DNA of 64,000 nt from Bacillus sp. NP157 (GTDB lineage Bacteria; Pseudomonadota; Gammaproteobacteria; Xanthomonadales; Rhodanobacteraceae). This document shows positions 1-64,000 of this stretch, in pieces. The DNA is taken from positions 2,976,001 to 3,040,000 of the forward strand of contig CP076546.1 in the NCBI GenBank assembly GCA_018889975.1. The letters run 5' to 3'. The position numbers and the translations under genes are program-made. Numbering within the stretch: position 1 is the stretch's first letter; each line of letters begins with the position of its first letter. Under the pieces are notes generated by a model. That model saw nothing but the letters and a program-made list of their open reading frames with translations, was not told the origin of the DNA and ran no database searches.

Positions 1-2
1 CC

Positions 3-1076
3 GCGGGCTACACCGCCACGCAGCAGTTCTACACCTATTCGGGCATCGCCGCGGACGGTACGCCGACCGGCCTGACCCAGATGAGCGGCGTCGTGTCGGG
101 TAACAACTCCTACGGCATCCCGCCCGACCCGCGCACGGTCGCCGGCAAGAACCTCAAGGCCGAAAACCAGGACGAGTTCATCCTCGGCTTCGACAAGACC
201 CTGGGCGAGAACTGGACCTACGGTGCCAAGCTGACCCAGCGCAAGCTCAACTCGGTCATCGACGATTTCTGCGACATCGACCTCGTCACCGCCAAGGCCA
301 CCGCCGAAGGCCACACCGTCGGCTCGACCAACAGCTGCTACCTGATCAACGGTGGCCACGCGAACACCTTCACCCTGCTCGACCCGTCGGGCAATCCGTT
401 CACGGTGGACCTGTCGCGCAAGGAAATGGGCATGCCGGCGACGAAGCGTCGCTACTACAGCGCCGAGCTCTTCATGGAGCACCAGTTCGACGGCGTGTGG
501 TACGGCAAGTTCGACTACGTGTTCTCGCGTTCTTACGGCAACACGGAAGGCCAGTCGCGTACCGATTCGCGCCAGAACGGCGCCGCCGGCAGCATGGACT
601 GGGACAACAGCTACGTCATGGACTACGCCAACGGCCCGCTGGGTAACGATCACCCGCACGTGTTCAAGGCGTATGGCTACTGGCAGTTCGCGCCCGAGTG
701 GCAGCTCTCGAGCAACTTCCAGATCGCATCCGGCGCACCGGAAGTCTGCCTGGGCTTCTACGGCCCGGACCAGACCGACCCGGCGCATTACGGCAGCGCC
801 TACCACTGGTGCGATGGCCAGCCTTCGCCCCCGGGTGAGAAGGGCCGCCTGCCGTGGACCTACCAGTGGGACCTGGGCCTGACCTGGCGTCCGGGCTGGG
901 GTGACGGCCGACTGGCGCTGTCCGCCAACGTGTTCAACGTGACCAACCAGCAGCGCGCCGTGTTCCGCTACCCGACCGAATGGCAGTCGACCAGCACGCC
1001 GCACCCGCTGTATCGCGCACCGCTCATAACGCAGGATCCGCGTTACGGCCGACTGTCGGTTTCGTACGACTTCTAA
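3..1076 (+). CDS. TonB-dependent receptor, C-terminal part (cut by window edge)
   Basis: The C-terminal 357 residues of an outer-membrane TonB-dependent receptor. The frame is already open at the left edge, so signal peptide, plug domain and first barrel strands lie outside the window. The visible part alternates aromatic and polar residues as barrel strands do and ends SVSYDF; a terminal Phe is the usual signal of the last strand for BAM insertion. Segments such as NDHPHVFKAYGYW and NVFNVTNQQRAVF resemble the Oar-like receptors that are expanded in Xanthomonadales. Such receptors import siderophores, oligosaccharides or peptides using TonB energy; the substrate cannot be read here. Confidence 0.85.
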   Translation, partial: AGYTATQQFYTYSGIAADGTPTGLTQMSGVVSGNNSYGIPPDPRTVAGKNLKAENQDEFILGFDKTLGENWTYGAKLTQRKLNSVIDDFCDIDLVTAKATAEGHTVGSTNSCYLINGGHANTFTLLDPSGNPFTVDLSRKEMGMPATKRRYYSAELFMEHQFDGVWYGKFDYVFSRSYGNTEGQSRTDSRQNGAAGSMDWDNSYVMDYANGPLGNDHPHVFKAYGYWQFAPEWQLSSNFQIASGAPEVCLGFYGPDQTDPAHYGSAYHWCDGQPSPPGEKGRLPWTYQWDLGLTWRPGWGDGRLALSANVFNVTNQQRAVFRYPTEWQSTSTPHPLYRAPLITQDPRYGRLSVSYDF

Positions 1077-1122
1077 ACCGCTTTACCGCTGCAACCTCAT
1101 CCCTGTGTGACGCTTGCGCCCA

Positions 1123-1177
1123 CCTCCGGAATCGGCCACTCCCCTGCCGTTTCCGGAGGCCCGGGCGCTCTTTTTTT
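1123..1177 (+). terminator. possible terminator after the TonB-dependent receptor
   Basis: Perfect 9 bp inverted repeat CCTCCGGAA (1123-1131) / TTCCGGAGG (1151-1159), with a run of seven T at 1171-1177. The T run is 11 bases past the stem rather than directly behind it, so this is not a textbook intrinsic terminator. It sits about 45 bases after the receptor stop and is the only candidate in the gap. Confidence 0.45.
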
Positions 1178-1568
1178 ACCTCGGCTCGCCCGATGCGGCG
1201 ACGACCATCTCGATGTAGCCGAGGATGTCGGCGACCGCGATGTCGAAGACCCCGGCGTCGCCGTTGTCGTAGGCCTGCCGCCACACGGCATAGCCGTCCA
1301 TCCAGGTTTCGTCGTCCTCGCCCTCGCCGACGCACTCGAGCACGCTCTGGTCGAGCGTCGCGCGGTTCACCGCGGCGTGGTGCATGGCCGACTGGATGCC
1401 GCCAGGCACCCGGTGGTTGCGCAGCTTCACGTCGAGGATGGACACGTGGAAGACCTGGCCGTCTTCCGGCTCGACATCCACTTTGCGGATGACCAGGCGC
1501 GAGGCTTCTTCGCCCGGACGGGTGCGATAGGTCCAGGCCTGGCCCGGGGCATACTCGGGTCGCATCAT
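1176..1568 (-). CDS. conserved hypothetical protein (130 aa)
   Basis: A 130-residue acidic, soluble protein with no signal peptide or membrane segment. I do not recognise the family. The sequence opens MMRPEYAPGQAWTYRTRPGE and has a Trp/Tyr-rich C-terminal half (WMDGYAVWRQAYDNG), so it looks like a folded protein and not a random frame. Either of the two adjacent Met codons could start it; no clear Shine-Dalgarno is visible. It is convergent with the receptor upstream and divergent from the ferredoxin-NADP reductase. Confidence 0.6.
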   Translation of the reverse strand: MMRPEYAPGQAWTYRTRPGEEASRLVIRKVDVEPEDGQVFHVSILDVKLRNHRVPGGIQSAMHHAAVNRATLDQSVLECVGEGEDDETWMDGYAVWRQAYDNGDAGVFDIAVADILGYIEMVVAASGEPR

Positions 1569-1808
1569 GCGGGGGCTTCATCAAGGGTATGAGGGGCGAT
1601 CTTAGACCAGCGCGAGACGCCTGGGGGCCCTGGGGCGGCGACCGTGCCGCAGATGCCGTATCCTTATAGGGTTGAGCCCGCACCCACACGGGGGTGCGGC
1701 GCCACGCGCGAGGCAGCGCGGCCCGTGGGTCGCTTCCCCAGCAGATTCCAGGGCTTCCGCGCAGCGCGGCGGCTACGTCCCCTTATTGTTTCAGAGGCAA
1801 CGCACACC

Positions 1809-2585
1809 ATGGTGGCACTGGCGACCGAACACGTCATCGACGTACATCACTGGAACGACTCGCTTTTCAGCTTCCGGACCACGCGTGACCCGGGTTTCCG
1901 CTTCGAAAGCGGGCACTTCGTCATGATCGGGCTGGAGGTGGATGGCCGTCCGCTGATGCGCGCGTATTCCATCGCCAGCGCGCATTACGAAGAGCACCTC
2001 GAATTCTTCAGCATCAAGGTCCAGGACGGCCCGCTGACCTCGCGCCTGCAGCACCTGAAGCCGGGCGACCCGGTGATCGTAAGCCGCAAGCCGACCGGCA
2101 CGCTGGTGCTGAACGACCTCAAGCCGGGCAAGCGTCTCTACCTGCTGGGCACCGGAACGGGGCTGGCGCCGTTCCTGTCGATCATCCGCGACCCGGAAAC
2201 CTACGAGCGCTTCGACAAGATCGTCCTTGCCCACGGCGTGCGCCGCGTGGAAGACCTCGCCTACTCGACCTACATCGAGGACGAGCTGCCGAACCACGAA
2301 TATCTCGGCGAGCTGGTGCGCGAAAAGCTCATCTATTACCCGACGGTCACGCGTGAGGAATTTCGCAACCGTGGCCGCATCACCGACGCCATCGCCGACG
2401 GCGAGATGGCCCGCGTCACCGGCCTGCCGCAGATCAATCCGGCGGAAGATCGCGTGATGCTGTGTGGCAGCCCGTCGATGCTCGACGACATCTGCGTCCT
2501 GCTCGACGGCGAAGGCTTCCAGGCCTCCCCGCGCACCCGCGAGCCCGGCGATTACGTCATCGAACGCGCCTTCGTCGAAAAATAA
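1809..2585 (+). CDS. fpr: ferredoxin--NADP(+) reductase
   Basis: Bacterial-type FAD-dependent ferredoxin/flavodoxin-NADP reductase (258 aa), exchanging electrons between NADPH and ferredoxin or flavodoxin in the cytoplasm. The FAD domain (about 1-95) carries RAYSIASA, the RxYS(I/L)AS motif that binds the flavin phosphates. The NADP domain has GTGTGLAPFLS (about 111-121) and a late VMLCGSPSM motif. The length matches the subclass-I bacterial family. The frame is open upstream to 1644, but the family N-terminus (TEHVIDVHHWNDSLFSF) fits the ATG at 1809, preceded by AGAGG at 1793. It converges with the kinase-like gene; their stops are 7 bases apart. Confidence 0.93.
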   Translation: MVALATEHVIDVHHWNDSLFSFRTTRDPGFRFESGHFVMIGLEVDGRPLMRAYSIASAHYEEHLEFFSIKVQDGPLTSRLQHLKPGDPVIVSRKPTGTLVLNDLKPGKRLYLLGTGTGLAPFLSIIRDPETYERFDKIVLAHGVRRVEDLAYSTYIEDELPNHEYLGELVREKLIYYPTVTREEFRNRGRITDAIADGEMARVTGLPQINPAEDRVMLCGSPSMLDDICVLLDGEGFQASPRTREPGDYVIERAFVEK

Positions 2586-2591
2586 ACACGT

Positions 2592-3242
2592 TCATTTGCG
2601 GATGCGGCCCTGGCCCTCGTTGTCCCAGTACCCGAAGATCCGCCGGGCGATGAGCTTGTAGAGCCGTTTGCCCGTCGCGCGCCACAGCCGCGAATGCGGT
2701 GCGGGTTGGGAGAGGATGGCTCGCTGCCGGGCCGAGAGGCGCTCGGCAGCGTAGGTCCGCTTGTGCTTCAGCAGATGACGCAGGTCTTCGCGGGCGAGGA
2801 TACGGAACAGGGTGCCGCGTCGGCCGCGGGTCCAGGCGATCTGGAAATCGACCAGCCCGGGCGAGCCGTCGGCCCGGACCAGCCAGTTCGGCTCCTTGGC
2901 CAGGTCGTTGTGGACGATGCCGCGCCGGTGCAGCACGGCGAGCAGGCGCAGCGCATCGCGGTAATAGCCCGGATCGAGCGGCTTGCCGACCTGCATCGGG
3001 TCACCGGCCATGTAGCTGCGTTCCAGCACCCGGCCATTCCACGCAAGCAGTCGCGGCACGCCGTCAATGCCATCCAGTCGGGCCAGGGCCCGCGCCTCGC
3101 GGGCGGCGGCACGGCGGGCGAACCAGCGCGCCCACCAGCGGGCGGCGGCGATGTCCCGGCGGATCAGCATCACGCCATCGCGCTCGACGCGTTCGATGCG
3201 GCCCAGTTCGTCGGACTTGAGCAGGGTGACGGTTTCCGTCAT
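2592..3242 (-). CDS. small protein-kinase-like phosphotransferase
   Basis: A 216-residue cytoplasmic protein with a minimal kinase fold of the kind seen in RIO-like and lipopolysaccharide sugar kinases. The catalytic loop reads IVHNDLAKEPN, replacing the HRD motif by HND, and the metal-binding DFG motif is VDFQ. A glycine-poor N-terminal lobe with the sequence GVMLIRRDIAAARWW may hold the ATP lysine or its substitute. Basic residues are abundant at the C-terminus (RLYKLIARRIF), suggesting membrane or nucleic-acid contact. The frame is open to 3290; the Met at 3242 (MTETVTLL) is chosen because the extra upstream residues look like random coding. Substrate unknown; Kdo/LPS kinase or protein kinase are both possible. 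Confidence 0.7.
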   Translation of the reverse strand: MTETVTLLKSDELGRIERVERDGVMLIRRDIAAARWWARWFARRAAAREARALARLDGIDGVPRLLAWNGRVLERSYMAGDPMQVGKPLDPGYYRDALRLLAVLHRRGIVHNDLAKEPNWLVRADGSPGLVDFQIAWTRGRRGTLFRILAREDLRHLLKHKRTYAAERLSARQRAILSQPAPHSRLWRATGKRLYKLIARRIFGYWDNEGQGRIRK

Positions 3243-3337
3243 CGCGTTGTGCACGCTTTTCCTTCGATTCGTTGACATCCTCTCCCGCACACGATGGCTA
3301 CGCTAAGATGCCAGCCTTGCAGGGAGAGACTGAAAAA

Positions 3338-4123
3338 ATGTTGGTGCGACACATCCTGTCGCTGGTCATGGCCACCGCCGGGCTCGCCGCCTGCCGTGAC
3401 GGCGCAGACCGGACGCACGGCGGGGATACGCCGCCGCCCGCCAGGGCCAGTGCCGCAAAAGCCGATGCCGGCAAGGATACCCGTTCCGGCCAGGATGGCC
3501 TGTATACGATCGAGCTTTCACTTCCCGACCTGCCCGCGCGGGCCGCGCCCCTGCGCCATGCCATCGACCGCTATGTCGACCGGCAGAAGCGGGCATTCCT
3601 GGAGAGCCTGGACGCGCCCGGCGCCAGCGAGCGGGCCCGTGAGATCCCGTGGGACCTCAACCTGGACATCGCCGTCTCCGCCCGCACCGACCGCTTCATC
3701 AACGTCCAGGTCGACGGCCAGTCCTTCACTGGCGGCGCCCATCCTGCGCCGATCGTGGACAGCTTCACGTTCGACACCGCGAGCGACCGCGTGGTCAACA
3801 TCCGCGAACTGTTCGACGATCCCGCGGCAGCGGAGAACGCCTTCGCCGCCGAGGCACGCCGCCAGCTGATCACCCAGCTGGACGACCAGGACGAGCCGCT
3901 GGCGTCGGATACACGGCAGATCGAGGAAGGCACCGAGCCGGGCAAGGACCACTACCGCGTCTTCAGCCTGCTGACCGGCCCAGACGACAAGGTGCATGGG
4001 CTGACCTTCATCTTCCCGCCGTACCAGGTCGCCGCCTACGTCGCGGGTCCCCAGGCGATCGACGTGCCCAGCGAAGCCTTCTCGCGTTATCTCAAGCCGG
4101 AGTATCGCGGGGCGTTCCGCTGA
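3338..4123 (+). CDS. lipoprotein with a DUF3298-like (RsiV-type) domain
   Basis: A 261-residue lipoprotein. The signal peptide ends in the lipobox LAAC with the acylated Cys at residue 19. After a short Ala/Pro-rich linker comes a domain whose order (PWDLNLDIAVSART, SFTGGAHP, TFDTASDRVVNIRELFDD, FIFPPYQVAAYVAGPQAIDVP) matches the DUF4163/DUF3298 fold of RsiV and PdaC-like proteins, so it probably sits in the periplasm attached to a membrane. The ATG at 3338 has GGGAG at 3322; the longer frame from 3272 would lack a signal peptide. The stop overlaps the start of the DUF456 gene (TGATG), so the two are probably co-translated. Binding partner unknown. Confidence 0.8.
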   Translation: MLVRHILSLVMATAGLAACRDGADRTHGGDTPPPARASAAKADAGKDTRSGQDGLYTIELSLPDLPARAAPLRHAIDRYVDRQKRAFLESLDAPGASERAREIPWDLNLDIAVSARTDRFINVQVDGQSFTGGAHPAPIVDSFTFDTASDRVVNIRELFDDPAAAENAFAAEARRQLITQLDDQDEPLASDTRQIEEGTEPGKDHYRVFSLLTGPDDKVHGLTFIFPPYQVAAYVAGPQAIDVPSEAFSRYLKPEYRGAFR

Positions 4124-4605
4124 TGGAACTCGCCCTTTACCTGCTCTCCGCCGTACTGATCGTCGGCGGTATCGCCGGTGCCATCCTGCCGTTTTTGCCC
4201 GGTATCCCGATGATCTTCGGCGGCATTTGGCTGGCTGCCGCGGTGGACGACTACCAGCACCTGGGCTGGGGCTGGCTGGTCGCCATCGGCATCGTCGGCG
4301 CGTTCGGCGTCGCGCTGGATTTCATCTCCGCCTCGCTCGGCGCCAAGCGTATCGGCGCTACGCCACGCGCATTGTGGGGTGCGGGCGTGGGCACCACGGT
4401 CGGCATGTTCTTCGGCATCCCCGGGCTCATCATCGGCCCCTTTGCCGGTGCGGTGGTGGGCGAACTGTGTTCCGGCAAGAGCGTGCTGCGCTCGGCCCAC
4501 GTCGGCGTCAGCACATGGGTCGGCATGCTGGTCGGCATGCTGGCCAAGGTCGTCATCTCCTTCCTCATGCTCGGGATGGCCGGCGTCGCCCTGCTGCTCT
4601 CCTGA
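4123..4605 (+). CDS. DUF456 family inner-membrane protein
   Basis: A 160-residue very hydrophobic protein of the DUF456 family, with about five membrane segments. The conserved family start (LSAVLIVGGIAGAILPFLPGIP) and the glycine-rich repeats GAGVGTTVGMFFGIPGLIIGPFAGAVVGEL are clearly visible; the latter resemble glycine-zipper helices. Its ATG lies inside the stop of the upstream lipoprotein, so translation is coupled. Family function is unknown; a role with the upstream lipoprotein is only inferred from the overlap. Confidence 0.88.
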   Translation: MELALYLLSAVLIVGGIAGAILPFLPGIPMIFGGIWLAAAVDDYQHLGWGWLVAIGIVGAFGVALDFISASLGAKRIGATPRALWGAGVGTTVGMFFGIPGLIIGPFAGAVVGELCSGKSVLRSAHVGVSTWVGMLVGMLAKVVISFLMLGMAGVALLLS

Positions 4606-4682
4606 GCACCCCCATCCGAAGACACATGGCGCGGCCCCCTCGCTCCCCGCTAGTCTCCCGCTACTACTACGGGGAGACACGC

Positions 4683-6449
4683 ATGTTCCGACGACTGACC
4701 CTCGCTGCCGCGATCACCTTCACGATCGGCGCGCTCCACGCCGAACCTGCCCAGCCTGCCTGGATTGCAAAGAGCAACGCCGACGCGCAGCTACTGCTCG
4801 ATGTCACCGCCCGTTTCAGCCCCGAATCGGCCACCGACATCGGCGTGAAGGGCTACGACGAGAAGACCGCCGACCTTGGCCCGGACATCGACAAGCGCCA
4901 GCGTGCCGCCCTGGTCGAGGTGCGCGACAAGCTCAACAAGCGCCTCGCCGAAGAAAAAGATCCGAACGTGCACCAGGACCTGCAGATCCTGCTCAAGCAG
5001 ATCGACGGGAACATCAAGGGCATCGACCTCAACGACCAGTACATGCTGCCGTGGTTCGACGCCGGGCAGATGGTGTTCAGCGGTGAATTCTCGCTGCTCA
5101 ATGCCGAAAGCACGCCCGAGCAGAACCAGGCCGCGCTGGGCCGCCTGAAGTGCTACGTGGGCCTCACGGCCGGATGCACGCCGCTGGTCGATGCGGCGAA
5201 AGCGCGCACCACCGAGAAGCTCGCCGACAAGAAGCTGATGGGGCCGGTCAAGGCCGACGTCGAGCAGAAGCTCGGCAACACCCAGCGTTATGTCGACGGC
5301 ATCCGCAAGCTGTTCGCCGAGAAGAAGATCGCCGGCACCGACGAGGCGATGGCGAAGCTCGACAAGCAGCTCAAGGACTACAACGCCTGGGTGAAGAAGA
5401 CGGTGCTGCCGCGTGCGCGCACGGACTTCCGCCTGCCGGAGCCGATGTACGCCTATAACCTGGAGCAGGTCGGCCTGGACATCGCGCCGCGCGACCTCAT
5501 CGCGCGCGCCGAACTCGAATTCATGGAGACCTCGTACGCCCTGCAGCAGCTTGCCCCCGTGGTGGCGAAGGCCGAGGGCCTGCCCGATGGCGACTACCGC
5601 GACGTGCTCAAGGCGTTGAAGAAGAAGCAGCTGGCGAAGGACAAGGTCGAGCCGACTTACCACGCCGTGATTGGCAAGATCGAAGACATCATCCGCCAGC
5701 AGCGCATCGTCGAATTGCCCAAGCGCGACCTCGCCATGCGTCTTGCATCGGAAGCGGAAAATGCGCGCACGCCGGCGCCGCACATGGATCCGCCGCCCTT
5801 CATCAACAACACCGGGCAGCGAGGCACCTTCGTGCTCACGACGGGCAACCCGCCGGCGAATGGCGATGCCTCGCAGACGTATGACGACTTCACCTTCGAA
5901 GCCGCCGCCTGGACGCTCACCGCGCACGAAGGCCGCCCCGGCCATGAACTGCAGTTCGCGGCGATGGTGGAACAGGGTGTTTCGCTCACGCGCAGCCTGT
6001 TCGCCTTCAACAGCGTGAACGTCGAAGGCTGGGCACTGTATGCCGAAGCCGAGATGGTGCCGTACGAGCCGCCGGCCGGGCAGTTCATCGCCCTGCAGTT
6101 CCGCCTGCTCCGTGCGGCCCGCGCCTTCCTCGATCCGATGCTGAACCTGGGCCTGGTCACCCGTGACCGTGCGCACGAGATCCTCGTGCACGATGTCGGC
6201 CTGTCCGAGCCGATGGCCCGGCAGGAACTGGATCGTTACACGTTGAATTCGCCCGGCCAGGCCACGGCGTATTTCTACGGATACAGCCGCATCCTGCAGC
6301 TGCGCGCGGAAACCCAGGTGGCGCTCGGTGCGAAGTTCGACCGCAAGGCGTTCAACGATTTCCTGATCGCCCAGGGCCTGCTTCCGCCTGAGCTGCTGGC
6401 CGAAGCCGTGCGCACGCGGTTCGTTCCGTCGGTGCTTAAGGCCAAATAG
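4683..6449 (+). CDS. DUF885 family exported putative metallohydrolase
   Basis: A 588-residue protein with a Sec signal peptide (about 1-20, cleaved after LHA) and a DUF885 domain filling the rest. The family's putative zinc motif is present as TAHEGRPGHELQ (HExxPGHxLQ type), about residues 415-426, followed by an acidic WALYAEAEM motif about 30 residues later, as in gluzincin-type peptidases. The C-terminal RQELDRYTLNSPGQATAYFYG is also diagnostic. The ATG has GGGGAGA eight bases upstream. DUF885 proteins are common as exported lipoproteins or periplasmic proteins in Xanthomonadales; peptidase activity is inferred from the motif. A REP pair follows 12 bases after the stop. Confidence 0.88.
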   Translation: MFRRLTLAAAITFTIGALHAEPAQPAWIAKSNADAQLLLDVTARFSPESATDIGVKGYDEKTADLGPDIDKRQRAALVEVRDKLNKRLAEEKDPNVHQDLQILLKQIDGNIKGIDLNDQYMLPWFDAGQMVFSGEFSLLNAESTPEQNQAALGRLKCYVGLTAGCTPLVDAAKARTTEKLADKKLMGPVKADVEQKLGNTQRYVDGIRKLFAEKKIAGTDEAMAKLDKQLKDYNAWVKKTVLPRARTDFRLPEPMYAYNLEQVGLDIAPRDLIARAELEFMETSYALQQLAPVVAKAEGLPDGDYRDVLKALKKKQLAKDKVEPTYHAVIGKIEDIIRQQRIVELPKRDLAMRLASEAENARTPAPHMDPPPFINNTGQRGTFVLTTGNPPANGDASQTYDDFTFEAAAWTLTAHEGRPGHELQFAAMVEQGVSLTRSLFAFNSVNVEGWALYAEAEMVPYEPPAGQFIALQFRLLRAARAFLDPMLNLGLVTRDRAHEILVHDVGLSEPMARQELDRYTLNSPGQATAYFYGYSRILQLRAETQVALGAKFDRKAFNDFLIAQGLLPPELLAEAVRTRFVPSVLKAK

Positions 6450-6461
6450 GTGGGCGAGACA

Positions 6462-6542
6462 TGTAGGAGCGCGCCCGCGCGCGAAAAACCAACAACGCGG
6501 TGACGCCGCGAACTGGTTTTCGCGCGCAGGCGCGCTCCTACA
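6462..6542. repeat. REP pair, inverted (units 6462-6484 and 6520-6542)
   Basis: Two 23-base REP units facing each other, 35 bases apart. Each starts TGTAGGAGCG and ends in CGCGCGA on its own strand; the first unit has one C-for-T change in the middle. Together they can fold as a long stem between the DUF885 gene and the convergent hemolysin III gene, so they probably act as a bidirectional terminator or mRNA end. The inner spacer has its own small inverted repeat (CGCGGTGACGCCGCG). Confidence 0.9.
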
Positions 6543-6575
6543 AAAGCCCTTTAGCCGTGCGCGTACAACAGCGTG

Positions 6576-7241
6576 CTAGCCGTGGGCGTCGGGGATGACG
6601 TAGAGCAGGATCGCCAGGTAATGCAGCACGCTGCCTGCGAGCACGAAGAAGTGCCAGATGGCGTGGCCGTAGGGCATGCGGCGGGCGATGTAGAACGGCA
6701 CGCCCGCCGTGTACGCGATGCCGCCGGCGAACAGCAGTACCAGCCCGCCGGTTTCCACGTTCTCGCGTAGCGGCTGGATGGCCACCACGGCCACCCAGCC
6801 CATCAGCACGTACATGATCACCGCGGCCTTGCGGTAGCGCTTGAGCATGCCCAGTTCGGCCGCGCTGCCGAGGATGGCCAGGCCCCAGATGGTGCCGAAC
6901 AGACCCCAGCCCCACGCGCCAGGCAGCGCCAGCAGGGTGAACGGCGTATACGTGCCCGCGATCAGCAGGAAGATGGCGATGTGGTCCAGCGTGCGGAACA
7001 CACGCTTGGCCACGCCGCCCGCCGGCACCGAGTGATACAGCGTCGACGCGGTGTAAAGCAGGATCAGCGTCGAGCCGAAGACCGAGCTGGCGACGACGGA
7101 ACGCACGCCGCCATACATCGCCGAAAACGACACCAGTACGGCGAGGCCGGCGATGCTGAGCACGATCCCCAGGCCATGGATCACGCTGCTGGCGACTTCT
7201 TCAGCGAAGGCGTAACGCGGTTGGGCGTTGTCGAGGGTCAT
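6576..7241 (-). CDS. trhA: hemolysin III / PAQR family membrane protein
   Basis: A 221-residue seven-helix inner-membrane protein of the bacterial hemolysin III (TrhA/YqfA, PAQR) family. The metal-site motifs are visible: an early EEVASSVIHGLG helix, SxxYH as STLYHS near residue 68, the RTLDHIAIF motif near 85, and the C-terminal GHAIWHFFVLAGSVLHY with two His. In the wider PAQR family these residues bind zinc; in E. coli the protein is linked to membrane energetics. Haemolysis should not be assumed. It is divergent from the universal stress gene with only 39 bases between start codons. Confidence 0.93.
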   Translation of the reverse strand: MTLDNAQPRYAFAEEVASSVIHGLGIVLSIAGLAVLVSFSAMYGGVRSVVASSVFGSTLILLYTASTLYHSVPAGGVAKRVFRTLDHIAIFLLIAGTYTPFTLLALPGAWGWGLFGTIWGLAILGSAAELGMLKRYRKAAVIMYVLMGWVAVVAIQPLRENVETGGLVLLFAGGIAYTAGVPFYIARRMPYGHAIWHFFVLAGSVLHYLAILLYVIPDAHG

Positions 7242-7280
7242 GGGTTATCGCACTGCACAAATGAGTCCCGAGGGTACTCC

Positions 7281-8156
7281 ATGGGGCTTCCGGTTGCGAA
7301 GCATTCTCAACTGGTGTTGTATGCGGGGATGACCCTCGAACTCCTCCTGCATGTTCCGCGCCTCCCGCCCCAGGGACCCGGCCTCCGCGCCGCGCTCGCC
7401 ATGGCGTCGCGCATCGACGCCCGGCTGGACGCCATGCACGTGGTGGACATGCCGGCCGCGGCGTTCACCGTGCCCGAAGCGGTGCCGATGCAACTGGACG
7501 CCGTGCGCCAGCGGGCCACCGAGGCCAGGGCGGTCGCGGGCGACTGGGCCGACCTGCTCGCGGCGCAGGGGCTGCGCGGCAAATGGCGGGTCGGCAACGG
7601 CGACACGGTGACCGTGCTCACGCACGCCTCGGCGGGGTATGACCTGGTCGTGATGGAACGCTCGTCCACGATGCGTGGCGATGCACCGATCGGCTTCGGT
7701 GTCGTCTCGCGCACCGTGTTCGGTGCCAGCCGTGGCGTGCTCGTCGTACCTGATGCCGCATCGGTGGAAAGCCTTGGCGAGCACGTGCTGGTGGCATGGA
7801 GTGGCAGCCGCGAATCCGCCCTCGCCTTGCGCTCGTCGCTACCGTTGTTGCGCAAGGCCGCGAAGGTCACCGTCATCGACGGTAGCCACGACGAAGAGAT
7901 CGGCACCTGCGCCCTGCCCGACACCGACATCCGTGGATGGCTGGACAGCCATGGCGTCACCGCGGAAGTGCGCAAGCTGGATGCCGCGGCTTTGTCGTCC
8001 CCGGGACCGGAACTGCTGAAGATCGCCCACGAGGACGGTGTCGACCTCATCGTGATGGGCGCATGGGGCCGGTCGCGGTTGTCCGAGCTAGTGCTCGGAG
8101 GCACCACGCGCTACCTTTTCATGCAGTCGGACGTGCCCATGCTGGTCGCTCACTGA
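7281..8156 (+). CDS. tandem universal stress protein
   Basis: A 291-residue protein with two UspA domains (about 14-150 and 160-290). Domain 2 keeps the nucleotide-binding pattern G-x2-G-x9-G as GAWGRSRLSELVLGG; domain 1 has diverged there (MERSSTMRGDAPIGFG), so probably only the second half binds ATP. The ATG at 7281 has GAGGG seven bases upstream. A Met at 7329 (MTLELLLHVP) would match the usual Usp N-terminus better but has no properly spaced ribosome site. Cytoplasmic stress protein; the specific stress cannot be read. It is alone in its transcription unit. Confidence 0.88.
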   Translation: MGLPVAKHSQLVLYAGMTLELLLHVPRLPPQGPGLRAALAMASRIDARLDAMHVVDMPAAAFTVPEAVPMQLDAVRQRATEARAVAGDWADLLAAQGLRGKWRVGNGDTVTVLTHASAGYDLVVMERSSTMRGDAPIGFGVVSRTVFGASRGVLVVPDAASVESLGEHVLVAWSGSRESALALRSSLPLLRKAAKVTVIDGSHDEEIGTCALPDTDIRGWLDSHGVTAEVRKLDAAALSSPGPELLKIAHEDGVDLIVMGAWGRSRLSELVLGGTTRYLFMQSDVPMLVAH

Positions 8157-8201
8157 CCGTTGCTTTTCGCTCGACATCCTGCCTAATCTGGCATCGGACC
8201 T

Positions 8202-8237
8202 GAACACGATCCCCGCCGGTCCCCACCGGCCGTGTTC
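8202..8237 (+). other. stable hairpin in the leader of the TonB gene
   Basis: Nested inverted repeat: GAACAC (8202-8207) pairs with GTGTTC (8232-8237), and inside it GCCGGT pairs with ACCGGC around a CCCC loop. No T run follows, so it is not a normal terminator of the stress gene. It may be a structured leader of the TonB gene that starts 58 bases later. Confidence 0.45.
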
Positions 8238-8295
8238 CCGACCATGTAGCAAGCACATACGCAACGCCTTCCCCACATCGTCATGGAGGTGGCTC

Positions 8296-8958
8296 ATGTC
8301 GTTCGCCCGTCCGCAGGCCTTTGCCGGGGTTCACCCGGATGCCGCCCGTATCGCCGCCATGAGCGCGGCGATTGCCCTCAACGTTGCCGTCCTCGTCGCC
8401 GTCATGCGGCCAATGGTGGCCGATATCGCCACGTTCACGCCGGAGCCCCGGGCGATCGTCCTGGTCGACCATCCGACCCCGCCCAAGGTCGTCCCGATCC
8501 CCGACATTAAACTGCCCGTGCTGCCGAAGCACACGCAGGCGGTCCAGGCGAAGCCGCGCCAGGCCACGCCCCAGCCGCCCGTGGTGGAGTCGGTGCCGAC
8601 GGATGAAGGATCCGCGCCACCGCAACCGATGGTGGAGGCGCCGGTCACCCAGGCACCTGCCGTGAATGCGGCGCCGGCGGAAACCACGCTCGCTTACGTC
8701 GCGGCGCCAGCACCCAAGTATCCGACCCAGGCCATCCGCGGTCACATGCAGGGCACGGTGACGCTACGCGTGCTGGTCGATGAAGCCGGCAAGCCGCTCG
8801 ACGTGGTGGTGGAGAACAGCAGCGGCCACGCCGTGCTGGACGACGCGGCACGCAAGCAGGTGCTGTCGAGCTGGCGGTTCCAGCCGGCCATCCAGGATGG
8901 CCAGCACGTGAAGGCCTGGGCGCGGATCCCGGTGACGTTCGACCTGCGCTCGCTTTAA
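8296..8958 (+). CDS. TonB family energy transducer
   Basis: A 220-residue TonB-type protein: cytoplasmic start, one membrane helix at about 18-40, a Pro/Val-rich periplasmic stretch (about 50-125, rich in PKVVP, PVVES, PQP repeats) and a C-terminal TonB domain (about 130-220) with YPTQAIRGHMQGTVTLRVLVD and WRFQPA motifs. It contacts TonB boxes of outer-membrane receptors. GGAGG stands seven bases before the ATG. No exbB/exbD is adjacent, so it must borrow an ExbBD pair from elsewhere or serve a different secretion role. Its TAA overlaps the stop of the convergent next gene. Confidence 0.88.
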   Translation: MSFARPQAFAGVHPDAARIAAMSAAIALNVAVLVAVMRPMVADIATFTPEPRAIVLVDHPTPPKVVPIPDIKLPVLPKHTQAVQAKPRQATPQPPVVESVPTDEGSAPPQPMVEAPVTQAPAVNAAPAETTLAYVAAPAPKYPTQAIRGHMQGTVTLRVLVDEAGKPLDVVVENSSGHAVLDDAARKQVLSSWRFQPAIQDGQHVKAWARIPVTFDLRSL

Positions 8959-9245
8959 CGCGAGGCGGTCATCACCACCACGTCCGGTTTGCGGGTGGCG
9001 CGGGCGATCAGCCAGACCAGGCCGACGACCAGCGCCACCGGCACCAGCACCGGCAGCAGGGCCAGCGCCACCACCGGCGCGATGGCCAGCATCAGCACGC
9101 CGCCGACCAGGGCACCGACCAGGCTGGCGACGACGTGGAACACACCGCCGATGATGCCGAAGACCAGCTTCAGCAGCGCGCCAACCAGCGCAAAGGCCAG
9201 CCAGAAGCCGGCGAAGAGGACGACAAGCGAGGTCATGACGATCAT
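8955..9245 (-). CDS. small inner-membrane protein, unknown function (96 aa)
   Basis: A 96-residue protein made almost only of hydrophobic residues, with about three membrane helices separated by glycine turns (GIIGGVF, GALVGGVL) and a short basic tail (RATRKPD). I know of no function. The start at 9245 is backed by GGAGA seven bases upstream; a second Met lies three codons later. Its stop overlaps the TonB stop on the other strand. It is divergent from the cysteine-dioxygenase-like gene. Confidence 0.7.
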   Translation of the reverse strand: MIVMTSLVVLFAGFWLAFALVGALLKLVFGIIGGVFHVVASLVGALVGGVLMLAIAPVVALALLPVLVPVALVVGLVWLIARATRKPDVVVMTASR

Positions 9246-9347
9246 GGTGGTTCTCCGTGCTCCGATACCCGCCGCGGTGGGCGGTATGGCAGTTCGATGC
9301 AGCCGTGGCTGAAAGCGTTTAAAGCCCATGCGAAAGACCGGGGTTAC

Positions 9348-9381
9348 GCCTGTTTAACAGGCGCCATGGTCCACTGGCGCC
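9348..9381 (+). other. two adjacent hairpins before the cysteine-dioxygenase-like gene
   Basis: Two perfect inverted repeats that touch each other: GCCTG-TTTAA-CAGGC (9348-9362) and GGCGCCA (9360-9366) with TGGCGCC (9375-9381). They share the bases 9360-9362 and so are mutually exclusive folds. They lie 28 bases before the start at 9409. This could be a small leader switch or an operator; nothing in the sequence decides it. Confidence 0.4.
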
Positions 9382-9408
9382 AGTCGATTTACCGGGGCGG
9401 CGCGTTGC

Positions 9409-9987
9409 ATGGGTAAGCGTTCTTCCATCATCAAAACCTTGCGGGACATCGCGTTCGACCATTCGGACGCGACGATGCCCGACCTCGCCTCCATGGGGCG
9501 GGCGCTTGGTAGTGCGCTGCATTCCCGCCAGGACGAAGTGTCGGCCGCGCTGGGCAGCCTGCGCGAGCGCCGGCGCGGATTCGAGCGCTGGATGGTCGCC
9601 GAGCGCAACAAGCCCGGCACCAGCGTGCTGATCCTGGCCTGGCCACCCGGCTATGCCACGCCGGTGCACGACCACGGTGGCCTGTGGGGCCTTGAAGCGA
9701 CCATCGCCGGTGCGCTCGAGGTTGAGTCCTTCCTTAAGGATGGCACCGACGAGACCCTGCGCAGCACCGGTCGCACCTGGCTTGGCCCGGGCGACGCCAC
9801 GTGGTTCGAAGGTACCGAAGAGCATGCACACCGCTGTCGCAATTTGTCGCGGCACGACACGGCGCTCACGCTTCACGTGTACGGTGGCGATCTGGCACAG
9901 TACCTCGCGTATGAGCAGCCCGGTCCTTCGGGACACTGGATCGCACGACCGAGGCAATCGATCATTGCGGGACGCCTGACGGCCTGA
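9409..9987 (+). CDS. cysteine dioxygenase-like thiol dioxygenase
   Basis: A 192-residue cupin of the cysteine dioxygenase type I family, which uses Fe(II) and O2 to oxidise cysteine (or a related thiol such as 3-mercaptopropionate) to the sulfinate. Cupin motif 1 is PVHDHGGLWG (about 84-93), giving two iron His ligands. Motif 2 includes EEHAHRCRN and TLHVYGG (about 138-164), giving the third His and the typical LHVY signature. The crosslinked Cys of the mammalian enzyme is not evident, as is usual in bacteria. It is followed 49 bases later by an FAD/NAD(P) protein, a pairing that suggests a shared sulfur-compound pathway. The substrate is not determined. Confidence 0.85.
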   Translation: MGKRSSIIKTLRDIAFDHSDATMPDLASMGRALGSALHSRQDEVSAALGSLRERRRGFERWMVAERNKPGTSVLILAWPPGYATPVHDHGGLWGLEATIAGALEVESFLKDGTDETLRSTGRTWLGPGDATWFEGTEEHAHRCRNLSRHDTALTLHVYGGDLAQYLAYEQPGPSGHWIARPRQSIIAGRLTA

Positions 9988-10036
9988 CGGTCTCACGGCC
10001 CTCCACCCCAAACCAACGGGCGAAGGACCAGTACAC

Positions 10037-11410
10037 ATGTTTCATAAGGTCGCCATCATCGGCGGTGGCGCAGCGGCGGCAACGCTGGTGAGCGAACTGC
10101 TCGAACGCCGGACGCCAAAACCTCTGCACCTGACCTGGTTCGCCGGCAGCGCGCAACCGGGGCGCGGCGTCGCCTACGGCACGCCATCGGATCGCCACCT
10201 GCTCAACGTGCGGGCGGCGTCGATGGGCATGTTCGTGAGCAAGCCGGGCGGCTTCCTCGAATTCGCCCAGTCCCTCGATCCCACGGTGAAGGGATCCGAT
10301 TTCCTGCCGCGCAGGCTCTACGGCGACTTCCTGCAGACGCGGGTCGACGCGGCGATGAAAAACGCCAGCCAGCTCGGCCACGACATCAACATGGTGCCTT
10401 TCGCGGCCGAGTCGCTCGTGCCGTCCAGCGAGGGCGTCACCATCGGCTACGGCGAGGAGGAAGCGCACGCGGATGCGGCCGTACTCGCCATCGGTTCGCT
10501 CCCGCCGCGCCCGCTCCCGGGCGTGCAGGACGCGGCGATCGCCAGTGGCCGCTACGTCACCGATCCCTGGCCGTACCTCGCCGCGGCGGAAGGCGACGAT
10601 CGCCCGTTACGCGTCCTGGTCATCGGCCTCGGCCTGACCGCGGTCGATGTCGTGCTCGAACTGTCCGCACGCTGGCCGATGGCGCACTTCACCGCGCTGT
10701 CCCGGCACGGCCACCTGCCCGAGCCGCACCTGGCCGCGGCATCGGCGCCGGGCGACGATGGCAACGACCTCGCCGACCAGCTGCATGACGACCCGAACGT
10801 GCGCGGGTGGCTGCACCGCCTGCGCGATGCGGCCGAGCACGCCGACGACTGGCGCACCGTCGTCGACGGCTTGCGTCCGCACACACAGTCCCTGTGGAAC
10901 GAGCTACCGCCGGCCGAACGCGCCCGCTTCCTGCGCCACGCTCGCTGGGCGTGGGAACGCGCGCGCCATCGCATGCCGCCGCAGGTCGCCCGGAACGTCG
11001 AAAAGCTGGAGGCGGCCGGCAAGCTCACCCGCCTGCGCGGTCGCATGCAGTCGGTCGCGTTGCGGATGGACGGCGACCTCGACGTCGTGCGCCGCGAAAC
11101 CGGCAAGGACACCACGCTGTCGGAAACCTACGACATCGTGATCCAGACGGTGGGCCTGAACACCGACACGCTGCGCACGGACCACGTGCTGATGCGCCAG
11201 CTGGTCATCGACGGGCTGGTGAAGCCCGACGCGCTGGGCCTCGGCCTTTCCGCGCAGCCCGACGGCCACGTGCTGGACGCCGACGGCAAGCCGCGTGGCA
11301 ACCTGTTCGCCATCGGCAGCCTGCTGCGTGGTGCGTTGTGGGAGTCGACGGCGATCCCGGAGATCCGCAAGCAGGCGCAGGCGGTGGCCAACATGCTGGT
11401 CGCACCGTAG
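10037..11410 (+). CDS. FAD/NAD(P)-binding protein (HpaO-like)
   Basis: A 457-residue flavoprotein of the FAD-NAD(P)-binding (PF13454) group. The N-terminal dinucleotide fold has AIIGGGAAAATLV (about 5-17). GVAYGTPSDRHLLNVRAASMG is the family signature near residue 50. A second Rossmann motif, VLVIGLGLTAVDVVLEL, sits near 194-210 and probably takes NAD(P)H. The C-terminus has NLFAIGSLLRGALWESTAIPEIR, the usual FAD-contact end. AAGGA lies nine bases before the ATG. It probably acts as a monooxygenase or reductase together with the thiol dioxygenase upstream; the substrate is unknown. Confidence 0.85.
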   Translation: MFHKVAIIGGGAAAATLVSELLERRTPKPLHLTWFAGSAQPGRGVAYGTPSDRHLLNVRAASMGMFVSKPGGFLEFAQSLDPTVKGSDFLPRRLYGDFLQTRVDAAMKNASQLGHDINMVPFAAESLVPSSEGVTIGYGEEEAHADAAVLAIGSLPPRPLPGVQDAAIASGRYVTDPWPYLAAAEGDDRPLRVLVIGLGLTAVDVVLELSARWPMAHFTALSRHGHLPEPHLAAASAPGDDGNDLADQLHDDPNVRGWLHRLRDAAEHADDWRTVVDGLRPHTQSLWNELPPAERARFLRHARWAWERARHRMPPQVARNVEKLEAAGKLTRLRGRMQSVALRMDGDLDVVRRETGKDTTLSETYDIVIQTVGLNTDTLRTDHVLMRQLVIDGLVKPDALGLGLSAQPDGHVLDADGKPRGNLFAIGSLLRGALWESTAIPEIRKQAQAVANMLVAP

Positions 11411-11429
11411 CGCCTGCCGGGCGCAGGCC

Positions 11430-12449
11430 TTACTGCGCCCATCCCTCCAGCACGACCTTGCCGATGGCCGCGCCGCTCTCCGCCAACGCGTGCGCGCGGC
11501 GCAGGTTGGCGGCATCGATCCGGCCCAGGTGCTCGCGCATCGTGCTGCGGATCACGCCCGCGTCGACCAGGTTGGCTACCTCGCCGAGCAAGTGGCCCTG
11601 CTCGCCCATGTCGTCGGTATGGAATCCCGAGCGGGTGAACATGGATTCCCAGTGCAGGGAGATGCTTTTGGCCTTGAGCAGGCGGATGTCGATCAGCTCC
11701 GCCGGGTCGTCGATGATGCCGATCTTGCCCTGCGGCTTCATCAGCCTGGGGAAGGTGGCGAAATGCTGTTCCGTCCGGGTCAGGCTGAGCACGTAGTCGA
11801 CGCCGCCCGGCGCCACCGCCAGCACTTCGTCGTCCAGCGGCTTTGCGTGGTCGACCACGTGATGGGCGCCCAGCGCCTCGACCCACTCGCGCGTTTCCGG
11901 CCGCGACGCCGTGCCGATCACGGTCAGGCCGGTCAGCCGCCGGGCGAGTTGCACCGCCATGGAACCTACCCCACCCGCGGCGCCGATCACCAGCAAGGTA
12001 GCCGGCTGGCCCTGCGTGCCGTGGGGGATGCCGAGGCGGTCGAACATGAGCTCCCACGCGGTGATGGTGGTTAACGGCAGCGCGGCCGCTTCTGCCATCG
12101 ACAGCGTGGACGGCTTGCGGCCGACGATCCGCTCGTCGACCAGGTGGTACTCGCTGTTCGCCCCGGGGCGTGAGCGATCGCCCGCGTACCACACCGCGTC
12201 GCCGGGTTTGAACCGGCTTGCCTCCGGACCCGCCGCGATGACGATGCCGGCGACATCCCAGCCGAGCACGCCATCCTTGCCGGCGGGATCCACCCGCTGG
12301 CGGACCTTGGTGTCCACCGGGTTCACCGAGATGGCCTCGACCTTGACCAGCAGGTCGCGAGCGGAGGCCACGGGCGTGGGCAGTTCGGCGTCGAGCAGGC
12401 TCTGCGGATCGTCGATCGGCAGGGACTTGCGGTAGACCACGGCTTTCAT
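11430..12449 (-). CDS. zinc-type alcohol dehydrogenase-like quinone oxidoreductase
   Basis: A 339-residue medium-chain dehydrogenase/reductase of the zinc-binding alcohol dehydrogenase-like group (TIGR02817 type). The N-terminal GroES-like domain (1-125) has VKVEAISVNPVDTKVR and LGWDVAGIVIAAG. The NADPH domain has LLVIGAAGGVGSMAVQLARR (about 151-170). The Cys/His zinc ligands of true alcohol dehydrogenases are lacking, so it most likely reduces quinones or enones with NADPH. GGAG is seven bases before the ATG. It lies 21 bases behind the MFS exporter on the same strand, so an operon for handling or exporting a toxic compound is plausible. Confidence 0.9.
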   Translation of the reverse strand: MKAVVYRKSLPIDDPQSLLDAELPTPVASARDLLVKVEAISVNPVDTKVRQRVDPAGKDGVLGWDVAGIVIAAGPEASRFKPGDAVWYAGDRSRPGANSEYHLVDERIVGRKPSTLSMAEAAALPLTTITAWELMFDRLGIPHGTQGQPATLLVIGAAGGVGSMAVQLARRLTGLTVIGTASRPETREWVEALGAHHVVDHAKPLDDEVLAVAPGGVDYVLSLTRTEQHFATFPRLMKPQGKIGIIDDPAELIDIRLLKAKSISLHWESMFTRSGFHTDDMGEQGHLLGEVANLVDAGVIRSTMREHLGRIDAANLRRAHALAESGAAIGKVVLEGWAQ

Positions 12450-12470
12450 GGATGGCTCCGGCTTGGGGAT

Positions 12471-13658
12471 TCAGGCGTTCCCGGTAGCGGCCAGCACGGG
12501 GCGGCGACGCTCCAGGGCACTGCTGGCCATCGTAGCAACCAGCCCCGCCACCGTCACAGCCGCGCCGGCCAGGCTCACCATCGGCAAGGCATGGCCGGCG
12601 GCGATGATGGCACCACCCAGCCAGGCGCCACCGGCATTGCCGAGGTTGAATGCGGCGATGTTAAGGGTCGAGGCAAGGTTCGGTGCGTCGCCCGCGACAT
12701 GCACCACGCGGGACTGCAGCGGCGCCACCGTGGCGAACGAGGCCACGCCCCAGACGAAGATGGTGACGATGGCGGCGACCGTGTCGTGCATGGTCCATGC
12801 GAACAGGGCCATCAGCAACGCAAGCACCACGAGGATACCGACCAGCGACGGCATCAGGCGCCAGTCGGCCAGGCGTCCACCGAGCATATTGCCAATGGTC
12901 GTGCCCAGGCCGAACAGCACCAGCACCGCACCGGTCCAGCGTGGGCTCACATGCGAGACGTCCTGCAGGATCGGGGCGATATAGGTGAACACGGTGAACA
13001 CGCCACCGAAGCCGAGCACGGTCATGCCCAGGGCGATCAGCACCTGCGGCTCGCGCAACACGCGTAGCTCGCGACCCATGTGCGGCGCCTTGAGGTTCGG
13101 CAGCGCGGGCACGAAGCGCGCCACGGCCAGCGCCGCCAGCACGCCGAGCACGGTCACCGCCCAGAAGGTCGAGCGCCAGCCGGCCCACTGACCCAGGAAG
13201 GTGCCGAACGGCACGCCCAGCACATTGGCTAGGGTGAGCCCGGCGAACATCAGCGCGATGGCGCGGGCGCGCTGGCTGGCCGGCACGAGGTGCGCGGCGA
13301 CCACGGCACCGATCCCGAAGAACGAGCCATGGCAGAAGGCGGCGACCACGCGGGCCACCATCAGCACGTCGTAGTTCCAGGCCACGGCGCAGAGGGCGTT
13401 GCCGACGATGAACAGGCCCATCAGCAACAGCAGCGCGCGCTTGCGCTCCAGCTTCGCGGTCAGCGCGGCCAGCAGCGGCGCACCCACGGCCACGCCCAGC
13501 GCATAACCGGACACCAGCATGCCGGCGGCGGGGATGCCGACGTGGAGATCGGAGGCCACCTCGGGCAGCAGGCCCATGATGACGAATTCGGTGGTGCCGA
13601 TGGCGAACGCGGCCACGGCCAGCGCCAGCAAGGGCAGACGGGACGATGACGAATCCAT
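12471..13658 (-). CDS. MFS efflux transporter (DHA1, AraJ/YdhP type)
   Basis: A 395-residue twelve-helix major facilitator of the arabinose-efflux/chloramphenicol-resistance group. The N-terminus FAIGTTEFVIMGLLPEVA is the signature of the AraJ/YdhP subfamily, and GSFFGIGAVVAAHLVPASQRARAIALMFAG is the conserved helix 4-5 loop. Such proteins export sugars or drugs using the proton gradient. The start at 13658 matches the family N-terminus; a longer frame to 13730 adds an atypical tail. First gene of a two-gene operon with the oxidoreductase, and divergent from the cardiolipin synthase. Confidence 0.9.
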   Translation of the reverse strand: MDSSSSRLPLLALAVAAFAIGTTEFVIMGLLPEVASDLHVGIPAAGMLVSGYALGVAVGAPLLAALTAKLERKRALLLLMGLFIVGNALCAVAWNYDVLMVARVVAAFCHGSFFGIGAVVAAHLVPASQRARAIALMFAGLTLANVLGVPFGTFLGQWAGWRSTFWAVTVLGVLAALAVARFVPALPNLKAPHMGRELRVLREPQVLIALGMTVLGFGGVFTVFTYIAPILQDVSHVSPRWTGAVLVLFGLGTTIGNMLGGRLADWRLMPSLVGILVVLALLMALFAWTMHDTVAAIVTIFVWGVASFATVAPLQSRVVHVAGDAPNLASTLNIAAFNLGNAGGAWLGGAIIAAGHALPMVSLAGAAVTVAGLVATMASSALERRRPVLAATGNA

Positions 13659-13777
13659 AGGATAGGCTCGGAAGAAAGGGACGATGGCGTCTATTTTCCG
13701 GATCAGGCAGGCATGCAAATACTCCCCCACGCGACAAAGACTCTTGCCGCAGACTTGAATATCGAGGGTCGCGCGGC

Positions 13778-15199
13778 ATGATCGCGACGCTGATCGCGGT
13801 GGCGGCGCTGGCCCTGCACGGCGCCGGCGTGCTGGCTGCCATGCATGCGGTGATGAATACCCGGACCGCCCAGGGCGCCTTCGCGTGGGTGCTTGGGCTG
13901 GTCCTCGTCCCCTACGTCACCCTGATCCCCTACCTGTTCCTCGGTGCCAGCCACTTCGGCGGCTACGTCGACCTGCATCGCCAGCGCCAGGCGCGCTTTT
14001 TCATGTTGCACGACGAAGCCGAGCACCCGGCACGCCCGGGCCTTACGCCGCACGAGAAGCCCGTGCACGACAGCCGCTACGATGCCATCGGCTTCATGCT
14101 GAAGACGGCAATGCATGCCGGCAATGCGTTGTCGCTGCACATCGACGGCAACGCGGCCTTCGACGCGATGCTCGGCGCCATCGCCCGCGCCGAACACTAC
14201 GTGCTGGTGCAGTTCTTCATCATCCACGACGACGGGCTGGGCCGGCGCCTGCGCGATGCGCTGCTCGAGCGGGCAGCGAAGGGCGTGCATATCTGCCTGC
14301 TCTACGACAGCATCGGCAGCCATGCGTTGCCCGACGCGTACGTCGAGTCGCTGCGCAAGGGCGGCGTGGACGTGCACCGCTTTGCCACCCGACGCTTCCG
14401 CAATCGCTTCCAGCTCAACTTCCGCAACCATCGCAAGGTGCTGGTGGTGGACGGTGAGCGCGGCTTCGTCGGCGGGCTGAATGCCGGCGACGAATACCTG
14501 GGCCTGAAACCGCCGCTCGCCCCCTGGCGCGATACCCACATGCAGATCGAAGGGCCCGCCGTGGCCGACCTGCAGCGCGTTTTCGCCGAAGACTGGTACT
14601 GGGTGACTGGCGAGCGGCCGCCCTCGATGCCGCCGCCGGAGCGCTGCGGCCGCGCGAGCACCATGATCGTCGCGACCGGGCCGGCCGACCGCCAGGAAAG
14701 CTGCTCGCTGTTCTTCACCCAGGCCATCCACGCGGCGAAAAAGCGGGTCTGGATCACGTCGCCCTACTTCGTGCCCGACCAGGCCGTGTTCGGCGCATTG
14801 CGCCTGGCCGTGTACCGTGGCGTGGACGTGCGCATCCTGATCCCGTCGCGGCCGGACCATCGCACGGTGTTCATGGCCTCCACGCTGTACGCGCACGAAG
14901 CCACCATCGCCGGCATCCGCATGTTTCGCTACCTGCCGGGCTTCGTCCACCAGAAGGTGATGCTGATCGACGACGACACCGCCGTGGTCGGCAGTATGAA
15001 CCTCGACAATCGCAGCTTCCGGCTCAACTTCGAGATCACCGCGCTGAACGTCGACGTGCCGTTCGCCAGTGAAGTGGAAGCCATGCTCAAGGCCGACTTC
15101 GCGCAGAGCGACGAGGTGAACCCCAACGATTACCGCCGCCTGCCCTACCTGCGCCAGGTGGCCCTGCACGTGGCACGCCTGTTCGACCCCGTGCTGTAG
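13778..15199 (+). CDS. cls: cardiolipin synthase (phospholipase D type)
   Basis: A 473-residue membrane enzyme that joins two phosphatidylglycerols (or PG and another phospholipid) into cardiolipin. Two N-terminal membrane helices (about 1-18 and 28-52) are followed by two phospholipase D domains, each with an HKD motif: NHRKVLVVDGERGFVGGLN near 218 and HQKVMLIDDDTAVVGSMNLDNRS near 392. Length and layout match ClsA-type enzymes. The gene stands alone: the start lies about 120 bases from the divergent MFS gene and the following esterase has its own leader. Confidence 0.93.
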   Translation: MIATLIAVAALALHGAGVLAAMHAVMNTRTAQGAFAWVLGLVLVPYVTLIPYLFLGASHFGGYVDLHRQRQARFFMLHDEAEHPARPGLTPHEKPVHDSRYDAIGFMLKTAMHAGNALSLHIDGNAAFDAMLGAIARAEHYVLVQFFIIHDDGLGRRLRDALLERAAKGVHICLLYDSIGSHALPDAYVESLRKGGVDVHRFATRRFRNRFQLNFRNHRKVLVVDGERGFVGGLNAGDEYLGLKPPLAPWRDTHMQIEGPAVADLQRVFAEDWYWVTGERPPSMPPPERCGRASTMIVATGPADRQESCSLFFTQAIHAAKKRVWITSPYFVPDQAVFGALRLAVYRGVDVRILIPSRPDHRTVFMASTLYAHEATIAGIRMFRYLPGFVHQKVMLIDDDTAVVGSMNLDNRSFRLNFEITALNVDVPFASEVEAMLKADFAQSDEVNPNDYRRLPYLRQVALHVARLFDPVL

Positions 15200-15302
15200 C
15201 GTCCCTTGCCGTAACGCCATTACTGCGTTCCACTGGCACCGCCGCTTCCCGTTGGCATCGATCCCGTGGGAATGCGCCCCGACATCCTGGAGATAACGTC
15301 TT

Positions 15303-16070
15303 ATGCTCCGCACCCTCGCCTTCCTTACCGCCGCGATCGTCGCGGGCAGTGCCAGCGCGGCCCCCGCGCAGTTCGCCGAACGCAGCGTCGACGTGCACGG
15401 CAAGACCTACCGCTACCAGGTGTTCATCCCCGCCAACGTCAAGGCGCATCCGTCCGTGGTGCTGTTCCTCCACGGCAGCGGCGAGCGCGGCAACGACAAC
15501 CAGAAGCAGATGTCGCAAGGCCTGCCGCCGTGGCTGAAACAGCACATGGACTTCCCGGCCGTCGTCGTCATCCCGCAGGCACCGGACGACACCGAGTGGA
15601 CGGACAAGGCCGACGCGGAGATGGCGATGGCCGCGCTGGAGAAGAGCGTGAAGGAATTCGACGGCGACCGTAAGCGCCTCTACCTCACCGGCCTGTCGAT
15701 GGGCGGCTACGGGTCCTGGCAGCTCGCCGCCGATCATCCGGACACCTTCGCCGCGGCCGCGATCATCTGTGGCGGCATCGTCCCGCTACCCGACGAGGAA
15801 GGGCGCCACCTGTTCGTCCACGGCGCACCGGCCGGCACGGATCCCTACGCGTGGGTCGCCAACGCCATCGGCAAGACGCCGGTGTGGATCTTCCACGGTG
15901 GCGACGACAACGTCGTGCCGACCGAGGAGTCGCGCAAGATGAACGCGGCGCTGAAGAAGCGCGGTGCCGAGGTGAAGTACAGCGAGTTCGCAGGCGTGAA
16001 CCACGGATCGTGGATGCGGGCGTATGCGGAGCCGAGCCTGTGGGAGTGGATGTTTAGCCACACGCGGTGA
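15303..16070 (+). CDS. exported alpha/beta-hydrolase esterase (LpqC-like)
   Basis: A 255-residue periplasmic or secreted serine hydrolase. A Sec signal peptide covers about 1-19 (cleaved after ASA). The oxyanion-side motif is VVLFLHGSGERGNDN (about 52-66), the nucleophile elbow is GLSMGGYG with the Ser near residue 138, the acid is in HGGDDNVVP and the His in GVNHGSWM near the end. The arrangement fits the polyhydroxybutyrate depolymerase/dienelactone-like family. The TGA is directly abutted by a REP unit. Substrate unknown; feruloyl or acetyl esters are possible. Confidence 0.87.
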   Translation: MLRTLAFLTAAIVAGSASAAPAQFAERSVDVHGKTYRYQVFIPANVKAHPSVVLFLHGSGERGNDNQKQMSQGLPPWLKQHMDFPAVVVIPQAPDDTEWTDKADAEMAMAALEKSVKEFDGDRKRLYLTGLSMGGYGSWQLAADHPDTFAAAAIICGGIVPLPDEEGRHLFVHGAPAGTDPYAWVANAIGKTPVWIFHGGDDNVVPTEESRKMNAALKKRGAEVKYSEFAGVNHGSWMRAYAEPSLWEWMFSHTR

Positions 16071-16093
16071 TGTAGGAGCGCGCCTGCGCGCGA
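16071..16093 (+). repeat. single REP unit abutting the esterase stop
   Basis: One REP unit beginning TGTAGGAGCG with no partner nearby. Its first base follows the TGA of the esterase gene without a gap. The convergent small membrane-protein gene ends eight bases later at 16101. Confidence 0.9.
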
Positions 16094-16100
16094 ACCACCC

Positions 16101-16493
16101 TCACGGATTGCGCAAATGCCCAATCAAATCCTTCAACCCACCCGAAAACGCCGCCCACCCGATGCTCGCGCCCACCAGCGCACCCAGCATCTCGAACAGC
16201 ACCCGCAGGCCCATCGAATCCGGATCGTGCACCGCGGCCAGCTTCACCCGCAGCAGCTGCGGTGACTGGATCGGCACGAAGTTGAAGTAGAACGAGTTCC
16301 AGATGTCTTCGCCACCGGCGATGACGAAGGCGAGGATGACGGCGACCGCCAGCTCGGCGCCGTGGCTCCAGCCATTGGCCTTGCCGAACATGCGCACCAG
16401 CACGTAGATGACGATGCCCACGAGCAGCGCGATGCCGCCTACTTCCAGGGCGCCTTCGATGCCGTAACCCATCCAGCTGCGATCAAATGGCAT
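16101..16493 (-). CDS. small inner-membrane protein, unknown function (130 aa)
   Basis: A 130-residue protein with three or four membrane helices (about 18-36, 46-64 and 98-116). There is a soluble loop between helices 2 and 3 (FNFVPIQSPQLLRVKLAAVHDPDS). I do not recognise the family. It begins 29 bases behind the MFS gene on the same strand, so they are probably one transcript; a role next to the transporter is only a guess. Its end meets the REP unit behind the esterase. Confidence 0.7.
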   Translation of the reverse strand: MPFDRSWMGYGIEGALEVGGIALLVGIVIYVLVRMFGKANGWSHGAELAVAVILAFVIAGGEDIWNSFYFNFVPIQSPQLLRVKLAAVHDPDSMGLRVLFEMLGALVGASIGWAAFSGGLKDLIGHLRNP

Positions 16494-16522
16494 GTTGGCG
16501 ACTCGTGGGGATCAGGCGGCCA

Positions 16523-17749
16523 TTATGCCCGTGCGTCGGCCACATCGGTGCGCTGCGCACGGCCGTGTCGCGCATACAGGGCGAACGACAACACCGCGGC
16601 CGCCAGCGAGGCGCCACTGGCCAGCAGGAAGATGGCGGGGTAATCGTAAAGTCCCGCGATCCAGCCGCCGACCGGCCCGGTCAGGCCGAGCGCGACGTCG
16701 AGGAACACCGAGTACGCACCGAGTGCCGCGCCGCGATTATGGTTGCTGACTCGGCTGACAGCTTCGACGCCCAGCGCGGGGAACACCAGCGCGAAGCCCG
16801 AGCCGGTCAGCGCCGCACCCGCCAGCGCAGCGTCCTGGGTGGTGCCGAACCACAGCAACAGCAGGCCAAGCATCTCGACCACCAGCGACACGATGGCCAC
16901 GCGGTAGCCACCGAAGCGATTGATCGCGTTGCCGAAGACCAGGCGCATGCCGATGAAGCAGCCGCCGAATACCGACAGCGACAACGCCGCACCCTCCCAG
17001 CCACGGCTGGCGTAGTAAAGCGCGACGAACGTGGACAACGAACCGAAACCGATCGAACCCAGTGCCAGGCCGATGCCATAGGCCGACACGCGCGACAGCA
17101 CGCTCTTGAACGGCAGGCGTTCGCCGTGGCTCGGCGCCACGCGTGCCTTCAGCATGGCGAACGGCAACGCGACGGCGCCCAGCACGAAGCCGACGATGCC
17201 CAGCGAGATCAGGCCGAACGCATGCTCGAGCGCGACGCCCAGCGGGGCACCCAGGGCGATACCGCCGTACGTGGCGATGCCGTTCCACGAGATCACCCGC
17301 GCCGTGTGCTCGCCACCGATACCGCCGATGCCCCACGTGATCGCGCCGGTGCTGACCCAGCTCTCGGCGAAACCGAGGCCGAGCCGGCTCATCAGCAACA
17401 GGCCGAGCGACAGGCCCGGCATCCCCGGCACGAGTGCGCCCAGCGAAAGGAAAAGCCCGGACAGCGCGAGGACGATCAGGCCCGCGACGACCGTCCGCTT
17501 CGGCCCCATCGCATCGGCCATGCGCCCTGCGTGCGGCCGGCTCAACAGCGTCGCAAGGTATTGCGCGCTGACGGCCAGGCCGGCGATCACGGTCGAATAG
17601 CCCAGGTTGTTATGCACGAAGCCCGGCAACACCGCGAGTGGGATGCCGATATTCAGGTAACAGACGAAGGAGAAGACAACCGCGGAGAGGATGCGCGCCG
17701 TGACGGCGAGGCGCCGTCCGCGCTGGGGGACGAGATCGGGGAGGGACAT
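16523..17749 (-). CDS. MFS transporter (YfcJ/YhhS-like)
   Basis: A 408-residue twelve-helix major facilitator. LATLLSRPHAGRMADAMGPKRTVVAG near residue 67-92 is the helix 2-3 loop motif of the YfcJ/YhhS group, and MSRLGLGFAESWVSTGAITWGIG is its helix 4-5 region. Substrates of this group are poorly known; export of small molecules is likely. The start at 17749 has GAGG six bases upstream; the frame is open to 17788 without a better site. TATAAT occurs just before it at 17759-17764 on the minus strand. It leads the 130-residue membrane protein. Confidence 0.88.
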   Translation of the reverse strand: MSLPDLVPQRGRRLAVTARILSAVVFSFVCYLNIGIPLAVLPGFVHNNLGYSTVIAGLAVSAQYLATLLSRPHAGRMADAMGPKRTVVAGLIVLALSGLFLSLGALVPGMPGLSLGLLLMSRLGLGFAESWVSTGAITWGIGGIGGEHTARVISWNGIATYGGIALGAPLGVALEHAFGLISLGIVGFVLGAVALPFAMLKARVAPSHGERLPFKSVLSRVSAYGIGLALGSIGFGSLSTFVALYYASRGWEGAALSLSVFGGCFIGMRLVFGNAINRFGGYRVAIVSLVVEMLGLLLLWFGTTQDAALAGAALTGSGFALVFPALGVEAVSRVSNHNRGAALGAYSVFLDVALGLTGPVGGWIAGLYDYPAIFLLASGASLAAAVLSFALYARHGRAQRTDVADARA

Positions 17750-17758
17750 GATGTCCTC

Positions 17759-17764
17759 ATTATA
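17759..17764 (-). promoter_or_regulatory. TATAAT box before the MFS gene
   Basis: A perfect -10 hexamer TATAAT on the minus strand, nine bases before the MFS start. A transcript begun seven bases downstream would have almost no leader and would cut into the GAGG site, so either the box is not used or the mRNA is nearly leaderless. No good -35 was found; the terminator hairpin occupies that position. Confidence 0.3.
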
Positions 17765-17765
17765 A

Positions 17766-17794
17766 GCCCCGATGTTGCGGTGCGACATCGGGGC
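17766..17794 (-). terminator. hairpin ending the iolR-iolG-Gfo operon
   Basis: A perfect 10 bp stem GCCCCGATGT (17766-17775) / ACATCGGGGC (17785-17794) with a nine-base loop, 36 bases after the stop of the last gene of the minus-strand operon. On the minus strand it is followed by TTATAAT rather than a full U tract. On the plus strand GGATTAAGGGTTTTT follows. It probably separates the inositol genes from the MFS gene. Confidence 0.65.
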
Positions 17795-17830
17795 GGATTA
17801 AGGGTTTTTCATGTTGGCGCTGGGACGCGA

Positions 17831-18847
17831 TCAGGCCAGGAGGACGGGCTGGCCGGTTTGCTGGGATTCGCGCAGCGCCACCGCGATGCGGGTGGCCTCG
17901 ACGGCGTCGTCCATGGTCAGGTCGAACGGGGTGTCGTCGAGGACGGCGTCCACGAAGTGCCTTGCCTGGGTGACGAAAGCGGGGGCGAAGCGTTCGTAGA
18001 ACGACGGCAGCACGGCGTTGCGGACGCCGTTCGCGTCGGCGATCTCGACCCGGTCCAGGCGCGGGTTACGCCCGATGCTGACCTTGCCACCGGTGCCGGT
18101 GACGTCGGTCTGCGTGTCGTGGCCATGCGCCTGCGTGCGCGAGGCGTAGAACATCGCCATCTGGCCACCTTCGAATTCGATGATGGCGATGCCGTTATCC
18201 ACGTCCCCGATCGCCTCCAGCGGTGGGTACATCGCCACGGTGCCGGTGGCGTAGACCTTCTTCGCCTTCGGGCGGCCCAGCAGCCAGCGGGCCAGGTCGA
18301 CGTCGTGCACGCTGCAATCGAGGAAGATGCCGCCACTGGTCGGGGCAAACTTCAGGAAGGCACCGGTCGGATCGGCCAGGTCCGTCGTCTGAGAATAGAC
18401 GAGGAAGGGCCGGCCGATGCCGCCGGCTTCGATGTGCATGAAGGCATTCCGGTAGCTTTCGTCGAAACGGCGGACGAAGCCGACCATCGCGCGCTTCGAG
18501 GCCTTGGCGGCGTGGGCGGCGGCGCGCCGGCAATCGTCCAGTTCGAGCGAGAGCGGTTTCTCGCAGAACACGTGCTTGCCCGCATCGAGGGCCTGCTCGA
18601 TCTGCGTCGCATGCAGCGATGTCGGCGTCACCAGGACGACGGCATCGATGTCGGGCGAGGCGAGCATCTCCTCATAAGTGTCGAACACGGTGCCGATAGC
18701 CAGGCTGTCGCGCGCCCAGGCGCGCTCGCTCTCCACCGGGCTGCAGACGGCGACCAGTTCCGCGCGCGGAACGGCACGGGCGAGGTTTTCGGCGTAACGT
18801 TGGCCAAGCCGGCCGAGGCCAGCCAGGCCGATACGAAGCTTGCTCAT
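17831..18847 (-). CDS. Gfo/Idh/MocA family oxidoreductase (second inositol dehydrogenase-like)
   Basis: A 338-residue NAD(P)-dependent sugar or cyclitol dehydrogenase. The N-terminal Rossmann fold has GLAGLGRLGQRYAENLA (about 7-23) and the family EKP motif in VFCEKPLSLE near 93-102. The C-terminal domain has GGIFLDCSVHDVDLARWLLG, the site of the conserved Asp/His pair. It is about a quarter to a third identical by eye to the neighbouring IolG but clearly distinct. GAGGA is eight bases upstream and iolG ends ten bases before, so they are co-transcribed. It may oxidise another inositol isomer (scyllo or chiro) or epimerise via an inosose. Confidence 0.87.
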   Translation of the reverse strand: MSKLRIGLAGLGRLGQRYAENLARAVPRAELVAVCSPVESERAWARDSLAIGTVFDTYEEMLASPDIDAVVLVTPTSLHATQIEQALDAGKHVFCEKPLSLELDDCRRAAAHAAKASKRAMVGFVRRFDESYRNAFMHIEAGGIGRPFLVYSQTTDLADPTGAFLKFAPTSGGIFLDCSVHDVDLARWLLGRPKAKKVYATGTVAMYPPLEAIGDVDNGIAIIEFEGGQMAMFYASRTQAHGHDTQTDVTGTGGKVSIGRNPRLDRVEIADANGVRNAVLPSFYERFAPAFVTQARHFVDAVLDDTPFDLTMDDAVEATRIAVALRESQQTGQPVLLA

Positions 18848-18857
18848 GGATGCGTCC

Positions 18858-19850
18858 TCAGATGTTCACGGCCACGGCCTGGCCTTCGCGCCAGGAACGC
18901 GCGGCGGCCTCGGCCAGTTCCAGCGCCTTGATGCCATCGGCGATCGTCGTGCGCACCGGCGAGCCCGATGCCAGCGCGTCAAAGAAATGGGCGATCTCCG
19001 CCGCATAGGCTTCGCGGTAGCGCTCGAGGAAAAAATGCTCCGGCAGGTCGTGCGCGATATGCGCCGCCGTGTGCGAAACCACCTGGGTCGGCGTGACATT
19101 GCCGGCCTGGAGCATGCCCTTGCTGCCGAGCACTTCGAAGCGCTGGTCGTAGCCATAGGCCGCGCGGCGCGAGGTGTTGATCTGGCACAGCCTGCCGCTC
19201 TTCGTACGGATCGTGACCGCCGTGGTATCGATGTCGCCGGCCCCTTCGATCGCCGGATCGGTCAGGCAGCTGCCCGCCGCGTGCACGCTCACCGCTTCCT
19301 CGCCGAGGATCCAGCGGAAGATGTCGAAGTCATGGATCAGCATGTCCTTGAACACGCCGCCCGAACTCTTGATGTAGTTCACCGGCGGGGCGCCCGGGTC
19401 GCGGCTGGTGACGATGAGCACTTCGGGCGTGCCGACCTCGCCGTCGTCCAGGCGCTTCTTCAGCGACGCGAACGTGGGGTCGAAGCGACGCTGGAACGCG
19501 ATCATGCAGGTGACGCCGGCCTTCTCCACCGCCGCCTGGCAGGAGCGCGCACGCTCGACGTCCAGGTCCACCGGCTTCTCGCAGAAGATCGCCTTGCCGG
19601 CCGCGGCCGCACGATGGATCAGGTCGGCATGGGTGTCCGTGCTGGAACCGATGACCACCGCACCCACGGCCGGATCGTTCAGCGCCTCGTCGACGCTGGC
19701 GACCTTCGCGCCGTGCTTTTCCGCCAGCTCGCTGGCCGACGGCGCGTGCACGTCCACCACGTAGCGCAGGCGCGCCTGCGGGTGGCGTGCCACGTTGCCT
19801 GCGTGGATCTTGCCGATGCGACCGGCACCAAAGACAGCGACTTCAATCAT
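18858..19850 (-). CDS. iolG: inositol 2-dehydrogenase
   Basis: A 330-residue NAD-dependent myo-inositol dehydrogenase, making 2-keto-myo-inositol (scyllo-inosose), the first step of the pathway. Rossmann motif VAVFGAGRIGKIHAGNVARHP (4-24); EKP motif in AIFCEKPVDLD (about 91-101); active-site helix GGVFKDMLIHDFDIFRWILGE with the Asp-x3-His pair near 168-182; FQRRFDPTF typical of IolG. GAGGAG is seven bases before the ATG. Its first eight bases overlap the end of the RpiR regulator gene, so regulator and enzyme are translationally linked. Confidence 0.93.
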   Translation of the reverse strand: MIEVAVFGAGRIGKIHAGNVARHPQARLRYVVDVHAPSASELAEKHGAKVASVDEALNDPAVGAVVIGSSTDTHADLIHRAAAAGKAIFCEKPVDLDVERARSCQAAVEKAGVTCMIAFQRRFDPTFASLKKRLDDGEVGTPEVLIVTSRDPGAPPVNYIKSSGGVFKDMLIHDFDIFRWILGEEAVSVHAAGSCLTDPAIEGAGDIDTTAVTIRTKSGRLCQINTSRRAAYGYDQRFEVLGSKGMLQAGNVTPTQVVSHTAAHIAHDLPEHFFLERYREAYAAEIAHFFDALASGSPVRTTIADGIKALELAEAAARSWREGQAVAVNI

Positions 19851-20709
19851 CGTATTCTCCTCGGGGAAGCGTTTCTTCGACGGTTAGTTCGAGCTTGTAG
19901 GCCAGCGCCACGAACAGCGCCTGGCAGAGACACATCGTGCTGGTGAGGCCGCGGAAGGCAAATGCGCTGCCCTCCTTCACCTTCAGCAACACGTCGGAAT
20001 GGCGGGCCAGCGGGCCCAGGTCGCTCTCGGTGATGGCAAGCACGCTGGCGTGGTGCTGCTGGGCCACGCGCATCGCGTACAGCGTTTCCTTGCCGAACGG
20101 CGGGAAGCTGATCGCGATCAGCGCATCGCCCTTGCCCATGCTGCGCAACTGTTCGCGGAACATGCCGCCGAGCCCGCTGACCAGGTGCACGCGCTTCTGC
20201 GTGTGCTGCAGGGCATAGGCGATGTAGGTGGCGATGGCGAACGAACGGCGCACGCCCATCACGTAGATGTTCTCGGCGCCGGCGAGCAGGTCGACGGCTT
20301 TCTGGAACCGGGTTTCGTCCAGCTCCGCGGCCAGTTCGTCCAGACCCATGCGGCTGGCGTCGATGAAGCGCGAGGCGATTTCCACGGCGGGCATCGCACC
20401 GGGCCGGTCCTGGATGACGCTGCGGATGCGTTGCTGGTAGCTGCGCGAAGGCGATGCCTGCGCCGTGAAGGCGTCGCGGAACACCGCCTGCATCTCGCTG
20501 AAGCCGGAATAGCCGAAGCGCTGGGCGAAACGGACCACCGCCGACGCATGCACGCCCGAGCCCTCGGCGATCTCGCCGACGCGCTGGACCATGATCGAAC
20601 TCCGATGTTCCTCAAGGTATCGGGCCACCCCCTGCAACTGGCGCGGCAAGGCCTCGAATTCGTCGGCAATGCGCTTCATCAGCAGATCGGCTTCGCTGCG
20701 TTTGGCCAT
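19843..20709 (-). CDS. iolR: RpiR-family regulator of inositol catabolism
   Basis: A 288-residue MurR/RpiR regulator. The N-terminal HTH_6 domain (about 1-80) has VGEIAEGSGVHASAVVRFAQRFGYSGFSE, the family recognition helix. The C-terminal SIS domain (about 125-260) has IYVMGVRRSFAIATYIAYAL and DALIAISFPPFGKETL, which bind a phosphorylated or keto sugar. In alpha-proteobacteria this family's IolR represses inositol genes from GGAA-N6-TTCC sites, and such a site lies in the divergent promoter here. The start at 20709 has GGAG seven bases upstream; the frame runs on to 20796 with an improbable sequence. Regulator role is inferred from family, position and operator. Confidence 0.88.
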   Translation of the reverse strand: MAKRSEADLLMKRIADEFEALPRQLQGVARYLEEHRSSIMVQRVGEIAEGSGVHASAVVRFAQRFGYSGFSEMQAVFRDAFTAQASPSRSYQQRIRSVIQDRPGAMPAVEIASRFIDASRMGLDELAAELDETRFQKAVDLLAGAENIYVMGVRRSFAIATYIAYALQHTQKRVHLVSGLGGMFREQLRSMGKGDALIAISFPPFGKETLYAMRVAQQHHASVLAITESDLGPLARHSDVLLKVKEGSAFAFRGLTSTMCLCQALFVALAYKLELTVEETLPRGEYDD

Positions 20710-20749
20710 CGTTGGCTCCGGTGGGGGTCCGGCGGCATTGAAGCACGGC

Positions 20750-20767
20750 ATGGAACATATTTTCCAT
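20750..20767. promoter_or_regulatory. IolR-type operator ATGGAACATATTTTCCAT
   Basis: A perfect palindrome of 6 bp arms (ATGGAA / TTCCAT) around six bases, containing the exact GGAA-N6-TTCC pattern described for RpiR-type IolR in Sinorhizobium and Caulobacter. It lies 40 bases upstream of the iolR start and 146 bases upstream of the importer gene. The surrounding 60 bases are the most AT-rich in the neighbourhood, as expected for a promoter. Confidence 0.75.
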
Positions 20768-20777
20768 TTATTTCTAT

Positions 20778-20797
20778 GTTGCAATGCAAATTGCAAC
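20778..20797. promoter_or_regulatory. second palindrome GTTGCAATGCAAATTGCAAC
   Basis: A perfect 8-4-8 inverted repeat (GTTGCAAT / ATTGCAAC) ten bases after the IolR-type site, in the same divergent promoter. The sequence does not follow GGAA-N6-TTCC, so it is probably the site of another regulator or a promoter-proximal element of the ABC operon. No family is assigned. Confidence 0.55.
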
Positions 20798-20913
20798 CGT
20801 GGAACGGCAGGTCCATGCTCGGCCCGCTTTCCGGCAAAACAGCGGCCGCAGGGCCGTCATCGCTTCGTCCGTACCCATCCCGACCGGCCTGCCCGGTCCC
20901 ACGTGGAGGCAAT

Positions 20914-21957
20914 ATGCGATTCAAACCGTTCCACGCCACGCTGGCAGCTGCCCTGGCCCTTGGCCTCGGCCTTGCCGCCCCCGCCTCCCAGGCGGCACCC
21001 GGCGACCGCTACGTCCTCGTTTCCCACGCCGCCGATTCCGATTCGTGGTGGAACACCATCAAGAACTCGATCAAGCAGGCCGGCGAAGACTTCAACGTCG
21101 CCGTCGATTACCGCGGCTCCGGCAACGGCGACCTTTCCGAAATGGCCCGTCAGCTCGAGTCCGCCGCCGCCCGCAACTACAAGGGCGTCGCCTTCGACAT
21201 CGCCAACTTCTCCGTGCTGCAGGGCCCGGCCGCGAAGGTCTCGGCCAAGGGCATTCCGATCGTCACGATCAACTCGGGCACGCCCGACGAGAGCAAGAAG
21301 ATCGGCGCGATCCTGCACGTGGGCCAGAGTGAATACGATGCGGGCAAGGCCGCCGGCGAGCGGGCCAAGGCCGCGGGCATCACCAGCTTCGTCTGCGTGA
21401 ACCACTACGCCACCAACAACGCCTCGTTCGAGCGCTGCCAGGGCTTCGCCGAAGCGATCGGCGTGAAGGACTGGCGCAAGACCTCGATGATCGACAGCGG
21501 CATGGACCCGACCGTGGTCGCCTCCAAGGTCAGCGCCTACCTGCGTTCCAACCCGAAGACCCAGGCCATCCTGGCGCTCGGCCCCAATGCCGCCGAGCCC
21601 ACGATCAAGGTGGTCCAGGACATGCACCTGGCCGGGAAGATCAACTTCGGCACTTTCGACCTGTCGCCCGCGATCATCGCCGGCATCAAGGCCGGCACGA
21701 TCCAGTACGCCATCGACCAGCAGCCCTACCTGCAGGGTTACATGGGCATCGCCGCACTGGTGATCGCGCATGACCAGAACACCAAGGACCCGGCGAAGAT
21801 CATCGCGGCCCTCAAGGCGAACCCGAAGTTCCAGGCGCGCCTGAAGGAATACGACCTCAAGCCCATCTACACCGCCACCGGCGTCAGCTCGGGCCCGGCC
21901 TTCGTCACGAAGGAAAACGTCGCCACCGTCGAGAAGTACGCCGGCCAGTACCGCTGA
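20914..21957 (+). CDS. inositol ABC transporter, periplasmic binding protein
   Basis: A 347-residue type-I sugar-binding protein of the ribose/inositol (IbpA-like) group. A Sec signal peptide (about 1-27, cleaved near SQA-AP) is followed by DRYVLVSHAADSDSWWNTIKNSIKQA, the usual first strand and helix, then NSGTPDESKKIGAILHVGQSEYDAG and the hinge region FGTFDLSPAIIAGIKAGTIQYAIDQQPYLQGY near the end, where ligand-binding Asp and Gln are typical. GGAGG stands five bases before the ATG. It is the first gene of the plus-strand inositol operon; specificity for inositol is inferred from context. Confidence 0.9.
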   Translation: MRFKPFHATLAAALALGLGLAAPASQAAPGDRYVLVSHAADSDSWWNTIKNSIKQAGEDFNVAVDYRGSGNGDLSEMARQLESAAARNYKGVAFDIANFSVLQGPAAKVSAKGIPIVTINSGTPDESKKIGAILHVGQSEYDAGKAAGERAKAAGITSFVCVNHYATNNASFERCQGFAEAIGVKDWRKTSMIDSGMDPTVVASKVSAYLRSNPKTQAILALGPNAAEPTIKVVQDMHLAGKINFGTFDLSPAIIAGIKAGTIQYAIDQQPYLQGYMGIAALVIAHDQNTKDPAKIIAALKANPKFQARLKEYDLKPIYTATGVSSGPAFVTKENVATVEKYAGQYR

Positions 21958-21973
21958 CCGCCGGGAGTAACCC

Positions 21974-23134
21974 ATGAGCGCCATCAACGAGAGCGTTACC
22001 AACATGATCCAGCGTCAGCGCGCAGAAGCGCAGGAAACCGCGGCACCCACGGATGAACGCGTACGGCGGGTTTCGCCGTGGCGCATCCTGCTGGACCGGC
22101 CCGAACTCGGGTCGATCGCCGGCACGGTGCTCGTCTTCGTCTTCTTCGGCATCTTCGCCGGTGATTCGGGCATGTTCGCCCTCGATGGCGTCATCAACTG
22201 GGCACAGGTGGCAGGCTACCTCGGCATCCTCGCCGTGGGCGCCTGCCTGCTGATGATCGCCGGCGAATTCGACCTGTCCATGGGCTCGATGATCGGTTTC
22301 GCCGGCGTGCTCGTGGCCATCCCACCGATGTACATGGGCTGGCCGCTGTGGGCGGCGGTGATCTTCGCCTTCGCCGGCTCGATGGCACTCGGCGCGCTCA
22401 ACGGCTACCTCGTCGTGCGCACCCGGTTGCCATCCTTCATCGTCACGCTCGCCTTCATGTTCATCCTGCGCGGCCTGACCCTGGTGCTGTCGACCCGCTT
22501 CGCCAACAGCACCATCGTCAGCGGCGTAGGCGACAAGTTCGCCCAGGATCCGGTGATCAACGCGCTGTTTTCCGGCACGACCTTCCACTGGCTGTTCACC
22601 GCACTGGCCGGCATGAACCTGATCGAGAAGCTGCCCAGCGGCGACCCGGTCGTGCAGGGCATCCCGAAGGTGCTCGTGTGGTGGGCCGTGATGGCCGTCG
22701 CCGCCGGTTTCGTCCTCGCCCGCACCCGCTTCGGCAACTGGATCTACACCGTGGGTGGCGACTCCAACGCGGCGAAGAACGTGGGCGTGCCGGTGCGCCG
22801 GGTCAAGATTTCGCTGTTCGTGCTCACGGCATTCTGCGCCTGCCTGTTCGGCGTGCTGCAGGTGGCGGACGTGGGCTCGGCGGCGGCGGATCGCGGCCTG
22901 CAGAAGGAATTCGAGGCCATCATCGCCGTGGTCATCGGCGGCACCCTGCTCACCGGTGGCTTCGGCTCGGTGATCGGTGCCTGCTTCGGCGCCCTCATCT
23001 TCGGCGTGGTGCAGATCGGCATTTCCTACACCAACATCGATTCGGACTGGTACCGCGTCTTCCTCGGCGGCATGTTGCTGCTGGCGGTGCTGTTCAACCA
23101 CTACATCCGCAGCCGCGCTGCGAGCACGAAGTGA
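21974..23134 (+). CDS. inositol ABC transporter, permease
   Basis: A 386-residue inner-membrane permease of the RbsC-like family (BPD_transp_2) with about ten helices after a long cytoplasmic start (1-45). The signature [20 protein letters not shown] (about 95-114) marks the substrate path, and [22 protein letters not shown] is the cytoplasmic loop that meets the ATPase. Probably works as a homodimer. It starts 16 bases after the binding-protein gene and ends 11 bases before the ATPase gene. Confidence 0.92.
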
Positions 23135-23145
23135 GGACACCGGAC

Positions 23146-23934
<789 letters not shown>

Positions 23935-23949
23935 AGAACACACATAACC

Positions 23950-25923
23950 ATGCGTAGTCCCCTGCCCCGCTCCACCTCCCGCCCCATCGACGTTGCCTGC
24001 CTCGGCCGGCTCGCGGTGGATCTCTACGCCCAGCAGATCGGCGCCCGCCTGGAAGACGTCACCAGCTTCGCCAAATACCTCGGTGGCTCGTCCGCCAACG
24101 TCGCCTTCGGTACCGCGCGGCTTGGCCTGCAGTCGGCCATGCTCTCGCGTGTCGGCGATGACCAGATGGGTACCTTCCTGCTCGAAACGCTGGCCAACGA
24201 AGGCAGCGACGTGAGCCAGGTGAAGGTCGACCCGGAGCGGCTGACGGCACTGGCCATCCTTGGCATCAAGGACAGCACGACGTTCCCGTTGCTGTTCTAC
24301 CGCGAGAATTGCGCCGACATGGCGCTCGACGCGGCGGATATCGACGAGGCCTTCATCGGCCGCTGCCGCGCGCTGGCCATCACCGGCACGCACCTGTCGC
24401 AACCCGGCGTGCGCGCGGCCAGCCAGCGCGCGCTTGAGCTGGCGCGAAGCCACGATGTCCGCACGGTGCTCGACATCGACTACCGTCCGGTCCTTTGGGG
24501 CCTCACCGGTCGCGGCAACGGGGCGCAGCGCTTCGTCGCCGCCGAGCATGTGACGCGCGACCTGCAGGCCATGCTTCCCCTGTTCGACCTGATCGTGGGC
24601 ACCGAGGAAGAATTCCACATCGCCGGTGGCAGCGAAGACCTGCTCGCCGCCCTGCGCGCCGTCCGCGGTATCACCGCCGCCACGCTGGTGGTCAAGCGTG
24701 GTCCGCTGGGCTGCACGGTCATCGACGGCCCGATCCCGGGCGATATCGACCACGCACCAACCTATCGGGGCGCACGGGTGGAAGTGCTCAACGTCCTCGG
24801 TGCCGGCGATGCGTTCCTGTCGGGCTTCCTCGCCGGCTGGCTGCGTGACGAAAGCATCGAGCGCGCCTGTGCGTGGGCCAATGCCTGCGGCGCCATCGTG
24901 GTGTCGCGACATGCCTGCGCGCCGGCCATGCCCGCCCGTGCCGAACTCGACGCCTTCCTCGGCCGCGAGGGTGGCATCGCCCGGCCGGACCTCGATGCCG
25001 AACTCTCGCACCTGCACCGCGCGGCGATCCCGCGCAAGGCATGGAACGAGCTGTACGTGTTCGCCTTCGACCATCGCACGCCGTTCTTCGAACTGGTGCG
25101 CGAGGCCGGCGGCGACGAAGCGCGCCTGCCCCGCCTGAAGGAACTGCTGGTCGAGGCGGTGGCCGCCACCGAGCGTGCTAACGGCCTGCAAGGCCACGTC
25201 GGCCTGCTCGCCGACGACCGCTATGGCCAGGACGCGCTGAACGCCGCCACCGGCCGCAGCTGGTGGATCGGCCGTCCGGTCGAAGTGCCGGGCTCCAACC
25301 CGCTGGAATTCGAACGCGGCCGCTCCATCGGCAGCCAGCTGGTCAGCTGGCCGCGCGAGCACGTCATCAAGTGCCTCGTGCAGTTCGACCCCGACGCCGA
25401 GCCGCTGCATCGCGTCGAGCAGGAAACCCAACTGCTCGCGTTGTACGACGCGGCGAAGCTCAGTGGCCATGAGCTCCTGCTCGAAGTGATCCCGCCGGGT
25501 TGCACCAGCCACGCGCAGCGCGACGAGCTGGTGCTTCGCTCGATGAAGCGCATCTACAACCTGGGCATCCAGCCCGACTGGTGGAAGCTTTGCCCGCCGC
25601 GCCGCGAGGCATGGCCGGCCATCGATGCACTGATCCATGAACGTGACCCGTTCTGCCGCGGCGTGCTGCTGCTCGGCCTCAACGCACCGGCGGAATCCCT
25701 CGCCGCCGGCTTTGCGGACGCGACCGGCAGCAGCACGGTCCGTGGCTTCGCCGTGGGCCGCACGCTGTTCGCCGAGCCCTCGAAAGCCTGGCTGGCCGGC
25801 CGGATCGACGATGCGACCCTGGTCGACCAGGCCCGTACGGCCTTCGAAGCGATGATCCGCGCGTGGCAGCAGGGCACCCAGCGGCAGCCCGAAAGCCGCG
25901 TTGCCGAAGGTGCCGCGGCATGA
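23950..25923 (+). CDS. iolC: 5-dehydro-2-deoxygluconokinase fused to DUF2090 (IolC-IolJ-like)
   Basis: A 657-residue two-domain enzyme. The first 330 residues are a PfkB kinase: GGSSANVAFGTARLG (about 39-53) and NVLGAGDAFLSGF with the catalytic Asp (about 281-293). It phosphorylates 5-dehydro-2-deoxygluconate. Residues about 350-645 form a DUF2090 domain starting VFAFDHRTPFFEL, related to class I aldolases and thought to cleave the phosphorylated product to malonate semialdehyde and dihydroxyacetone phosphate. No separate iolJ is present in the operon, which agrees with the fusion doing both steps. Its TGA overlaps the iolD start (ATGA). Confidence 0.92.
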   Translation: MRSPLPRSTSRPIDVACLGRLAVDLYAQQIGARLEDVTSFAKYLGGSSANVAFGTARLGLQSAMLSRVGDDQMGTFLLETLANEGSDVSQVKVDPERLTALAILGIKDSTTFPLLFYRENCADMALDAADIDEAFIGRCRALAITGTHLSQPGVRAASQRALELARSHDVRTVLDIDYRPVLWGLTGRGNGAQRFVAAEHVTRDLQAMLPLFDLIVGTEEEFHIAGGSEDLLAALRAVRGITAATLVVKRGPLGCTVIDGPIPGDIDHAPTYRGARVEVLNVLGAGDAFLSGFLAGWLRDESIERACAWANACGAIVVSRHACAPAMPARAELDAFLGREGGIARPDLDAELSHLHRAAIPRKAWNELYVFAFDHRTPFFELVREAGGDEARLPRLKELLVEAVAATERANGLQGHVGLLADDRYGQDALNAATGRSWWIGRPVEVPGSNPLEFERGRSIGSQLVSWPREHVIKCLVQFDPDAEPLHRVEQETQLLALYDAAKLSGHELLLEVIPPGCTSHAQRDELVLRSMKRIYNLGIQPDWWKLCPPRREAWPAIDALIHERDPFCRGVLLLGLNAPAESLAAGFADATGSSTVRGFAVGRTLFAEPSKAWLAGRIDDATLVDQARTAFEAMIRAWQQGTQRQPESRVAEGAAA

Positions 25924-27803
25924 GCGAGACCATCCGCCTCACCTGTGCCCAGGCCCTCGTTCGCTACCTGGAAGCGCTGCAAGCGCGCGACGCGGACTCG
26001 GACGAAGCCCATCCGCTGTTTGGCGGGGTGTTCGCCATCTTCGGCCACGGCAACGTGGCCGGGCTGGGCGAAGCGCTGTACGAAGCACGCGACACGCTAC
26101 CCACGTTCCGCGCCCACAACGAGCAGGCGATGGCGCACGCCGCCATCGCCTACGCCAAGGCCAGCATGCGTCGACGCATGATGGCCGTGACCACCTCGAT
26201 CGGCCCGGGTGCCACCAACCTCATCACCGCCGCCGCGCTGGCCCACGTCAACCGGCTGCCCGTGCTGCTCCTGCCGGGTGACGTCTTCGTCTCGCGCGCC
26301 CCCGACCCGGTGCTCCAGCAGCTGGAGGACTTCAGCGACGGCACCGTGTCGGTCAACGACTGCTTCCGCCCGGTTTCGCGCTACTTCGATCGCATCGTCC
26401 GGCCTGAGCAGTTGCTGACGGCGCTCCCGCGCGCCGTGCGTGCGCTCACCGATCCGGCGCTGTGCGGCCCGGTGACGCTCGCCCTGCCGCAGGATGTCCA
26501 GGCGGAAGCGTACGACTACCCCCTGTCGTTCTTCGAACCGCGCGAAATCGTCTTCCGCGCGCCGCAGCCAACCGACGACGAACTGATGGAGGCGCTCGAT
26601 GCGATCGAGGCCTCCGAACGCCCGGTGATCATCGCCGGCGGTGGCGCGCTCTATGCGAAGGCGACGCCAGAGCTGCTCGCGTTCGCCGACAAGCACGGGG
26701 TGCCCGTTTGCGAAACCCAGGCCGGCAAGGGCGCGATGCCGTGGAACCATCCGCTGCAGCTCGGCCCCGCTGGCGTGTGCGGATCCACCGCGGCGAACGA
26801 CATGCTGGCCGAAGCCGACCTGATCATCGCCGTCGGCACGCGCCTGCAGGATTTCACCACCGGCTCGAACGCCCACTTCCGCCACGTGCCGATCCTTTCG
26901 GTCAACGTCAACAGCTTCGATGCCCTGAAGGGCGACGGCCTGGAAGTGATCGGCGACGCGGCACAGGTCCTTGACGACCTGAGCTTCGCGCTGGAAGACT
27001 GGGCTGCGCCCGAAGCGTGGAGCACGCGTGCGCGCGAAGCGGCCACGGCATGGGTCGACACTGTTTCGCGCATCACCGGACAGCGCGAGGCACCCACCGG
27101 CCGGCTGCCTTACGACGGCGAAGTGATCGGCGCCGTGCAACGCTCGTCGACGAACTCGGCCATGAGCGACATCGTCGTCTGCGCCGCCGGCACGCTGCCC
27201 GCCGAACTGGAAAAGCTGTGGCGTACGGAAACGCCGGGCGGCTACCACATGGAGTATGGCTACTCGTGCATGGGCTATGAGATCGCCGGTGGCCTGGGCG
27301 TGAAGATGGCCGAGCCCGATCGCGAGGTGATCGTGATGGTCGGCGATGGCAGCTACCTGATGATGAACTCCGAGATTGCCACCTCGGTGATGCTCGACGC
27401 CAAGCTGATCATCGTGCTGCTCGACAACCGCGGCTACGGCTGCATCAATCGGCTGCAACAGGCCACGGGCAGTGCACCGTTCAACAATATGTTCGACGAC
27501 TGCCTGCAGGGTCGGCACGGCGTGCCGCGCATCGATTTCGCAGCGCACGCCCGCGCACTGGGCGCCGTCGCCGAGCATGTCGCCGACATCGCTGGCCTCG
27601 AGGCCGCGATGGAACGGGCGCGCGCCGCCGACCGCACGTATCTCATCTGCATCGACACCGACCACACGCGCACCACCGCCGAGGGCGGCGTATGGTGGGA
27701 CGTGGCGGTGCCGGAAGTCTCCACGCGGGAAGCGGTGCGCACGGCGCGCGCCGGCTATGAATCCGCCATCGTGGGCCGCAAGGCCGGGAACACGCCAGCA
27801 TGA
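25920..27803 (+). CDS. iolD: 3D-(3,5/4)-trihydroxycyclohexane-1,2-dione hydrolase
   Basis: A 627-residue thiamine-diphosphate enzyme that opens the inositol ring, turning the diketo intermediate into 5-deoxyglucuronate. The activating Glu lies in RAHNEQAMAHAA (about 61-72); the central domain has VIIAGGGALYAKATPELLAFADKHG; the TPP-binding motif GDGSYLMMNSEI...DNRGYG is at about 475-510. The length equals the family's. The ATG overlaps the iolC stop and its own stop overlaps the iolE start, so iolC-D-E-B form a translationally coupled block. Confidence 0.95.
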   Translation: MSETIRLTCAQALVRYLEALQARDADSDEAHPLFGGVFAIFGHGNVAGLGEALYEARDTLPTFRAHNEQAMAHAAIAYAKASMRRRMMAVTTSIGPGATNLITAAALAHVNRLPVLLLPGDVFVSRAPDPVLQQLEDFSDGTVSVNDCFRPVSRYFDRIVRPEQLLTALPRAVRALTDPALCGPVTLALPQDVQAEAYDYPLSFFEPREIVFRAPQPTDDELMEALDAIEASERPVIIAGGGALYAKATPELLAFADKHGVPVCETQAGKGAMPWNHPLQLGPAGVCGSTAANDMLAEADLIIAVGTRLQDFTTGSNAHFRHVPILSVNVNSFDALKGDGLEVIGDAAQVLDDLSFALEDWAAPEAWSTRAREAATAWVDTVSRITGQREAPTGRLPYDGEVIGAVQRSSTNSAMSDIVVCAAGTLPAELEKLWRTETPGGYHMEYGYSCMGYEIAGGLGVKMAEPDREVIVMVGDGSYLMMNSEIATSVMLDAKLIIVLLDNRGYGCINRLQQATGSAPFNNMFDDCLQGRHGVPRIDFAAHARALGAVAEHVADIAGLEAAMERARAADRTYLICIDTDHTRTTAEGGVWWDVAVPEVSTREAVRTARAGYESAIVGRKAGNTPA

Positions 27804-28708
27804 AGAATGATCCCATCCGCATCGGCATCAACCCGATCTCATGGAGCAACGACGACCTGCCCTCGCTGGGCGGTGAGACGCCCCTGTCGACCGCGCTCAG
27901 CGAAGGCAAGGCGATCGGCTACGAAGGGTTCGAGCTCGGCAACAAATTTCCGAAAGATCCTGCGGAATTGCGCGACCTGATGGCCGGTTACGGCCTCGAC
28001 GTGGTCAGCGGATGGTATTCGGGGCGCGCCGCGACCCGTCCCGCCAGCGAAGAGATCGTTGCCGTCGGCAAGCATCTGCGCCTGCTCGCGGAGAACGGTT
28101 GCAAGGTGATGGTCTACGGCGAAGTAGCCAACGCCATCCAGGGCGAGCCGCAGCCGCTGCACAAGCGGCCACGTTTCCGCACGAGCGACGAGTGGAAACG
28201 CTACGGCGAGAACCTGACCGATTTCGCGAAGTTCACCCTGTCGCACGGCGTCCGCCTCGCCTATCACCACCACATGGGCGCCTACGTCGAATCGCCGGAC
28301 GATATCGACCAGCTCATGGCGCACACCGGCGATGAAGTCGGCCTGCTGTTCGACAGCGGGCATACCTATTTCGGTGGCGGCGATCCGCTTGCCGTGCTTG
28401 ACCGGCACATCGATCGCATCTGCCACGTCCACTGCAAGGACGTCCGTCCCGGCATCGTCCGCATGGCGCGCAACCGCCACTGGACCTTCCTGGAGTCCGT
28501 CCTCAACGGCGCCTTCACCGTGCCGGGCGACGGCGTCATCGACTTCGCCGGCATCGTCGATCGGCTCAAATCGCATGGCTACCGGGGCTGGCTCGTCGTC
28601 GAGGCCGAACAGGATCCGTCCGTGGCGCCCAGCTACGCCTATGCGGAGAAGGGCTACCAGACATTGCGTTCCCTGCTCGACCGGCAACCGGTGAAGGAGG
28701 TCGCATGA
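27800..28708 (+). CDS. iolE: inosose dehydratase
   Basis: A 302-residue TIM-barrel enzyme (xylose-isomerase-like, AP endonuclease 2 family) that removes water from 2-keto-myo-inositol. The family start IRIGINPISWSNDDLPSLGG is present at 5-24, and metal-binding residues appear in YEGFELGNKF, LAYHHHMGAYVE, LFDSGHTYFGGGDP and the late WLVVEAEQDPS. The start overlaps the iolD stop and the stop overlaps the iolB start by four bases each. Confidence 0.95.
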   Translation: MKNDPIRIGINPISWSNDDLPSLGGETPLSTALSEGKAIGYEGFELGNKFPKDPAELRDLMAGYGLDVVSGWYSGRAATRPASEEIVAVGKHLRLLAENGCKVMVYGEVANAIQGEPQPLHKRPRFRTSDEWKRYGENLTDFAKFTLSHGVRLAYHHHMGAYVESPDDIDQLMAHTGDEVGLLFDSGHTYFGGGDPLAVLDRHIDRICHVHCKDVRPGIVRMARNRHWTFLESVLNGAFTVPGDGVIDFAGIVDRLKSHGYRGWLVVEAEQDPSVAPSYAYAEKGYQTLRSLLDRQPVKEVA

Positions 28709-29502
28709 GCCTGCTCGTCAAGGCCGCGGCGCAAGGCGAGGCCATCGTCAAGGTCACGCCGGAGTCCGCACGGTGGAAGCACGTGGGCTTCGAGGCTCGT
28801 CGCCTGAAGGCCGGTGAATCCGTCACGCTTGCCCTCCCCGCCGATCGCGAAGGTTGCCTGGTCGTGCTGACCGGCACCGTCGACATCAGCGTCGCCGGGC
28901 ACGCCTGGAAAGGCCTCGGCGGCCGCGCAAGCGTGTTCGAGGATCGCTCGACCCACGCCGTGTACGCGCCGCCGTCGTCCACCTATACCGTCACGGCACA
29001 TGACGCCGCCGAACTCGCCCTCGCCAGCGCACCGGCCACCGGCCAGTTCGAAGCACGGCTGATCGAACCGCAGGGCATGAAGCGTTCCGTGCGCGGTGCG
29101 GGCGCCAACACCCGCTACGTCTGCGACATCCTGCCGGAGACGGAGCATGCCGAATCCTTGCTGGTTGTCGAGGTCCTGACCCCGGCCGGGCATTCGTCCA
29201 GCTATCCGCCGCACAAGCACGACACCGACAACCTGCCGGAAGAGAGCGTGCTGGAGGAAACCTATTACCACCGCATCGACCCACCGCAGGGCTTTGCATT
29301 CCAGCGCGTCTACACCGACGAGCGCGACATCGACGAGTCGATGGCCGTCGGTGACCACGACGTGGTGATGGTGCCGCGCGGCTACCACCCCGTGGTGATG
29401 CCGCATGGCTACCGCGGCTACTACCTCAACGTCATGGCCGGACCGCGCCGCGAGTGGCACTTCCGCAACGACCCCGCCCACGAATGGATGATCGCGCGCT
29501 GA
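28705..29502 (+). CDS. iolB: 5-deoxy-glucuronate isomerase
   Basis: A 265-residue bicupin of the KduI/IolB family, isomerising 5-deoxyglucuronate to 5-dehydro-2-deoxygluconate. The metal-binding signature in the second cupin is [21 protein letters not shown] (about 168-188), with two His and a Glu; a further His lies in [20 protein letters not shown]. The length is normal for IolB. Start overlaps the iolE stop; iolA follows after 25 bases. Confidence 0.95.
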
Positions 29503-29527
29503 GCGCGCGACCGGAGACACACGAATC

Positions 29528-31051
29528 ATGTCCGCACAGCCCGAAACCCACGACCTCTATCGCATCGGCCACCACATCGGCGGCAAGGCGTACGCCGGCT
29601 CCCCCACGGGCACGGCACCGGTCTATAACCCGGCCAGTGGCCGGATCGCCGCGGAAGTCGACCTAGCCTCGGTCGCCGACGTCGATGTCGCCGTGCAGGC
29701 GGCCCACGCCGCGTTCCGCAAGTGGTCCGAAACCCCGCCGCTGAAGCGCGCCCGCGTGATGTTCCGCTTCAAGGAACTGATCGAGCGCGACATGGACAAG
29801 CTCGCCCGCGTCATCGTCGCCGAGCACGGCAAGGTGCTCTCGGATGCGAAGGGCGAAATCATCCGCGGCCTGGAAGTGGTCGAATACGCCTGCGGCATCC
29901 CCGAATTGCTCAAGGGTGAATACACCGAGCAGATCGCCAACGGCATCGATGCGTGGACCATGCGCCAGGCGATCGGCGTCTGCGCCGGTATCACGCCGTT
30001 CAATTTCCCCGCGATGGTCCCGATGTGGATGTTCCCGATGGCCATCGCCTGCGGCAACACGTTCGTGCTCAAGCCGTCCGAGCGCGATCCGTCGCTCGCC
30101 GTCGAACTGGCCGTGTTGCTGAAGGAAGCGGGCCTGCCCGACGGTGTGTTCAACGTCGTCCACGGCGACAAGACCGCGGTGGATGCACTGCTCGACCACG
30201 ACCTCGTGCGCGCTATCAGCTTCGTCGGTTCGACGCCCATCGCCGAGTACATCTATGCGCGCGGCACCGCCAAGGGCAAACGCGTCCAAGCCCTGGGTGG
30301 GGCCAAGAATCATATGATCGTCATGCCCGATGCCGACCTGGACAAGACGGCCGACGCGCTGATGGGTGCAGGTTATGGCGCCGCAGGCGAGCGCTGCATG
30401 GCGATTTCCGTCGCCGTGGCGGTGGGCGAGGCCACGGCTGACGCGCTGGTCGCCAGGCTCAAGCCACGCGTGGAAGCGCTACGCATCGGCCACGGCCTGG
30501 ACGAAACGGTGGAGATGGGCCCGGTCGTGACCGCGATCCATCGCGATCGCATCACGGGCTACATCGACGATGGCGAAGCGGCTGGCGCGGAGCTCGTCGT
30601 CGACGGTCGTGGCTACCAGGTGGCCGGTTGCGAACAGGGCTTTTTCGTTGGTGGCACGCTGTTCGACCACGTCACGCCGGCCATGCGGATTTACAAGGAA
30701 GAGATTTTTGGACCCGTGCTTTGCGTCGTTCGAGCGCCGGATTTTGCGAGCGCGCTCAAGCTTGTCGACGACCACGAATACGGCAACGGCACGGCCATCT
30801 TCACGCGGGATGGACAGGTCGCACGCGAATTTGCGCATCGGGTCCAGGTCGGCATGATCGGCATCAACGTGCCAATTCCTGTACCGATGGCTTTCCACAG
30901 CTTTGGTGGGTGGAAAAAGAGCCTCATGGGCGATCACCACGCGCATGGCCCTGAATCCGTACGTTTCTACACGCGGCAGAAAGCCGTTACACAGCGTTGG
31001 CTGAACCACGATGAAAGCGCTGGCGCCGAATTCGCGATGCCCACGCATTAG
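29528..31051 (+). CDS. iolA: CoA-acylating malonate/methylmalonate-semialdehyde dehydrogenase
   Basis: A 507-residue aldehyde dehydrogenase of the IolA/MmsA type, converting malonate semialdehyde with CoA and NAD to acetyl-CoA and CO2; it may also serve valine degradation. [13 protein letters not shown] (about 158-170), the NAD motif [13 protein letters not shown] (about 236-248), and the catalytic Cys in [17 protein letters not shown] (about 285-301) are intact. The C-terminal [24 protein letters not shown] is specific to MmsA-type enzymes. It is the last pathway enzyme; 114 bases separate it from the porin. Confidence 0.95.
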
Positions 31052-31090
31052 TCTGACAAAACGTCTATGATTCGCCGGTTGTGAGCACAA

Positions 31091-31119
31091 GAAACATGGT
31101 GCATCGCAACTGATATAAA
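31091..31119 (+). promoter_or_regulatory. candidate promoter of the porin gene
   Basis: GAAACA (31091-31096), exactly 17 bases, then TATAAA (31114-31119), in an AT-rich 114-base gap. A 7 bp inverted repeat ACATGGT (31094-31100) / ACCATGT (31125-31131) brackets the -10 box. TTGTG-AG-CACAA (31079-31090) lies just upstream of the -35. The arrangement suggests that the porin has its own regulated start in addition to read-through from iolA. Confidence 0.5.
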
Positions 31120-31165
31120 CAAAAACCATGTACGAAAAAGCGTAAATTTTCAGGGAGAAGGGTTC

Positions 31166-32500
31166 ATGCTTACGAATCTGATCAAGCGTCCCCTCGCAGG
31201 CGTTGTGTTAGCTGGACTCGCGTTCGCCGGTGCTGCCCACGCCGACGATGCGACGACGTCCGGAACTGGTGATCTGTCCACCAGCAAGTATCTGTTCGGC
31301 GATTGGGGCGGCGAGCGTAGCCGTCTCGCAGACAAAGGCATCACGTTTGACTTCGGCTACGGTTTCGAAGCCGCGCACAACTATTCCGGTGGTACCAAGA
31401 GCATCACCCGCTACACCGACCAGTGGAAACTCGGCACCGCATTCGACCTGCAGAAGCTTTGGGGTTGGGACGGCGCGAAGTTCACCATCATGGTCACCGA
31501 CCGTAACGGTCGCGACATCGGTGCCGATGCGCACATCGGCAACAACCAGCTGATCCAGGAAGTCTACGGTCGCGGCCAGACGTGGCACCTGACCATCTTC
31601 GCCCTCGAACAGAAGTTCTTCGACGGCGCACTGACCTGGAAGGTCGGCCGCCTGCCGGTGGGCGAGGACATCAACCAGTTCTCGTGCGACTTCCAGAACC
31701 TTTCGTTCTGCGGCGCGCAGCCGGGCAACATCGTCGGCGACTACTGGATCAACTGGCCGACCAGCCAGTGGGCCACGGTCCTGAAGCTGAACACCAGCAG
31801 CGACACGTTCGTGCAGATTGCCGGCTACCAGATGAATCCGAAGTATGCGGACGATTCCTATGCCGTGCATCACGGCCTGACGCCAGGCTTCCCGAGCGGC
31901 ACCACGGGTGCGTTGATCCCGCTGGAGTTCGGCTGGAAGCCCACGCTCAACGGCCTGCCGGGTTCGTATCGCGCCGGCGTCTGGTACAACACGTCGAAGG
32001 GTAACGATCTGTATCTGAATACGGATCACCAGCCGCTCGCCGAATACGGCGGCAGCGCCCTGCAGCACGATTCGCGCCGCGGTGCGTGGATCACGTTCCA
32101 GCAGCAGGTCTCGGGTGTCGCGGGTGGCAAGGGTACGACGGTGTTCCTCAACGTCACCTCGGCCGACCACGCCACGTCGGCGACGAATAACCAGATCGCG
32201 CTCGGCATGGAGTACAAGGGCATCTTCGATCGCCCGAACGACTTCATCGGCGCGGCCATCGCGGGTTCGCACGCGAATGGTTATGCCGCGAAGAACCAGC
32301 GCCTGATCAATGCGCTGAACCCGGATAACCCGGGCATCGTCAACGATGGCTACGAGAAGGTGGCCGAAGTGTTCTACAGCTGGTCGCCGATTCCGTCGGT
32401 GGCGATTCGTCCGAACCTGCAGTACATCAAGGATCCGGGCGGCAGCAAGCAGAACGACGATGCGTTCGTGCTTGGCCTCAAAACCAGCGTCGCGTTCTAA
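31166..32500 (+). CDS. OprB-family carbohydrate porin
   Basis: A 444-residue outer-membrane porin of the OprB family. The signal peptide (about 1-25) ends AHA-DD. The mature start YLFGDWGGERSRLADKGITFDFGYGFE is the family hallmark, and RLPVGEDINQF, QPGNIVGDYWINWPTSQW and the last strand VLGLKTSVAF with terminal Phe follow. GGGAGAAGGG stands just before the ATG. Members let sugars and polyols diffuse through the outer membrane; its place after iolA suggests it takes in inositol or inositol-containing compounds. Confidence 0.92.
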   Translation: MLTNLIKRPLAGVVLAGLAFAGAAHADDATTSGTGDLSTSKYLFGDWGGERSRLADKGITFDFGYGFEAAHNYSGGTKSITRYTDQWKLGTAFDLQKLWGWDGAKFTIMVTDRNGRDIGADAHIGNNQLIQEVYGRGQTWHLTIFALEQKFFDGALTWKVGRLPVGEDINQFSCDFQNLSFCGAQPGNIVGDYWINWPTSQWATVLKLNTSSDTFVQIAGYQMNPKYADDSYAVHHGLTPGFPSGTTGALIPLEFGWKPTLNGLPGSYRAGVWYNTSKGNDLYLNTDHQPLAEYGGSALQHDSRRGAWITFQQQVSGVAGGKGTTVFLNVTSADHATSATNNQIALGMEYKGIFDRPNDFIGAAIAGSHANGYAAKNQRLINALNPDNPGIVNDGYEKVAEVFYSWSPIPSVAIRPNLQYIKDPGGSKQNDDAFVLGLKTSVAF

Positions 32501-32505
32501 GTCCC

Positions 32506-32534
32506 AAAGGCCCGGCAACCCCGGGCCTTTTCTT
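32506..32534 (+). terminator. Rho-independent terminator of the inositol/porin unit
   Basis: A perfect 10 bp stem AAAGGCCCGG / CCGGGCCTTT (32506-32515 and 32521-32530) with loop CAACC, followed by TCTTG. It begins five bases after the porin stop. This is the clearest intrinsic terminator in the window. Confidence 0.9.
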
Positions 32535-32565
32535 GTCCGACCTCCGCGCGGCACTCCGGCCGCCC

Positions 32566-32588
32566 TGTAGGAGCGCGCCTGCGCGCGA
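32566..32588 (+). repeat. REP unit
   Basis: Consensus copy beginning TGTAGGAGCG, 32 bases after the porin terminator. Confidence 0.9.
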
Positions 32589-32806
32589 CCGACCGTACCG
32601 CCATCACCGACCGCTCCGCAGCGCTCGTACGTGGTCGCAGGACCAGCCCTCGGCGCCCACCCTCGCTGCTCAGACAGGTCCTCCGCGCTCGACAGGGTTG
32701 GCCGCAGCCGCGGCCCATGTACTTGATCGGCCTACGGCCGCTCGCTTGTGCGGAACTCGCCTCGAGGGTGGGCGCCGAGGTCTGTTCTTGCAGCCCGCAT
32801 AGCTCT

Positions 32807-32829
32807 TGTAGGAGCGCGCCTGCGCGCGA
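32807..32829 (+). repeat. REP unit
   Basis: Consensus copy; with the reverse unit at 32945-32967 it forms an inverted pair 115 bases apart. Confidence 0.9.
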
Positions 32830-32944
32830 AAATCCAACGGAGCGGGGATGATGGGACCTGATACACCGGTTCATGCGGACGCCTTCGAATCACATTGAAA
32901 TGATGATCCCGGGCGCCGGTACCGCAGTGTTTAGGCCATTCGAT

Positions 32945-32967
32945 TCGCGCGCAGGCGCGCTCCTACA
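32945..32967 (-). repeat. REP unit, reverse
   Basis: Consensus copy in reverse orientation, partner of the unit at 32807-32829. Confidence 0.9.
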
Positions 32968-33183
32968 GGAGACACCGCGGTGCCTCGGCTGTCCAACCCA
33001 GCCCGCGGGAACGTGGAAGAAGAGCCCTCGGCGCCTACCCTCGAGGCGAGTTCGTGGCGGCGAGGGGGCCGGGCGGAAGAAGCCCGCAGGGGGCCGGCCA
33101 CGATGGCCGGCCGTTCTTGTTGAGGCAGGATGCCGAATCAAGAACCTCCGCCCGGCACCCGGTGCGCGGCCGCAGGCCAAATC

Positions 33184-33207
33184 AAAAAACGGGCTGCGGA
33201 GCAGCCC
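33184..33207 (-). terminator. intrinsic terminator of the CPXCG gene
   Basis: On the minus strand GGGCTGC-TCC-GCAGCCC is followed by GTTTTTTG. Stem arms lie at 33201-33207 and 33191-33197. It is 126 bases downstream of the CPXCG stop and is a well-formed intrinsic terminator, so the transcript of that small gene probably runs through part of the repeat island. Confidence 0.75.
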
Positions 33208-33332
33208 CTCCCTGTCGCACGCCAGAACGCTGTCTGAGCAGCGAGGGTAGGCGCCGAGGGCTCTTCGTGCCAGAACGCCCGAGCGCCGCGAGGAGGCCGG
33301 ATCAGGCGACCACGCCCGAGCGCCGCGCAGCC

Positions 33333-33524
33333 TCAGGAGTCGTTTTCGGCGGAGGCGGTGAGGTCGAAGGAATCGTCGGCCTCGTCGACCAGCAGGCGCA
33401 TCACGATGGGACGGCAGCAGACCTGGCAGTCCTCGATGTACGACTGGCTACCCGCCGAGGTATCCACCGCCACCTCGATGGTCTCGCCACAGTACGGACA
33501 AGCGATATCGGTAAATTCATACAT
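33333..33524 (-). CDS. CPXCG motif zinc-ribbon protein
   Basis: A 63-residue cysteine-rich protein of the small CPXCG family. CPYCG (9-13) and CQVCC (33-37) would hold one zinc, with IEVAVD between them as ribbon strands; the C-terminal half is acidic. The length is typical. Function unknown, but the family is widespread in gammaproteobacteria. It is divergent from the HAD hydrolase, 38 bases apart. Confidence 0.85.
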   Translation of the reverse strand: MYEFTDIACPYCGETIEVAVDTSAGSQSYIEDCQVCCRPIVMRLLVDEADDSFDLTASAENDS

Positions 33525-33562
33525 GGCGCTATCCTAGCGCGGTAGACCCACGAGATACCCCC

Positions 33563-34270
33563 ATGATCGACCTGGTCGGCTTCGACGGCGACGACACCCT
33601 CTGGCACAGCCAGGAATTCTACGATCGCGCCCAGGACGCGTTCGAAGCCATCCTCGGCAAATACGTCGACCTCGCCGTCGGCGGCCTGCGCGACAGCCTG
33701 CTCGCCACCGAACGCGGCAACATCGCCCTGTTCGGCTACGGCGCCAAGGGCATGACCCTGTCGATGATCGAATCGGCCATCGAGCTCACCGACGGCCGGA
33801 TCGAAGCACGCGATATCCACCGCATCGTGCGCCTGGGCAAGGAGGTGCTGGCCCACCCCGTCGAGCTGCTACCCGGCATCCGCGAGGCCGTGGAGCACGT
33901 GGCCGAACACCACCGCGTGGTCCTGATCACCAAGGGCGACCTGTTCCACCAGGAATACAAGGTCGCCCGCTGCGGCCTCGCCGACGTCTTCCACCGGATC
34001 GAGATCGTCTCGGAGAAGGATCCGGCCGCCTACGAGCGGCTGTTCCGCGAGTTCGACGTGGTCCCGGGGCGCTTCGCCATGGTCGGCAATTCGCTGAAGT
34101 CGGATATCGCCCCGGTGGTGGAACTGGGCGGCTGGGGCGTGTACATGCCCTACCACAGCACCTGGGCCCACGAGGTGGTGACCGGGTTCAACATGACCGA
34201 CCGGGTGATCGAGGTCCGTGGGGCCGAGGGGATCGCCGAGGCGATCGGCCGGATGGACCTGGCGGCCTGA
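33563..34270 (+). CDS. HAD family hydrolase
   Basis: A 235-residue haloacid-dehalogenase-like phosphatase. Motif I is VGFDGDDTLWHS (DxDxT-type nucleophile), motif II VVLITKGDLFHQEYK, motif III Lys in VSEKDPAAYERLF, and motif IV AMVGNSLKSDIAPVVELGG. The helical cap between about 15 and 95 makes it a C1-type member. The natural phosphate ester is unknown; nucleotide or phosphoglycolate-like substrates are common. It stands alone, with a T run (TTTTTTT) 11 bases after the stop. Confidence 0.88.
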   Translation: MIDLVGFDGDDTLWHSQEFYDRAQDAFEAILGKYVDLAVGGLRDSLLATERGNIALFGYGAKGMTLSMIESAIELTDGRIEARDIHRIVRLGKEVLAHPVELLPGIREAVEHVAEHHRVVLITKGDLFHQEYKVARCGLADVFHRIEIVSEKDPAAYERLFREFDVVPGRFAMVGNSLKSDIAPVVELGGWGVYMPYHSTWAHEVVTGFNMTDRVIEVRGAEGIAEAIGRMDLAA

Positions 34271-34331
34271 GTCCACGTTTTTTTCGCGCCGGAAGACCCA
34301 CCCTGTCCTCAATTCCAAGTGAGGATCCCCG

Positions 34332-35279
34332 GTGGACCGCAGGATCAACCTCGGCTGGCAGGTCGTTAAAACCACGGCGAAGGGCTTCAGCGACGACGAG
34401 CTGATGACCCGCGCCGCCGCGCTGGCCTTCTACTCCGCCCTCTCGTTCGCCCCCTTGCTGGTGCTGTTGCTCTGGGTCGTCGCCTCGCTGCGCCCGGAAT
34501 GGCAGGCCCAGCTGGTCGATGGCCTGAACGGCCTGGTCGGTGCCCGCGCCTCCGACGCGGTGAAGCTGGTGATCGAGAACGCGAAGCAGCGCCCTAGCGT
34601 CGGCAGCGTGGCCGGCCTGATCGGCCTCGGCGTCACCCTGGTCGGCGCCTCGGCCGTGTTCGCCCAGCTGCAAGGTGCACTCAATCGCGTCTGGAGCCTG
34701 CAGCCGCGGCCGGGCAACACCAGCCGGGCCATCCTCGGCTGGCTGCGTGCCCGCCTGCATGCGTTGGGACTGCTGCTCTCGCTCGCCTTCCTGCTGGTGA
34801 TCTCGTTCTCGGCGAGCGCGTTGATCGCGGTCTTCGTCCGCGGCGGCACGGTGGGCTGGCATGCGCTGGAAATGGTGATCTCGTTCGCCGTTTTCGTGCT
34901 GATCTTCGGGGCGATCTACAAGGTGCTCCCCGACGCCATCATCGAATGGCGCGACGCGATCATCGGTGCCTCGCTGACCGCCCTGCTGTTCGTCATCGGC
35001 AAATACGCCATCGGCATCTACCTGGAACGCAGCAACGTGGGTGGCCCGTACGGCCCCGCAGGCGGTGTCGTGGTCCTGCTTGTGTGGGTCTATTACTCGG
35101 CGCTAATCCTGTTGCTGGGCGCGGAACTGACCGAGGCCGTGGCGGAGGCGCGCGGTACGCCAATTAAACCGCGGCCATACGCGATGTCGGTGCGGGCCGC
35201 GAATCGGGCCGCTGTTGACCCGTCCATCACGACGGCGGCGGTATCCCTGAAAGCCGTCGATAAGGAGGACACGCCATGA
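34332..35279 (+). CDS. YihY/BrkB family inner-membrane protein
   Basis: A 315-residue membrane protein of the YihY (formerly RNase BN / virulence factor BrkB) family with about six helices. AAALAFYSALSFAPLLVLLLWVV (near 25-47) is the diagnostic first helix, and GGPYGPAGGVVVLLVWVYYSALILLLGAELT is the conserved last pair. The start is a GTG at 34332 with GAGGA seven bases upstream, the only site that keeps the family's N-terminal helix. Function uncertain, proposed transport of ions or lipids. Its TGA overlaps the ATG of the glycine-zipper gene. Confidence 0.9.
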   Translation: MDRRINLGWQVVKTTAKGFSDDELMTRAAALAFYSALSFAPLLVLLLWVVASLRPEWQAQLVDGLNGLVGARASDAVKLVIENAKQRPSVGSVAGLIGLGVTLVGASAVFAQLQGALNRVWSLQPRPGNTSRAILGWLRARLHALGLLLSLAFLLVISFSASALIAVFVRGGTVGWHALEMVISFAVFVLIFGAIYKVLPDAIIEWRDAIIGASLTALLFVIGKYAIGIYLERSNVGGPYGPAGGVVVLLVWVYYSALILLLGAELTEAVAEARGTPIKPRPYAMSVRAANRAAVDPSITTAAVSLKAVDKEDTP

Positions 35280-35599
35280 AGAAATCCCTTACAGCCGTTG
35301 CAGCCCTTAGCCTCGCCTTTGGCGTGGTCGCCCCCGCTTTTGCTCGCCACCAGGTCTGCGAGGACGTAGAAACCAAGCAGATCCAGTCGAAGGACAACAA
35401 CCGGCTGATCGGCACCGGCGTCGGCGCGGTAGCTGGCGGCGTGCTCGGCCATCAGGTCGGCGGCGGCAAGGGCAAGACGCTGGCGACGGTGGGTGGCGCC
35501 GTGGCCGGTGGCTACGTGGGCAACCAGGTCCAGAAGAACCACCAGGACAAGAATGCGACCTACAGCACCGAGCGTCGGTGCCATTGGGTCGACGATTGA
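35276..35599 (+). CDS. glycine-zipper 2TM domain protein
   Basis: A 107-residue exported protein. The signal peptide ends near AFA (residue 23). A glycine zipper of the Rickettsia 17 kDa antigen type covers about 45-85 (GTGVGAVAGGVLGHQVGGGKGK, AVAGGYVGNQVQ). Two Cys lie outside the zipper, in HQVCEDVE and RRCHWVD, and could form a disulfide. There is no lipobox. The start overlaps the BrkB stop, so the proteins are coupled. The role is probably envelope-related. Confidence 0.88.
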   Translation: MKKSLTAVAALSLAFGVVAPAFARHQVCEDVETKQIQSKDNNRLIGTGVGAVAGGVLGHQVGGGKGKTLATVGGAVAGGYVGNQVQKNHQDKNATYSTERRCHWVDD

Positions 35600-35652
35600 T
35601 GCGTCGGTCGATCGGGATGTAAGCCGGGGCCGGGTTGGCCGGTCTGTGTTGG

Positions 35653-35672
35653 AGGGCGCCCCGTGGCGCCCT
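35653..35672 (+). terminator. hairpin between the glycine-zipper gene and msrB
   Basis: AGGGCGCC-CCGT-GGCGCCCT, a perfect 8 bp stem with a four-base loop, followed by TTCCCTGCTTCC and then the msrB ribosome site. Strong in GC but without a proper U tract; it may attenuate transcription into msrB. Confidence 0.4.
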
Positions 35673-35692
35673 TCCCTGCTTCCGGAGGTTCC

Positions 35693-36304
35693 ATGCGCAC
35701 CGATCCTGATCGCCGCCGCTTCCTGACCGTCTTCGCCGCCACGGCCGCGGCTTCGATCTCCCTCCCGTTCATCTTCCGCGCCAGCCGGCCGGCGATGGCC
35801 GCCGAGGCACCCAAGCCGGCCCAGGCCGGCGGCAACGTGACGCTGGACTGTTTCGCACCTGACAAGAAGCCGCTCGGCACCTGCGTCGAGGCGAAAGTCG
35901 TGCTCAGCGACGACGAGTGGCAGAAAAAGCTTGATTCGCGCGCGTATTACGTCACCCGACACGAGGGCACCGAGCCGCCGTACACGGGCCCGGGCTGGAA
36001 TCGGCATGACGATGGCCTCTATCGCTGCATCGGCTGCGATACGGCGCTGTTCGACGCGAAGACCAAGTTCGATTCCGGGACGGGCTGGCCAAGCTTCTGG
36101 CAGCCGATTTCCAAGCGGAACATCGTGCAGACCACCGACCGTAGCCTGCTGGAAGAGCGCGTCGCGGTGAGCTGCGCCCGTTGCGGGTCACACCTCGGCC
36201 ATGTGTTCGACGATGGTCCGGATCCGACCGGGCTGCGTTACTGCATGAACGCGGTGGCGATGCATTTCGTCCCGGTGCCCGGCGTACACATCACCCTATC
36301 CTGA
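35693..36304 (+). CDS. msrB: Tat-exported peptide-methionine (R)-S-oxide reductase
   Basis: A 203-residue MsrB, reducing methionine-R-sulfoxide in proteins. A twin-arginine signal RRRFLTVFAA (8-17) with a hydrophobic stretch follows, so the enzyme acts in the periplasm. Zinc is held by two CxxC pairs, YRCIGCD and SCARCG. The fold motifs YTGPGWN, FDSGTGWPSFWQP and LGHVFDDGPDPTGLRYCMN are intact, with the catalytic Cys in RYCMN. GGAGG is six bases upstream of the ATG at 35693. Most bacterial MsrB are cytoplasmic; a Tat form is less usual. The stop TGA is part of the tandem REP array that follows. Confidence 0.92.
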   Translation: MRTDPDRRRFLTVFAATAAASISLPFIFRASRPAMAAEAPKPAQAGGNVTLDCFAPDKKPLGTCVEAKVVLSDDEWQKKLDSRAYYVTRHEGTEPPYTGPGWNRHDDGLYRCIGCDTALFDAKTKFDSGTGWPSFWQPISKRNIVQTTDRSLLEERVAVSCARCGSHLGHVFDDGPDPTGLRYCMNAVAMHFVPVPGVHITLS

Positions 36305-36483
36305 AACGAGTGTAGGAGCGCGCCTGCGCGCGACAGGCGTGGCTAACGCCTGCCCCGAAACGAATGTAGGAGCGTGCCTGCGCGCGACGGGCGTGGCTAA
36401 CGCCTGCCCCGAAACGAGTGTAGGAGCGCGCCTGCGCGCGACAGCCTTTCGCGAGGCCAATCGCGCGCAGGCGCGCTCCTACA
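36303..36483. repeat. tandem 54 bp repeat carrying REP units, with reverse REP
   Basis: A 54 bp unit made of GAAACGA(G/A), a REP unit and a small hairpin CAGGCGT-GGCTA-ACGCCTG is present at 36303-36356 and 36357-36410. A third copy starts at 36411 and breaks off after its REP unit. Forward REPs lie at 36311, 36365 (one G-to-T change) and 36419; a reverse REP at 36461-36483 closes the array. The first two bases of the array are the last two of the msrB stop codon, so the duplicated unit includes the gene's end. Confidence 0.92.
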
Positions 36484-36497
36484 GTGGTGGCGCTCGA

Positions 36498-38822
36498 CTA
36501 TCGTTCGATCGGGGTCAGCTTGAATTCCTTCGGCGGCGTTTCACCCTTGAGGTAACGCACGAAGTAATCCCAGCGGCGGCGGGTCATGTATTGCGTGGCC
36601 GCGCCGTAGCCGTGGTGGGCGTTGGGGATCATCACCAGGTCGAAGTCCTTGTTGGCCTTGATCAGTGCATCGACCACCAGCAGGGTTTCGTACGGCGGCA
36701 CGTTATCGTCGAAGGTGCCGTGGGCCATCATCAGGTGGCCCTTGAGGCCGTCGACCCACTTCTGGTTGGCCTGGTCGTCGTAGTTCGACTTGCCGTCCTT
36801 GTCCTTGACCAGCAGGCCCTGCCACTTCTCGGCCCAGTCGTCTTCGTAGTTGCGGTTATCGTGGTTGCCCGACTCCGAGATGCCGACCTTGAAGGTATCG
36901 GCATAGCGGAACATCGCCGTCGCGGTGGCGTTGCCGCCGCCGGAATGGCCCCAGATGCCGACCTTGTCGCCGTCGATCCAGGCGTTCTGCTTCACCAGCT
37001 GTTTCACCGCCGCGACCTGGTCGGGCAGCGTGTTGTCGCCGATGTTCTGGAAGTACGCGTCGTGGAACGCCTTCGAACGCAGCGGCGTGCCCATGCCGTC
37101 GACCGCGACGACGACGAAGCCGAGTTCGGCCAGCGCCTGGTTGTCACCGTGCGAGGGGGCGAAGCTGCGCGTGCGCACCGAACCCACCTGCGGGCCCGGG
37201 TAGATGTAGACCACCAGCGGATACTTCTTCGACGGATCGAAATGCGACGGCTTGAACATCTGGCCGTACAGGTCGGTCTTGCCGTCGCGCGCCTTCACCG
37301 TGAACGAGGTCGGGGCGACCCAGCCGGCGGCCTTCAGGCGCGAGACGTCGGCGCGGGCGATCTCCTTCACCGTGGCCCCCGTATCCGAACGACGGACTAC
37401 CGCAACAGGCGGCGTGTCGATCGTCGAATAGGAGTCGAAGAAATACGTGCCGTCCTTCGACACCGACACCGTGTGGTCCGCCTTTTCCGGGGTCAGCAGG
37501 GTCAGGCCCTTGCCGTCGAAGCCGACCTTGTAGAACTGCTGGTAGTAGGGATCGACGCCCTTCTCGCGGCCGACGCCACGGAACCAGATCGTCTTCGTCT
37601 TGGGATCGACGTGCAGCACCTGGGTGACGTTCCAGTCGCCCTTGGTGATCTGCTGCTCGAGCTTGCCGGTCTTCAGGCTGTACATGTACAGGTGGCCCCA
37701 GTTGCTCCGTTCGGAGAACCAGACCACCTGGTCGGTCTCTGGCACGTACTGCCAGTTGGCCATTTCGTTGCCGCCCTCGAAATAGGTCTTCGCCTTTTCG
37801 TCGAACACGGTGCGCACGTCACCGGTTTCCGGGTTGGCGACGCGGAACCATTCGTGGGTGTGGTCGCGTGCCGTGGAGACGAAGGCGATGCTCTTGCCGT
37901 CGGCCGACCAGCGCACGTCGTCCCACACGCCGGGGCTGCACGACACGTCGTCGCAGATGGTCGAGCGATGCTGGTCCGGCTGCATCTTGAAACGGACGAG
38001 CTTCTTCGTCGGCACGTCGATCACGACGCGCTCGATCATGGTCACGTCCTGGTCGCCCGGCAGCGGGTATTTCCAGGTGTCGACCTTGGGGTGGCCAACG
38101 TTGACGCTGACGAGGGTCATCTCGCCGGTCTTGCGCTGGTCCTGCTGGAACGTGGCGACCTTCTTCGAATCCGGCGACCAGACCAGGATGGCCTCGTCGG
38201 TGTGCTTCCAGCCGGCATTGTCGGTGGCGTAGCCGTAATCCTTGATGCCGTCGGTGGTCAGCTGGGTTTCCGCGCCGGAGGCCACGTCGCGCACCCACAT
38301 GTTCCAGTCACGCACGAAGGCTTCGGACTTGCCGTCCGGCGACTTCAGGCCCGGCTCTTCGCCGTAGGCCTTGCCGTTCGGATCCTTCTTCACCGCGGCC
38401 AGCTCGCACTTACCCATCGCCTTGTCGCAGGTGTAGTGCTTGCCACCCGAGGTGATGTCGAGGCCATCGTCCGGACGGACGACGAAGTCGGTAACCGGGA
38501 TCTTCGCCGGGTCGACCTTCTTGCCGGTGGCTTCGGATAGTGCCTTCGCGACCTTGTCGCGGTCGAACGCCGGGGTGGCGTTGCCGGTGGCGGCGTCGAC
38601 GGTCAGGTACTGGTCGCCATCCTTCGAATGGTCGCGGTACCAGAAATGGCCGTCGTCGACCCACTTCACGCGCTGCACGGAGTGATCCACGAGCGGCATG
38701 GTGTTGTTCGCCAGCATCGCATCGGCGCGACGGTAATCGTCGACGCTGACGGCCTGGGCGGAAACGGCCCCGGCAAGGCCGAGGAGGACGGCGCCAGCCA
38801 GCGCCGGATAATGTTTGGACAT
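36498..38822 (-). CDS. exported S9 peptidase, dipeptidyl-peptidase IV type
   Basis: A 774-residue serine peptidase that removes Xaa-Pro or Xaa-Ala dipeptides. Signal peptide about 1-22 (VSA-QA). The DPP-IV beta-propeller covers about 60-500 and the alpha/beta-hydrolase domain about 530-774. The nucleophile elbow is GIWGHSGGGNAT, the acid lies in HGTFDDNVPP and the His in NAHHGYG. A cysteine pair in the propeller (HYTCDKAMGKC) may form a disulfide. The start at 38822 gives a clean signal peptide; the frame continues to 38918. The stop is 14 bases from the reverse REP. Confidence 0.92.
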   Translation of the reverse strand: MSKHYPALAGAVLLGLAGAVSAQAVSVDDYRRADAMLANNTMPLVDHSVQRVKWVDDGHFWYRDHSKDGDQYLTVDAATGNATPAFDRDKVAKALSEATGKKVDPAKIPVTDFVVRPDDGLDITSGGKHYTCDKAMGKCELAAVKKDPNGKAYGEEPGLKSPDGKSEAFVRDWNMWVRDVASGAETQLTTDGIKDYGYATDNAGWKHTDEAILVWSPDSKKVATFQQDQRKTGEMTLVSVNVGHPKVDTWKYPLPGDQDVTMIERVVIDVPTKKLVRFKMQPDQHRSTICDDVSCSPGVWDDVRWSADGKSIAFVSTARDHTHEWFRVANPETGDVRTVFDEKAKTYFEGGNEMANWQYVPETDQVVWFSERSNWGHLYMYSLKTGKLEQQITKGDWNVTQVLHVDPKTKTIWFRGVGREKGVDPYYQQFYKVGFDGKGLTLLTPEKADHTVSVSKDGTYFFDSYSTIDTPPVAVVRRSDTGATVKEIARADVSRLKAAGWVAPTSFTVKARDGKTDLYGQMFKPSHFDPSKKYPLVVYIYPGPQVGSVRTRSFAPSHGDNQALAELGFVVVAVDGMGTPLRSKAFHDAYFQNIGDNTLPDQVAAVKQLVKQNAWIDGDKVGIWGHSGGGNATATAMFRYADTFKVGISESGNHDNRNYEDDWAEKWQGLLVKDKDGKSNYDDQANQKWVDGLKGHLMMAHGTFDDNVPPYETLLVVDALIKANKDFDLVMIPNAHHGYGAATQYMTRRRWDYFVRYLKGETPPKEFKLTPIER

Positions 38823-38934
38823 CGTAAAACCCCATGACGGAACGTGTCGGCGCGGATCGCGCCGCGAACCGGACGAGGCTAGCCCCCGGCGCGGGGCCGG
38901 GCGTATGCCAGAGGTCATGGTCGCCGGTGGCGGC

Positions 38935-39747
38935 TTACCCGGTCTTGCCGTGGACCCGGAAACGACGGCCCTGGCGTTCGACCATCTTCAGCGCAAGGGC
39001 GTCGGGCAGCAGCTTGAACAGCGCCTTGACCGCCCGGTTGACCCGGCCATTGACATAGACCGGCGTGCCGGCCTCTACGGCATCAAGGCCCTGGCGGGCA
39101 ACCGTCGGCGAATCCATCCACATGAAGCCGGGCATCTTCGAGACCAGCGGCCGCGAGCCGTTCACGTCGTGGAATTCCGAGTAGGTGAAACCCGGGCAGA
39201 CCGCGGTGACCTGCACGCCCGTACCCTTCGTCTCAAGAGCCAGCGATTGCGAGAACTTGATGAGGTAGGCCTTGGACGCGGCATACAGCGTGTGCCCCGC
39301 TGATCCCGGCACGTGGCCGGCCAGCGAGGCCACGTTGATGATCCGGCCATGCCCGCGCGCTTTCATGGCCGGGAGCAAACGCCAGCAGAGCTCGGTCGGC
39401 GCGGTCATGAGCACCTGGATGAAGGCGGCGTGGGTCTGCCAGGGTTGCTCGTCAAGATAGCCGGTGACGCCGTAGCCGGCGTTGTTGACCAGCGTGTCGA
39501 TCTGCAAGCCCTGGGCCTCCAACGCGGCGACAAGCGCTTCCACGCCGTCGGTGCGCGCGAGGTCGAGCGGAGCGACGATCGCTTCAATCCCATGCCGTTC
39601 GCGCAACTCCGTCGCAAGTGCTTCGAGACGATCGGCGCGACGCGCCGTGAGGACGAGGTCGTGGCCACGCCGCGCGAGTTCGCGCGCGAACGCTTCACCG
39701 ATGCCTGCCGATGCGCCTGTAACCAGTGCGCGACGCCTGGATGTCAT
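38935..39747 (-). CDS. short-chain dehydrogenase/reductase
   Basis: A 270-residue classical SDR. NADP-binding TGASAGIGEAFARELARRG (about 8-26) with a basic follow-up (TARRADR) favouring NADP; NNAGYG; active site Ser in INVASLAG and YAASK (Tyr-x3-Lys, near 155-159). GGAG stands eight bases before the ATG at 39747. The DltE-like group to which it looks similar acts on varied carbonyls; the substrate is not known. It follows neither operon; the divergent DUF2383 gene starts 138 bases away. Confidence 0.9.
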   Translation of the reverse strand: MTSRRRALVTGASAGIGEAFARELARRGHDLVLTARRADRLEALATELRERHGIEAIVAPLDLARTDGVEALVAALEAQGLQIDTLVNNAGYGVTGYLDEQPWQTHAAFIQVLMTAPTELCWRLLPAMKARGHGRIINVASLAGHVPGSAGHTLYAASKAYLIKFSQSLALETKGTGVQVTAVCPGFTYSEFHDVNGSRPLVSKMPGFMWMDSPTVARQGLDAVEAGTPVYVNGRVNRAVKALFKLLPDALALKMVERQGRRFRVHGKTG

Positions 39748-39884
39748 TTCAATCTCCGGAAAAACACATGTATGAACCGCTTGCCCGCGTGGTGGAACCC
39801 GCCACGCGTATTTCACGCGCCGCATCCGCCCCCGGACGCGATGCTGGCACTCCCCGACGACACCCATACCAAGGAGCACGACTG

Positions 39885-40346
39885 ATGACTGCAACGACCG
39901 AACATGACATCAAGGTTCTCAACAACCTGATCGAAACCACGATCGACAGCGCCGAAGGCTATGGCGAGGCGGCCAAGGATGCTGAAAACACCCGTTATGC
40001 GGCGTCGTTCCAGCAGCGCGCTTCCGAGCGTCGCCAGGTCACCCAGCGCCTGCAGCAGCAGGTCCGTTCACTGGGCGGCACCCCGGAAGACGACGGCACC
40101 GTGCTGGCCAAGGCCCACCGCATGTTCGTCGAGCTGCGCGCGAAGATCGGCTCGAAGGACGATGTCGCGATCGTCGACGAAGTCGAACGCGGCGAAGACC
40201 ACATCAAGGCGAAGTACGAAGACGCGCTGAAGGACAACGATGTCACTGCCGGCACGCGCTCGCTGATCAACGAAGCCTACGTTTCGGTGAAGAGCGGCCA
40301 TGACCAGATGCGTGATCTCAAGCACGCCCTGCACGGCACCAACTAA
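39885..40346 (+). CDS. PA2169/DUF2383 family four-helix-bundle protein
   Basis: A 153-residue helical protein of the DUF2383 (ferritin-like, TIGR02284) family. HDIKVLNNLIETTIDSAEGYGEAA is the family start, and Glu/Asp/His residues recur on the helices (ASERRQVTQRLQ, VDEVERGEDHIKAKYEDAL). AAGGAG lies eight bases upstream of the ATG at 39885. Members are linked to general stress and dormancy in related bacteria; the metal-binding capacity of this copy is not certain. It ends 11 bases before a REP hairpin. Confidence 0.88.
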   Translation: MTATTEHDIKVLNNLIETTIDSAEGYGEAAKDAENTRYAASFQQRASERRQVTQRLQQQVRSLGGTPEDDGTVLAKAHRMFVELRAKIGSKDDVAIVDEVERGEDHIKAKYEDALKDNDVTAGTRSLINEAYVSVKSGHDQMRDLKHALHGTN

Positions 40347-40357
40347 GCATCATTACC

Positions 40358-40424
40358 TGTAGGAGCGCGCCTGCGCGCGATGGGGGTTACATCAGCCCCC
40401 ATCGCGCGCAGGCGCGCTCCTACA
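40358..40424. repeat. perfect inverted REP pair
   Basis: Consensus units 40358-40380 (forward) and 40402-40424 (reverse). The 21-base spacer contains TGGGGGTTACATCAGCCCCCA, which itself pairs, so the whole 67 bases fold into one long hairpin between two convergent genes. Acts most likely as a shared transcription end. Confidence 0.92.
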
Positions 40425-40431
40425 TTTACGT

Positions 40432-40959
40432 TTACTGCTGCGCGTCGTCTTCCGACATCAGCGCATTGATCTGCGCCTTGTGCGATTCATAGAAGGCGAC
40501 GTTCTTCTGGTTGACCTTCGACTGGTCAACATACTGCGCCATCTGAGGGTTGTTCTTAGCTTCCGACGCGATCGCCGCATTGGTGACGGCGAGGTTGGCG
40601 AGCATGAAATCGCGCGGCGTGAAACCGTTCTTCTGGATCAGCGGCCCGATACGCGGGTCGGAGTCGGTCACCGTCTTCGCCAGGTCGTCCAGCGAATGGA
40701 TCTTCGAGAAATCGGTCGGCGCGTCCTTCGGCTTGATGCCCTGCTTCTTCGCTTCCTTCGACACCGCAACCAATCGGTTGAACACGTCGTCGGTGAGATT
40801 GAAGTTCTGGATCGCCTGCCTGTCCGATGCAGGGATCTGCGAGGCGGGATTCGCGGCCGGTGCCGGCGTGGCAGGCTGGGCCTGCTGGGCGAAACTGGCC
40901 GGGGCGATCGAGGCGGTGGCCAGCAGGGCGGCAAAGATGTAACGAGACTTCACAGGCAT
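40432..40959 (-). CDS. exported protein of unknown function (175 aa)
   Basis: A 175-residue periplasmic protein: signal peptide about 1-24 (SFA-QQ), an Ala/Pro-rich linker (about 25-45) and a helical domain (about 45-170) with FNLTDDVFNRLVAVSKEAKKQG and FTPRDFMLANLAVTNAAIASE. I do not recognise the family with certainty. No cysteines are present in the mature part. The start at 40959 has GGAGATGCC directly before it. The stop lies seven bases from the REP hairpin. Confidence 0.75.
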   Translation of the reverse strand: MPVKSRYIFAALLATASIAPASFAQQAQPATPAPAANPASQIPASDRQAIQNFNLTDDVFNRLVAVSKEAKKQGIKPKDAPTDFSKIHSLDDLAKTVTDSDPRIGPLIQKNGFTPRDFMLANLAVTNAAIASEAKNNPQMAQYVDQSKVNQKNVAFYESHKAQINALMSEDDAQQ

Positions 40960-41013
40960 CTCCTTGGTTGGCTGTCCGTGGCTGGACGATGGGCCAGCAT
41001 AAGTGGCCGGATG

Positions 41014-41787
41014 TTAGCTATGTGTCTGCACGCTCACGTTTTCTTCAGGAACCTTCGGCGCGTTCCAGCCCATGGCGTTATACAGGTGGTAACGCCACAC
41101 GCCGACATATTCGTGGATGGCGAAATCGGCGAAGAACAGGTTCTCGCTGCTCGGCAACCAGTCGTAACGCGCCTGCACATAATCGCCGCGCACCGGCTCG
41201 GCGCGCATGCCGAAATGCGCGAAGTAAAGCAACGATCGCTTCAGGTGCACGGCCGACGACACCAGCACGACCTTGTCGGCGCGGTAGGCCATGACCAGTG
41301 GGCGGCTGTTCTGTGCGTTGGCGAAGGTGTTCATGCTGTTCGCCTCGAGGATCAGGTCGGCGCGCGGCACGCCCAGCCGGTCCAGCGTCACGGCGTACGT
41401 ATCGGCCTCGGCCACGCCGTTATGCGCGGCATCGCCGCCGCTCACCTCCACCTTGCAATCCGCGCCGGTGGCCTTGCACGCCCGGTATAACTCGGCGCTG
41501 CGCAGGATCCGTCCATTCGCGTACAGGCTCGGTTCGACCGACCCTGCCCCGCCGCGTACCGTGCCGGCGCCGAGCAGGATGATCACGTTGCGCTGGCCCC
41601 AACCGGTCACGTCGGGCGAGAAGCCCGATTGCAGGTTACCCAGCAGCAGGCCGGTCAGTGGTCCGCAGCCGGCGAAGAACAGCCACGCCACGGCGAGCAA
41701 CAACATGCCGCCTCCGGCGCGGCGGCGACGGCGCCAGCCCAGGAGGACGGCGAGGAGGAGCAGGATCAGGAAGAGAGTCAGTGTCAT
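41014..41787 (-). CDS. YdcF/ElyC (DUF218) family membrane protein
   Basis: A 257-residue protein with two N-terminal membrane helices (about 1-17 and 27-48) and a periplasmic DUF218 domain (about 70-230). VIILLGAGTV, SAELYRACKATGADCKVEVSGGDA, LILEANSMNTFANA and VVLVSSAVHLKRSLLYFA are the family's characteristic strands. E. coli relatives ElyC and SanA affect envelope and peptidoglycan precursor metabolism. The start at 41787 precedes the first hydrophobic helix; the frame runs to 41868 but adds only basic residues. Confidence 0.88.
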   Translation of the reverse strand: MTLTLFLILLLLAVLLGWRRRRRAGGGMLLLAVAWLFFAGCGPLTGLLLGNLQSGFSPDVTGWGQRNVIILLGAGTVRGGAGSVEPSLYANGRILRSAELYRACKATGADCKVEVSGGDAAHNGVAEADTYAVTLDRLGVPRADLILEANSMNTFANAQNSRPLVMAYRADKVVLVSSAVHLKRSLLYFAHFGMRAEPVRGDYVQARYDWLPSSENLFFADFAIHEYVGVWRYHLYNAMGWNAPKVPEENVSVQTHS

Positions 41788-41834
41788 GGGCCCGGAGCGT
41801 AGCAAACCCCGGTGCCGAAACCACGACAGGGCGC

Positions 41835-42209
41835 CTAGTGGCCGCTGGCGAGGGCCTTTTCCAGGCAATGGACCAGGGTGTCGCCGACGTAGGGCTTGCC
41901 CAGGTAGCAGAACGCACCGGCGGCCATGACGCTCTCGCGCACCGTGTCATCAGGGAAGCCGGAGACGAAGACGATGGGATAGGTGCGCCCGCGCTCCATC
42001 AGGCGGCGCTGCAGCACGGTGCCATCGATGCCCGGCATGTGCACGTCGGTCACGAGGCAGTCGACGCCCTCGTCGCCGCCGGGGCGGAGGAAATCTTCGG
42101 CGGACGCAAACCCGCGTGCTTCGTGTCCCAGCGATCGGACCAGGCTCACGGTGGCCTGGCGCACCGCTTCGTCATCGTCAACGATCGCCACAATCCTGTT
42201 CGCGGCCAA
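41835..42209 (-). CDS. receiver-only response regulator
   Basis: A single CheY-like receiver domain of about 124 residues with no output domain. IVAIVDDDEAVR (acid pair), DCLVTDVHMPGIDG (phosphorylated Asp), PIVFVSGFPD (Thr/Ser position is Ser) and GKPY (Lys) are all present, so it should accept a phosphate. The proposed TTG at 42209 has GAGGA seven bases upstream and gives a FixJ-like N-terminus; an ATG at 42275 would add 22 unlikely residues. It lies downstream of the FixJ regulator and kinase and may act as a phosphate sink or second output. Confidence 0.75.
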   Translation of the reverse strand: MAANRIVAIVDDDEAVRQATVSLVRSLGHEARGFASAEDFLRPGGDEGVDCLVTDVHMPGIDGTVLQRRLMERGRTYPIVFVSGFPDDTVRESVMAAGAFCYLGKPYVGDTLVHCLEKALASGH

Positions 42210-42302
42210 GCTGTGATCCTCATCACGCACCCGATGCTCGCCACAGTGCGCCGCTGGTTTGCGGATGGGAATCATACGGAGGTGTGTGGCGCCGCTTTTT
42301 GT

Positions 42303-42938
42303 TCAGCCACGGTCGCCCAGCGCTTCGGCGTGCCGGACCAGGTCGGCCAGCGAACGCACGCCCATCTTGCGCATCACGTTGCCGCGATGGATCTTCACGG
42401 TGATTTCCGACAAGCCAAGCAGCGCACCGACCTGTTTGTTCATCAGCCCGGCAGTCACGTGGCGCATCACCTCGCGCTCGCGCGGGGTCAGCGATGCATA
42501 GGCGGTGCGCACCGACGAGAGTGCGTCGGCATCGCGACGGCCCGCCGCATCGCGCTCGATCGCCGCGGCGACGGCGTCGAGCATGTCCTGGTCGCGGAAT
42601 GGCTTGGCCAGGAAGTCGAGCGCCCCGGCCTTCATCGCCCGCACCGACATGGGGATGTCGCCGTGGCCGGTCATGAAGACGATCGGCAGGCTGTTTTCCA
42701 TCGCGGCCAGCTGGGCCTGGAAGTCCAGCCCGCTGACCCCCGGAAGGCGCACGTCCAGCACCAGGCAGCCCGGCGCGGCGGCGTTTTCGCGGACAAGGAA
42801 ATCGGCGGTGCTGCCGAAGGTGGCGACGGCCAGCCCGACGGAGCGGAACAACGATCCCAGCGCTTCACGCACGGCCGCGTCGTCGTCGACGACGCAGACG
42901 ATCGGCGCCTGTGCCACGGCGGGCTGCGGACAGTTCAT
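42303..42938 (-). CDS. FixJ-type response regulator with LuxR DNA-binding domain
   Basis: A 211-residue two-domain regulator. Receiver at about 10-125 with VDDDAAVREALG, the phosphorylated Asp in CLVLDVRLPGVSG, FMTGHGDIPMSV (Thr) and LAKPF (Lys). LuxR HTH at about 145-205 with LTPREREVMRHVTAGLMNKQVGALLGLSEITVKIHRGNVMRKM. Its ATG overlaps the stop of the sensor kinase, so the two are a matched pair. Target genes unknown; the AraC gene across the divergent gap is one candidate. Confidence 0.93.
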   Translation of the reverse strand: MNCPQPAVAQAPIVCVVDDDAAVREALGSLFRSVGLAVATFGSTADFLVRENAAAPGCLVLDVRLPGVSGLDFQAQLAAMENSLPIVFMTGHGDIPMSVRAMKAGALDFLAKPFRDQDMLDAVAAAIERDAAGRRDADALSSVRTAYASLTPREREVMRHVTAGLMNKQVGALLGLSEITVKIHRGNVMRKMGVRSLADLVRHAEALGDRG

Positions 42939-44878
42939 GCGCGGGCCTCCTCGGCCACCGTGACCGGCAGCGTGAAATGGAAGGTCGCTCCCCCCTCAGG
43001 GCGATTGGTCGCCCACAGGCGCCCACCGTGAGATTCCACGGTGGAGCGGCAGATGGCAAGCCCCATGCCCATGCCGCCACCGCGGCTGGTGACGAAGGCA
43101 TCGAACAGGCTGGCGGCGATGTCGTCGGGGATGCCCGTGCCGGTGTCTTCCACCTCCACCAGCAGACCCTCGCCGGCGTCGGCCCTGGCCCGCACGGTGA
43201 GCTCGCGCCGGCCGGGCACGCTGCCCATGGCGCGGATCGCGTTGCCCATGAGGTTGATCACCACCTGCTGGAGCTGGACGCGATCGCCGCGCGGCAGCGG
43301 CGCGGCGCGATCGACCTCGACCGTGAGGCCCACCCGGTGGCGCACCAGCTCGCCATCGAGCAGCAGCGCACATTCGTCGACCAGCGCCCGCAGGTCGAAA
43401 CGGACGTGCTGGCGCGGCTCCTTGCTGGCGAGGCTGCGGACCCGGTGGACCACTTCGCTCGCACGCCGGGCGTCACGCACCACCCGTTCGATGCCATCGC
43501 AGGCCTCGCCCAGGTCGGGCTGGTCGCGGCGCAGCCAGCGCAGGGCCGCCTCGCCGTGGGTGACGATGGCGGCAAGCGGCTGGTTCACTTCGTGGGCGAT
43601 GGACGCGCTCATCTCGCCCAGCGCGGTAACCCGTGCCGCCTGCGCCAGTTCGGCCTGCACGGCCATCAGGGCGTGCTCCGCGCGCTTGCGGTCGGTGATG
43701 TCGACCACGCTGATCAAGACACGGTCGTAGCGCGAGGTGCCCAACGGCATGCTCAGGGCGAACAGGACGTTCAGGCGCTCGCCTTTCAGGTTGACCAGGT
43801 GGGTCTCGCCCTCGGCCGTGCCGGCGCCTTCGAAAACGCAGAGCAGGGTCTGGGCAAACGTGCGGTCGCTTCCCGGCAGGAAACGGTCCAGTGGCCCGAG
43901 CAGGTCATCGCGGCGCTGGGCGCCGAGCAGGCGTACCGTTGCGGCATTGACGTCGGTCACCATGGTCAGGGCACAGGCGTCGCGCACGAAGCCGGGGTTT
44001 GCTTGTAGGTAGGCGGAGAGGTCGACGACGCCCTGCCTGCGCAAAACGGCGATGCGCTCCATCACCAGGGTGTAGTCCTCTTCCCAGAACGAGAACCTGG
44101 CGCTCTCGAAAATCGCACGGTAGCGGCGCTCGCTCTCGGCCAGGGCGGCATCGGCGGCGCGCCGGGCGGTGATGTCGGTGCCTGCCTCGAGGATCTGCTG
44201 CGCACGCCCCGCCGCGTCGCGCAGCAACGCGCAGCGCGCTTCGACCAGCACGATGCGGCCATCGCGGTGTTGCTGGATCAGCTCGCCTTCCCAACGTCCT
44301 TCGGAAAACAGGTGGGCGTCCATGTCGATGCGGCTGCCGGCGAAGGCCGTGGCCAGCAGCTCGCTGGCCCGGCGGCCTATGGCCTGGCGCGCAGTCCAGC
44401 CGTACAGCACTTCCGCACCACTGTTCCATTCCACGATGACGTCATCGGTGTCGCGCACATAGATCGAATCGTGGGTGAGGTCGATCAGGCTGGCCTGGCG
44501 GCTGATGGTGGCCATGCGCTCGCGCGCGCGAAGCGACAGCACCCCGGTGACGCCGATCGCCGACAGGCTGACCCCGCAGCGCAGCATCGCCGCGTCCGCG
44601 CCGGTCCAGCCATGCCCGCGCACATACGAGGCCACGGTCAACAGGCTGCACCCGACCACCGCACCGACGATGGCCAGGCGACTGGAAGTGGCGGCCACCA
44701 GCAGGACCACGACGAGATAGACGACCGCCACGGCGCCCTGCAGGGGGGTAAAGGTATCGACGATGAAGACCGCCAGGGCGAGCATCGCCCCGGCCACCCA
44801 CTGCCATCCCGACCGCCCACGGCGAGGCCCCATGACGGACCTGGCAGGTGCGTGGATCGGTTCACCGGGATGGGGCAT
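42935..44878 (-). CDS. membrane PAS sensor histidine kinase (FixL-like output)
   Basis: A 647-residue sensor. Three or four N-terminal helices (about 25-110) are followed by a PAS domain (about 125-240, SIYVRDTDDVIVEWNSGAEVLYGWT) and a second PAS-like domain (about 245-380). The HisKA helix has the phosphorylated His in ASIAHEVNQPLAAI (about 418-431). The ATPase has NLMGNAIRAMG (N box), EDTGTGIPDD (G1) and GGGMGMGLAICRS (G2). No heme-binding His of FixL is evident in the PAS, so the signal is unknown. Its stop overlaps the regulator's start. Confidence 0.92.
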   Translation of the reverse strand: MPHPGEPIHAPARSVMGPRRGRSGWQWVAGAMLALAVFIVDTFTPLQGAVAVVYLVVVLLVAATSSRLAIVGAVVGCSLLTVASYVRGHGWTGADAAMLRCGVSLSAIGVTGVLSLRARERMATISRQASLIDLTHDSIYVRDTDDVIVEWNSGAEVLYGWTARQAIGRRASELLATAFAGSRIDMDAHLFSEGRWEGELIQQHRDGRIVLVEARCALLRDAAGRAQQILEAGTDITARRAADAALAESERRYRAIFESARFSFWEEDYTLVMERIAVLRRQGVVDLSAYLQANPGFVRDACALTMVTDVNAATVRLLGAQRRDDLLGPLDRFLPGSDRTFAQTLLCVFEGAGTAEGETHLVNLKGERLNVLFALSMPLGTSRYDRVLISVVDITDRKRAEHALMAVQAELAQAARVTALGEMSASIAHEVNQPLAAIVTHGEAALRWLRRDQPDLGEACDGIERVVRDARRASEVVHRVRSLASKEPRQHVRFDLRALVDECALLLDGELVRHRVGLTVEVDRAAPLPRGDRVQLQQVVINLMGNAIRAMGSVPGRRELTVRARADAGEGLLVEVEDTGTGIPDDIAASLFDAFVTSRGGGMGMGLAICRSTVESHGGRLWATNRPEGGATFHFTLPVTVAEEARA

Positions 44879-44969
44879 CAGTCACTCTTTCTTGGGCGGT
44901 CTTATACAGATTCGGCCAGAAGCGTGGCGAAACTCACCCTGGCAGTCTTGCACGCTGGTGATGGTTTTT

Positions 44970-44992
44970 GACCGTTACGGCACGACCGTTAC
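44970..44992. promoter_or_regulatory. direct repeat GACCGTTAC in the kinase/AraC promoter
   Basis: GACCGTTAC occurs at 44970-44978 and 44984-44992, 14 bases apart, in the 257-base gap between the kinase and the AraC gene. Direct repeats spaced like this are usual for AraC or FixJ-type binding sites. The gap shows no other clear signal and no small gene. Confidence 0.4.
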
Positions 44993-45135
44993 AAGAAAGG
45001 TGTCATCCGTCCAAATCATCCTTAGGTATGGGCCGCCACGGCCCTTCGTAGAATTCAGTCCACCCCCGGCTCGCGCATAGGCTGCAAGGGTGGGCGGCAG
45101 TGCCCATGCCTGTCCCTCCCCGTGGAGCCAAGACC

Positions 45136-45723
45136 ATGCGCTACGAATCGAATGCCTACGCCACGCCGGCCCCTGCGGCCGATGCCGTCCATGTGCTGGC
45201 GCCCTTCGCCGCGACCTCGGCCGACAACGAGCCGACGGTCGCCCGCCTGCTGGAACAGGCCTTGACCGCGGTGCAGACCGACCTTGCCACGACCCGCGCC
45301 TGCGTGGCCCGGGTCGCCGCCTTGCTCGAGCATGCCGATGCCCCCGTGATGGACGAGCCGCTCGCCCCGCGGCGCCGGGTCGGTGCCGGCCTCGCCCCGT
45401 GGCAGGCCCGCCGGGTGGCGGCCCATGTCGACGAGAACCTCGGCCTGCCGATCACCATCGACCACCTGTCGACCCTGGCCGGCCTGTCGAGCAGCTATTT
45501 CTGCCGGGCGTTCAAGGACACCTTCGGCGAGCCGCCGCACGCCTTCATCATGCGCAAGCGGGTCGAACGCGCCCAGCAGCTGATGCTGCAGACCCGTGAG
45601 CCGCTCAGCCAGATCGCGCTCGCCTGCGGCCTCTCCGACCAGGCCCACCTGTGCAATCTGTTCCGCCGCCTGGTCGGGCAGAGCCCGAGCCATTGGCGGC
45701 GGTCGCAGTGGCAGGAGGCGTGA
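45136..45723 (+). CDS. AraC family transcriptional regulator (short)
   Basis: A 195-residue regulator consisting of a low-complexity N-terminal half and an AraC DNA-binding domain (about 92-195). The first HTH is ITIDHLSTLAGLSSSYFCRAFKDTFG and the second is LSQIALACGLSDQAHLCNLFRRLVGQSPSHWRR. There is no cupin-type ligand domain; the N-terminal part is helical (VARLLEQALTAVQTDLATTR). GGAG is eight bases before the ATG at 45136. It converges with wrbA, their stops four bases apart. Ligand and targets unknown. Confidence 0.88.
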   Translation: MRYESNAYATPAPAADAVHVLAPFAATSADNEPTVARLLEQALTAVQTDLATTRACVARVAALLEHADAPVMDEPLAPRRRVGAGLAPWQARRVAAHVDENLGLPITIDHLSTLAGLSSSYFCRAFKDTFGEPPHAFIMRKRVERAQQLMLQTREPLSQIALACGLSDQAHLCNLFRRLVGQSPSHWRRSQWQEA

Positions 45724-45727
45724 AGCG

Positions 45728-46327
45728 CTAGCCGAACAGTTTCGTGGCTACTTCGGCCACGAGCTTGCCCTGGAAACGGGCGCCGGCCAGTTCGTTTTCC
45801 GTGGGTTGGCGCGAGCCGTCGCCGGCGGCGATGGTGGTGGCACCGTAGGGGCTGCCGCCGGAGATTTCCTTCAGGGTCATCTGGCCCTGGAAGCTGTAAG
45901 GCAGGCCGACCGGGATGAGGCCGAGGTGCATCAGGTTGGTGATGATGGAGAACAGCGTGGTTTCCTGTCCGCCGTGTTGGGTGGCCGTGGAGGCGAAGGC
46001 GGCGCCGACCTTGCCGTTGAGCGCACCGCGTGCCCACAACGGGCCGGTCTGGTCGAGGAAGTTGGCCATCTGGGAGCTCATGCGGCCAAAGCGGGTTCCG
46101 GTGCCGACGATGATCGCGTCGTAGGCTTCGAGCTCTTCCGGACGCGCAATCGGTGCCGCCTGTTCCAGCTTGAAATGAGACGCGCGTGCCGTGTCTTCCG
46201 GCACAAGCTCAGGGACACGCTTGATGTCTACGCTGGCACCTGCGTCGCGTGCGCCAGCGGCGACGGCTTCGGCCATCTTCTCGATGTGCCCGTAGGCCGA
46301 GTAATACAGCACAAGTACTTTCGCCAT
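45728..46327 (-). CDS. wrbA: NAD(P)H:quinone oxidoreductase, WrbA type
   Basis: A 199-residue flavodoxin-like FMN enzyme that reduces quinones by two electrons with NADH or NADPH. FMN phosphate loop [18 protein letters not shown] (8-25), [26 protein letters not shown] (about 69-94) and [15 protein letters not shown] (about 110-124) are family signatures. GGAG lies eight bases before the ATG. The frame is open for 360 more codons upstream but that part is the shadow of other genes. Confidence 0.95.
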
Positions 46328-46435
46328 GGAATCGCTCCTCGCTGAAAGGATCAGGACAGGGAAATTAGGCAGTTTGCCGTGCAGGTCACGTGTGGATGCC
46401 AGCGCACTGGGATCCAACGCATCGAGGTTATGGGT

Positions 46436-46708
46436 ATGTCGTACGCGCCGATTGTCGATATCCGTTCCGCCGCTCCGACGCCACCGAGCAAGGCCCACGC
46501 ATGGCAGGTGCTGCGCGAGGCATCGCGCATCGAGCCGGACGAGGCCGCGCGCATCGCGTGGTATCGCGAGGAGCCGATCGCCCTGCTCGGCCGTTTCACC
46601 GCTGAAACACTGGTGGCGATGGGCCGCCACGCCGAAGTACTGGAGTTCCTTCGTGGCGTGCGGCTGGACCTGGGGCTGGAGCCCTCGCACGGGTTTGGGG
46701 CGTTCTAG
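46436..46708 (+). CDS. small hypothetical protein (90 aa)
   Basis: A 90-residue predicted cytoplasmic protein, charged and helical ([32 protein letters not shown]). No family recognised. The ATG at 46436 has GAGG eight bases upstream, which supports a true start. The gene lies divergent from wrbA in a 430-base gap that would otherwise be unexplained. Confidence 0.55.
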
Positions 46709-46756
46709 CCGGTAACGCGATAACCTGCGGGCATCGACCTGCCTGGCCGCTCCCCC

Positions 46757-47671
46757 GTGACCATCGAAGAAGCCCTGTTCGCCGAGCGCGACGAACGCCT
46801 TAGCGCCGAGCGCGCCTACGAGCTGTACTGGGCCGAGTTGCTCGGCGATGCACCGCGGTTCACCTGCGTTGGCGAGGGCTGCCACGCTCCGATCACCTGC
46901 GCGTGCCTGCGCAAGCCCGAACAGAACCTGCTGATCCGACCCTATTTCCGCTCGCATCGGCGGGAAGACCACGCTGCCACGTGCGAGGTGGTGAACGGCC
47001 GCGGGGAGGCGAAGCCGAAAGAAACCGCCGACGTGTTCGACGCGGAGCGCCCGGCCAACCACTTTCGCCGCGAGCCTCGCGCCGATACCACGGTCGCGGC
47101 GCGTCCGCGCGCACCGGCGGCGCAAGGCGCTGGTGCGACCGCGCCGGCACCGCGCGCGAGCCACTACTACCGCCTCTCGTCGCTGGTGCAAAAATTCCTC
47201 GAGCACCGTCGCGACCACGACCTTGCCGAAGCCGCGGTCACCATCGGCGGCGAGACGACCACTTATGAAGCGCTGTTCCGCAATGTCTATCGGCAGAAGG
47301 TCGCCGACCACCTGCAGACGCGCGCGGTCTGGTGGGGCACGGCGTCGCTGCGCGCCACGAAGGAAGGTGGCTATTACCTGCGTTTCACCCGCCCCTTTCG
47401 GCATGGCGACGAGTTGCTGAAGCCGACGATCACGCTCACGGCGAAGGACATCGACGCCTATCCGGTACGCAAGCTGCTACGCGCGCGGCTGGACAAGCTG
47501 ATCGCCGAGCACGATGGCTATTGCGTGCTGTTCGTCTGGGCCCGGCCATGGATGCCCAGGGATTCGGACAAGCCCTTCGTACGCTTCTACGTCGATAATC
47601 CCGACCATCTCGACGTGCGCGGCCCGGAGATCCTGGAAGAGCTGAAGAACACTTCGCGGGTCGCGTCCTGA
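46757..47671 (+). CDS. hypothetical protein with CoiA-like cysteine N-terminus
   Basis: A 304-residue protein of unknown function. The N-terminal part (about 35-80) reads [19 protein letters not shown]...[15 protein letters not shown], a zinc-finger-like arrangement of Cys and His that resembles the CoiA N-terminal domain by pattern only. An Ala/Pro-rich linker (about 108-134) is followed by a globular domain with [20 protein letters not shown] and [28 protein letters not shown]. It starts with GTG. Possibly nucleic-acid-binding; not more can be said. Confidence 0.65.
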
Positions 47672-47708
47672 CCGGCCTACACCCGTGGCACACACCTGCT
47701 GACCGACC

Positions 47709-47897
47709 ATGGACCCCATGCCCCGCAAGCCCCGCCGCTTCCGCCTGCCCTTCGTCCGCCATCCGCGCGATGCCTCGCACGACTACAACGACGCCAGCTA
47801 CGACGGCGGCGTGTCGGGCGGTGCTTATACCCGGCACATCGTGATCGGCGTCATCGTCGTGGTCACGCTGGTCGCTGTCCTGCGCTGGGCGCTCTGA
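47709..47897 (+). CDS. small single-span membrane protein (62 aa), uncertain
   Basis: A 62-residue frame: basic N-terminus (PRKPRRFRLPF), a Gly/Asp/Tyr-rich middle and one membrane helix at the end (HIVIGVIVVVTLVAVLRWAL). The pattern is that of a small tail-anchored protein, but no ribosome site precedes the ATG. Its last 35 bases overlap the end of the convergent GH13 gene. Confidence 0.4.
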   Translation: MDPMPRKPRRFRLPFVRHPRDASHDYNDASYDGGVSGGAYTRHIVIGVIVVVTLVAVLRWAL

Positions 47898-49458
47898 CGA
47901 TCCGCGCTTCGTTGGCGCGCAACCCGGGGCCGCCCTCGTCGCCATGCGTCGAGAGGACCAGCGTGCCATCCAGGGCCACAGGCGACGGCGCGTCCTGCGC
48001 CGTGAAGTTCAGCGCCACGACGAACCGTTCGCCATCGCCTTCGTTTTCGCGCGCATAGACCAGCACGGCGTCGTTGCAGCCCAGCACCGTGATCGCGCCC
48101 TGGTTCAGCGCGTCGTGTTCGCGACGCAGGCGCAGCAGCTGGCGATACAGGGCGAGCAGCGAAGCGGGATCGTCGTCTTCGCTCGCCACGTTGATGGTCG
48201 CGACGTCGGCGCCCAGCGGTAACCACGGCACGCCTCGCGTGAAACCCGCGCCTTCGCGTGCGAACCAGCGCATTGGCGTGCGCTGTGGATCACGCCCCAG
48301 CCCCTTGCCGGGCTCGTTGTGTTCGAACGGGTCGCGCACCGCCGCGGGCGGGATCGTCGCGTCGTGCATACCGATTTCGTCGCCGTAGTACAGCGTGGGC
48401 GTACCGCGGAGCGTCAGCAGGAGCACGGCGGCAAGGCGTGCCTGGGCGTCGCCCACGCGCGAGGCGATGCGTGGCTTGTCGTGGTTGCCGAGTACCCAGT
48501 TCGGCCAGCCGCCCTTCGGCAGCGCGGCCTCGTAACGTTCGACCAGGCCGCCGATGAAGCGCGCATCCCACGGCGCGCCGATCAACAGGAAATTGAACGG
48601 AAGGTTCGCGCCCTCCAGGTCCTTGCCGTAGTACGCCACGATGCGTTCCAGCGGAAGATACAGCTCGCCGATCAGCACGCGATCGGGGAATTCATCGACC
48701 ACCGCGCGCATCGCCGCCACGATGCCCTGCACTTCGGGAAGATCGGCGGTGTAAAGCGGCAGGAAGCGGTTCGCATCGGCGTCGATGCCTGCGCGAAACG
48801 CCGGATCCAGCGGGTTGTCGCGGAACGCCGCATCTTTCATCAGGTGATAGAGCACGTCTACGCGGAATCCGTCGACGCCTCGCCGTAGCCAGAAACGCAT
48901 GGCGTCGTACATCGCCTCGCGCAGCACCGGATTACGCCAGTTGAGGTCCGGCTGCTTGTCTAGGAACAGGTGCAGGTAGTACTGGCCGGTGGGCTCGTCG
49001 AAGGCCCACGCACTGCCGCCGAAATTCGACAGCCAGTTGTTCGGCACGCCACCGCCAGGCGCGGGATCCCGCCAGATGTACCAGTCACGGAACGCGCTGT
49101 CGCGCGAACGCCGGCTCTCGCGGAACCAGGGATGTTCGTCCGAGCTGTGGTTCGGCACGAAGTCGAGGATGACCTTCAGGCCTAGCGCATGCGCGTCGGC
49201 GAGCAGTCCATCCATTGATTCGATGTCGCCGAACAGTGGATCGACACCACGGTAGTCACTCACGTCATAACCGAAATCCGCCATCGGCGACGGGTAGATC
49301 GGCGAGATCCAAAGCGCATCCACCCCCAGGCCCGCGAGGTACGGCAACTTCCCGCGGATACCTTCCAGGTCCCCGATGCCATCGCCATTGGCATCGGCAA
49401 ACGACCGCGGATAGATCTGGTAGATGACGCCGTTGCGCCACCAGGTGCGTTGAGGCAT
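47863..49458 (-). CDS. GH13 alpha-glucosidase / oligo-1,6-glucosidase-like enzyme
   Basis: A 531-residue GH13 enzyme without signal peptide, so cytoplasmic. Conserved regions in order: DFVPNHSSDEHPWF (about 100-113), GFRVDVLYH with the nucleophile Asp (about 194-202), LIGELYLP with the acid Glu (near 256) and GNHDKPR with the third Asp (near 317). The QRTWWRNGVIYQIYPRSFADANGDGIGD opening is typical of alpha-1,4/1,6-glucosidases acting on short oligosaccharides. The C-terminal beta-domain is complete. Start at 49458 is close to an AGG eight bases upstream. Divergent from a second GH13 gene. Confidence 0.9.
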   Translation of the reverse strand: MPQRTWWRNGVIYQIYPRSFADANGDGIGDLEGIRGKLPYLAGLGVDALWISPIYPSPMADFGYDVSDYRGVDPLFGDIESMDGLLADAHALGLKVILDFVPNHSSDEHPWFRESRRSRDSAFRDWYIWRDPAPGGGVPNNWLSNFGGSAWAFDEPTGQYYLHLFLDKQPDLNWRNPVLREAMYDAMRFWLRRGVDGFRVDVLYHLMKDAAFRDNPLDPAFRAGIDADANRFLPLYTADLPEVQGIVAAMRAVVDEFPDRVLIGELYLPLERIVAYYGKDLEGANLPFNFLLIGAPWDARFIGGLVERYEAALPKGGWPNWVLGNHDKPRIASRVGDAQARLAAVLLLTLRGTPTLYYGDEIGMHDATIPPAAVRDPFEHNEPGKGLGRDPQRTPMRWFAREGAGFTRGVPWLPLGADVATINVASEDDDPASLLALYRQLLRLRREHDALNQGAITVLGCNDAVLVYARENEGDGERFVVALNFTAQDAPSPVALDGTLVLSTHGDEGGPGLRANEARIVRAPSAGQRPA

Positions 49459-49473
49459 GGCAGGACCTTTCGT

Positions 49474-49517
49474 GGGAGGCGGGAGGCGGGAGGTGGGAGG
49501 TGGGAGGTGGGGGCGGG
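49474..49517 (-). repeat. heptamer array in the leader of the first GH13 gene
   Basis: Five tandem GGGAGG(C/T) heptamers (49474-49508) followed by GGGGGCGGG, 15 bases before the start codon at 49458. Read in the gene's own direction the unit is (A/G)CCTCCC. The plus strand has six G-tracts with four-base loops, a canonical quadruplex pattern. Confidence 0.9.
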
Positions 49518-49652
49518 ATGCATGACGGTGGCGTGGCGCGCCGGCGCACGATTGCAGCGAGAAGTAAGCGATGCCCGGTGAAGCGGACGCATACCGCAGC
49601 TTCACCGGGGCCATCGCAAGCTCCGCGCAAACGAAACTGCCCCAGGCCGCCA

Positions 49653-49687
49653 CCCACCTCCCACCTCCCATCTCCCAGCCCCCTCCC
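49653..49687 (+). repeat. heptamer array abutting the second GH13 start
   Basis: Five heptamers CCCACCT, CCCACCT, CCCATCT, CCCAGCC, CCCTCCC end two bases before the ATG at 49689. In the mRNA the units contain ACCUCC, identical to the anti-Shine-Dalgarno core of 16S rRNA, and no Shine-Dalgarno itself. The array is the same type, in the same direction relative to its gene, as the one before the divergent gene. Confidence 0.88.
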
Positions 49688-49688
49688 A

Positions 49689-51344
49689 ATGATCAACGAC
49701 CTCTGGTACAAGAACGCCGTCATCTACTGTCTGTCGGTCGCGACTTTCCAGGATTCCAACGGCGATGGCGTCGGGGACTTCCAGGGGTTGGGGCGAAGGC
49801 TGGATTACCTGCATGGGCTGGGGGTGACGGCGGTATGGCTGATGCCGTTCCAGACCTCGCCGGGTCGGGATGGGGGCTACGACATCGCCGATTACTACAA
49901 CGTCGATCCGCGCTTCGGCACGCTGGGTGACTTCGTCGAATTTACCCACGCTGCACAGCAACGCGGGATGCGGGTGTTGATCGACCTGGTGGTGAACCAC
50001 ACCTCGGACCAGCACCCCTGGTTCCGCGAGGCCTGCAGTGACCCAACGTCGCGCTATCGCGACTGGTACGTATGGTCGAAGACGAAGCCGGCAAACGCCG
50101 ACGAAGGCATGGTCTTCCCGGGCGTGCAGAAGAGCACCTGGACGTACGAGAAGCGCGCGAAGGCGTGGTACTTCCATCGCTTCTTCGACTTCCAGCCGGA
50201 CCTGGATACCTCGAACCCGTATGTGCAGGCCGAGATCCTGAAGATCATGGGCTTCTGGACGCAGTTGGGTGTCTCCGGCTTTCGCATGGACGCGGTGCCG
50301 TTCGTCATCGCGACCAAGGGCGCGGACGTACGCCGGCCGAAGGAACAGTTCGACATGCTGCGCTCGTTCCGCGAGTTGCTGCAGTGGCGCAAGGGCGACG
50401 CGATCATCCTCGCCGAGGCCAACGTGTTGCCGAAGGATGACCTGGCCTACTTCGGCGACGACGGCGATCGCCTGCAGATGATGTTCAACTTCCAGGTGAA
50501 CCAAAATCTGTTCTACGCGCTGGCCTCCGGCGATGTCCGTCCGCTGGCGGGTGCCCTGGAGAAGACACGGCCGCGACCTGCGACGGGACAGTGGGCGCTG
50601 TTCCTGCGCAACCACGACGAGCTCGACCTCGGGCGGCTGACGGCGCGCCAGCGCGAACGCGTGTTTGCCGAATTCGGGCCGGACAAGGACATGCAGTTGT
50701 ACGACCGGGGCATTCGCCGGCGCCTGGCGCCGATGCTGCGCAACGATCGTCGCCGGCTGGAGCTGGCGTACAGCCTCATGCTGACCCTGCCCGGCACGCC
50801 GGTGCTGCGCTACGGCGACGAGATCGGCATGGGCGATGACCTCGCCCTGCCCGAGCGCGAGTGCGCGCGCACGCCGATGCAGTGGTCCGCCGAGCCGTTC
50901 GCCGGCTTCACCGATGCGAAGCGGCCCGTCGCACCGATCATCAGCGACGGGCCGTTCGGCTATCCGCATGTCAACGTGGCGGCCCAGCGACGTGACCCGG
51001 GGTCACTGATGAACTGGATGGAACGGGTCATCCGCGCGCGCAAGGAGATCCTCGAAGTGTCATGGGGCGACTTCGAGGTATTGCCGCTGGATGACAACGC
51101 GGTGCTGATGATGCGCTACACATGGCGCGGCAACGCCGTGGTGTTCCTGCACAACCTGGCCGATGCGCCGGTGGAGGTGGCCTTCCGGCTGCCAGCAGCG
51201 CTGACCAACGTGCTTTCCGGCGACCACAGCGAGCCAGGCAAGGACGGCGTGCACCGGATCATGCTCGAGCCTTACGGCTATCGATGGTTCCGCGAGGGCG
51301 GCCTTGGCTACATCCTGCAGCGCAAGGAAGTCGACGGCGTCTGA
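49689..51344 (+). CDS. GH13 alpha-amylase family protein, trehalose-synthase-like
   Basis: A 551-residue cytoplasmic GH13 enzyme. DLWYKNAVIYCLSVATFQDSNGDGVGDFQGL is the usual opening of trehalose synthase and related isomerases. Conserved regions: DLVVNHTSDQHPWFREA (about 98-114), GFRMDAVPF (nucleophile Asp, near 197-205), ILAEANVLP (acid Glu), LRNHDELDL (third Asp, near 308). The maltokinase domain of TreS fusions is absent. The start must be 49689, as the domain begins three residues later; it has no ribosome site. Likely acts with the divergent alpha-glucosidase on maltose/trehalose-type sugars. Confidence 0.88.
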   Translation: MINDLWYKNAVIYCLSVATFQDSNGDGVGDFQGLGRRLDYLHGLGVTAVWLMPFQTSPGRDGGYDIADYYNVDPRFGTLGDFVEFTHAAQQRGMRVLIDLVVNHTSDQHPWFREACSDPTSRYRDWYVWSKTKPANADEGMVFPGVQKSTWTYEKRAKAWYFHRFFDFQPDLDTSNPYVQAEILKIMGFWTQLGVSGFRMDAVPFVIATKGADVRRPKEQFDMLRSFRELLQWRKGDAIILAEANVLPKDDLAYFGDDGDRLQMMFNFQVNQNLFYALASGDVRPLAGALEKTRPRPATGQWALFLRNHDELDLGRLTARQRERVFAEFGPDKDMQLYDRGIRRRLAPMLRNDRRRLELAYSLMLTLPGTPVLRYGDEIGMGDDLALPERECARTPMQWSAEPFAGFTDAKRPVAPIISDGPFGYPHVNVAAQRRDPGSLMNWMERVIRARKEILEVSWGDFEVLPLDDNAVLMMRYTWRGNAVVFLHNLADAPVEVAFRLPAALTNVLSGDHSEPGKDGVHRIMLEPYGYRWFREGGLGYILQRKEVDGV

Positions 51345-51382
51345 CCCCTCCCTGCAAGGGATTGCAGATTCCACGCCGCGCA

Positions 51383-51399
51383 TACCCCTTTTGGGGGTA
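51383..51399 (+). other. two small hairpins between the GH13 and AraC genes
   Basis: TACCCC-TTTTG-GGGGTA at 51383-51399, preceded by CTGCAA-GGGA-TTGCAG at 51352-51367. Both are perfect 6 bp stems. Neither has a T tract, so they could be leader structures or operators of the AraC gene. Confidence 0.35.
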
Positions 51400-51458
51400 G
51401 GCATCGATCCTTGCGTGCGCAATGCTTCGATCCTATTACGATACCGTGGGGATCGGCC

Positions 51459-52208
51459 ATGTACCGCGCCGAGATCACCTGTCCCGTCAGCTTTCCACGC
51501 ACGCCGACGCTGGTCATCGACCTCGCGCTGCGTTCTGCCGCCCTCGACCGGCCCGCGGAAGGGACCCACATCCAGGCCCTGCGAGACCGCTCCGCGCTGA
51601 CCGAGATCGTGCTGGGCGCCGATGCCGGTGCGGACGACGACCTGCTGCTGGTCTATCGCACGGGTAACCGCTGCGACCAGGGCGCCAACGCTATCCTGTT
51701 CCGCCGTCATCCGGTCGGAGCCGAAGCGGTGCACGCCCCCGCCGTGCGCAGCCTCGCCGAGGTGCTGTTCGACACGCTGCGCTCCGAGTCGCCCAACGCC
51801 GCCTTGCTTGCCCACGTCGCCATGGCGCTGCGCTCGGTGGTTCCCGCGCCGTCGCGCGATGACGGTGCGACCGTGCGCGGTGGACTGGCGCACTGGCAGG
51901 AGCGCCGCGCGCTGGCCTTCATGGAGCAGCGCCTGGACCAGTCGTTTCCCGTTTCGGATGTCGCCGACGCATGCGGCCTGTCGGTCAATCATTTCTCGCG
52001 CGCCTTCCGGCGCACCCTCGGCAAGCCACCGCATCGATGGCTGCTTGACCGGCGCATCGAGCGTGCCCGCGAACTGCTTCGCACCACGCCGCTCGCCCTT
52101 GCCGACATCGCCCTTGCCTGCGGCTTTGCCGAGCAGAGCCACTTCACCCGCGTGTTCACCCGGCTGGTCGGCATGCCGCCGGGTGCATGGCGTCGATCGG
52201 CGGAATAA
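51459..52208 (+). CDS. AraC family transcriptional regulator
   Basis: A 249-residue regulator with a cupin-like N-terminal domain (about 1-130, VRSLAEVLFDTLRSE at its end) and an AraC DNA-binding domain (about 148-249). HTH 1 is FPVSDVADACGLSVNHFSRAFRRTLG; HTH 2 is LALADIALACGFAEQSHFTRVFTRLVGMPPGAWRR. The start at 51459 (MYRAEITCP) follows GGGGATCGGCC; the frame runs back to 51411. Possibly controls the GH13 genes upstream, by position only. Confidence 0.88.
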   Translation: MYRAEITCPVSFPRTPTLVIDLALRSAALDRPAEGTHIQALRDRSALTEIVLGADAGADDDLLLVYRTGNRCDQGANAILFRRHPVGAEAVHAPAVRSLAEVLFDTLRSESPNAALLAHVAMALRSVVPAPSRDDGATVRGGLAHWQERRALAFMEQRLDQSFPVSDVADACGLSVNHFSRAFRRTLGKPPHRWLLDRRIERARELLRTTPLALADIALACGFAEQSHFTRVFTRLVGMPPGAWRRSAE

Positions 52209-52282
52209 ACAGCACCAAGGCTCGCGAGGATCCACCAAGGACACGCGTTTTAATCAATTACGTTCGGCCGCAGGTTGCGTAT

Positions 52283-52300
52283 GATGGTGTGTATACCATC
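52283..52300. promoter_or_regulatory. operator-like palindrome GATGGTGTGTATACCATC before marR
   Basis: A perfect 6-6-6 inverted repeat (GATGGT / ACCATC), 68 bases before the MarR start. MarR proteins usually bind such palindromes of 16-20 bp in their own promoter, so autoregulation is the simplest reading. Confidence 0.55.
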
Positions 52301-52368
52301 CACCGTTATCCCCTTCCGGGGCGCGAGAGCCAGGCAGGAACATCCATGAGCACGGAAACCGCAAGCCC

Positions 52369-52818
52369 ATGAGCGGCGATACCTCCACACCCGCCGCGAC
52401 CTTGCACCTTGGAAGGGACCTGATGCTCGCGGGCTCGCGGTTGCGTGATGCGGTGGGTCGTCGTGCGCAGCGCGAGTTCGGGATCACGGCGCTGCAGGGC
52501 GACATGTTGCTGTTGCTCGCCACCCGCGGCAGCATGATCTCGACCGAACTGGCCGCCGCCTGCGGGGTGAATGCAAGCACGGTGACCCATGCCGTCGATG
52601 CCGGGATCGAACGTGGCCTGATGAAGCGCACGCGCAACGACGCGGATCGCCGCCTGGTCGACATCGGCCTGACCCCGGCGGGCAAGCGCATGGCCGAGCG
52701 CGTGCGCGCGCTGATCGCCGACGTGGCACGCAACGCGCTGGAAGGCGTGGGTGCGCCGCACCTGCTGGTGCTGGCCGAGAGCCTGGCCCAGGTCAGCAAG
52801 AACCTCGATCGGTACTAG
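52369..52818 (+). CDS. MarR family transcriptional regulator
   Basis: A 149-residue winged-helix regulator. ITALQGDMLLLLATRGSMISTELAAACGVNASTVTHAVDAGIERGLMKRTRNDADRRLVDIGLTPAG shows helix-turn-helix, wing with the conserved DxRR as DADRR, and dimer helices at both ends. It overlaps the convergent LysE gene at their stop codons. A palindrome upstream suggests autoregulation. Ligand unknown; the LysE exporter is the nearest possible target. Confidence 0.9.
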   Translation: MSGDTSTPAATLHLGRDLMLAGSRLRDAVGRRAQREFGITALQGDMLLLLATRGSMISTELAAACGVNASTVTHAVDAGIERGLMKRTRNDADRRLVDIGLTPAGKRMAERVRALIADVARNALEGVGAPHLLVLAESLAQVSKNLDRY

Positions 52819-53447
52819 ATCGCCCGGCGCGCGAGGATCAGGTGCAGGCCGAACAGGGTGAAGATCGCCCCGGCGCCGCCGTCGATCCAGCGGCTGGCGC
52901 GGACGTAGCCGCGGCGCATGGCCGGGAGGGCGAAGATCGCCGCGACCACCCCGAACCAGAGGAAGGTCTCGGCGGTGACCATGGCCCACAGGCCCCAGCG
53001 GGCGCCGGCCTGGATGCCCTCGCCGACGAAGGCCGAGAAGATCGACGCGAAGTAGATCGCCGCCTTCGGGTTGGCCAGGTTGGTCAACAGGCCGCGCAGC
53101 AGGGCCCGGCCGGGACTGGAGCCACGTACGTCGACAGTCGGCACCGCGGCATCCGGCCGCGCCTTCCACGAAGCCCGCAGCATCTGGATGCCCATCCAGC
53201 AGAGGTAGGCGCCGCCGGCGATGGCGATGCCACGCTCCAGCCAGGCCAGGCGGTGCAACAGTAGCTGCAGGCCAAGCAGGGCCAGCGCCGCCCAGACCGC
53301 CACGCCCATGGCGATGCCGACCACCCCGGCGATGGCCTCGCGGCGCGAGCGGCTGGCGGCCAGCTGGCTGACGAAGAAGAAATCCGGGCCAGGCGTGACC
53401 AGGGCCACGAGCTGGACGATCGCAAGGGTAAGGAAGGTCGAAGCCAT
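52815..53447 (-). CDS. LysE family exporter
   Basis: A 210-residue inner-membrane exporter of the LysE/RhtB family with six helices. VALVTPGPDFFFVSQLAASRSRREAIAGVVGIAMGVAVW is the family N-terminus, and LLTNLANPKAAIYFASIFSAF the conserved mid-protein motif. Exports amino acids or homoserine lactone-type molecules. The start at 53447 is fixed by the first helix; it has no Shine-Dalgarno but a TATACT lies six bases before the ATG. Its stop overlaps that of marR. Confidence 0.92.
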   Translation of the reverse strand: MASTFLTLAIVQLVALVTPGPDFFFVSQLAASRSRREAIAGVVGIAMGVAVWAALALLGLQLLLHRLAWLERGIAIAGGAYLCWMGIQMLRASWKARPDAAVPTVDVRGSSPGRALLRGLLTNLANPKAAIYFASIFSAFVGEGIQAGARWGLWAMVTAETFLWFGVVAAIFALPAMRRGYVRASRWIDGGAGAIFTLFGLHLILARRAI

Positions 53448-53453
53448 GGCGGG

Positions 53454-53459
53454 AGTATA
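53454..53459 (-). promoter_or_regulatory. possible -10 box TATACT for a leaderless lysE mRNA
   Basis: TATACT on the minus strand, six bases before the ATG at 53447. A transcript started at the usual distance would begin at or very near the A of the start codon. No -35 of good quality was found. No ribosome site precedes the gene, which agrees with leaderless translation. Confidence 0.4.
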
Positions 53460-53638
53460 GCGACCACGCCGTTCCTGGCGGCCTCGACGCCCCATCCCGG
53501 CGCCCCCACTTCCCACCCGCACCCCCTCTTTCACGCTTTTTTCGCACCGCGCCTTGCCCCCCACGGCCACCTCCCGTAACCTCGCGTTTTTTAAAGCGGT
53601 CACGGGGCTACCCCCGGCCTCCCATGGGGTAAGTCACG

Positions 53639-54943
53639 ATGCTGGGTATGCTCGGCCACGTTCTGTTTGGCCTGTTCGGTTTGGCGGTGCTCGTCGGTAT
53701 CGCTTTCTGCTTCTCCAATAACAAGCGGTCGGTGGACTGGAAGCTGGTCGCCACCGGCATCAGCCTGCAGATCGTCTTCGCCGCCATCGTGCTGAAGGTG
53801 CCGCTGGGCCGCGACGTCTTCGACGCCATCGCGACCGGCTTCGTGCACCTGCTCGACTACGTGGAAGTGGGCTCGCGCTTCATCTTCGGCTCGCTGCTGG
53901 ACACCGATAAGTTCGGCGTGATCTTCGCCGTGAAGGTGCTGCCGACCATCATCTTCTTCGCCGCCCTCACCGGCGTGCTGTACCACATCGGCGTCATGCA
54001 GCAGATCGTCAAGGGCATGGCCTGGGTGATCACCAAGGTGATGCGCGTGTCCGGTGCGGAAACCACCAGCGTCTGCGCCAGCGTGTTCATCGGCCAGACC
54101 GAAGCGCCGCTGACGATCAAGCCGTACATCGAACGGATGACCCAGGCCGAGCTGATGACCGTCATGATCGGCGGCATGGCCCACATCGCCGGCTCGGTGA
54201 TGGCCGCCTACGTGGCGATGCTCGGCGGCGACGACCCGGCCTCGCGCCTGTTCTACGCAAAGCACCTGCTCACCGCCAGCGTCATGGCCGCCCCGGCGAC
54301 GATGGTGCTGGCCAAGATCCTGGTCCCCGAAACACAGGAACCGCTGACCCGCGGAACCGTGAAGATCGAAGTCGAGAAGACCACGGCCAACGTGATCGAC
54401 GCGGCCGCCACGGGCGCCGGCGACGGCCTCAAGCTGGCGCTGAACGTCGGTGCCATGCTGCTCGCCTTCATCGCCCTGATCGCGCTGGTGAACGGCCCGG
54501 TGCAGTGGGTCGGTACGATCGGCGGCGACCACAGCATCAATGCGTGGCTGACCGCTAACGCCGGCCATCCGGTGGTGTTCAGCCTTGAAACCATCTTCGG
54601 CTGGGTGCTGGCCCCGGTCGCCTGGCTGATCGGCGTGCCCTGGCACGACGCCAGCCTGGTCGGCAGCTTCATCGGCGAAAAGGTCGTCATCAACGAGTTC
54701 GTCGCCTACGCCGACCTCGCCAAACACCTGCCCGACCTGTTGCCGGAAAGCCGCCTGATCGCGACCTACGCGCTGTGCGGCTTCGCCAACTTCTCGTCCA
54801 TCGCCATCCAGATCGGCGGCATCGGTGGCCTCGCCCCGAACCGTCGTGCCGACCTCGCCCGCCTGGGCCTGCGTGCGGTGCTCGGCGGTTCCATCGCGAC
54901 CTTCATGACGGCGACCATCGCCGGCGTGCTCGAGCGATTCTGA
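53639..54943 (+). CDS. concentrative nucleoside transporter (NupC/CNT family)
   Basis: A 434-residue inner-membrane nucleoside importer of the CNT family with about ten helices. GQTEAPLTIKPYIERMTQAELMTVMIGGMAHIAGSVMAAYV (about 155-195) is the signature region with the substrate-binding Gln/Glu, and FIGEKVVINEFVAYADL and YALCGFANFSSIAIQIGGIGGL are the second half's hallmark. Imports nucleosides with protons or sodium. The PfkB kinase gene starts three bases after its stop, so the pair likely takes up and phosphorylates a nucleoside. Confidence 0.93.
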   Translation: MLGMLGHVLFGLFGLAVLVGIAFCFSNNKRSVDWKLVATGISLQIVFAAIVLKVPLGRDVFDAIATGFVHLLDYVEVGSRFIFGSLLDTDKFGVIFAVKVLPTIIFFAALTGVLYHIGVMQQIVKGMAWVITKVMRVSGAETTSVCASVFIGQTEAPLTIKPYIERMTQAELMTVMIGGMAHIAGSVMAAYVAMLGGDDPASRLFYAKHLLTASVMAAPATMVLAKILVPETQEPLTRGTVKIEVEKTTANVIDAAATGAGDGLKLALNVGAMLLAFIALIALVNGPVQWVGTIGGDHSINAWLTANAGHPVVFSLETIFGWVLAPVAWLIGVPWHDASLVGSFIGEKVVINEFVAYADLAKHLPDLLPESRLIATYALCGFANFSSIAIQIGGIGGLAPNRRADLARLGLRAVLGGSIATFMTATIAGVLERF

Positions 54944-54946
54944 TCG

Positions 54947-55801
54947 ATGGCCGATATCCGCCTGCTGGTGGTGGGCGGGTATAGCGAGGAAGAGCGCTGG
55001 CAGACGCCGCGCCTTCCGCGCACCGGCGAGCCGTCCTACGCCGACGCCTTCGAGCGCCGGCCGGGCGGCAAGGCGTTCCACCAGGCCGTCGCCGCATCGC
55101 ATGCCGGCGTCGGCACGGGCCTGATCGCCGCGATCGGCGACGACGTCATCGACCCCTCGGGACTGCCGCCGCTGGTCGACGCCCGCTGGCAGGTCACCAC
55201 CGGGGTCCGCACGGGGCGCACCGCGCTGATCGTGGACCCGGCCGGGCAGACCCTCTCCGCGTTGTCTTCCGGCGCCAACGACCGGCTGGACATGGCCTTC
55301 GTCGCCGCGCAGACCGATCTGTTCGAAGGCGCGTCGGTGCTGCTGGCGTCGACCGAAGCCAACATCGACACCATCGCTGCGACGCTGGACCTCGCCGGCG
55401 CGCATCGCCTCCTGCGCATCCTCGATCCGGGTCCGCTACCGCCGGGCCTGTCCGTGCGCGAGTTCGCCAGCACCGACGTGTTGTTGCTCAGCCTGCACGA
55501 GTTCGCCCGCTGCTGTGCGCGCTTCCTGTCGATCGAGATCACCGCCAGCGCGGTCACCGCGATGGACGACACCACGATCAACGCCCTCGCCCGCCGCCTG
55601 TGCGCGGGCACGGTGGTGGTGTCGCTGGACAAGAGCTGCCTGGTCTCGCACGGCAGCGATCGCCACGGCGACCACGCCGACGTCTATCGCGTGCCGATGT
55701 GCGGCCACGGCGATGCATTCAAGGGAACGCTCGCCGCGCGACTGACCCAGGAAGGCTGCTTCCGCGACGCCCTCCAGGCCGCCTGCACCGCAGTGGTGTA
55801 G
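54947..55801 (+). CDS. PfkB family kinase, C-terminus ended by a REP unit
   Basis: A 284-residue ribokinase-like kinase. The N-terminal RRPGGKAFHQAVAASHAGVGTGLIAAIGDD (about 37-66) is the sugar-binding GGK region, and the catalytic motif is MCGHGDAFKGTLAARLT (GxGD, near 251-267). The usual closing helix and strand after DALQAACTAVV are missing: the frame stops at the TAG inside the REP unit 55797-55819. It is probably a nucleoside kinase acting with the upstream transporter. Whether the shortened protein is active cannot be seen. Confidence 0.82.
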   Translation: MADIRLLVVGGYSEEERWQTPRLPRTGEPSYADAFERRPGGKAFHQAVAASHAGVGTGLIAAIGDDVIDPSGLPPLVDARWQVTTGVRTGRTALIVDPAGQTLSALSSGANDRLDMAFVAAQTDLFEGASVLLASTEANIDTIAATLDLAGAHRLLRILDPGPLPPGLSVREFASTDVLLLSLHEFARCCARFLSIEITASAVTAMDDTTINALARRLCAGTVVVSLDKSCLVSHGSDRHGDHADVYRVPMCGHGDAFKGTLAARLTQEGCFRDALQAACTAVV

Positions 55802-55819
55802 GAGCGCGCCTGCGCGCGA
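55797..55819 (+). repeat. REP unit containing the kinase stop codon
   Basis: Consensus unit; its TAG (55799-55801) is the stop of the PfkB gene. It forms a pair with the reverse unit at 55938-55960. Confidence 0.92.
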
Positions 55820-55929
55820 TTGGGTGCACCGATTCCTCGCACGCTAGATTGGGCGCATCATTCTTAGCTCGCAAGATTGGGCGCATCATTCTTAGCTCGC
55901 GCGATCGACCGCACCGTTTCCTCGCTCCG
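55818..55929. repeat. four ~28 bp imperfect direct repeats between two REP units
   Basis: Two perfect 27 bp copies start at 55846 and 55874 (28 bp period; each AGATTGGGCGCATCATTCTT followed by AGCTCGC). A diverged copy precedes them (from 55818, GATTGGGTGCACCGATTCC) and another follows (from 55902, CGATCGACCGCACCGTTTCC). The outer two resemble each other more than the inner two. No spacers, so not a CRISPR array. Confidence 0.75.
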
Positions 55930-55937
55930 TTGGCTTT

Positions 55938-55960
55938 TCGCGCGCAGGCGCGCTCCTACG
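55938..55960 (-). repeat. REP unit, reverse, containing the cyclotransferase stop
   Basis: Reverse unit with one changed end base. On the minus strand its TAG (55958-55956) is the stop of the glutaminyl cyclotransferase gene. Confidence 0.9.
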
Positions 55961-56726
55961 GGTGCAGGCGGATTTCGTAGAGGGTTTTCCAGCGTTTGCC
56001 GGTGACGAAGAGCCGATCGCCCTTCGCGTCGTAGGCGATGCCGTTGAGCACGGCGTCGATGTCCGCCTGGTTGGGCTGTTCCTTCGCAAGCGCCGTGAGG
56101 TCGAGCCAGCCGATGACGTGGCCGCTCTTCGGATCGATCTGCGCGATGCGGTTGGTCTGCCACACGTTGGCGTAGATCACGCCCTTGACCCATTCCAGCT
56201 CGTTGATCTTCTGCAGCGGCACGCCGCCGGCGGTGACGCTGATGCTGCCGGTCTGCCGGAACGTGTCGGGGTCGAGCACGCGGATCACCGGGGTGCCGTC
56301 GCTCATGTACAGGTGGGTGTCGTCGCGGGTCAGTGCCCAGCCTTCGCCGCTGTAGCGGATACCTGCTTTCAGCTCGAAGGTGTTGCGGTCGTAGAGGAAG
56401 CCGACGCCTTGCTGCCAGGTGAGCTGGAGCAGGTAGGGCCCGCTGAAGATGATGCCTTCGCCGAAGAAGCCCTGGGGTACGTCGCGTTGCTGCACCACTT
56501 CGCCGGTTTCCAGGCGCACCTTGCGCACGCCGGCACCTTCGTACTCGCCGGTGCTCTCGTAGAGGAACCCGTTGTCGTAGACGAGGCCTTCGGTGAAGGC
56601 TTTCGGGTCGTGCGGGTAGCGGTGGACGACGGTATAGGCGTGGGTGGGCGCGTCTTTGGCGGCCGCGGGCATCGCGGCGGTGGCCAACGCGAGGGCGGCG
56701 GCGACCAGGGAGGCAGGCTGTGGCAT
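55956..56726 (-). CDS. glutaminyl-peptide cyclotransferase (glutamine cyclotransferase)
   Basis: A 256-residue exported beta-propeller enzyme that cyclises N-terminal glutamine to pyroglutamate. Signal peptide about 1-23 (AAA-KD). AFTEGLVYDNGFLYESTGEYEGAGVRKV (about 42-69) with the Glu of the active site, FFGEGIIF, GWALTRDDTHLYMSDG and INELEWVKGVIYANVW (about 172-187) are the five-bladed propeller motifs. The last residues RLHP end at a REP unit. The family C-terminus is often longer by only a few residues, so little or nothing may be lost. Confidence 0.92.
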   Translation of the reverse strand: MPQPASLVAAALALATAAMPAAAKDAPTHAYTVVHRYPHDPKAFTEGLVYDNGFLYESTGEYEGAGVRKVRLETGEVVQQRDVPQGFFGEGIIFSGPYLLQLTWQQGVGFLYDRNTFELKAGIRYSGEGWALTRDDTHLYMSDGTPVIRVLDPDTFRQTGSISVTAGGVPLQKINELEWVKGVIYANVWQTNRIAQIDPKSGHVIGWLDLTALAKEQPNQADIDAVLNGIAYDAKGDRLFVTGKRWKTLYEIRLHP

Positions 56727-56754
56727 CGGTCGTTCGAAGGTCAGACTACGCGGA

Positions 56755-56797
56755 CTTGCGCGCGACCGAGGTTACCGTAACCTCGATCGCGCGCAAG
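56755..56797. repeat. 43 bp near-perfect palindrome
   Basis: Two 21-base arms (56755-56775 and 56777-56797) around a single C, with one mismatch. The outer part CTTGCGCGCGA resembles a REP end and the inner part is CGAGGTTAC / GTAACCTCG. It lies between the aminopeptidase and the cyclotransferase genes on the minus strand, 29 bases before the latter's start. It may terminate pepN-like transcription or be an operator. Confidence 0.7.
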
Positions 56798-56856
56798 GTG
56801 CGCTTTTTGCGGTGTGGCTGGGGGCGTGCATGGGGCACGCTCTCGCCATGGGGCAG

Positions 56857-56879
56857 TCGCGCGCGGGCGCGCTCCTACA
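56857..56879 (-). repeat. REP unit, reverse, next to the aminopeptidase stop
   Basis: One reverse unit with a single changed base, one base beyond the TAA (56881-56883) of the M1 aminopeptidase gene. Confidence 0.88.
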
Positions 56880-56880
56880 A

Positions 56881-59517
<2,637 letters not shown>

Positions 59518-59616
59518 GGGGAACCCCTGGTGGTGGACCCAGCGATGGTCCGCCGCCGATGGGGTGGTTAGATAGCGCCGGAAGTCATGCTCGCAGGATC
59601 CTGCGAGTCGACCGGC

Positions 59617-60855
59617 TCACCAGAACTTCCACCAGCGCGGCCGGTCCAGCTTGCGCAGGGCCTGCAGGTGGCCGCGCGAGGCGGCCTTGCGGAACCAGGC
59701 CCGGGCGAAGGCCGTGTTGGCCGGCACCCCGTCGCCACGCTCGTGCATGCGGCCGAGGTCGTACTGCGCCTCCGGCACGCCCTGGTTGGCCGATAGGCGC
59801 AGCAGCCGCAGCACTTCCTCGACATTGCGCGGCACACCGCGGCCACCGTCGATCATCCGGGCCAGCGCGTGCTGGGCGTTGGCATGGCCACGCTCGGCGG
59901 CCAGCGCCAGCCAGCGGACCGCGTCGGGGTCGTTACGCGCGATGCCATCGCCGGTCGCCAGGCGCATGCCCAGCTGGTACTGCCCGGCGGCGTCCTGCGG
60001 GCCGGTCGCGACCTGTCGCGGCGTGGCCTCGGGCAGGGCTTCTTCGGCGTCCAGCTCCGCCAGGCGCTGCTTTGCCTCACTGTCGCCCTGTGCCGCCGCC
60101 TGGCCGAACCAGTGGCGAGCCTGCTCGATGTCGCCGGGGAGGCCGCTGGCCTCCAGGTACATCTTGCCCAGCGCGAATTGGGCGATGCTGTTGCCCAGTT
60201 CGGCGGCGCGACGGTAATGCCGTGCACCCATGACCGGGTCGCGGGCCACGCCCACGCCGTCGCAATACATGTGCGCGATGCTGCACAGGGCATCGGCGTA
60301 GCCGCGGCTGGCCGGTTCGCCGCGCTCGACCGCCTTCATGTAGAAGGCGAAGGCGAGCTCGGCGTCACGCGGCACGCCGCGCCCGAAATAATGCGAGACA
60401 CCCAGGTTCACGCAGGCCTGGGCGTGGCCCTGGTCGGCGGCGAGGCCCCACCAGTGCAGCGCTTCGCGGCGGTCGGCGGTGACCCCATGGCCACGCGCAT
60501 AGAGGGTGCCCAGCGAGCACTGCGCTTCGGCATGCCCGGCCTCGGCGGCACGCCGGTACCAGGCGGCGGCTTCGACGCTGTCGCGTGCCACGCCGCGGCC
60601 TTCGGCGTACTGCGTGCCGAGGCGGAACTGGCCATCGAGGTGGCCCTGGTCGGCGGCACGGCGTAGCCAGTGCGCCGAACGTGCCGGGTCTTCCGCCACG
60701 TGGTCGCCGGTGAAATACATGACGCCGACGCGAAACTGCGCCTGCGCGTCACCGAGCTGCGCATCTTTTTCGAGTCGCCCGAATCTCTGGAGGGCGTCCA
60801 TCTCGGCGACGAATCGATGATCGCCGAGCACACCGCCCCTGGTCCCTTCCGACAT
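59617..60855 (-). CDS. Sel1-repeat protein
   Basis: A 412-residue protein made of about ten Sel1-like repeats of about 36 residues (A-x2-LG-x2-Y-x2-G-x-GV-x2-D pattern: FRLGTQYAEGRGVARD, CSLGTLYARGHGVTAD, VNLGVSHYFGRGVPRD, YQLGMRLATGDGIARN, YDLGRMHERGDGVPAN). One stretch at about 265-285 (AELDAEEALPEATPRQVAT) breaks the series as an acidic linker. No signal peptide, so cytoplasmic. It should act as a protein-binding scaffold. The start at 60855 is the second Met of the frame. Confidence 0.9.
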   Translation of the reverse strand: MSEGTRGGVLGDHRFVAEMDALQRFGRLEKDAQLGDAQAQFRVGVMYFTGDHVAEDPARSAHWLRRAADQGHLDGQFRLGTQYAEGRGVARDSVEAAAWYRRAAEAGHAEAQCSLGTLYARGHGVTADRREALHWWGLAADQGHAQACVNLGVSHYFGRGVPRDAELAFAFYMKAVERGEPASRGYADALCSIAHMYCDGVGVARDPVMGARHYRRAAELGNSIAQFALGKMYLEASGLPGDIEQARHWFGQAAAQGDSEAKQRLAELDAEEALPEATPRQVATGPQDAAGQYQLGMRLATGDGIARNDPDAVRWLALAAERGHANAQHALARMIDGGRGVPRNVEEVLRLLRLSANQGVPEAQYDLGRMHERGDGVPANTAFARAWFRKAASRGHLQALRKLDRPRWWKFW

Positions 60856-60962
60856 TGCCGTCCCCTGCAAACGCCTGTCGTCGCTGTGGACGCATCATAA
60901 GGCCTTGCAGGGCCTTGGGATATCGGCAATTTCGGTGGAGCCCCGGCGGCCCCACCCCTCGG

Positions 60963-62891
60963 TCAGGCGAGCATCCCGCGCACCCGCAGCAGCAGGGTGT
61001 CGACCTCGAACGGCTTCAGCAGCATCTCCATGCCCGCGCCGAGGAAGCGCCCTGGCTCCAGTGCGTTCTCGGCGTAGCCGGTCATGAACAGCACGGGCAA
61101 GGTGGGCCGCCACGCGCGTGCGGTGCCGGCCAGGTCGCGGCCGTCCATGTCGGGCATGCCCACATCGGTGAGCAGCAGGTCGATGCCCTCGTCCCCACGC
61201 AGGTAGCGCAGGGCCTGGTCGATGTTGCCGGTGGAAATACAGTGGTAGCCCGCGCCTTCCAGCGCCGCGCAGGCCAGTTCGCGCAGCGAATCGGTGTCTT
61301 CGACCAGCAGGATGGTTTCGCCCCGGCCGCCCTCCACCTCGGTGTGGCGTGGCCGTACGGGCTCGATCTCGCCCTCGTCGGCCGGCAGCCAGAGCGACAC
61401 ATCGGTGCCCCGGCCCACCTGGCTCTCGATCACCGCGCGGCCGCCCGACTGCCGGGCGAAGCCGTAGATCATCGACAACCCAAGGCCGGTGCCCTTGCCG
61501 ATCGGCTTGGTGGTGAAGAATGGCTCGAAAACCTTCTCCAGCAGCTCCGGATCGATGCCGGTGCCCGTATCGGACACGGTAAGGACGACGTAGGTACCCG
61601 GCTGCAGGTCGGTATCCGGGCCGGCGATTTCAAGCCGGGTGGAGAGGCGAATATTGCCGCCCGACGGCATGGCGTCGCGTGCATTGATCACCAGGTTGAG
61701 CACGGCGTTGTCGAGCTGGTTGCCGTCGACGCTGGCGACCATCCGCCCATAGGCCAGCTCGGAACGCAGCGTGACGTTCTCCCCGAGCGTGCGCCGCAGC
61801 ATGTCCTCCATGGAGAGGACGCGTTCGTTCACGTCGGTCGCCTTCGCATCGAGTGGCTGCTGGCGAGCGAAGGCGAGCAGGCGATGCGTGAGCGCGGCGG
61901 CGCGACGGGCAGAACCCAGCGCGGCGTCGGCGAAGCGCTGCACGCCGGCGGGCCGCCCGGCTTCCACCTGGCGGTTGATCAGGTCGATGCCGGTGATGAT
62001 GCTGGTCAGCAGGTTGTTGAAGTCGTGAGCGATGCCACCGGTGAGCTTGCCCAGCGCATCCATCTTCTGCGCCTGCACGAGCTGCGATTCGGTGCGCTCG
62101 CGGACGGCGATCTCCACGGCCAGCTGGGAGGTCGCCGAGTCGATCTGTTCCAGCTGCTCGCGTTCGCGGCGGCGCTGGTCGGTCACGTCTTCGACCGAAA
62201 CCATGCCGGCGTGGTCACGATAGGGCGTGACCCGCCATTCGGTCTCGCGGATGCCATCGCGCGAATGCATGCAGAGCACGCCGCGCCAGCGGCGCATGCC
62301 ATCGAGGGCGGCGCGCATCGCATCGAGCAGGTCGTTCTGGTCGGGTTCGAAACAGGCTTCGAGGTCGCCGCCGGAGCGCTCGAGCAAGCGGGCGAAGGCG
62401 TCGTTGCTCTCGATGACGTTGAGGCTGCCATCGACCACGGCCATCGGCGCACCGATGGTGGTGAAGATCTCGCGCACCCGTGCCTCGGATTCGCGCAGCG
62501 CCCGCTCGGTATCGCGCACGCGCAACAGGGTGCGGATGGTCGCCAGCAGCACGCCCGGATCGACCGGATGCGGCAGGTAACCGTCGGCGCCGTTGTCGAG
62601 GCCGGCGATCAGGTCCGCCGTGTCGATCGAGGCTGCGGAGACGTGCACCACCGGAAGCAACTGGGTGTCCGGGTTCGCGCGCAGGTCGCGGACGATGTCG
62701 AAGCCGCTCATGTCCGGCAGGTTCACGTCGAGCACGATCGCATCGATATCGTTCGCGCCGAGCATGGCCAGGCCGTCGGTGCCGGTGCCGGCTTCCAGCA
62801 CGGTGTAACCGCCACGCTCCAGGGTGCGGCGCAGCGCATAGCGCGTGGGGACATTGTCGTCGACGACGAGGATCGTGTCAGGCGTCGCCAT
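60963..62891 (-). CDS. hybrid sensor kinase with receivers at both ends
   Basis: A 642-residue soluble protein: receiver 1 (about 5-120, ILVVDDN, phosphorylated Asp in [13 protein letters not shown]), PAS (about 140-250), HisKA with [14 protein letters not shown] (about 291-304), ATPase with [21 protein letters not shown] and [13 protein letters not shown], and receiver 2 (about 522-640, [13 protein letters not shown]). GGAGG lies seven bases before the ATG. It overlaps the upstream kinase gene by 14 bases. The output is unknown; receiver 1 probably takes phosphate from the upstream kinase. Confidence 0.93.
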
Positions 62892-63726
62892 CGGCAGCCT
62901 CCATGGCCAGTTCCAGCGGCAGCAGGACGTGGAACACCGAGCCCTCACCGACGGTGCTGGAAAGGCCGACCTCGCCACCCAGCAGGTGGGCGAACTTGCG
63001 GCAGATCGACAGGCCAAGGCCGGTGCCACGCAGGCGCTTTTGCAACGGCGAATCGACCTGGGTGAAGTCTTCGAACAGCAAGGGCTGCAGGTCATCGGGG
63101 ATGCCGATGCCGGTATCGCGCACCGAGAAGCGGACGTGGTCGTTGCCTTCGAGCGTGGCAGACACCCGCACTTCGCCACGCGGGGTGAACTTCAGCGCGT
63201 TGGAGATGAAGTTACGCAGGATCTGGGCGAGCTTCTTGTCATCGGTGTACAGCCGCGGCATGCCCTGCGGATCCTCGAAGATGAGGTCCGCGTCGGTGCC
63301 GTCGACGATCGGACGGAACATGCCGCGCAAGGCGGCGAACAGGTCCATCAGCTCGAACCAGGCAGGCGAGATGGTGATCCGGCCGGCCTCGATCTTTGCG
63401 AGGTCGAGCAGGTCGTCGACCATGTCGCTGAGCTCGCGCGCCGCACCGCTGACGAAGCCCACCTGCTTGCGCTGTTCGTCGTTGAGCGGGCCATCGAGCT
63501 CGTCGGTCAACAGCCGCGCGATGCTGAGGATGGAACCCAGCGGCGTGCGGAATTCGTGGCTCATGTAGCTGAGGAAGCGGCTCTTCAGCTCACTCGCCTG
63601 GCGCAGCTGGTCGGCCTGGTTGTCCAGTTCCGAGTACAGCGCCAGCACGCCCTGGTTGGTCTCGTCCAGTTCGGCGCGCAGTGCCGCGTTCTCCGCCTGC
63701 AGGCGATCGGTGTCAGCGTCGGTCAT
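62878..63726 (-). CDS. soluble sensor histidine kinase
   Basis: A 282-residue kinase. A coiled coil (about 5-45, QAENAALRAELDETNQGVLALYSELDNQADQLRQ) leads into HisKA with FLSYMSHEFRTPLGSILSI (about 52-70). The ATPase has NFISNALKFT, DTGIGIPDD and GTGLGLSICRKFAHLLGG. There is no sensor domain or membrane helix, so the signal should come from a partner. GGAGG is seven bases before the ATG at 63726. It overlaps the phosphatase upstream by 14 bases and the hybrid kinase downstream by 14. Confidence 0.92.
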   Translation of the reverse strand: MTDADTDRLQAENAALRAELDETNQGVLALYSELDNQADQLRQASELKSRFLSYMSHEFRTPLGSILSIARLLTDELDGPLNDEQRKQVGFVSGAARELSDMVDDLLDLAKIEAGRITISPAWFELMDLFAALRGMFRPIVDGTDADLIFEDPQGMPRLYTDDKKLAQILRNFISNALKFTPRGEVRVSATLEGNDHVRFSVRDTGIGIPDDLQPLLFEDFTQVDSPLQKRLRGTGLGLSICRKFAHLLGGEVGLSSTVGEGSVFHVLLPLELAMEAADGDA

Positions 63727-64000
63727 GGCTGGCCTCCAGTCGGATGGCGAAAACGGTGACATCGTCACGGCCTCGGCAGAAGTCGCGATGCAGCACCGAG
63801 GTAATCACGGAGGGATGGCGGAACAGCAAGCCCGGATAGTCGCGCAGGTTCCAGCGCGACTGCAGGCCATCGGAAAACATCACCAGCAGCTTACCGGTGG
63901 AATCCGGGAAATCGAACGCCTGCGCCGCGCGCGCTTTCGCGCCCACGATGCCGGGATGGGAAGCCAGGCCACGCGACTGCTCGGCAGTTTGCAGCGAGCC
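63713..64000 (-). CDS. SpoIIE/PP2C-like phosphatase, C-terminal part (cut by window edge)
   Basis: The last 95 residues of a serine phosphatase of the SpoIIE (RsbX/RsbU-like) type; the frame is open at the right edge. LLVMFSDGLQSRW is the metal-binding FSDG motif and RGRDDVTVFAIR the final DD motif of the PPM fold. In many gammaproteobacteria this gene follows anti-sigma-like ATPase and STAS genes and is followed by a soluble kinase and a hybrid kinase, as here. The upstream genes are outside the window. Confidence 0.85.
   Translation of the reverse strand, partial: GSLQTAEQSRGLASHPGIVGAKARAAQAFDFPDSTGKLLVMFSDGLQSRWNLRDYPGLLFRHPSVITSVLHRDFCRGRDDVTVFAIRLEASHDRR

Follow-up and report, generated by a model that had tools for sequence, protein, structure and literature searches.

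Results

Two convergent genes end on a pair of inverted REP units

The analysed stretch of DNA, a 64-kb window, carries a convergent gene pair whose stop codons both lie within short repeated elements. On the plus strand, a PfkB-family (ribokinase-like) sugar kinase of 284 aa occupies positions 54947–55801 and, according to the ORF list, ends with the TAG at 55799–55801. Its reading frame matches Pfam PF00294 (E 4.5e-13) and scores below the cut-offs of the NCBIfam ribokinase models. Facing it on the minus strand is a glutaminyl cyclotransferase gene (Glu_cyclase_2, 256 aa, 55956–56726; Pfam PF05096, E 3.4e-92), for which the same list places the TAG stop at 55958–55956. The two stops are separated by a gap of 154 bp bearing two inverted copies of GTAGGAGCGCGCCTGCGCGCGA at its edges. 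The plus-strand copy, a GTAG-headed REP unit at 55798–55819, includes the kinase stop as the TAG of its head, and the minus-strand copy at 55938–55959 includes the stop of the cyclotransferase in the same way. The first-pass annotation had read both convergent stops as the TAG of REP heads, and we confirmed this at both positions. The head sequence it gave for the units, TGTAGGAGCG, holds for the kinase-side unit but not for the minus unit, which begins with CGTAGGAGCG, its head being preceded by C (CGTAGG) and not by T.

The unstranded spacer separating the units (55820–55937) is predicted to fold together with both of them into a single long hairpin (166 nt, −88.4 kcal/mol, z −6.5). Inspection by eye revealed a direct repeat of about 27 bp inside the spacer (55846–55905), formed by two copies of AGATTGGGCGCATCATTCTTAGCTCGC lying nearly head to tail. 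A neighbouring REP unit is found on the minus strand at 56857–56878, with its TAG in frame 6 nt past the TAA of an M1 aminopeptidase gene (d = −6, where d is the offset from the T of the head to the first base of the nearest same-strand stop). The end of that gene (56857–56883) reads TAA TTG TAG, with the TAA in use and the REP TAG as a spare stop.

The units belong to an abundant GTAG-headed REP family

Each unit consists of an unpaired GTAG plus GAGCGCGCCTGCGCGCGA and a GC-rich stem; the stem filter is satisfied by 14 of the 15 units in the window, the fifteenth (36366) having a stem mismatch. For the head TGTAGGAGCG, 0.06 occurrences would be expected in the window and 14 are present; the 22-nt unit has 623 exact copies in the 4.9-Mb genome (301 and 322 on the two strands), with none for the reversed-pattern control. 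The family has the features of GTAG-tagged REPs, namely GTAG beside a short palindrome, a high genome-wide copy number and a location mostly outside genes near gene 3′ ends: among 301 GTAG units in the six-species sample described below, 127 lie at d = −60 to −5, 35 at d = 0 and 1 at d = 1 to 60. A REP-associated tyrosine transposase (RAYT) is the probable agent that spreads these short hairpin elements. The genome contains one Y1_Tnp (RAYT-like) gene above the cut-off, a 151-aa ORF, and the arrangement expected for RAYT-mobilised REPs, in which the cognate RAYT gene lies between inverted copies of its own REP family, is present at the sequence level. The flanking units of this gene (G000:C1 ~4521799–4522059, complement strand; G000 is the genome of the window in the congener set) are identical to each other, and its own stop is the TAG of the flanking REP. 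Luteibacter congeners swap GTAG-headed and GTGG-headed families, and many genomes hold hundreds of one and few of the other: GTAG is prevalent in G000, G010, G002, G017 and G016, and GTGG in G005, G003, G009, G022 and others.

Neither protein of the pair was truncated

The first-pass annotation had proposed that the kinase lacks the last helix and strand usual for PfkB proteins, and had taken this to point to REP insertion cutting off and re-ending genes. A scan of species genomes with the kinase returned Luteibacter in 10 of 10 loci (62–82% identity), which assigns the window to a genome of this genus. Kinase orthologues were found in 18 of the 22 congeners, giving together with this genome 19 sequences of 279–286 residues counted from the match start; no close orthologue was found in the remaining four (G006, which is 80% complete, G014, G015 and G021). 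More distant PfkB proteins from outside the genus (11 loci) comprise 313–325 residues, and the last 30–40 of these are absent from all 19 Luteibacter kinases, which is the observation that favours truncation. However, the 18 congeneric orthologues are equally short, with or without a REP; therefore, the C-terminus is indeed missing when compared with longer PfkB relatives, but it is missing genus-wide. The genus family represents a short PfkB form, in which CGxGDxFKG replaces the usual ribokinase-type AAGD region.

The kinase stop coincides with a REP head in only 4 of the 19 sequences (G000, G002 with a degenerate unit, G001 and G010), and none of the other 15 extends further. As these 15 kinases without a REP-tag stop are just as short, REP insertion did not cut off the kinase. 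Past the conserved AAC, four residues remain in this genome; of the 15 species without a REP-tag stop, 6 have the same number and the other 9 have one to three. The four REP-ended kinases have 4, 4, 5 and 6 residues there, so that REP stops accompany equal or slightly longer ends. In the nearest relatives, G018 and G004, the kinase ends two residues earlier; thus, the end here may have shifted by +2.

For the cyclotransferase, nine orthologues were readable at the end of the gene; a G012 match in another frame was excluded, and 8 loci end before the gene does. The protein ends four residues past YE(I/V) here and in all 9 orthologues, none of which has a REP-supplied stop and none of which extends further. 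The idea that a REP had cut off this protein is thus contradicted as well. In G007, which has no REP at this place, 8 bp separate the stops of the two genes, and the ends of both proteins are those seen here. The G010 cyclotransferase gene ends with TGA AAG CTG TAG, the TAG being a spare in-frame stop just downstream. In orthologues without REP stops both genes end at the same place, which refutes truncation at this locus and is the very outcome that the first-pass annotation had named as contradicting its proposal.

GTAG heads coincide with stop codons far more often than by chance

The coincidence of REP heads with stops was counted in six contiguous 400-kb blocks, one from each of six Luteibacter species. 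A REP unit had to combine GT[AG]GGAGC with an exact stem of 5 bp or longer, a definition that misses degenerate units such as that of G002 at the kinase locus; genes were called with a codon-usage script, whose calls were checked only by eye, against called genes in the window at 53000–60000. The results clearly showed a spike exactly at the stop: the 35 of 301 GTAG units at d = 0 stand against 3.5 per position at d = −30 to −5 (Poisson p 4e-23) and against a local peak density of 5.7 per position at d = −19 to −10 (p 1e-16), a tenfold and a sixfold excess, respectively. The highest count at any other single position was 8. Next to the stop, 10 units were counted at d = −9 to −5, 57 at d = −19 to −10 and 22 at d = −29 to −20. 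Offsets of −1 to −4 are almost impossible (one case), because the TGTAG bases leave no room for a stop, and the spike therefore appears more isolated than it really is.

Each genome alone gave the same picture (11/60, 6/36, 4/58, 2/17, 9/83 and 3/47 at d = 0; p 3e-8 to 9e-3), and in a separate set of 30 loci from the same genome 8 of 49 GTAG units were at d = 0. Ten named 20-kb Luteibacter loci, a small set, ran contrary to the rule, with none of their 17 GTAG units at d = 0. The G000 block has 11 d = 0 units, and a frame-scan check recovered 10 of them. The free space behind genes accounts for little of the spike, since about 0.75–0.82 of gene ends are open at the stop and 0.60–0.66 still at 17 nt. 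The coincidence of GTAG units with stops, taken as a class, is thus more than chance, and REP-supplied stops are frequent in the Luteibacter stretches examined, with about one GTAG unit in nine acting in this way.

None of 199 GTGG units was at d = 0, a zero that is forced because TGG is not a stop codon; a pile-up of GTGG units beside stops was not seen either (7/199 at d = −9 to −5 and none at d = −4 to 60). In the two genomes that carry GTAG as well as GTGG heads, d = 0 was found for 5 of 64 GTAG units vs. 0 of 196 GTGG units. Exact family copies make up 28 of 30 d = 0 units and 176 of 207 other units (four genomes), so that the former are as intact as the rest, and the idea that they are old relics was not supported. 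GTAG heads located 5–60 nt downstream of stops showed no in-frame bias (41, 38 and 48 in the three frames).

A convergent gene pair in which intact units supply both stops is rare: among the 35 d = 0 units, only the two described here have an inverted d = 0 partner. A second convergent gap was noticed by eye in G018, where a short REP pair, one unit of which is degenerate, provides both gene stops with its two ends; in G004 the same gap leaves 3 bp between the stops (G018_9 / G004_11; block G018 L091, facing G004 L111).

REP-ended genes gain residues more often than they lose them

Among the 35 REP-ended genes, 27 had an orthologue in another block free of REP at d = −9 to 60; of the rest, 6 had no orthologue in the blocks and 2 no orthologue free of REP in that interval. 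Relative to the closest such orthologue, 14 of the 27 proteins were unchanged in length, 9 were longer (+1, +2, +2, +3, +3, +4, +4, +12 and +39 residues, the last in a repetitive lysine-alanine tail) and 4 were shorter (−1, −2, −3 and −10). As a background, 250 random genes without REPs gave 203 unchanged, 24 shorter and 23 longer ends. Any change of the end was thus more frequent in REP-ended genes (13/27 vs. 47/250, Fisher p 0.001), and so was lengthening (9/27 vs. 23/250, p 0.001), whereas no shortening above background was found (4/27 vs. 24/250, p 0.5). The first-pass view of these repeats as a small driver of C-terminal change is therefore supported as to the frequency of changed ends but needs correction as to direction: REPs re-end genes, and residues are gained more often than lost.

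Where the stop of an orthologue has no REP, it is TGA in 43, TAA in 22 and TAG in 14 cases. The 18% share of TAG is close to the genus background (13% in all other genes), so TAG usually arrived with the unit.

The same gene ends are used repeatedly

A REP-ended orthologue was present for 12 of 29 REP-ended genes against 1.6 expected, with a maximum of 10 in 2000 permutations. In 4 of 6 pairs of REP-ended orthologues the stops lie at different residues, thus indicating repeated arrival at the same gene ends. Such reuse is compatible with biased arrival as well as with a demand for REPs at these places. Orthologous 3′ ends are also shared by REPs of any kind 2.4 times more often than expected (214 of 1946 pairs vs. 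89.6), despite differing REP families. REP-ended genes are enriched in convergent orientation (23/35 vs. about 601/1856 gene ends, with 601 convergent and 1254 codirectional; p 8e-5). In d = 0 units, C has a frequency of 0.69–0.71 at the two positions before TGTAG, and in d < 0 units C is again the commonest base there (0.39–0.57).

Discussion

Taken together, the data make it likely that an inverted GTAG REP pair supplied both stops of the convergent genes, while the proteins kept the length seen in relatives. The 154-bp pair would have entered the short convergent gap as a mobile unit and filled it, with its two outward heads becoming the stops of both genes and replacing the old ones, which in relatives are TGA, TAA or TAG. 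The GTAG head would be fixed by the transposase, its stop function being a by-product; as the head contains TAG, it doubles as a portable stop when arriving in frame. Selection would remove arrivals that leave a gene without a nearby stop, so that in-gene arrivals would be lost unless the head gives a stop near the old one, and in this way the stop function would decide which arrivals persist. We tried to map the junctions by eye in 12 orthologue pairs, but the relatives have diverged too far for the insert ends to be located.

Random arrival combined with rescue by the reading frame predicts that changes of −1, −2 and −3 residues should be about as common as no change at all. One case of each was seen against 14 of 27 unchanged ends, so rescue by itself does not account for the data. 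Either the loss of a few residues does more harm than thought, or arrival is biased to the stop. Tentatively, and aware that the balance of probability is somewhat against us, we propose that GTAG may be a portable stop that makes the last codon a safe landing place, thus giving exact and repeated takeovers across species, occasionally on both sides of the same convergent gap, which GTGG cannot do. Within this proposal, either the RAYT directs the units to stops, or the stop function selects the arrivals that persist.

It is also conceivable, though we consider it doubtful, that the RAYT machinery as such prefers a gene-end target, e.g., a C|T or GTRR-like site overlapping the stop, from which unchanged ends would follow. 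The excess of unchanged ends over random arrival with rescue argues for this, as do the many REP-ended orthologues and their different end residues, and the C before TGTAG in d = 0 units fits the C|T cleavage by TnpAREP described in the relevant passages of PMC8266576. However, C is also the commonest base in d < 0 units, codon choice biases the bases before TGTAG in d = 0 units, GTGG units do not pile up beside stops, and the shared occupancy of 3′ ends may instead mean that certain gene ends tolerate or need a REP.

We regard as unlikely a gradual course of events in which the units landed downstream and later deletions took the old stop with the spacer, leaving the REP TAG as the stop. Spare in-frame TAGs just past stops, as in the M1 aminopeptidase gene and in the G010 cyclotransferase gene, look like possible starting points for such erosion, and the 9 longer ends of 27 would agree with it. 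Yet units downstream of stops show no in-frame excess, d = 0 units are as intact as others, and an exact zero change is not its natural outcome.

That the unit arrived beside an already existing TAG stop, which then came to resemble a part of the REP, seems very improbable. A TAG without a REP is indeed found at the same place in G018_9/G004_11 and in some kinase relatives, but TAG is hardly enriched in orthologues without a REP, and GTAG also heads units that are nowhere near stops. A pre-existing TAG as a target is thus not supported by the stop usage of orthologues. Finally, truncation by REP insertion is scarcely credible given the unchanged cyclotransferase end, the equally short kinases of the 15 congeners lacking a REP-tag stop and the background-level shortening, although shorter proteins were counted for 4 of the 27 REP-ended genes in the comparison with their closest orthologues free of a REP at the stop.

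Di Nocera et al. 2013 (PMC3733652) state, in the passages concerned, that GTAG REPs often provide TAG stops, so the phenomenon is already known; among the titles listed in literature searches, no other paper on REP-supplied stops was found. The elements in those passages resemble ours in being short palindromes with an unpaired GTAG at one end, located mostly at gene 3′ ends and often within 20 bp of convergent genes. The same passages name no Luteibacter family, nor do they set the number of stop-supplying units against a positional expectation, contrast GTAG with GTGG heads or compare protein ends in the stop-supplying cases. What is new relative to the known GTAG stops is the sharp spike at d = 0 and the mostly unchanged protein ends. 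The observation made at this locus is real, ordinary for the genus and of a known kind, and it is not a truncation.

The REPtrons of Stenotrophomonas, Pseudomonas and E. coli, as presented in the parts of PMC2817692, PMC8266576 and PMC3390384 that deal with them, likewise have GTAG next to a hairpin, inverted pairs, and a RAYT gene flanked by inverted REPs, with REPs very close to the RAYT stop. According to the same parts, TnpAREP of the E. coli and Stenotrophomonas systems requires GTAG for its activity; in the pertinent sections of PMC8266576, RAYTs are described as single-strand transposases with a requirement for GTAG and a cleavage site at C|T next to the REP. In contrast to these REPtrons, the RAYT gene found here takes its own stop from the TAG of the flanking REP, and several congeners have GTGG heads. 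The E. coli REPs located at most 15 nt from stops, as described in the relevant section of PMC12306157, also place a hairpin right behind the stop codon, and it is proposed there that they stall ribosomes and lower translation. The Luteibacter unit, known here from its sequence, differs in that it contains the stop, the hairpin beginning within a few nt.

The exactness of the stop takeover is the part worth following up, and the natural GTAG/GTGG contrast within one genus makes targeting and survival testable against each other. For annotation, TAG stops inside REPs are to be treated as genuine ends of genes, and REP stops can make species differ in a few C-terminal residues. In Luteibacter, a tiny mobile repeat can clearly be seen, and counted, to coexist with genes at little cost, its transposase tag doubling as a stop. 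If the portable-stop proposal is true, a single base of the transposase's recognition tag would set how a selfish repeat can lie against genes.
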